Positions 1 to 21,337 of a DNA stretch of 21,337 nucleotides are shown piece by piece. Both the position numbers and the translations under genes were made by a program. The first letter of the stretch is position 1, and the number at the start of each line of letters is the position of its first letter. This DNA comes from Bacillota bacterium (GTDB taxonomy: Bacteria > Bacillota_A > Clostridia > Lachnospirales > Lachnospiraceae). Location: positions 1 through 21,337 of the forward strand of contig JAEZSL010000148.1 of NCBI GenBank assembly GCA_023443925.1, given 5' to 3'. Under the pieces are notes generated by a model that did not search any database, was not told the DNA's origin, and saw nothing but the letters and a program-made list of their open reading frames with translations.

Positions 1-217
1 CCTCCTTAAGATAGATGGCTTCCGCTATTCTTTTCCCAATTGCCAGCCTGGTTCCTCTTACTTTAAATACCACGGCTCCGTCTGTATTCCGATTCATTAT
101 CTGTATCCTTGTCCCTCCGACTAAACCCAACGCTTCCAGTCTGCGGCTTATCTGAGGTTCCAGGTTTAATTCTCTTACAATATAATATTGTCCGATCTGC
201 CCATCATTAAGAGTCAT
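1..217 (-). CDS. feoA: FeoA, ferrous iron transport accessory protein (partial, 3' end off the window)
   Basis: FeoA is a small SH3-like cytoplasmic protein that works with the FeoB Fe(II) permease. The visible 72 codons start MTLNDGQIGQYYIVREL and include a QISRRLEALGLVGGT stretch and an IAIGKR-like LAIGKRIAEAIYL end, the usual FeoA pattern (LxxLGLxxGxxI followed by a beta strand and a conserved G-R-IAL-type motif). The ATG at 217 has an AAGGTGA ribosome binding site seven bases upstream. The gene runs off the left edge, so feoB is expected just outside but is not seen. The consensus promoter and Fur-like palindrome upstream support an iron-uptake role. Confidence 0.85.
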   Translation of the reverse strand, partial: MTLNDGQIGQYYIVRELNLEPQISRRLEALGLVGGTRIQIMNRNTDGAVVFKVRGTRLAIGKRIAEAIYLKE

Positions 218-246
218 AAAGATTCACCTTTCCAATAATTTCTTAT

Positions 247-261
247 TGAGAATAATTATCA
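247..261. promoter_or_regulatory. Fur-box-like operator upstream of feoA
   Basis: TGAGAATAATTATCA matches the 7-1-7 Fur consensus TGATAATnATTATCA at all but one defined position. It sits just downstream of the expected transcription start of feoA, where a bound ferric-uptake repressor would block transcription. The match is seen directly; the regulator is inferred. Confidence 0.75.
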
Positions 262-275
262 TTTATTCCGAATTC

Positions 276-304
276 ATTATACCTCTCTATCCTTTTACTG
301 TCAA
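276..304 (-). promoter_or_regulatory. Consensus sigma-A promoter of feoA
   Basis: On the minus strand TTGACA (299-304) is followed after exactly 17 bases by TATAAT (276-281). This is a perfect match to the housekeeping promoter and predicts a start near 269, about 50 bases upstream of the feoA ATG and directly before the Fur-like box. Confidence 0.8.
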
Positions 305-406
305 CTAAGGTTGAATAATGTTTTACGGTTTTTTGCTAAAACTTTTTTAGCTAAAAACTTTTAGTTAAAAAACTTATTGATAAGGTTTTTTTCTACTAAA
401 ATCCCC

Positions 407-435
407 TTGACTTCGTTATGGATGTTCTGTATAAT
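407..435 (+). promoter_or_regulatory. Sigma-A promoter of the 105-aa hypothetical gene
   Basis: TTGACT (407-412), 17-base spacer, TATAAT (430-435). The predicted start near 442 rules out the longer reading frame that opens at 377 and supports translation from the ATG at 482. Confidence 0.7.
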
Positions 436-481
436 CATCTTTATCGAACAAATGTTCTTTTGGTGTAAAGGAGATGTTGCT

Positions 482-799
482 ATGTTTAATACTTCACATA
501 CCGTAGACTTTTCGACCGGCAATAAGCAAAGTGGCAGTCTTTATTCAAAACTGGAAACTGCAGTTATTGCCTCCTTTAATCCTGCCGGTAAAATCAAGCC
601 GTTATATTTCCAGTACAAAGATCTCTATGGTGACGGTAATAATATTAAAATTGACAGTGTTCTCTCCTGCAAAGAGGAGAATTATGATGGTGTTCCCGTA
701 ATTCTGTATTCCTGCATGGCAATTGTGTTGGATAAAAGAATACAGTGCAGCCTGATCTATCATGTACCGGAGCACTATTGGGAACTGGTATTTAATTAA
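482..799 (+). CDS. Hypothetical protein, 105 aa, function unknown
   Basis: I do not recognise a named family. The product begins MFNTSHTVDFSTGNKQSGSL and ends HVPEHYWELVFN. It has no signal peptide or membrane segment. It looks like a small mixed alpha/beta cytoplasmic protein with a segment KPLYFQYKDLYGDGNNIKID followed by two cysteines (SCKEEN and YSCMAI). The ATG at 482 is chosen because AAAGGAG (467-473) lies eight bases upstream and a good promoter lies at 407-435; the reading frame is open back to a TTG at 377, but that start is upstream of the promoter. It precedes a broken small gene and an integrase remnant, so it may belong to the same decayed element, though it is itself intact. 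Confidence 0.7.
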   Translation: MFNTSHTVDFSTGNKQSGSLYSKLETAVIASFNPAGKIKPLYFQYKDLYGDGNNIKIDSVLSCKEENYDGVPVILYSCMAIVLDKRIQCSLIYHVPEHYWELVFN

Positions 800-936
800 T
801 ATTAATCTTATATGGGTTGTTAATATTATAAAAAATAAACTTAAAATTGAAAAACAATTAATAGTGATTACTGGACAACATTGTAACAAAACGTATTGCT
901 AAGAAAGTTTATCTAAAATCCAGACAGGGGGATCAT

Positions 937-1224
937 ATGACTTTAAACCATTACCGGATTGAAGCCGCCGAGTTTTTAATAAAATCCGGCTTAAAGGATG
1001 AAGATTGCAGTATTAAAATAGCCATGCTCGAAGAAGAATTAAATATCTTGTAAGAAGTAACAAATAATCCTGCACAGCTGAAACATCAGATTTACGATAT
1101 GTTATTTCTATTATTCGAGATTGCAGCCGACTATGAGTTTGATTTAGAAGAAGAATGGAAGAAAGGCAAAATCCGTAAATATGAAAAATATATAGCCAAA
1201 ACCTTAGCTCCATCGGATAAATGA
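937..1224 (+). pseudogene. Small MazG-like protein gene interrupted by an in-frame TAA
   Basis: An ATG at 937 with a purine-rich AGGGGG site upstream opens a frame that stops at TAA 1051-1053 after 38 codons and then continues in the same frame for 56 more sense codons to TGA 1222-1224. Joined, the product would be about 95 residues: an N-terminal helix (YRIEAAEFLIKSG), an acidic EEEL helix, then HQIYDMLFLLFEIAADYEFDLEEEWKKGK and a lysine-rich end. The last part recalls the short MazG-like nucleotide pyrophosphohydrolase-related helical proteins, but the similarity is from memory and weak. A single base change (for example CAA to TAA) explains the stop. The final ATGA overlaps the start of the integrase remnant, which suggests the two were once translationally coupled. 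Confidence 0.55.
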
Positions 1225-1646
1225 CAAATAAGAGGCGCCAAACCCCACACGTAATCGGAGGCACAGAATACCACGATCATAAAACCTTATTGATAAAGGT
1301 AAAAGGAGATGTCTTAAGTATCAGCAGAAAAGCACTATATCACCGGTGGATTAGATTGCAAAATGCCAATATCATGGATCATATAACTTTCCATGACCTT
1401 CGACATCTTAACGTATCTATCATGGCGCTGCTTCGGGTTCCGGATAAATATGCCCAGGCGCGAGGTGGCTGGTATAGCGACCAGGTTATGAAAAAAGTAT
1501 ATATGCGGACGTTTTCTGAGGAAAGCGAGAGGGTAGACGACATGATGGACGGATACTTTGAAGAAGCTATGCAACATGAAATGCAACACAAAATAAAAAA
1601 ACCTCTGAAAATTCAGAGGTTATATAATCGAGGCGACAAGATTTGA
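1221..1646 (+). pseudogene. Tyrosine recombinase (integrase) remnant, C-terminal catalytic part only
   Basis: The 141-residue frame retains the C-terminal half of a phage/ICE-type tyrosine integrase: the HDLRH box (near residue 58), a GGW motif (82-84) in place of the second histidine region, and the nucleophile tyrosine in KKVYMRTFSEE (near 94). A full integrase is about 350-400 residues; the arm-binding and core-binding domains and the first catalytic arginine are missing. The ATG at 1221 overlaps the stop of the upstream small gene (ATGA), and the first residues MTNKRR resemble the MxxKRR start of Tn916-type integrases, so an in-frame internal deletion is possible rather than simple 5' loss. 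The frame ends inside the 3' end of the convergent tRNA-Pro gene, the classic target of such enzymes. Probably inactive. Confidence 0.75.
1594..1621 (-). terminator. Rho-independent terminator of the tRNA-Pro gene
   Basis: On the minus strand a 10-bp perfect stem (AACCTCTGAA / TTCAGAGGTT, plus-strand 1600-1621) is followed by a run of T (1594-1599 read on the minus strand). It lies six bases after the tRNA discriminator base and also forms part of the 3' coding end of the integrase remnant on the opposite strand. Confidence 0.85.
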
Positions 1647-1702
1647 ACTTGCGACCTCTGCGTCCCTAACACAGCGCTCTAGCCAAGCTGAGCCACGCCT
1701 CG
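1628..1702 (-). tRNA. tRNA-Pro, anticodon AGG
   Basis: The 75-base minus-strand sequence folds as a full cloverleaf: acceptor CGAGGCG/CGCCTCG, D arm GCTC/GAGC, anticodon stem CTGTG/CGCAG (one G-U) with loop TTAGGGA, five-base variable loop, and T stem GCAAG/CTTGT with loop TTCAAAT. U33, anticodon AGG and G37 are in place; the C1-G72 pair and A73 are bacterial tRNA-Pro identity elements. The 3' CCA is not encoded. A34 would need conversion to inosine, which is rare for bacterial tRNA-Pro. The last 19 bases overlap the integrase remnant on the other strand. Confidence 0.9.
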
Positions 1703-1743
1703 ATTGTTGCTTTTGAAATTTTTGTTGTTTCAGCAGCAGATAT

Positions 1744-1772
1744 ATATTATAATATTCTGAGAAGAAAATCAA
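1744..1772 (-). promoter_or_regulatory. Promoter of tRNA-Pro
   Basis: On the minus strand TTGATT (1767-1772) is followed after 17 bases by TAATAT (1744-1749), with an overlapping TATAAT two bases nearer. The predicted start is 30-40 bases before the mature tRNA 5' end. Confidence 0.5.
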
Positions 1773-1903
1773 GCATTATTTTAAGTTTTTTAAAAAAAGT
1801 TTTAAAAACTATTAAAATACGTCAAATTACAGTCTTCTGATCAACTATAGAATCAACATAATACAGCATTTATTCTTAATTTACAAAACTATGGAGGTCC
1901 AAC

Positions 1904-2539
1904 ATGGATATACAGAAGAATTATCAGAAAGAAATGGACAGGCTGCTCTCCGGTTTAATACAAGCTGAAGTTACCCCCAGCCTGCTGTTGCACAGCTGCT
2001 GTGCACCCTGCAGCAGTTATGTCCTGGAGTATTTGTCCCAATTCTTTCACATAACCATATATTTTTACAATCCCAATATCTCTTATGAAGAAGAATACCA
2101 AAGGCGTATCGAGGAGCAAATTAGGCTAATTGGCAGCCTGCCTGTTAAGAATCCCATTCAGTTTCGCCAGGGAATCTATGAACCGGAACGCTTTTATGAA
2201 CTGTCAAAAGGTCTGGAATCCTGCCCGGAAGGCGGTGAAAGATGCTTTTTGTGTTATGAGCTGCGGCTTGAAGAGACCGCTAAACTGGCGAAAGCAGAGG
2301 GTTTTGACTATTTCACCACTACCCTGTCCATAAGTCCGCATAAGAATGCGGCCAGGTTAAATGAAATCGGTGAACGGTTATCCGGCAAATACGATACTCC
2401 TTATCTGGGAGCCGATTTTAAGAAAAAGAATGGTTACAAACGCTCGATTGAACTTTCGAGAGAATATCAGCTTTACAGGCAGGATTACTGTGGCTGTATA
2501 TATTCCAAAACAAATAGGGGTGTAGTAGAAGAGGTATAA
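1904..2539 (+). CDS. queH: Epoxyqueuosine reductase QueH
   Basis: QueH (DUF208) performs the last step of queuosine synthesis, reducing epoxyqueuosine in tRNA to queuosine, and replaces cobalamin-dependent QueG in many anaerobes. The 211-residue protein shows the family hallmarks: HSCCAPCSSYV (residues 30-40) with a CC pair and a third cysteine, RCFLCYELRL with CxxC at 114 and 117, the SISPHKN segment near 142-148, and a C-terminal RQDYCGCIYS with cysteines 196 and 198. These cysteines are expected to hold the iron-sulfur cluster and a nearby metal. Length is normal for the family. ATG 1904 follows a GGAGG site (ATGGAGGTCCAAC). It stands alone on the plus strand between the tRNA and a hairpin. 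Confidence 0.93.
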   Translation: MDIQKNYQKEMDRLLSGLIQAEVTPSLLLHSCCAPCSSYVLEYLSQFFHITIYFYNPNISYEEEYQRRIEEQIRLIGSLPVKNPIQFRQGIYEPERFYELSKGLESCPEGGERCFLCYELRLEETAKLAKAEGFDYFTTTLSISPHKNAARLNEIGERLSGKYDTPYLGADFKKKNGYKRSIELSREYQLYRQDYCGCIYSKTNRGVVEEV

Positions 2540-2844
2540 TTTTATAAGGGGGACTTCATAGGTTAAGGGTATTGGATACTTAATATATTAAAGATTGGAT
2601 TTTATAAAGAAAGCATGATTATGATATGATTCATAATCATGCTTTCCCATTAAGTGCTTGAGCTGATTTTTATTAAGTATTTTTATGTCGTATTTTTAAG
2701 TTTTAGCTCCCAAGTTACTTTTCTTAAATTAATTTACCTCTTATGCTGGTCTGGAATATAAGCAGGCAAATTTAAATCGTTAAATTAAGTCAGGTAGTTT
2801 AGAACAAACATCTCAAATAATATAATATAAAGTTTATATTTATA
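2540..2844. other. Non-coding gap between convergent queH and the GH127-like gene
   Basis: This 305-base AT-rich stretch separates two converging genes. Apart from the strong hairpin at 2610-2645 I see no reading frame with a ribosome binding site, no promoter and no RNA gene. It most likely serves only for transcription termination from both sides. Confidence 0.6.
2610..2645. terminator. 15-bp perfect hairpin, possible bidirectional terminator
   Basis: AAAGCATGATTATGA (2610-2624) and its exact reverse complement (2631-2645) are separated by six bases. Position between convergent gene ends suggests a shared terminator, but the T-tracts on either side are short and interrupted, so termination is inferred from position and stem strength. 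Confidence 0.5.
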
Positions 2845-4599
2845 TTAATCAAAATCCTTTGTACTGCCCATATATAGCGGTGTTTTCCTTGAAGGTACCG
2901 TATCCAGAAGTTTTATGTCTTTATATAGCGGATAATATACTCCGCTTGGGGATATGCTGATTACATTGTCGCCTGCCCAGTTGGTTTCAAATACATCATC
3001 TACCGCAGTTTCTATTGTTTTTCTCATTATAACCGGGAAGGTTACTTCGATTTCTTCTCCATTTCTCACATTGGATAGTTTTACAAAGTAATTTTTTATC
3101 CAGGGCAGTTCTCTGGCACTTATGGTTTTTACCTCGCCGCCAAAAGTTCTCTGAATGGTTACTGCTCCGTAGGGTACGTATTCCGGTATTCTTATGCATA
3201 GTTCTTTGATATCTGTTTTGGCTGTGACTTCTACTTTGCCAGCGTGTGGGAGGTAGCTGTATACGTCTACCCATCTGGAAGCTTTGTTAAGAAGCATGTT
3301 GACGCTTACCCGGCCTCTTTCTTCCGTTACGATATTGTTCCAACCATTATAAAGCCCTCTGGCACCTGAGGCTACGCAGCAGACCTGAACATCCATGATA
3401 TGGCCTCTGCCCTTCATTCCGCTGTATACGAAGTCATTTGGAGCGGAATATCCTGCAAATGCACCTTGTAAACGGTCTGCCACCTTATAATAGGTTTTTT
3501 CCTGAGGAATATCATTTTCCTTGGTATCGGACTGTTTGATCCAGCTGGTATCAAGAAGCTGGGCCTGGGTAAGCTGGTTACGCAGGAACCGCTCTGCTTT
3601 GCCCCAGTATTCCGGATATCCGTTTTTAGCCAGGGTAATGGCAGTGCCTATGGCATCCACTAATGTACAGGTTTCATGTTCATAACCCTGATCTTCCAGG
3701 TCACCTGGTGTCCATCCGAAAGTAGTGCATTTTAAAAGGCCCCAGTCGTAGCATTTTTTAACCCAATTCATTAAAAATACATCATGGGTAAATTCTGCGA
3801 ATCTGGCCAGGGAAGCAAGGGTTCCCATTCTGGTATGGAAATGGCCGTTCCGGTATCCAAGTCCTGCATTCCAGCTGCCGTCTTCTCCAAAGGCTCCGCT
3901 CCGGTATACGATATTGGAAACAAAGTTCTCACATAATTCCAGGGCATCCTGGTTTCCTGTTACCTGGTGGTAACGGATCAACGGATTGACCTGTCTGCCC
4001 CACATGGCACAGGGGTCCGGACAAAGCCTTGTTACTACCGCATCAAAAGAAGGCCAGCCATGTTCCGTGTATTCAGAAGCAGGATAATACCAGGAGGTTC
4101 TTTCTTTTCTTGCGATCCGCTTTAAGGCGGCAACATGCTGATCTGCACGCATTTTAACGGCTTCCTCCCCGGTATCGATAAACCAGGAGGTAAGTCCTAA
4201 TATAACCGCTCTCTGATCGATCATAGAAGCACTGTCTTCAAATTTTGCATCGCAGGATTTTACGAATTCCTCCGTAAAATTATTGCGTCTGTAGCTTAAT
4301 CCGTCTTTTTTAAAGAAAGACAGGAGGTTTTCCTTATAGTGTTTTTCAATTTCCCTGCCTTCTTCTGTTCCTGTCATAGCCCTGACTAAGGTCATGGAAT
4401 CCACAAGACGTCCGTGACTGGAACCGTAATCCCAGTTTCCATGGCTCATCCAGGCAGGGTCTGATGCAAAGAAGCCACTGAAAAAAGGAATATATCCCTT
4501 ATCTTCATCCGCAACGCCTATCATGGCATTGAGGGCAATTCCTGCCCGGTCTGCTAAATTCAAGGTATCCGGAACCGGTTTGTTTATGTTGGTAGGCAT
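2845..4599 (-). CDS. GH127-like (DUF1680 superfamily) glycoside hydrolase
   Basis: The 584-residue cytoplasmic protein has the layout of an (alpha/alpha)6-barrel GH127-type enzyme. Characterised members cleave beta-L-arabinofuranosides with a zinc-bound cysteine nucleophile; another GH127 member releases aceric acid from rhamnogalacturonan II. The metal site is visible: E309-T-C311 (in HETCTLVDA) and the C407-C408 pair (in QVCCVASG), matching the Glu/Cys/Cys-Cys arrangement of the Bifidobacterium enzyme HypBA1. A beta-sandwich tail follows from about residue 430. It is shorter than HypBA1 (about 660), so it may be a divergent subfamily. ATG 4599 follows AAGGGAGAA. It is the last gene of the minus-strand locus, 89 bases after the BKACE gene. 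The substrate cannot be told from sequence; the family call is fairly firm. Confidence 0.75.
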   Translation of the reverse strand: MPTNINKPVPDTLNLADRAGIALNAMIGVADEDKGYIPFFSGFFASDPAWMSHGNWDYGSSHGRLVDSMTLVRAMTGTEEGREIEKHYKENLLSFFKKDGLSYRRNNFTEEFVKSCDAKFEDSASMIDQRAVILGLTSWFIDTGEEAVKMRADQHVAALKRIARKERTSWYYPASEYTEHGWPSFDAVVTRLCPDPCAMWGRQVNPLIRYHQVTGNQDALELCENFVSNIVYRSGAFGEDGSWNAGLGYRNGHFHTRMGTLASLARFAEFTHDVFLMNWVKKCYDWGLLKCTTFGWTPGDLEDQGYEHETCTLVDAIGTAITLAKNGYPEYWGKAERFLRNQLTQAQLLDTSWIKQSDTKENDIPQEKTYYKVADRLQGAFAGYSAPNDFVYSGMKGRGHIMDVQVCCVASGARGLYNGWNNIVTEERGRVSVNMLLNKASRWVDVYSYLPHAGKVEVTAKTDIKELCIRIPEYVPYGAVTIQRTFGGEVKTISARELPWIKNYFVKLSNVRNGEEIEVTFPVIMRKTIETAVDDVFETNWAGDNVISISPSGVYYPLYKDIKLLDTVPSRKTPLYMGSTKDFD

Positions 4600-4688
4600 A
4601 AGTATTCTCCCTTATAAAAATATTTGTTTAGTTTTAAGTTATTATTCTTTACACTTTAGTCTTCGATTTAACACCTGATGTCCATTAT

Positions 4689-5492
4689 TTACTTAAGATT
4701 AATATTTAATATCGTTCTGGCCTCATCCGGTGTGGCAGGTTCCAGTCCCATAGCACGAATCAGATGCACCAGCTTTTCAACTACCTGGTAATTATAGCGG
4801 GCATTCACACCCTCTTCCAAATACGGGCTGTCTTCAAAGCCGATACGTACCACCGCTGCCCCCATGGCAATGGCTGCTGCCAGAAAAGTCCAGTTATCCC
4901 TGGCAAAATGGGTAACTCCCCACAGACAGTCATCCGGTACGAAAGAACGGAAAGCAGCCAGCGCTTCCATCGTCGGCTGCATACCGCCTTTATGTCCGAA
5001 TACCAGATTAAATAAAACCGGGTCTCTAAAGGGCTGTTCCTTTCTTACCAGACTGATATTATGAATCATTCCGATATCAAATACTTCGATTTCCGGAAGT
5101 ATCTGTTTTTCATAACAGGTTTTTGCGCAATAACGTATATCGTCAAAGGAATTGATATATACTGCTTCTCCCAGATTGGTAGTTCCGCCGTTTAGGGAAG
5201 CGCTCTCGACTTTATGGTAATTCAGGGGATTGCACCTTTCCTGTATATTCATGGCAGAAATGCCGCCGGTAGAAGCCTGTACCACCACATCTCTTTTCGC
5301 AGTGACTGCTTCAAACAGCTCAGTAAAAAAGGTGATATCCGGTGTCAGTACTCCATCATTATCCTTACAATGAATATGGCACATGGCAGCCCCTGCATCA
5401 ATGCTTTTTGCTATATCCTCTGCAACCGCTTCAACCTGTATGGGAACCGCCGGCCCAGTGATCGGAGCTAATGAAATAATTACTTTTCTCAT
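4689..5492 (-). CDS. BKACE family (DUF849) beta-keto acid cleavage enzyme
   Basis: BKACE enzymes condense a beta-keto acid with acetyl-CoA to give acetoacetate and a new acyl-CoA; the prototype is 3-keto-5-aminohexanoate cleavage enzyme of lysine fermentation. The 267-residue TIM-barrel protein shows the zinc ligands H39 and H41 in CHIHCKD and E220 in GFEDSPYL, plus the conserved VQASTGG (71-77) and SLNGGTTN (99-106) loops. The usual HxHxRD is here HxHCKD, an Arg-to-Lys change. Length is typical. ATG 5492 follows AAAGGGAT. No lysine-fermentation genes surround it; it sits among sugar genes next to a racemase-like gene and a DUF1537 kinase, so its substrate is probably a sugar-derived keto acid (inference). 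Confidence 0.88.
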   Translation of the reverse strand: MRKVIISLAPITGPAVPIQVEAVAEDIAKSIDAGAAMCHIHCKDNDGVLTPDITFFTELFEAVTAKRDVVVQASTGGISAMNIQERCNPLNYHKVESASLNGGTTNLGEAVYINSFDDIRYCAKTCYEKQILPEIEVFDIGMIHNISLVRKEQPFRDPVLFNLVFGHKGGMQPTMEALAAFRSFVPDDCLWGVTHFARDNWTFLAAAIAMGAAVVRIGFEDSPYLEEGVNARYNYQVVEKLVHLIRAMGLEPATPDEARTILNINLK

Positions 5493-5651
5493 TGTTATCC
5501 CTTTCTTTTGAGATCATGTACATCTTAAGTTATCCGGCTTATCCTTTGGATAAAGGGCATATTCCTTAAATTATACAGTAATCTATTGTTAACCCTTGAC
5601 TGCTAATCCTAATTGTATACTAATGCTAATCCTATTTATTTCCCTATGATT

Positions 5652-6317
5652 TTATCTTTTTGCAGCTAACATAGCTTCTCTGGCCGCCTCATAGCTTAGC
5701 CGTCCGAATTTAAGTACAGGGATACCATATTCCGGGTGTTCCACCAAAGCCATGGACATCTGGGCAAATACCACTACATCTACTTCCTTAACCAGTTTTT
5801 CTAAAGCTTCTCTTACCTTATCATCATGAAGTGCCCTGTTACCCTCCATTAAAGCTTCAAACGCCCCGTCCGCCACCTGGATTTTTGCTTCAACTTCCAC
5901 GCCTGCTTTCACAGCTTCCTCCATAATTGTCTGTTTAACCGGCTGGGCACTGGTTGCCAGGGATGAGAGGATTCCGATTCTTTTTCCGGCTTTTACCGCA
6001 CTTTGTGCCACCGGTTCTTCAATACTGATAACCGGAATGGGAATCATATTTCTGATGGCTTTTGTCACTGTATTAACAGAGGTACAGGTAACTAAAATCC
6101 CATCGGCACCTGCTTCGACGGCACCCATCATATAATAAAACATCCGTCTTGACACTGACGGTGTTGCATAGCCTGCTGCCTGGGTTTCTTTAATCAGGGA
6201 GCTGTCCGTAATATCCATCTGTTCAATTTCCGGATGGTCCTTTAGAAATGGTTTTGTAAAGGGCTCCGACATTAACTCCATAAATTTGTCCGAGGTATGT
6301 AATGTACATAATTTCAT
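5652..6317 (-). CDS. Aspartate/glutamate racemase superfamily protein with a single catalytic cysteine
   Basis: The 221-residue protein has the two-lobe Asp/Glu/hydantoin racemase fold: LVTCTSVNT with C78 in lobe one, ISIEEPVAQ, GILSS (115-119), and VVFAQMSMA (182-190) where two-cysteine racemases carry the second cysteine. With Gln-Met there, a simple two-base racemisation is doubtful; decarboxylase or isomerase chemistry, as in arylmalonate decarboxylase or maleate isomerase relatives, is possible. The ATG at 6317 is preferred over one at 6338 because AAAGGAG lies just upstream of it, within the longer frame. Its product is cytoplasmic. It lies between the tandem-repeat spacer and the BKACE gene. 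Confidence 0.8.
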   Translation of the reverse strand: MKLCTLHTSDKFMELMSEPFTKPFLKDHPEIEQMDITDSSLIKETQAAGYATPSVSRRMFYYMMGAVEAGADGILVTCTSVNTVTKAIRNMIPIPVISIEEPVAQSAVKAGKRIGILSSLATSAQPVKQTIMEEAVKAGVEVEAKIQVADGAFEALMEGNRALHDDKVREALEKLVKEVDVVVFAQMSMALVEHPEYGIPVLKFGRLSYEAAREAMLAAKR

Positions 6318-6397
6318 ATGAACTCCTTTCTGCCTCATAAGTCAAAACCTGCCTTGGCAGGTTTTGTATCTGTTCTAAAAATGCCTTCTCAGGTTTG

Positions 6398-6578
6398 TAT
6401 CTGCTCCAAAATATAGCTGTTCCAAAATATAGCTGTTCCAAAGATATATCTGTTCCCAAAATATATCTGTTCCAAAATATATCTGCTCCAAAAATATATC
6501 TGTTTCAAAAATATATCTGTTCCAAAATATATCTGCTCAAAGATATATCTGTTTCAAAAATATATCTGTTTCAAAAAT
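6398..6578. repeat. Tandem array of about eleven 16-17-bp repeats
   Basis: Plus-strand unit TATCTGTTCCAAAATA with small variations (C/T in the TTCC part, one extra A in some copies, TAGCTG in the copies near 6414-6446). The array occupies most of the 308-base spacer between the kinase and the racemase-like gene (6318-6625). Less similar copies extend to both sides, including TTTTCCGGTTTGTAACT-type segments around 6583-6628. Read as mRNA on the operon strand, every unit carries a UUUGGAACAG-like core. Reading frames through it are made only of repeat translation and lack a ribosome binding site, so I treat it as non-coding. Confidence 0.9.
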
Positions 6579-6625
6579 GTACCTTTTCCGGTTTGTAACT
6601 ATCCCCAAAATGCACTTTTTCCGGT

Positions 6626-8053
6626 TTATTGTAACCGCTCAAATACTTCTCTAAGCGTATCCTTATTTCCCACATTTCCAGGGAAAATGATATATGGAAT
6701 ACCGGGGAATTTACTTTCTTCATCTGTTTTCCAGACCGGGATTCCCTGGCTTACCTGTCCGAGTACAAGGGCCTTCTTTACCTGTAATGCTTTCACACCT
6801 ATATCACTGGAAGTAATTCCTCCTTTGGCTATGACAAAGGCCGGCCTTACCGGCAGCCTTCCTACAAGGGCCTGTACTGCTTCTGATATCTTAACGGAAC
6901 GAAGCAGTGCTTCCTCCGGAGTATCATTTTCCAATACCAGGAGTTTGCGTTTTGTATAGACCGCTGCGGTAACTCCTGCGCTGATTTTTTTCGCGGCTTC
7001 CGTAACGATCCGTTCCACTTCACTCTCCAATTTATTGATGAGTACCAAATCAGAGTCAAATTCAAGAAAAGCGATATTATTCATGTCTTTTAAACCATTC
7101 AGCTGTTCCGTAGTTTTTGCCGTGTGGGAACCTACTACAATAAGTCCCCCGTTATTATCTTTTTTCTCGATCATTTCAGCTTTCCTTAACAATGCCTTGT
7201 CCGATATGCCGCCCATTACCTTAACAAAGGAAGCTGCAGTGCGGAAAAGAAAGTTTTTTCCTTTGTTTAAGGCTTTATAAAGTGCAAGGCAGAATACCTC
7301 CACATCCTGGTAATCCAGTGCATTTACAATGACTTTGTCAAAATGTCTGATCGTATCAAGCTGTTCTGTAATAAATTCAACATCACCGATTCTCAGGTTC
7401 TTAAGGCTTATCGAAGTTACTGACTCTGCTTTATATTCACCACCGGTTTTCTCCTCTATGTACCGGAACAGGTCTGAATTTTTATATCCAAAGGTTTTAT
7501 CTCCTGCAAATTCCGTATCCCCGGCGGGAATCAAAGTACCGCCGTAATTCACATAATGGATATTTTCTGCCGTAAAGCGTCCCCCTTCTTTAAAGAAGGG
7601 GAATATGATCTCACCGTCAATTTCCTTTCCTGTTCCATTTTCCAGAATCTCCTTTAAAACCTTCGTTTCCAAGGGATAATGCCCTCTGAGAGTGGAGTCT
7701 CCGCGGCTGATAATAAGAAACTCCAGTCCTGTCTCTTTCGAAACTTTAAGAATATTTTCAGCGATTTCGATATGGACTTTAATCGTCTGGCTTTCTGTCA
7801 GACCTCTGGAATTGGTTAACAGGTAAAATAACTTTTCCGGTGCCTCAAATCCTTTTCGAATACTATCTAAGGACCAGTCCGTATATACATAGACATCATG
7901 AACGGTCTGGACACCGGTAGGATCATCATCCAGTACAATAATTTTCTTGTTACACTTTGCCATTTCATCAGACAATAAATTTTTTATGTATTTGGTATTA
8001 AAAGAAGAATTGTCATATTCTTTTAAAATATCCGAAAGTAATCTTTGTTCCAC
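6626..8053 (-). CDS. Four-carbon acid sugar kinase family protein (DUF1537)
   Basis: This family phosphorylates acid sugars such as D-threonate, D-erythronate and 3-oxo-tetronates (OtnK/DtnK type) with ATP. The 475-residue protein has both halves: the N-terminal sugar-acid-binding domain with LDDDPTG (41-47), TNSRGLT (80-86) and SRGDSTLRGHYPLE (116-129), and the C-terminal nucleotide-binding domain with VVGSHT (306-311), AKGGITSSD (409-417) and FPGNVG (457-462). Length is typical. The start is a GTG at 8053 preceded by a strong AAAGGAGGGG. Usual partners (PdxA2-type dehydrogenase, OtnC aldolase, OtnI isomerase) are absent; here the partners are a racemase-like protein and BKACE. Its spacers on both sides are filled with tandem repeats. 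Confidence 0.9.
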   Translation of the reverse strand: MEQRLLSDILKEYDNSSFNTKYIKNLLSDEMAKCNKKIIVLDDDPTGVQTVHDVYVYTDWSLDSIRKGFEAPEKLFYLLTNSRGLTESQTIKVHIEIAENILKVSKETGLEFLIISRGDSTLRGHYPLETKVLKEILENGTGKEIDGEIIFPFFKEGGRFTAENIHYVNYGGTLIPAGDTEFAGDKTFGYKNSDLFRYIEEKTGGEYKAESVTSISLKNLRIGDVEFITEQLDTIRHFDKVIVNALDYQDVEVFCLALYKALNKGKNFLFRTAASFVKVMGGISDKALLRKAEMIEKKDNNGGLIVVGSHTAKTTEQLNGLKDMNNIAFLEFDSDLVLINKLESEVERIVTEAAKKISAGVTAAVYTKRKLLVLENDTPEEALLRSVKISEAVQALVGRLPVRPAFVIAKGGITSSDIGVKALQVKKALVLGQVSQGIPVWKTDEESKFPGIPYIIFPGNVGNKDTLREVFERLQ

Positions 8054-8071
8054 TTAATCCCCTCCTTTTCT

Positions 8072-8285
8072 ACTAAAAGCTGCTATAAGTACTGACCCTT
8101 CTTTTCCATTAAAGCTGTTGTAAGTTCTGACTCTTTCTTTTCCGATATATGCTGGGTAAGTTCTGGCTCCTTCTTTCCCGATAAAAGCTGCTATAAGTTC
8201 TGGCTCCTTCTTTCCCGATGCTGGTGTAAGTACTGGCTCCTTCCTTTCCGTTAATACCACTGAAAATTCAGGTTTCTCCATCTCC
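8072..8285. repeat. Tandem array of about six 33-37-bp repeats
   Basis: Five clear copies (starting at 8072, 8108, 8144, 8180 and 8217) and a diverged sixth (8250) follow the plus-strand pattern TAAAAGCTGCTATAAGTNCTGGC then CTCCTTCTTTCC. Most are 36 bases, but one is 37 and one 33. The array lies in the 333-base spacer 8054-8386 between the GH106-like gene and the kinase gene. A frame is open through it on the minus strand and reads as 12-residue repeats, yet the unit-length changes shift the frame relative to the repeat, there is no convincing start, and both frames happen to be open, which argues against a real protein. Confidence 0.88.
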
Positions 8286-8386
8286 GTTAATTCTGCCGGA
8301 TTATCAAGTTCTTCCTCTACTGACAAAACTGTGGAAATTCAGGCTTTCCAAAGAAGCTGTAAATACGACAAAGTCAATTAGCCAAT

Positions 8387-11300
8387 TTAGAAAAGTCCGA
8401 ATTCTACAAAACAGTAGGAATCCGTCCAGTAATTCTTGTTCCGGTCAAAAATCTCGGTAGCATCTGCTTCGGACTTTCGTTCCACCCAGCTCCATTTGCC
8501 GGTAAAGCTTTCCGGTCCAACATTATAGCATTCCCCATCTATATGGTGATGAGGGCCCAACAGGTTGCGGTTGGAGGCAAATACCTGTAAGCGTATTTGG
8601 TTTACACCATCTTTTACATAGTCTGTGATATCGGCGGTATAAGGTGCCCATAAGGAATGTTTGACAAAGGTATCATTAACATATAGTTTAATCATCGGTG
8701 CTTTCTGTTTCTTTAAGTTTAAGACTACACGTTTTCCGGACTGTACCGCTACCGACAGTTCCTGGCTGATTTCTAACTGTCCGGCAAAGAAAGTTAGGCC
8801 GCTTGCGGTAAACTCATTGCTATTAAAAACTTCCGGCTTGTCTGTAATGGTAAAGGGTCCGTCCGTTACCATGGCTCCCCGGTCAATAGGACGGTAAGGT
8901 GTATCACTTACCACACCAAAGTCCCCCAGCAGATAGATACTCTCCAGTTCTATGTCATAAGTAATTTTGTTCTTTTCCGTTTCATAAACATTTTCTCCGT
9001 AAAGGACATCATATACTTTCTGAGGCTGTTTAAAGGTGGTCTTTAATATAATTTCATTTTCCCCTGTTACAACAGCCGATTTTATATCAACCTTTTTGAA
9101 GGATTTGTCCTTCCAGTAACCTAAATCCGTATATGGTATCTGCTTTTTATTGACACATATCTCATAAATACCCGCATCTTCTATAACCACGTAGAATTCC
9201 TTATTCTTCTCAAGGTCCATAGCTATCTTGAATTTAAAACAGAGTTCAGTTTCGCAGGGTCTTTGTAAATCCATTAATATATTCTGAAGCTTGATTACCG
9301 GAACCGGTCCCTGCAATTCGCCGCCATCAATGCGGTAGCTGCAGCAATCTAAGGTCATGGCGTTTAAGTCCATCTCCTCGATCTTCCAGTGGTCAGCCAG
9401 GGAAACCGTCTGTACCTCTTTTTCTTCTCTGATATACGCTGGCTGCCCCTCACACTTTGTAAGGTTTATAATATAGGACTGCATCGGCTCAAAGGTAAGG
9501 TTAAAGTGAGTACTGCCATCTGCCGTATCATAAGAAATCTCTTCCTCTTCCCCGGATTCAGCAATCATTCTGGTTACTTTAAAGCATTCTCCGAACATGG
9601 TTATATCCGTATGGCAGGTATCCCTCTGATTGTGATTTACCATAAATAATAAAATACCGTATTCCGTCTCACGCTGCTGATAGGATATACTCTGAACCTC
9701 CCTGCCCTGTTCCGTTATGCTTAAGGCCACCAGGTGTTCCTGTATCATTAATTCCCGTATGTTTTCCGGTGCTGCTTTTAAAACCTTATGTTCCAGCAAG
9801 GACAACTCTTCTTTACTGCCGTTGGTATAGGCTGGGAATTCTCCCATACTGAATACGGTGCCGCCGTTTTTAATAAAGCTAAGGAGCAGGGATACCGTAT
9901 TGCCGTCAATGGCATACATCTGGGGCAGAATCACGGTGCGGTAACCGATTTCGCTGACAACAAAACGGCTGCCCTCTACTCTGCCGTGACGCTTAATAAT
10001 GGTTTCATCCCCGAAGTGATAGCTGATATGGTTACCGGACAGGGTTTCTGAGGCCTGGGTAAAAGCATTGTCAAGACGGACAATTTCCTCTGTCCTGGTA
10101 CCGTCATAGGCTATATAGCCGCTGCGCATGGGATGCAGCAGCAATACGTCTGCGGTCTGGTTCCCCTCCGATAAAACCACACAAAGTCTTCCTAAATAAT
10201 CATTAAACTGCCTGTATTCCTTCCACCAGGTCTGCTGGATAAACAGTGACGGCGGATAATCTCTTTTCCGTACTCCCTTTATGGTATACCCCTGCAAATG
10301 CTGGCAGATCTGGTTGACGCCGTTGACAAACTGCCATTCCGCTATCCACTTAAGCTCTTCAAAGGATACGTTCCAGCCGCATAAGGCAAAGGATTCGGTC
10401 AGAACCTGTTTTTTGCCAAGCTGGCAGGCAACGGAACCTACCTGTTTTCCGATGACCGGAGAGGATATGGGTCTTCTAAGCCAGTCAATACCTGGTATAT
10501 GAAAATATTCATAAAAGGGCATGACTCCTGCCGTACTGGTCATCTGGCTGAAAATACTCTCCTCCATCATAATATGTCCCGTGGCTTTTACCTGATGGGC
10601 TTCGCACCAGTCATAAATGGTCTTCATATAACTCTGTACAAACATTTCGCTGACCAGTTCCCAGAAGTTATAACGGTGGGTTTCATAATTCTCAGTCTTT
10701 AAGTAAAGGGATGGGATATGATCTCTGATATCATAGCCATAATGCTTTATGAATTCTTCCGGCAGATCATCCGACCAGGCAATGTCTCCGAAGTTATTGC
10801 AGGCAAGCCTTGGTTCATCGGTAAAAAAGCCCTTCATATAGGTTCCAAAATCTTCACCGAACTTTTTATAATACACCTCATGGGTCGATTTTAAAAAGGC
10901 TTCCACCGCCCGTTTATTCATGGTATCAATATAATAGGGGTTAGTGTGCCTGCGGATGGCTAAAAGCTCCTCCCCCTCTTTGCACCGGTACTCTGCAACA
11001 GACTCCAGCCTTTTATAAGTATGATCCTCCTTGCAGTGGGCATAAATTGCGATCATAGCTTCTATTTCAATGGAGTCAGCCCCAGTATGTCTTTCCAGGG
11101 TCATAAACTTGGCATGATAATCTGAGGAAAGCGCCGGGACGATTCCTCCTGCAAAACCGCTGGGCCATCCTTCCTCATCATAGGTCCATACATCCAGCCC
11201 TTCTTCTTTTCCGGTTTCGAGTCCCGTTTTTATACAATCAAACCATTCTTCGCTTAAATACTCTACTTTAAGCCCTGATCTTGCATGCATGAAATAACCG

Positions 11301-11425
11301 CCGACACCGGCTTTTTTCATTTCCTTAATCTGATATACTAATTCTTCCTTCTCCAATTTATCATTCCAGGACCAGAAAGGAATGGGCCTATATTGATTGG
11401 ATGGATTTTTAAATTCAGCGAACAT
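8387..11425 (-). CDS. Large GH106-like glycoside hydrolase (putative alpha-L-rhamnosidase)
   Basis: The 1012-residue protein begins with an N-terminal TIM-barrel: PFWSWND (16-22), QIKEMKKAGVGGYFMHAR (32-49), YDEEGWPSG (82-90), FFTDEP (200-205) and VLTESF (341-346). E204 and E344 are my candidates for catalytic residues from motif shape only. The C-terminal part is beta-rich and ends in a galactose-binding-like sandwich (APYTADITDYVKDGVNQIRL, near 930-950). The layout resembles GH106 alpha-L-rhamnosidases, but the family call is from memory and a related unclassified GH-A family is possible. There is no signal peptide, so it should act inside the cell on imported oligosaccharides. ATG 11425 is preferred to GTG 11440 because AAAGGAG sits between them, six bases before the ATG. 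It starts 20 bases after the GH42 stop. Confidence 0.65.
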   Translation of the reverse strand: MFAEFKNPSNQYRPIPFWSWNDKLEKEELVYQIKEMKKAGVGGYFMHARSGLKVEYLSEEWFDCIKTGLETGKEEGLDVWTYDEEGWPSGFAGGIVPALSSDYHAKFMTLERHTGADSIEIEAMIAIYAHCKEDHTYKRLESVAEYRCKEGEELLAIRRHTNPYYIDTMNKRAVEAFLKSTHEVYYKKFGEDFGTYMKGFFTDEPRLACNNFGDIAWSDDLPEEFIKHYGYDIRDHIPSLYLKTENYETHRYNFWELVSEMFVQSYMKTIYDWCEAHQVKATGHIMMEESIFSQMTSTAGVMPFYEYFHIPGIDWLRRPISSPVIGKQVGSVACQLGKKQVLTESFALCGWNVSFEELKWIAEWQFVNGVNQICQHLQGYTIKGVRKRDYPPSLFIQQTWWKEYRQFNDYLGRLCVVLSEGNQTADVLLLHPMRSGYIAYDGTRTEEIVRLDNAFTQASETLSGNHISYHFGDETIIKRHGRVEGSRFVVSEIGYRTVILPQMYAIDGNTVSLLLSFIKNGGTVFSMGEFPAYTNGSKEELSLLEHKVLKAAPENIRELMIQEHLVALSITEQGREVQSISYQQRETEYGILLFMVNHNQRDTCHTDITMFGECFKVTRMIAESGEEEEISYDTADGSTHFNLTFEPMQSYIINLTKCEGQPAYIREEKEVQTVSLADHWKIEEMDLNAMTLDCCSYRIDGGELQGPVPVIKLQNILMDLQRPCETELCFKFKIAMDLEKNKEFYVVIEDAGIYEICVNKKQIPYTDLGYWKDKSFKKVDIKSAVVTGENEIILKTTFKQPQKVYDVLYGENVYETEKNKITYDIELESIYLLGDFGVVSDTPYRPIDRGAMVTDGPFTITDKPEVFNSNEFTASGLTFFAGQLEISQELSVAVQSGKRVVLNLKKQKAPMIKLYVNDTFVKHSLWAPYTADITDYVKDGVNQIRLQVFASNRNLLGPHHHIDGECYNVGPESFTGKWSWVERKSEADATEIFDRNKNYWTDSYCFVEFGLF

Positions 11426-11445
11426 AACTGCTCCTTTCACTTAAT

Positions 11446-13461
11446 TCACTCTTCCTTCTTAAGTACCAACACATCTCTTGCTTTTATTTTATTTAAACCG
11501 GTCAGGGTTTCACCGGTAAAATAACTGGTTAACCGTTCTTCTTTAAAATCAATCTCCGCCTCCGTTGGATTATGATTAATTACAAATACTACGGACGCCT
11601 TCTCAGATACTCTGCAGGTAATTTCAACCTCCGGCGAAGCCATATAAAGGCTGTTTATACCTGCCTCCAGACATACCTTATCCGTGAAATCTTTAAGAAA
11701 CGCTTCCTCCGGCTCCGTACCGATATAATAGGCTGCTCCCTCTCCGTACCGGTTTAAGGTAAGACAGGTCATGTCCTTATAAAAGTCCGAGCCGTAAACT
11801 CCCAGCGGCCTGGCCGTCCTCGTATGTATAACATCGCAAAGAAAGCTGCAGCTGTACCTACCTTTAAGCCCGGTAACGTCCCCGGCAATAACCATCTCAT
11901 TGCGCTCCTCCGGATACAGTGCATCGGTTTCTTCCACCCAGATACCCAGCACCTCTTTTAAAGGACCCGGGTACTCCCCAAAGATACAGCGGTCATTTTC
12001 ATCCACCAGTCCGGACATGGTGGTGGTGATAAAGGTTCCTCCCTTCTTTACAAATTCCTCGATACGTTCCGCCACGCCTTCTTTCATCATATACAGCATA
12101 GGCGCAACAATTATTTTATAGGACTCTAAGTCTGCATCCACACTTAAGATATCCATCGGAATATTTTTTTCATAAAAGGCTTTGTAATACTTTGATACGG
12201 TATTTAAGTAATCCATATCCTTGTTTGGACCGCTGGATAATTCCAGGGCCCACCAGTTATTCCAGTCAAACAGAAAGCCAACCTGGGCCTTGGTTCTTCC
12301 GCCGATAAAGGCATCTCCGATTTTACCAAGTTCTTCTCCGATACCGGCGCACTCTCTAAAAGTCCTGGTATTCTCATGTCCCGCATGGGATATGACCGCC
12401 CCGTGGAATTTCTCCTGTCCGCCGATGGACTGCCGGAGCTGGAAGTATAGACAGGTATCGGCTCCGTGGGCCATAGCCTGATAACTTAGTATTCTGACTT
12501 CCCCGGGTCTTTTTAATTTATTGTAAGGCTGCCAGTTCTGCTGGTTAGGGGATTGTTCCGTCAGCATAAACGGCTGTCCCCCCTTTAACCCCCTCATAAT
12601 ATCAAGCTTTAAGGCGGTCAGGCTTTTATCCTGGGTGGGACCGGGGTAATTATCCCAGCCTAAATAATCCATATGTTTTACCATCTCAAACTGGTCCAGT
12701 TTCTTAATATAGCCCGATATATTGGTCTGTACCGGTATGTCCGGTGTGTATTCTTTTATAATATCATATTCATTCTGAAAGCACTCCGCCGTGGAATCTG
12801 TGACAAAACGCATATAATCCAGCTGGACTGCCGGATTAAAACGATAATCATCGTTTAATTCCGTGGGCAGATTAATTTCTTCAAAACTATATACCGTTCT
12901 GCCCCAGAATGAAGTATGCCATTTTTCGTTTAAATTTTCTAATGACCCGTAACGTCTCTTTAACCAAAGCCGAAACTTTGCCTGGCAGGACGGGCAATAG
13001 CAATAGGTGCCATATTCATTGGATACATGCCATATGGCAAGCGCCGGATGCTTTTGATATCTTTTTGCCATTTCTCCGGCTATGGCTCTGGCCCGTTCTC
13101 TGTATTTTAAGCTGTTATAGCAGAAAAATACCCGCATTCCATGGGTTCTCTTCCTTCCGGCTATATCCACCGGCAGTACCTCCGGATATCTGGCTGACAG
13201 CCAGGCCGGCTGTGCAGTGGTGGGAGTAGCAAGACACACGGATATCTGATGCTCTGCAAACTGATCCATTAATTTATCCAGCCATTCAAAATCATATATC
13301 CCCTCATCCGGCTCCAGTTTCGCCCAGGAAAAGACCGGCAGGGTTACCAGATTAATTCCTGCTTTTTTAAATAGTTGTAAGTCAATTTCTATGGTTTTAT
13401 CATCCCACTGATCCGGATTGTAGTCTCCTCCATAAAAAATCCTGTCTGATAATTTAAGCAT
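11446..13461 (-). CDS. GH42 beta-galactosidase
   Basis: GH42 enzymes remove terminal beta-galactose, often from plant galactans or arabinogalactan oligosaccharides, in the cytoplasm. The 671-residue protein opens with FYGGDYNPDQWD, typical of the family, and shows the acid/base E149 in WHVSNEYG, the nucleophile E302 in MLTEQSP, and the zinc cysteines C114, C154, C156 and C159 (YCYCPSCQ). The trimerisation domain and small beta C-terminal domain are present (GEGAAYYIGTEPEE and YFTGETLTG). Length is normal. ATG 13461 follows AGGAGG. It lies 51 bases after the LacI gene and is followed closely by the GH106-like gene, suggesting co-transcription. Confidence 0.93.
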   Translation of the reverse strand: MLKLSDRIFYGGDYNPDQWDDKTIEIDLQLFKKAGINLVTLPVFSWAKLEPDEGIYDFEWLDKLMDQFAEHQISVCLATPTTAQPAWLSARYPEVLPVDIAGRKRTHGMRVFFCYNSLKYRERARAIAGEMAKRYQKHPALAIWHVSNEYGTYCYCPSCQAKFRLWLKRRYGSLENLNEKWHTSFWGRTVYSFEEINLPTELNDDYRFNPAVQLDYMRFVTDSTAECFQNEYDIIKEYTPDIPVQTNISGYIKKLDQFEMVKHMDYLGWDNYPGPTQDKSLTALKLDIMRGLKGGQPFMLTEQSPNQQNWQPYNKLKRPGEVRILSYQAMAHGADTCLYFQLRQSIGGQEKFHGAVISHAGHENTRTFRECAGIGEELGKIGDAFIGGRTKAQVGFLFDWNNWWALELSSGPNKDMDYLNTVSKYYKAFYEKNIPMDILSVDADLESYKIIVAPMLYMMKEGVAERIEEFVKKGGTFITTTMSGLVDENDRCIFGEYPGPLKEVLGIWVEETDALYPEERNEMVIAGDVTGLKGRYSCSFLCDVIHTRTARPLGVYGSDFYKDMTCLTLNRYGEGAAYYIGTEPEEAFLKDFTDKVCLEAGINSLYMASPEVEITCRVSEKASVVFVINHNPTEAEIDFKEERLTSYFTGETLTGLNKIKARDVLVLKKEE

Positions 13462-13512
13462 TTGTACCTCCTGTTTCTATTATGCTTAACCCCATTTTTT
13501 AACAGAAGAAAA

Positions 13513-14538
13513 TTATAGGTTACAATTCTTTACGCTGTTTCTGACGATCAGCTTTGTACCAACTTCAATTTTCATAATACCTTCTGTGTCTTCATTTATT
13601 TCAATCATCGTATTGGCCGCAATTACGCCCATTTCATGTTTCGGTATCTGGATGGTAGTAAGGGGCGGGTCTAACATTTCGGATAAATTCATATTATCAA
13701 AGCCGATAATAGAGATATCACCCGGAATTTCATAGCCGAATTCCCGAAACACCCTCATGGCACACATTGCAATAATATCATTATCTGCAAAAAAAGCAGT
13801 CGGCAGATTGGTCCTGCCTGACAGCTTATGCTTTAATTCCTGGTAGACAGCGTCTCCGCCTTCGGTCTCAATTTCGATGATATTTTCCCGTTCCACTTCC
13901 AGTTTGCTGCAATCCATTTCCTTTAAGAAGCCGTAATATCTTTCATTAAAATTATTGGCATTTTCAACAACGTGAAGATACCCGATCCGCTTATGCCCCA
14001 TTTCTTTAAAATGCCTGATTGCCTCATAAACACCCTTTTCATTGTTAATGGTAATACAGTTAATATCTTTACTGTGCATGTAATTATCCATGATCAATAT
14101 AGGAACTTTAATGTCGGAAAATACGGCAATATGTTCCTCCTTCATTTCTGTGGCAAGAACCAAAATTCCTTTCACATTTCCCAGATTCAGTTTTTTAACT
14201 TCTTCCGTTATTGTCTTTTCATCGATATAGGAAATCATGAGATTAAATCCCCTGGCCTTCACCTGGCTTTCCACTCCCTCTATAATCTCGGAAAACAGTT
14301 GTGAAAAATAAGGAGTTGCTCCCGGTGTAACACCATGCTTGCGGTAAACAAGAAATAAAATATTGTTATTCCCGGCTGCCTCACCCGGCAGCTGACTTGA
14401 ATACCCCAGCTCCTTTAATGCCTCACGCACTTTATTCCTGGTAGCCTCGCTGATACCGGGTCTGTTATTTAATACCATGGAAACGGTGGAGGGGGATAAA
14501 TTTAACTGATCCGCTAAATCTTTTACTTTAATGTTCAT
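13513..14538 (-). CDS. LacI-family transcriptional regulator
   Basis: The 341-residue protein has the N-terminal LacI helix-turn-helix (IKVKDLADQLNLSPSTVSMVLN, residues 3-24) and hinge helix (VREALKELGYS), followed by a periplasmic-binding-protein-like sugar sensor domain (ILVLATEM, GHKRIGYLHV, AFFADNDIIAMCAMRVF, IPGDISIIGFDN, PPLTTIQIPKHEMG). It probably controls the surrounding locus in response to an imported sugar. It sits inside the gene run, between the MalG-type permease and the GH42 gene. A palindrome 48 bases upstream of its start (14587-14603) could be its own operator. Confidence 0.93.
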   Translation of the reverse strand: MNIKVKDLADQLNLSPSTVSMVLNNRPGISEATRNKVREALKELGYSSQLPGEAAGNNNILFLVYRKHGVTPGATPYFSQLFSEIIEGVESQVKARGFNLMISYIDEKTITEEVKKLNLGNVKGILVLATEMKEEHIAVFSDIKVPILIMDNYMHSKDINCITINNEKGVYEAIRHFKEMGHKRIGYLHVVENANNFNERYYGFLKEMDCSKLEVERENIIEIETEGGDAVYQELKHKLSGRTNLPTAFFADNDIIAMCAMRVFREFGYEIPGDISIIGFDNMNLSEMLDPPLTTIQIPKHEMGVIAANTMIEINEDTEGIMKIEVGTKLIVRNSVKNCNL

Positions 14539-14586
14539 CTCATACCATCCTTATTTATCTAATTCGAAGAATTCTTACATTTTTAT

Positions 14587-14603
14587 ACTGGTTTTAAACC
14601 GGT
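14587..14603. promoter_or_regulatory. Candidate LacI-type operator upstream of the regulator gene
   Basis: ACTGGTTTTAAACCGGT is a 17-base palindrome with one mismatched pair around a central base. It shares ACTGGTxTTAAAC with the reverse complement of the palindrome at 19783-19805, upstream of the DUF5060 glycosidase gene. Two similar palindromes in the same locus suggest a shared regulator site, but it lacks the central CG of many LacI operators and may instead be a weak hairpin after the permease gene. Confidence 0.35.
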
Positions 14604-14613
14604 AATCATCCGT

Positions 14614-15420
14614 TTATTTCACCGATCCGACCATTCCCTCAACGAAGGATTTCTGTAATAAGAAAAATACGATCAGGGTCGGTATGGTTGATATGATGAT
14701 TCCCACCATAATCATACCATAGTCCGGGCTGAAATCCGCCGCCAGACCTGACACCGTCAGAGGAAGGGTAAATTTATTGTTGCTCTGTAAAGCAATGAGG
14801 GGCCACATGTAGTTATTCCAGCTTGCCATAAATGCAAAGATTCCAGCCGCTGCATAGGTGGATTTCATCATAGGCATATAGATCTTAAAAAAGATTCCGT
14901 ATTCACTTAACCCGTCTACCCTGGCTGCCTGAATGGTTTCAAGTGGGAAGGAATGGGTGTTTTGTTTAAAGAAAAAGATTAAAAACGGAGTTCCGATTGC
15001 CGGCAGTATAATTGCCAGATTGTTGTTTAACAGCTTCATCTGGGCAAACATCCGAAACATGGGGATAATTTTGGCTGCAAAAGGAACCATCATGGAGGCG
15101 ATTAAAGCCAGAAACAGAATATCTTTCCCTTTACTTGGATAGATCACAAAGGCATAGCCGGCAATGGAGCAAATAAGAAGGGATATTACTGTAATCGTAA
15201 TTGCCAGATTGGCTGAGTTTAGAAAAGCCCTCCATAAATCAGCATGTTCAAATGCATTACCGATATTCTTAAACAGGGAAGAACCAACGGTTAGTTTACC
15301 CATTGTAATATCCTTAGAGTCATTGGTCGCTCCGATGATCATCCAGATAAAAGGGAAAATAGATACCAGGGAAACAATTGTTAAAAATATATTTTTAAAC
15401 AGCAGACCTGTTTTATTCAT
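14614..15420 (-). CDS. MalG-type sugar ABC transporter permease
   Basis: This is the second membrane subunit of a CUT1 carbohydrate importer: about 268 residues with six predicted membrane segments, beginning MNKTGLLFKNIFLTIVSLVSIFPFIWMI. The EAA loop that contacts the ATPase is visible as IQAARVDGLSEYGIFFKIYMPMMK-like sequence, and the protein ends FVEGMVGSVK, typical of MalG proteins. The start is one of two neighbouring ATGs (15426 or 15420); 15420 has GGTGGAT at better spacing. Longer in-frame starts fall within the hairpin-rich spacer and would add a non-MalG leader. The start overlaps the end of a 30-codon ORF. Confidence 0.92.
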   Translation of the reverse strand: MNKTGLLFKNIFLTIVSLVSIFPFIWMIIGATNDSKDITMGKLTVGSSLFKNIGNAFEHADLWRAFLNSANLAITITVISLLICSIAGYAFVIYPSKGKDILFLALIASMMVPFAAKIIPMFRMFAQMKLLNNNLAIILPAIGTPFLIFFFKQNTHSFPLETIQAARVDGLSEYGIFFKIYMPMMKSTYAAAGIFAFMASWNNYMWPLIALQSNNKFTLPLTVSGLAADFSPDYGMIMVGIIISTIPTLIVFFLLQKSFVEGMVGSVK

Positions 15421-15505
15421 ATTCATATCCACCGTATACCGCAAGCAGGCTTGCGATACCACCACAAATATATGTGAAACAAGCTTCACAAGTTGAAAGA
15501 AGCAT
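15413..15505 (-). CDS. Putative 30-aa peptide overlapping the permease start
   Basis: ATG 15505 is preceded by AGAAAGGA with nine bases between AAGGA and the ATG. The peptide begins MLLSTCEACFTYICGG, continues with a hydrophobic IASLLAVYGG stretch and ends in YEYE. It has three cysteines and a short apolar core. The stop codon lies within the start region of the MalG gene, an arrangement that fits translational coupling. Its ribosome binding site and start codon are in the loop of a 10-12-bp stem (15490-15541). I recognise no family. It may be a real small protein, a leader peptide, or chance coding within a structured element. Confidence 0.4.
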   Translation of the reverse strand: MLLSTCEACFTYICGGIASLLAVYGGYEYE

Positions 15506-15605
15506 TACGTGGCATCCTTTCTTTTTATTTTCTTTCAACCTCGGGCATGCCGCTTTTACGGCACAAACCTTGAGAAGGCGCCTCTTAAAACCAGAGTTAT
15601 TTCTC
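15421..15605 (-). other. Hairpin-dense intergenic element between the two permease genes
   Basis: MalF and MalG genes usually abut; here about 175 bases separate them, packed with inverted repeats: GAGAA/TTCTC ends (15572-15605) with an inner CTC/GAG, TGCCG/CGGCA (15548-15563), GTTGAAAGAA/TTCTTTCAAC (15492-15501 with 15530-15539), TGTGAA/TTCACA (15473-15490) and CGCAAGC/GCTTGCG (15440-15455). The stretch looks richer in GC than the neighbouring AT-rich spacers. It could be a structured RNA regulator of the 3' permease gene or a small inserted repeat element. Confidence 0.5.
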
Positions 15606-16481
15606 ACGTTTTTCCCCTGTGATTCCTTTTTGAAGAATCGTTAAGAGAACTACCAATAAAAGCACTACATAAGAAACGGCCGCCGAATATCCGTAGCTGG
15701 GCACAAAATTAAAGGATAAATCGTAAATATACTGGGAAATCGTCCTGGTAGCATTACCGGGACCTCCGTTTGTTAAGTTTACGACCTCGTCAAATAACTG
15801 AAGCGTAGAATTTAAAGCCATAATACTGGTCAAGAATACAATGGGTTTTAACAGCGGCAGGGTAATTTTAAAGAAGCACTGAAAAAAACTGCATCCATCC
15901 ATTTTTGCTGCTTCATAAACCGAATTGTCAATATTCTGCATCGCCGATAAATAAAATATCATATAATAACCGGTATACCGCCAGATCAGTGCGATGATGA
16001 TCACAATCTTAGACCAAAACGGATCCAGTACAAAAGGAATTGCACGGTCAATGATATGAAGATGCAGTAAAAACTGATTTATTATGCCGTCAACGGCAAA
16101 CAAATTTTTAAATAAAATAGCATAGGATATGAGGGAAGTTACACAGGGCAGAAAAATACAGGTCCTGTAAATTCCTCTTAATTTTATTTTTGGATCATTT
16201 AAAAATACAGCGATTAACAGGGCTAAAAATAACATGACCGGCAGCTGTACCGCCGCATAAAGCAGGGTATTGCCTATCGTAGTCCAAAAGGTTACGTCAT
16301 TTAGCATTCGGATATAATTTGCCGCACCTGCAAAATGCAGGTTTGCCCCTTTACCCGTTTTTAAGGAAAGGATAAAGGCCTGGACCATAGGGATATAACT
16401 AAAAACAAGGACAAAAACGGAGGCCGTAATAACCATTATCCATCCTGTCTTGTAATACTTTTTCTTTTCATATCTGACCAT
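15597..16481 (-). CDS. MalF-type sugar ABC transporter permease
   Basis: First membrane subunit of the CUT1 importer, about 294 residues. It begins MVRYEKKKYYKTGWIMV and has six predicted membrane segments. The EAA loop is seen in VYEAAKMDGCSFFQCFFKI, and FDEVVNLTNGGPGNATRTIS is a near-signature MalF segment. ATG 16481 is chosen over longer in-frame starts because AGGAGG lies nine bases upstream and the longer version would read through the hairpin at 16511-16558. No ATP-binding subunit is encoded nearby; such Firmicute importers commonly borrow a shared MsmX-type ATPase (known for the class, inferred here). Confidence 0.93.
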   Translation of the reverse strand: MVRYEKKKYYKTGWIMVITASVFVLVFSYIPMVQAFILSLKTGKGANLHFAGAANYIRMLNDVTFWTTIGNTLLYAAVQLPVMLFLALLIAVFLNDPKIKLRGIYRTCIFLPCVTSLISYAILFKNLFAVDGIINQFLLHLHIIDRAIPFVLDPFWSKIVIIIALIWRYTGYYMIFYLSAMQNIDNSVYEAAKMDGCSFFQCFFKITLPLLKPIVFLTSIMALNSTLQLFDEVVNLTNGGPGNATRTISQYIYDLSFNFVPSYGYSAAVSYVVLLLVVLLTILQKGITGEKREK

Positions 16482-16510
16482 AAAAACGTTCCTCCTATAT
16501 CTTATAAAAG

Positions 16511-16558
16511 GGCTGATGCAAAAACTAATCCGTTTGAAATATAAGTTTTGCATCAGCC
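16511..16558 (-). terminator. Intercistronic hairpin between binding-protein and MalF genes
   Basis: GGCTGATGCAAAA-CT pairs with AGTTTTTGCATCAGCC (one bulged A) to give a stem of about 15 bp, followed on the minus strand by CTTTTAT. Such hairpins after solute-binding-protein genes commonly act as partial terminators or 3' stabilisers, giving more binding protein than permease. Confidence 0.65.
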
Positions 16559-16568
16559 TTATCAATTC

Positions 16569-17909
16569 CTATTGAATGGATTGTTCAAAATGGGCAGTTG
16601 CTTCCTTTAAACTTTCATCCAAATCGGCACCCTCTAAAATTTTAGGAGTCACTCCAGTCAGTGCGGCCTGCGCCTCTGTGGTAAAGGCTCCGGTATTCAC
16701 CACCGGCACCTGTTCCAGCCATCCCGCAAGATCACTGTTTACTTTTTGTCCGCCGTAGAATTCCTGTGCTGTTCCATAAGCCGGAACGATACTTGCAGGC
16801 AGATAAGTACCGACAATGTTTTTCTGTTCTAACAGGGTATTGTAAAGATCCTTATTCCCGGCAAAGGTCTTGGCAAGGAAATCTGCCGCAAGCTCCGCAT
16901 TGGTACTTTTATTTAATACGAACCAGCTGGAGCCGCCCTGATTGGAGCAGTTAGTTGCACCTTCGACACTTAATTTGGGTATCGGCGCTACGGCCCATTT
17001 ACCGCTTTGATCTGCTGCAGCCATAACCGTGGAGGAAATCCAGGAACCTCTGATAACGCAGGCAACCTCTCCGCCGTTAATGGCTCCGGCAAATTCAGTC
17101 CAGTCACTGACAAGCTTTACAATATCCGATTGATTAAACCGGTTAAATATAGAGTAGCATTCTTTTAAGGCCGCGTTGTTTTCAAAGTTCGCTTTCCCTT
17201 CGTCATCCGTATACCAGGTGCCGGCGGATTGAAGCATAATCTGGAATTCTGAAATATCATTGGGATTATAGGTCTGAAGGAGATGTCCTTTTTCTTTTAA
17301 TTTTTCACCTAATTGAAAATATTCATCCCAGGTCAGATCCTGCATATCTTCCTTTGTATAACCGGCTTCTTCGATATAATCCGTCCGGTAGAACAAACCG
17401 GTCACGCCGGTATCAAAGGGAACTCCGTAACCAACATTATCATAGGAAACCGCTGCTTTTTTATAACCTGCAAAGTCGCTGTAATTAATAACCTCGTCCA
17501 TTGGCTTAAAAGCTTCGGGATAGGACATTAAGTATCCCTGTGCAGCTAAATCACTGATCAAAACAATGTCCGGAAGTTCATCCGTTACACCGGAAGCCAG
17601 CACAGTATGTAATTTTTGAAGTGCATCTGCTTTCGCCATCTCCACAAAATTAACTTTAGCACCGTCATATAATTTATCTGCCTCTTCCAGTGCATATCCG
17701 TTAAAGTTCTTATCCCAGCCCCATACGGTAATTTCTTTTTCTTCAAGGTCAGCAGTATCCGACCCGTTATTATCGGTTTGGGTATTCTCATCTGTTACTG
17801 TTGTCTGTGGTGTTTCCGCTGCCGTATCACTCTTCTTGCTGCTGCAGCCTGCTGTCAAAGCCGTCATCATCATTATGGCTAATATAATAGCCAATCCGCG
17901 CTTTTTCAT
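16569..17909 (-). CDS. Sugar-binding lipoprotein of the ABC importer
   Basis: Extracellular solute-binding protein (family 1, CUT1). The 446-residue precursor has a lipoprotein signal: positive MKKRG start, hydrophobic stretch and lipobox LTAGC (cysteine near residue 22), followed by a Thr/Asp/Asn-rich linker. The mature part shows ITVWGWDKNF, ELPDIVLISDLAAQGYL, YGVPFDTGVTGLFYRTDYIEEAGY, GEVACVIRGSWIS and NQGGSSWFVLN, typical for the family. ATG 17909 is chosen because GGGAGGA lies just upstream and the lipoprotein signal then starts correctly; the frame is open to 17945. It is the first gene after a good promoter and is followed by an attenuator-like hairpin. Confidence 0.93.
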   Translation of the reverse strand: MKKRGLAIILAIMMMTALTAGCSSKKSDTAAETPQTTVTDENTQTDNNGSDTADLEEKEITVWGWDKNFNGYALEEADKLYDGAKVNFVEMAKADALQKLHTVLASGVTDELPDIVLISDLAAQGYLMSYPEAFKPMDEVINYSDFAGYKKAAVSYDNVGYGVPFDTGVTGLFYRTDYIEEAGYTKEDMQDLTWDEYFQLGEKLKEKGHLLQTYNPNDISEFQIMLQSAGTWYTDDEGKANFENNAALKECYSIFNRFNQSDIVKLVSDWTEFAGAINGGEVACVIRGSWISSTVMAAADQSGKWAVAPIPKLSVEGATNCSNQGGSSWFVLNKSTNAELAADFLAKTFAGNKDLYNTLLEQKNIVGTYLPASIVPAYGTAQEFYGGQKVNSDLAGWLEQVPVVNTGAFTTEAQAALTGVTPKILEGADLDESLKEATAHFEQSIQ

Positions 17910-18218
17910 TTTAAATCCTCCCTTAAATTTTATTAAATTATTCATGAAGATATCGCTTTATGTTCAGCTTTTCTTCAATTGAATTTTAATACTTATTAGA
18001 GGAATTGTCAACAAAATTTAGTAAATATTAAAACAGCTAAGAGTATAATCTATATTATTTTATCTTTCAGACTAATATCTTTATATATTTTGCATAGTTT
18101 TATTATAGTGATTCTTACATAACACCGAATTATTTTATATGAATTTTATTAAATTTATTTAGTAATGTTCAGAAGTTATTCAAAATCACTCGGATTTTCT
18201 TAATTTATTTCATCCATT
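17910..18218 (-). other. Non-coding gap with the transporter promoter
   Basis: This AT-rich stretch of about 309 bases holds the promoter at 17983-18011, a 10-base palindrome TTCAATTGAA at 17974-17983 at the predicted transcription start, and a small AAAATC/GATTTT hairpin at 18182-18198 just after the upstream gene, perhaps a weak terminator. I see no gene in it. Confidence 0.55.
17983..18011 (-). promoter_or_regulatory. Sigma-A promoter of the binding-protein/permease operon
   Basis: On the minus strand TTGACA (18006-18011), 17-base spacer, TAAAAT (17983-17988). It predicts a start near 17975 and a leader of about 65 bases before the lipoprotein ATG. The palindrome TTCAATTGAA overlapping the start could bind a repressor. 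Confidence 0.75.
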
Positions 18219-19748
18219 TCAAATCTCCATGTCCGTTATTCTTACCGCCATAAATTCTTTACTAGGCAGATTAATTGTAAATTTTCCTGTATAGGTCCCT
18301 CTGTTCTCAATCGTCATATTCCAGGTATCAATTACTTCCACTTTATACTGCCTGTCAGGTTCAAATTCGAATTCTTTATAACCCGGACGGGTACGCCCGG
18401 TATAGAATAAGTAATACTTGCCGCTAAACCTAAGATGGGCGGCCGTTGCAGAATTTTCTTCCCATTTTCTTAAATCCGCCGGGGAAAGTCCCAGGCCCGG
18501 TACTTCCTTTAGGATATCAAGCAGAAATTTAAGTCTAGGTGCAGATTCTCCATATAAAACGCCGCCATGGGACCACCATAATTTATCCTTTTCATTCCTA
18601 TAGGTTTCACCATGTCCGCAATATCCACCCCGGACAGTTGCAGTCCAGAACAGCCGTACCATTTCCTCTGCCGTTAAGTTCCCCCAGGAGTGGTTGATAT
18701 TGCCTTCATAGCCTGTTTCATCCAGGACAACTGGTTTGTCGTATTGTTCCCGCCAGGCTTTTGTATTAGCAGCCGACAGATAGATTTCCGTTCTCTGAAT
18801 ACTGCAATGGGTCACCCAGGGTCTTGTAAAATCATAGATGGCCTTACAGTTATGTATGGAACGGAGTCTGTGGTAGGGATCTTTTCTGCATATAACATCC
18901 GCGTATTCTTCCCAGTCTTTTATGGTCTTTTTCTCACACAGGTCATATTCATTGGCGAGGGACCACCATACATTCCGGCAGGCAGAAAATCTTGCAATTA
19001 CATATTTTAAGTACAATTTACAGCTTTCCATATCCATTTCAGAAAATCCCCATCTGTCATAAGGATGCATCAGGATAAGGTCCGCTTCTATTCCAAGTTC
19101 ATTCAGTTCTGCAATCCTGTTTTCTATGATGCCAAAATGTTCCGGATTAAAACGGGTATAGTCCCACTTATTCTCAGGATTAGAGGGTTTATATTCCAGG
19201 AAATTCTCTTTTGACAGGGCAGATATGTCGCAGGGGACACCTTCGTAAGGATAGGTCAGAGGTTCATATAAGTTATAATCATAATGTTTCGGAAAAATAC
19301 AGAATCGGATTTTGTTAAAAGGACTGTTCTTTAAGGAAGCCAGAGTCTGTTCCTGCATGGAAACCGGCTGATGGGTCCAGGCATAGCAGGTCGTACCTAT
19401 AGAGTAATAAGGCGTACCGTCTTCGTAGGCAAAATGATACTTTGCTGCCACCCGAACCGGTCCATGGTTTCCTTCTGAGGCTGGAAGGACTTTAAAACTT
19501 CCCTTATAGCATTCCTTTGAAAAAGAACCTTTAACAGTATAGTTATACTCTCCTTCAAAGGAAGGCATAAATCTTATGCGGTAAATGCCGTCTCCGTCAT
19601 AAAAACCATCTACTGTTTTTGCTTCGTTTTCACCGGTAAAGGTTCCTGTGATACCATAATCTGTAAAAGGGTTCTTATCTTTATTGCCTTTAAAAACCAG
19701 TTCAAATACATTCCATTTTTCAACCTTTGTAGTAGTTGTTTTCACCAT
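18219..19748 (-). CDS. DUF5060 / apiosidase-like TIM-barrel glycoside hydrolase (DUF5605 type)
   Basis: The 509-residue cytoplasmic protein has an N-terminal Ig-like DUF5060 domain (about 8-90; KWNVFELVFKG and YRIRFMPSFEGEYNY). A GH-A clan TIM barrel follows (about 105-420), with the acid/base candidate E267 in WWSLANEYD and the nucleophile candidate E344 in VVLDETGYEG. A small C-terminal beta domain of DUF5605 type ends it (YYLFYTGRTRPGY). Related DUF4038 proteins include GH140 apiosidases; the present subgroup has, to my knowledge, no firm substrate. The start is ATG 19748, with a purine-rich GGATGTGAAAAA upstream rather than a strong site. It lies between the broken dehydrogenase gene and the transporter promoter. 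Confidence 0.8.
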   Translation of the reverse strand: MVKTTTTKVEKWNVFELVFKGNKDKNPFTDYGITGTFTGENEAKTVDGFYDGDGIYRIRFMPSFEGEYNYTVKGSFSKECYKGSFKVLPASEGNHGPVRVAAKYHFAYEDGTPYYSIGTTCYAWTHQPVSMQEQTLASLKNSPFNKIRFCIFPKHYDYNLYEPLTYPYEGVPCDISALSKENFLEYKPSNPENKWDYTRFNPEHFGIIENRIAELNELGIEADLILMHPYDRWGFSEMDMESCKLYLKYVIARFSACRNVWWSLANEYDLCEKKTIKDWEEYADVICRKDPYHRLRSIHNCKAIYDFTRPWVTHCSIQRTEIYLSAANTKAWREQYDKPVVLDETGYEGNINHSWGNLTAEEMVRLFWTATVRGGYCGHGETYRNEKDKLWWSHGGVLYGESAPRLKFLLDILKEVPGLGLSPADLRKWEENSATAAHLRFSGKYYLFYTGRTRPGYKEFEFEPDRQYKVEVIDTWNMTIENRGTYTGKFTINLPSKEFMAVRITDMEI

Positions 19749-19782
19749 TTTTTCACATCCATTCCTTAAGAATACTTATATA

Positions 19783-19805
19783 AAACTGTTGTTTAACACC
19801 AGTTT
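19783..19805. promoter_or_regulatory. 23-base palindrome upstream of the DUF5060 glycosidase gene
   Basis: Arms AAACTG-T-TGTT and AACA-C-CAGTTT pair at ten of eleven positions about a central T. Its reverse complement shares ACTGGTxTTAAAC with the palindrome at 14587-14603. Position about 35 bases before the gene start fits an operator, possibly for the LacI-family protein of the locus (inference). Confidence 0.4.
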
Positions 19806-19871
19806 GAAAGCTATATTTATAATAGTATTAATAATACAGGCCCGCTGCATAATCTGCACCAGCTCTGACTA

Positions 19872-21000
19872 TCATTTCTCTTTTTTCTTAAACTTTGACG
19901 CCGCACAGCGTTTATTCAGTTCCTCCAAAAACAACTCTTCACGAAATGGTATCTCCACCGGTCTACCCAGCCAACTGGATAAATACACCGCATTTGCTAT
20001 TGTCAATTCGTTTATACCCTCTGCTCCATCCGCAACCAGGGGAGTACCACGCAATATTTTTCCGGCAAATGCATTTAACACGCCTGCCTGCTGGGTGCTT
20101 TTACCATCCGTCTCAACTTCCACATAATGCCCCTCCGGTTTTTTAAAACCATCCGGTGCGGTAAAACAATAGTCTCTTTCATTGACATCCAGTAAAAACA
20201 GAGTTAATCTATTGTTTTCACAAACCAGTTTCCCTTTTTCCAGTGTTAATTCAAATCGATCCGTACCTGGTGTATCCGCTGTGCCGGTAACAAAAACTCC
20301 GGTGGCTCCGCCCGGATATTCCAGGTATGCCGTTACATCATCTTCTACTTCAATATCATGCCATTTTCCATTATGGCAGATCCCAATTACTTTACCTGGC
20401 ATTCCACATATCCACTGCAATAAGTCCAGCTGATGGGTGCACTGATTTAACAATACACCGCCGCCTTCTCTGTCCCAGGTTGCTCTCCAGCCGCCGGAAT
20501 TATAATATGCCTGGGTGCGGTACCAGTCGGGTACTAATCCAGTTAATCCGCTTTATGGCGCCAAGGGTACCTCCATGGACCAATTCATACATTTTACGGT
20601 ATAAATGATTGGTTCTTTGGTTAAACATCATGGCAAATACGAGATTGTACTTAGCTGCAGCCTCATTCATTTCACGTACCTGCCTGGTATAAACTCCTGC
20701 CGGTTTTTCGCATAGGACATGAAGCCCATGTTCAAACGCCTTTATTACAAGTGCAGGATGGCCGTAATGAGGTGTTGCCACTAAAACTGCATCACACAAA
20801 CCCGATTCGATCAGGAGATTACCGTCTTCAAATATTACTACGGTATCCGGCAGGTTTTCCTTTGCCCATGTCCTGCCAGTTTCCCCTGTTCCGGCAACTG
20901 CGGTCAAAATCATCTCAGGTACCTTACCTTCTAAAATAGTAATACAGTGAGTTCTTCCTATATTTCCAATACCAATAATACCGATCTTTATCCTGTCCAT
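19872..21000 (-). pseudogene. Gfo/Idh/MocA family NAD(P)-dependent dehydrogenase, frameshifted
   Basis: The family oxidises or reduces sugars and their derivatives with NAD(P). The N-terminal part from ATG 21000 (AGGAGG upstream) has the Rossmann GIIGIGNIG (7-15) and CEKPAG (97-102) motifs. After RINWIST the frame breaks: removing one of three C residues (plus-strand GGG 20529-20531) restores a continuous protein reading DWYRTQAYYNSGGW and then GGGVLLNQCTHQLDLLQW, the family's helical catalytic segment (Cys where Gly is common). The second half ends KKKEK at 19872. Repaired length is about 375 residues, normal for the family. Either a recent frameshift mutation or a one-base sequence error in an otherwise intact gene. 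Confidence 0.88.
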
Positions 21001-21048
21001 ACTTATCCTCCTGATACACCACCCATTGCTTTCCCTGCTCATGCTGCC

Positions 21049-21337
21049 TCAAAGGGAATATGTATCCTCTATGAGCACGATCATAAAACCATTCCGATCG
21101 ATTTTCCTTACTCCATCTATTTCTTTACCGGTAAAATAATCTCTTGTATTCACCGGCAAAACAATTTCAGTCTCCTTAGCATTGAAATTAAAAATAAAGT
21201 ATACATAGCTATTATTAATCCTTCGCCGTATGATGTCGGTTTTATCATTACCCCGTATAGCATTTCCTGCTATTCCCGCTTTCGCCGAAATATTCAGAAA
21301 TAACAATTTCAAGGCCTCCTTATCAATATCCGTACCT
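21049..21337 (-). CDS. C-terminal end of a GH42-like beta-galactosidase (partial)
   Basis: The frame is open to the right edge of the window, so only the last 95 residues are seen. GTDIDKEALKLLFLNISAKAGI followed by a beta domain (YVYFIFNFNAKETEI, DYFTGKEIDG, RNGFMIVL) parallels the end of the GH42 protein at 11446-13461 (GTEPEEAFLKDF, VVFVINHNPTEAEI, SYFTGETLTG, DVLVL). The catalytic residues lie outside the window. It is 48 bases upstream of the dehydrogenase gene and probably co-transcribed with it. Another GH-A enzyme with the same C-terminal domain is possible. Confidence 0.65.
   Translation of the reverse strand, partial: GTDIDKEALKLLFLNISAKAGIAGNAIRGNDKTDIIRRRINNSYVYFIFNFNAKETEIVLPVNTRDYFTGKEIDGVRKIDRNGFMIVLIEDTYSL

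Follow-up and report, generated by a model that had tools for sequence, protein, structure and literature searches.

A family of dispersed structured RNA repeats at start codons in Lachnospiraceae: candidate portable leaders for translation initiation

Bacterial dispersed repeats are usually regarded as intergenic passengers. Covarying pseudoknots near an initiation site are familiar from translational pseudoknot riboswitches and ribosomal-protein leaders, and in phage T4 gene 38 a Shine-Dalgarno (SD) sequence displaced from the AUG is thought to be restored to it by folding, in a single gene and through a simple hairpin. We know of no start-codon anchoring among the RU-type repeats of enterobacteria. 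The papers on those repeats describe intergenic, MITE-like sequences of 103-168 bp, some with ORFs (PMC2759123, PMC2229807). The pneumococcal repeats BOX, RUP and SPRITE are reported to occur in excess between convergent genes, yet the same study has 70 BOX repeats upstream of genes, compared with 16 between convergent ones (PMC3049150).

Here we analyse a spacer between two permease genes on a Lachnospiraceae contig of 21,337 nucleotides (JAEZSL010000148.1; this whole stretch is called the window). The spacer almost certainly holds a copy, inserted there, of a Lachnospiraceae family of structured RNA repeats that is dispersed over genomes and seems to be undescribed. As far as titles and abstract openings tell, no description of the family appears among the matches listed from the open-licence literature.

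The MalF-MalG spacer of the window

The minus strand of the window carries an operon that runs from a solute-binding protein through a MalF-type permease, the spacer and a MalG-type permease to a LacI-type regulator (Table 1). The MalF stop and the MalG start enclose a 176-nt spacer; a second in-frame ATG for MalG lies at 15426. An earlier note, made from the sequence alone, had drawn attention to 15413-15605, and its coordinates and features were reproduced here. Its count of five inverted repeats was fair: a repeat scan returned four, one of them an overlapping palindrome, and the predicted fold adds small hairpins at 15490-15473 and 15563-15548. The perfect 10-bp stem that it described joins 15492-15501 to 15530-15539 around a 28-nt loop containing AGAAAGGA and the ATG at 15505. 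That ATG opens the 30-codon ORF the note had reported, which reads MLLSTCEACFTYICGGIASLLAVYGGYEYE before its stop and overlaps the MalG start. A 202-nt RNA from this region has a predicted folding energy of -55.9 kcal/mol (z = -2.46; 3 of 200 shuffles equally stable), and the 135-nt element part alone is less striking (z = -2.03; 6 of 200 shuffles as good). In an Rfam 15 scan of the window, with the gathering score of each family as threshold, the sole match was a tRNA at 1628-1702, with none on the spacer.

A MalF search of genome contigs returned 30 loci, with Robinsoniella peoriensis and Blautia schinkii nearest (80-81%). Among the 15 nearer loci (L001-L014 and L025), the projected gap between the MalF stop and the MalG start runs from -14 to +35 nt, overlap being commonest, which agrees with the earlier remark that these genes normally lie a few bases apart. 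Judged from these sequences, the spacer is an insertion relative to kin and is absent from the malF-malG pair of the 15 relatives. The earlier note had held that the lack of a homologue in the same spacer of close relatives would count against its inference; the spacer of relatives does lack one, yet homologues are present at other genes.

Elsewhere in the window, a C-terminal integrase-like ORF (by eye; 1221-1646) runs into the minus-strand tRNA gene found by Rfam, as at the border of a tRNA-targeted island. At 6398-6589, between two ORFs, a unit of 16-17 bp (TATCTGTTCCAAAATA) is tandemly repeated about 11 times, and a 36-bp tandem array of about five units (8074-8249) lies within a possible 90-codon ORF adjoining the gene at 6626-8053.

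Table 1. Features of the MalF-MalG region, listed in the direction of transcription
Feature	Positions	Strand	Basis and remarks
MalF-type permease (BPD_transp_1)	15597..16482	-	Start ATG 16482, stop codon 15599-15597; domain scan used ORF 15597-16565
Spacer remainder 3' of MalF stop	15542..15596	-	Short hairpin 15563-15548
Repeat element, type A copy	15421..15541	-	nhmmer 75.5 bits; covariance model R1 88.5 bits, E 2e-15 (its training alignment included this copy); directly 5' of MalG start codon
P1 5' strand AGGTTGAAAGAA	15530..15541	-	Partner 15490-15501; covariation
Shine-Dalgarno-like AGAAAGGA, P1 loop	15515..15522	-	GAAAGGA in 54 of 63 copies; anti-SD duplex energy
Pseudoknot 5' arm TGCCAC	15509..15514	-	Covariation
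P1 3' strand TTCTTTCAACTT	15490..15501	-	Inverted repeat and covariation
30-codon ORF	15413..15505	-	Judged incidental
Extra linker hairpin TGTGAAGCTTGTTTCACA	15473..15490	-	Alignment; most copies without it; linker 24 nt against a mode of 9
Pseudoknot 3' arm GTGGTG	15460..15465	-	Pairs with TGCCAC; 2 of 6 pairs G-U
P3 hairpin TATCGCAAGC/GCTTGCGGTA	15437..15458	-	Inverted repeat and covariation
MalG start codon	15418..15420	-	Adjoins element; aligned with Robinsoniella MalG start (ATGAATAAA)
MalG-type permease (BPD_transp_1)	14614..15420	-	Start ATG 15420; domain scan begun at 15423

Copies in related genomes and their insertion sites

A nucleotide search of relatives with the spacer found many dispersed copies in related Lachnospiraceae genomes. 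Against 15 genomes, it gave at least 44 matches in Robinsoniella (G001), at least 31 in Clostridium sp. KNHs205 (G012) and at least 25 in an Anaerocolumna sp. MAG (G011), the best 40 of 82-97 first-look candidates being scored in these three; there was one match in a Herbinix sp. MAG (G010) and none in the other 11. For 101 matches we took 60 regions, preferring the better matches, and aligned 63 copies above 45 bits, the window copy included. Two continuous 400-kb blocks hold four full copies (KNHs205) and three (Robinsoniella), plus weaker pieces, a density that would extrapolate to about 55-65 copies per genome. A covariance model of the stems P1 and P3 only (R1) matched at least 15 of 299 genomes of the Lachnospiraceae family and, in a class-wide sample, at least 1 of 391, namely Robinsoniella, under strict filters and with the best 12 or 9 candidates scored per genome.

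Copies in Robinsoniella share a mean identity of 85%, rising to 98% at unrelated genes, as against about 70% with other genomes, and the nearest neighbour of each of the 24 is another Robinsoniella copy. For Anaerocolumna and KNHs205, identity is 69% both within each genome and between the two; the nearest neighbour lies in the other genome for 12 of 18 KNHs205 and 9 of 19 Anaerocolumna copies, and two more Anaerocolumna copies are nearest to Robinsoniella. Because copies of these two genomes are no closer within than between them, we place recent amplification in Robinsoniella only; the Anaerocolumna and KNHs205 copies look older and in part orthologous. The window copy is 65% identical to its nearest neighbour. 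An Rfam search of seven copy-bearing loci, with E up to 5, found no family on the element. Searches of 72,556 plasmid and 50,697 phage records with one copy (L041) came back empty, the window stretch matched no plasmid and only three short, weak stretches of phages, and MalF had no relative among viral contigs. An exact pattern search did find one viral contig (L264:341-368), where the copy is tandem and precedes an ATG. With no match for the L041 copy in these records and a single viral contig, a phage or plasmid origin was set aside.

In 60 of the 65 copies above 40 bits, the element meets a start codon (59 ATG, one TTG), and the ORF opened there has 60 codons or more. The start lies 2 nt from the element end in 37 copies, 3 nt in 13 and 0, 1 or 4 nt in 8, with an overlap of 1-2 nt in two. 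Of the remaining five, four precede a second unit in a tandem pair, and L060 is decayed. All seven full copies in the 400-kb blocks, some of them shared with the 65, lie at start codons, one a TTG, and the weaker pieces there are mixed, part at a start and part elsewhere. A Pfam scan of 20 of the 60 downstream proteins returned ArgRS, FtsY, MinC, a class-III aminotransferase, a ComEC-like protein, ABC-ATPases, permeases, TetR and LacI regulators, a methyltransferase, dehydrogenases and others, with one protein unmatched; the 20 scanned have no common function, and other gene names were assigned by eye.

Filled and empty orthologues locate the insertion. An ahpF-like gene (named by eye), 96% identical between the two genomes, reads TTTTAAGGAGGA, element, ATG in KNHs205 and TTTTAAGGAGGAATAAAAATG in Anaerocolumna, and a phosphodiesterase-like gene (95%) and a glycosidase-like gene (93%) are likewise filled in the former and empty in the latter. 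In the three pairs, the SD-AUG distance goes from 7-8 nt (empty) to about 112-114 nt (filled). The insertion point is between SD and AUG in these pairs, and the same is indicated for others. G039 and Herbinix are also empty at the ahpF-like and phosphodiesterase-like genes, and a potD-like gene is filled in Anaerocolumna, KNHs205 and G039 and empty in Herbinix. In Robinsoniella, about one and a half units occupy the smc-ftsY junction, which is empty in 13 of 13 other genomes, and the ArgRS gene is filled, compared with empty sites in 7 of 7 others. When these 39 filled or empty loci were scanned with a profile, the element turned up in the eight filled ones and nowhere else among the junctions. 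By N-terminal sequence and by eye, seven Anaerocolumna-KNHs205 pairs keep a copy at the same gene; a lipoprotein gene (L045) had no orthologue in five other genomes. We saw by eye no target-site duplication in the three pairs and no inverted repeats in the element ends (AGGTTG and TATAA), and with both absent a MITE was rejected. The dozens of copies in related genomes and the empty sites in relatives support the earlier suggestion that the operon had acquired a small mobile repeat; its other half, a hydrophobic peptide cassette, is not supported.

Conserved fold and initiation signals

The consensus fold comprises P1 (12 pairs), a pseudoknot between TGCCAC in the P1 loop and GTGGCA, and P3 (10 pairs). 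Over 63 aligned copies, 95.4% of cells are paired and the covariation score is 0.254, compared with 0.148 for shuffled alignments (0 of 500 reach the observed score) and 0.055-0.075 for slid partners. P1, P3 and the pseudoknot all covary, and this is stronger evidence for structure than either folding-energy z-score. R1 also aligned 84 matches (alignment A2), two of them antisense and several type B or odd. The pseudoknot, which is absent from R1, is paired there in 96.2% of cells where both sides have letters, compared with 16.7-62.6% for slid partners, and at most 1 of 500 shuffles reaches any of five measures; its columns have gaps in 9-10 rows. Compensated versions (AGCCAC/GTGGCT, AGCCAT/ATGGCT, TGCCAT/ATGGCA and TACCAC/GTGGTA) occur in one row each. 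Fewer than five of the six pairs form in 13 of the 84 rows. Among these are both antisense matches, units that are type B or degenerate, and three variants from G146 (L103, L116 and L127). The pseudoknot arm of these three variants stands at a greater distance from the loop SD, so the geometry of SD and pseudoknot is not fixed in every copy. By eye, G146 copies have a pseudoknot TGCCC/GGGCA elsewhere in the P1 loop, and in L103, L113, L116 and L127 the arm (TGCCC/GGGC) seems shifted within that loop.

Alternatively, the pseudoknot arm can lengthen P3 through its GCA (GCA/TGC), so two competing folds are possible; this alternative pairs 90.5% of cells (29 of 500 shuffles reach this) and its covariation score is reached by 7 of 500. 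In 59 copies, the SD-pseudoknot segment is 0 nt and the pseudoknot-P3 segment 1 nt throughout, fixed joints that are partly a product of how the alignment columns were defined. The linker (3-48 nt, mode 9), the loop before the SD (7-13 nt) and the P3-AUG segment (12-18 nt, mode 16) vary. Good conservation beyond the SD, the pseudoknot and the stems is limited to an A-rich stretch that follows P1. By eye, no aligned copy has a U-run after P3, and an intrinsic terminator was rejected on that ground. A linker that sequesters the AAUGGGUAU tail was also dropped, as linker-tail energies are no better than with shuffled tails and covariation is weak. The window copy might be decayed, being diverged, with a linker 15 nt above the mode and two G-U pseudoknot pairs. 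The remainder of its spacer may be another unit in decay; some other copies have partial units upstream.

Type A copies combine a strong SD far from the AUG with a weak one beside it. With pairing energies computed for a 12-nt anti-SD sequence, the median for the P1 loop is -10.0 kcal/mol when the window is 24 nt, with 54 of 59 copies reaching -8 or lower, and -9.3 when it is 17 nt (57 of 63), and the 17 nt beside the AUG have a median of -4.2 (3 of 59). Comparison genes from the two blocks (ORFs of at least 250 codons), which are first-ATG ORFs with unverified starts, have a median of -9.5, with 136 of 207 and 136 of 224 at or below -8. The loop SD lies directly 5' of the pseudoknot arm and 73-81 nt from the AUG in 55 of 58 copies with a recognised motif, the others being L089 (68 nt), the window copy (94 nt) and L066 (116 nt); the motif was unrecognised in 2 of 60 copies. 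The 17 nt 5' of the element reach -8 in 15 of 59 copies, compared with 4, 6 and 1 of 59 at three control offsets, and an SD pattern count agrees with the energies (24 of 63 compared with 4-14 of 63 at five control offsets). This good SD just 5' of the element is probably the leftover SD of the host gene, and it might have some other use. A start-stop (GTG TGA or ATG TGA) occurs 7 nt after the loop SD in many Robinsoniella copies and was seen in none of the Anaerocolumna and KNHs205 copies examined.

Type B units are about 79 nt long, have a short P1 loop and no pseudoknot, and are frequent in G057, G122, G278, G166 and G188. Among 54 distinct units of both types in 51 loci, 38 end at a start codon (36 ATG, 2 TTG), two are followed by another unit, two match the palindrome in antisense and 12 fall into no such class, some of the 12 with an ATG and a short ORF. 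With 12 of 54 units lacking a qualifying start, type B is anchored more loosely than type A, or its genes are shorter. The median energy of the adjacent SD is -9.2 in those type B units that have a start, 18 of 30 reaching -8 or lower, and -5.7 in type-A-like units of the same extra set (0 of 8). Thus, the adjacent SD is weak where a loop SD exists and mostly strong where it is absent. We also noted a Robinsoniella type B unit with its own SD directly before malF (L001:5936-6018), a gene that in the window has an ordinary SD and no unit; a run of three type B units spaced about 139 bp apart, with other hairpins between and the last before an ATG (L107:1027-1368); and, in Clostridium sp. KNHs205, tandem hairpin units of about 75 bp that are related to type B (L066:3245-3380).

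Possible roles and likeness to known systems

That the element affects translation initiation seems probable, and with somewhat less assurance we favour reading it as a portable translation-initiation leader in the SD-AUG gap. The element would occupy the gap between the SD of a gene and its AUG, leaving the host SD about 112-114 nt away, as in the three pairs, with a weak adjacent SD in type A. A 30S subunit would be recruited at the strong P1-loop SD; pseudoknot and P3 would bring that SD near the AUG, or it would serve as a standby site, and translation of the downstream gene, here MalG, would depend on the fold of the element. Delivery of the loop SD to the AUG through the pseudoknot is a tentative part of this model. 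The earlier idea of a cis-acting RNA controlling MalG gains support from the start-codon anchoring, the covarying pseudoknot and the displaced SD, and a structure preserved by compensatory change next to the initiation site is a feature expected of cis-regulatory RNAs. Set against the leader reading are the 13 of 84 rows with an incomplete pseudoknot, a P3-AUG distance that exceeds an ordinary SD spacer, the ability of the arm to pair into P3 instead, the divergence of the window copy with its long linker and two G-U pairs, and the 15 of 59 copies that retain a good SD just upstream. More speculative, and on balance doubtful, is a mobile cassette that would transpose specifically into the SD-AUG gap, substitute a pseudoknot-delivered SD and rewire the translation of dozens of genes, perhaps under one common signal.

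Amplification within Robinsoniella, where copies up to 98% identical stand at unrelated genes, could also point to a parasitic small mobile repeat of no benefit, tolerated mainly in the SD-AUG gap since its own initiation signal keeps the gene alive; the lack of a common function among the scanned targets and the existence of tandem and half copies fit such a parasite. We nevertheless think it unlikely, as mere tolerance predicts many copies away from start codons, whereas 60 of 65 end at one, compensatory change preserves the pseudoknot, and copies are kept at the same genes (the seven pairs recognised by eye and the potD-like gene in three genomes). A regulatory switch, be it a riboswitch, a thermometer or the target of an RNA-binding protein, would unite many genes under one signal, and the covarying pseudoknotted structure adjoining the AUG, with a GCA that can extend P3 instead, is what such a switch might look like. 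This is conceivable, but the diversity of targets (from ArgRS, FtsY and MinC to the aminotransferase, the ComEC-like and ABC proteins and the TetR and LacI regulators), the conservation of little besides SD, pseudoknot, stems and the A-rich stretch, and the poor energies and weak covariation of a stem over the AAUGGGUAU tail leave us more doubtful than persuaded.

Two further explanations fare much worse. Because start codon and frame are not kept across copies and the window peptide matches no NCBIfam or PHROG family, the leader peptide or hydrophobic peptide of the earlier note is not supported, and the 30-codon ORF is probably incidental. A broader form, in which that ORF or a longer P1 frame opening with TTG or GTG encodes a leader peptide or N-terminal extension that couples translation to the downstream gene, can draw on the overlap of the window ORF with the MalG start and on a TTG or GTG that 57 of 59 copies have at one and the same position of P1 (window 15538-15536). 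That frame stops -12 to +20 nt from the AUG in 20 of 59 copies, compared with 0 and 8 in the other two frames; 9 of 21 Robinsoniella and 2 of 18 KNHs205 copies have, past the loop SD, a start codon in frame with the gene; and, counted by copy, one frame accounts for 34 of 63 (12 of 2000 permutations as uneven). However, the P1 frame has early stops in 31 of 59 copies; the 26 distinct length combinations divide 9/9/8 among the frames, the by-copy excess coming from two length patterns (16 and 12 copies); and a start codon follows the loop SD in 20 of 21 Robinsoniella copies but in 8 of 18 from KNHs205 and 7 of 19 from Anaerocolumna, Herbinix and the window. We consider such coupling extremely unlikely; the conserved TTG or GTG and its more open frame may simply follow from the stem. 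Mobilisation by a Y1 transposase, with the repeat as a palindrome-associated derivative of an IS200/IS605-type or REP/RAYT transposon, would suit the bulged hairpins and the apparent lack of target duplication. PF01797 (Y1_Tnp) matched in four of seven genomes, above the cut-off in Robinsoniella, G039 and G278, but the many-copy genomes Anaerocolumna, G057 and G122 gave no match and KNHs205 a sub-cutoff fragment only, in assemblies whose completeness is not stated. As such a derivative also leaves the RNA-level covariation and the start-codon anchoring unexplained, we judge it very unlikely.

If the leader reading is true, a family that nearly always ends at start codons, inserts between ribosome-binding site and start, and relocates that site into a pseudoknotted loop would be a natural route for spreading translational control, and the filled and empty orthologue pairs in two near relatives make the idea directly testable. 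The element may also prove useful as a portable leader in anaerobes, and start-site annotation may be misled by a strong SD-like motif about 78 nt upstream of the real start.

Among known systems, translational pseudoknot riboswitches and ribosomal-protein leaders differ from the repeat, which has no Rfam match, scanned targets without a common function, dozens of copies per genome and insertion differences between near relatives. With T4 gene 38 it shares a displaced SD that folding would bridge; unlike that single case, it is a dispersed family with a pseudoknot. The RU-type repeats are likewise described as small, mobile and intergenic, but are enterobacterial (PMC2759123, PMC2229807). Pneumococcal BOX, RUP and SPRITE are also short, dispersed, multi-copy and strongly structured, and BOX repeats are reported to be transcribed and able to affect neighbouring genes (PMC3049150). 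Unlike those repeats, with their reported excess between convergent genes, the Lachnospiraceae repeat abuts a start codon in 60 of 65 cases and brings along an SD of its own within a pseudoknotted loop.
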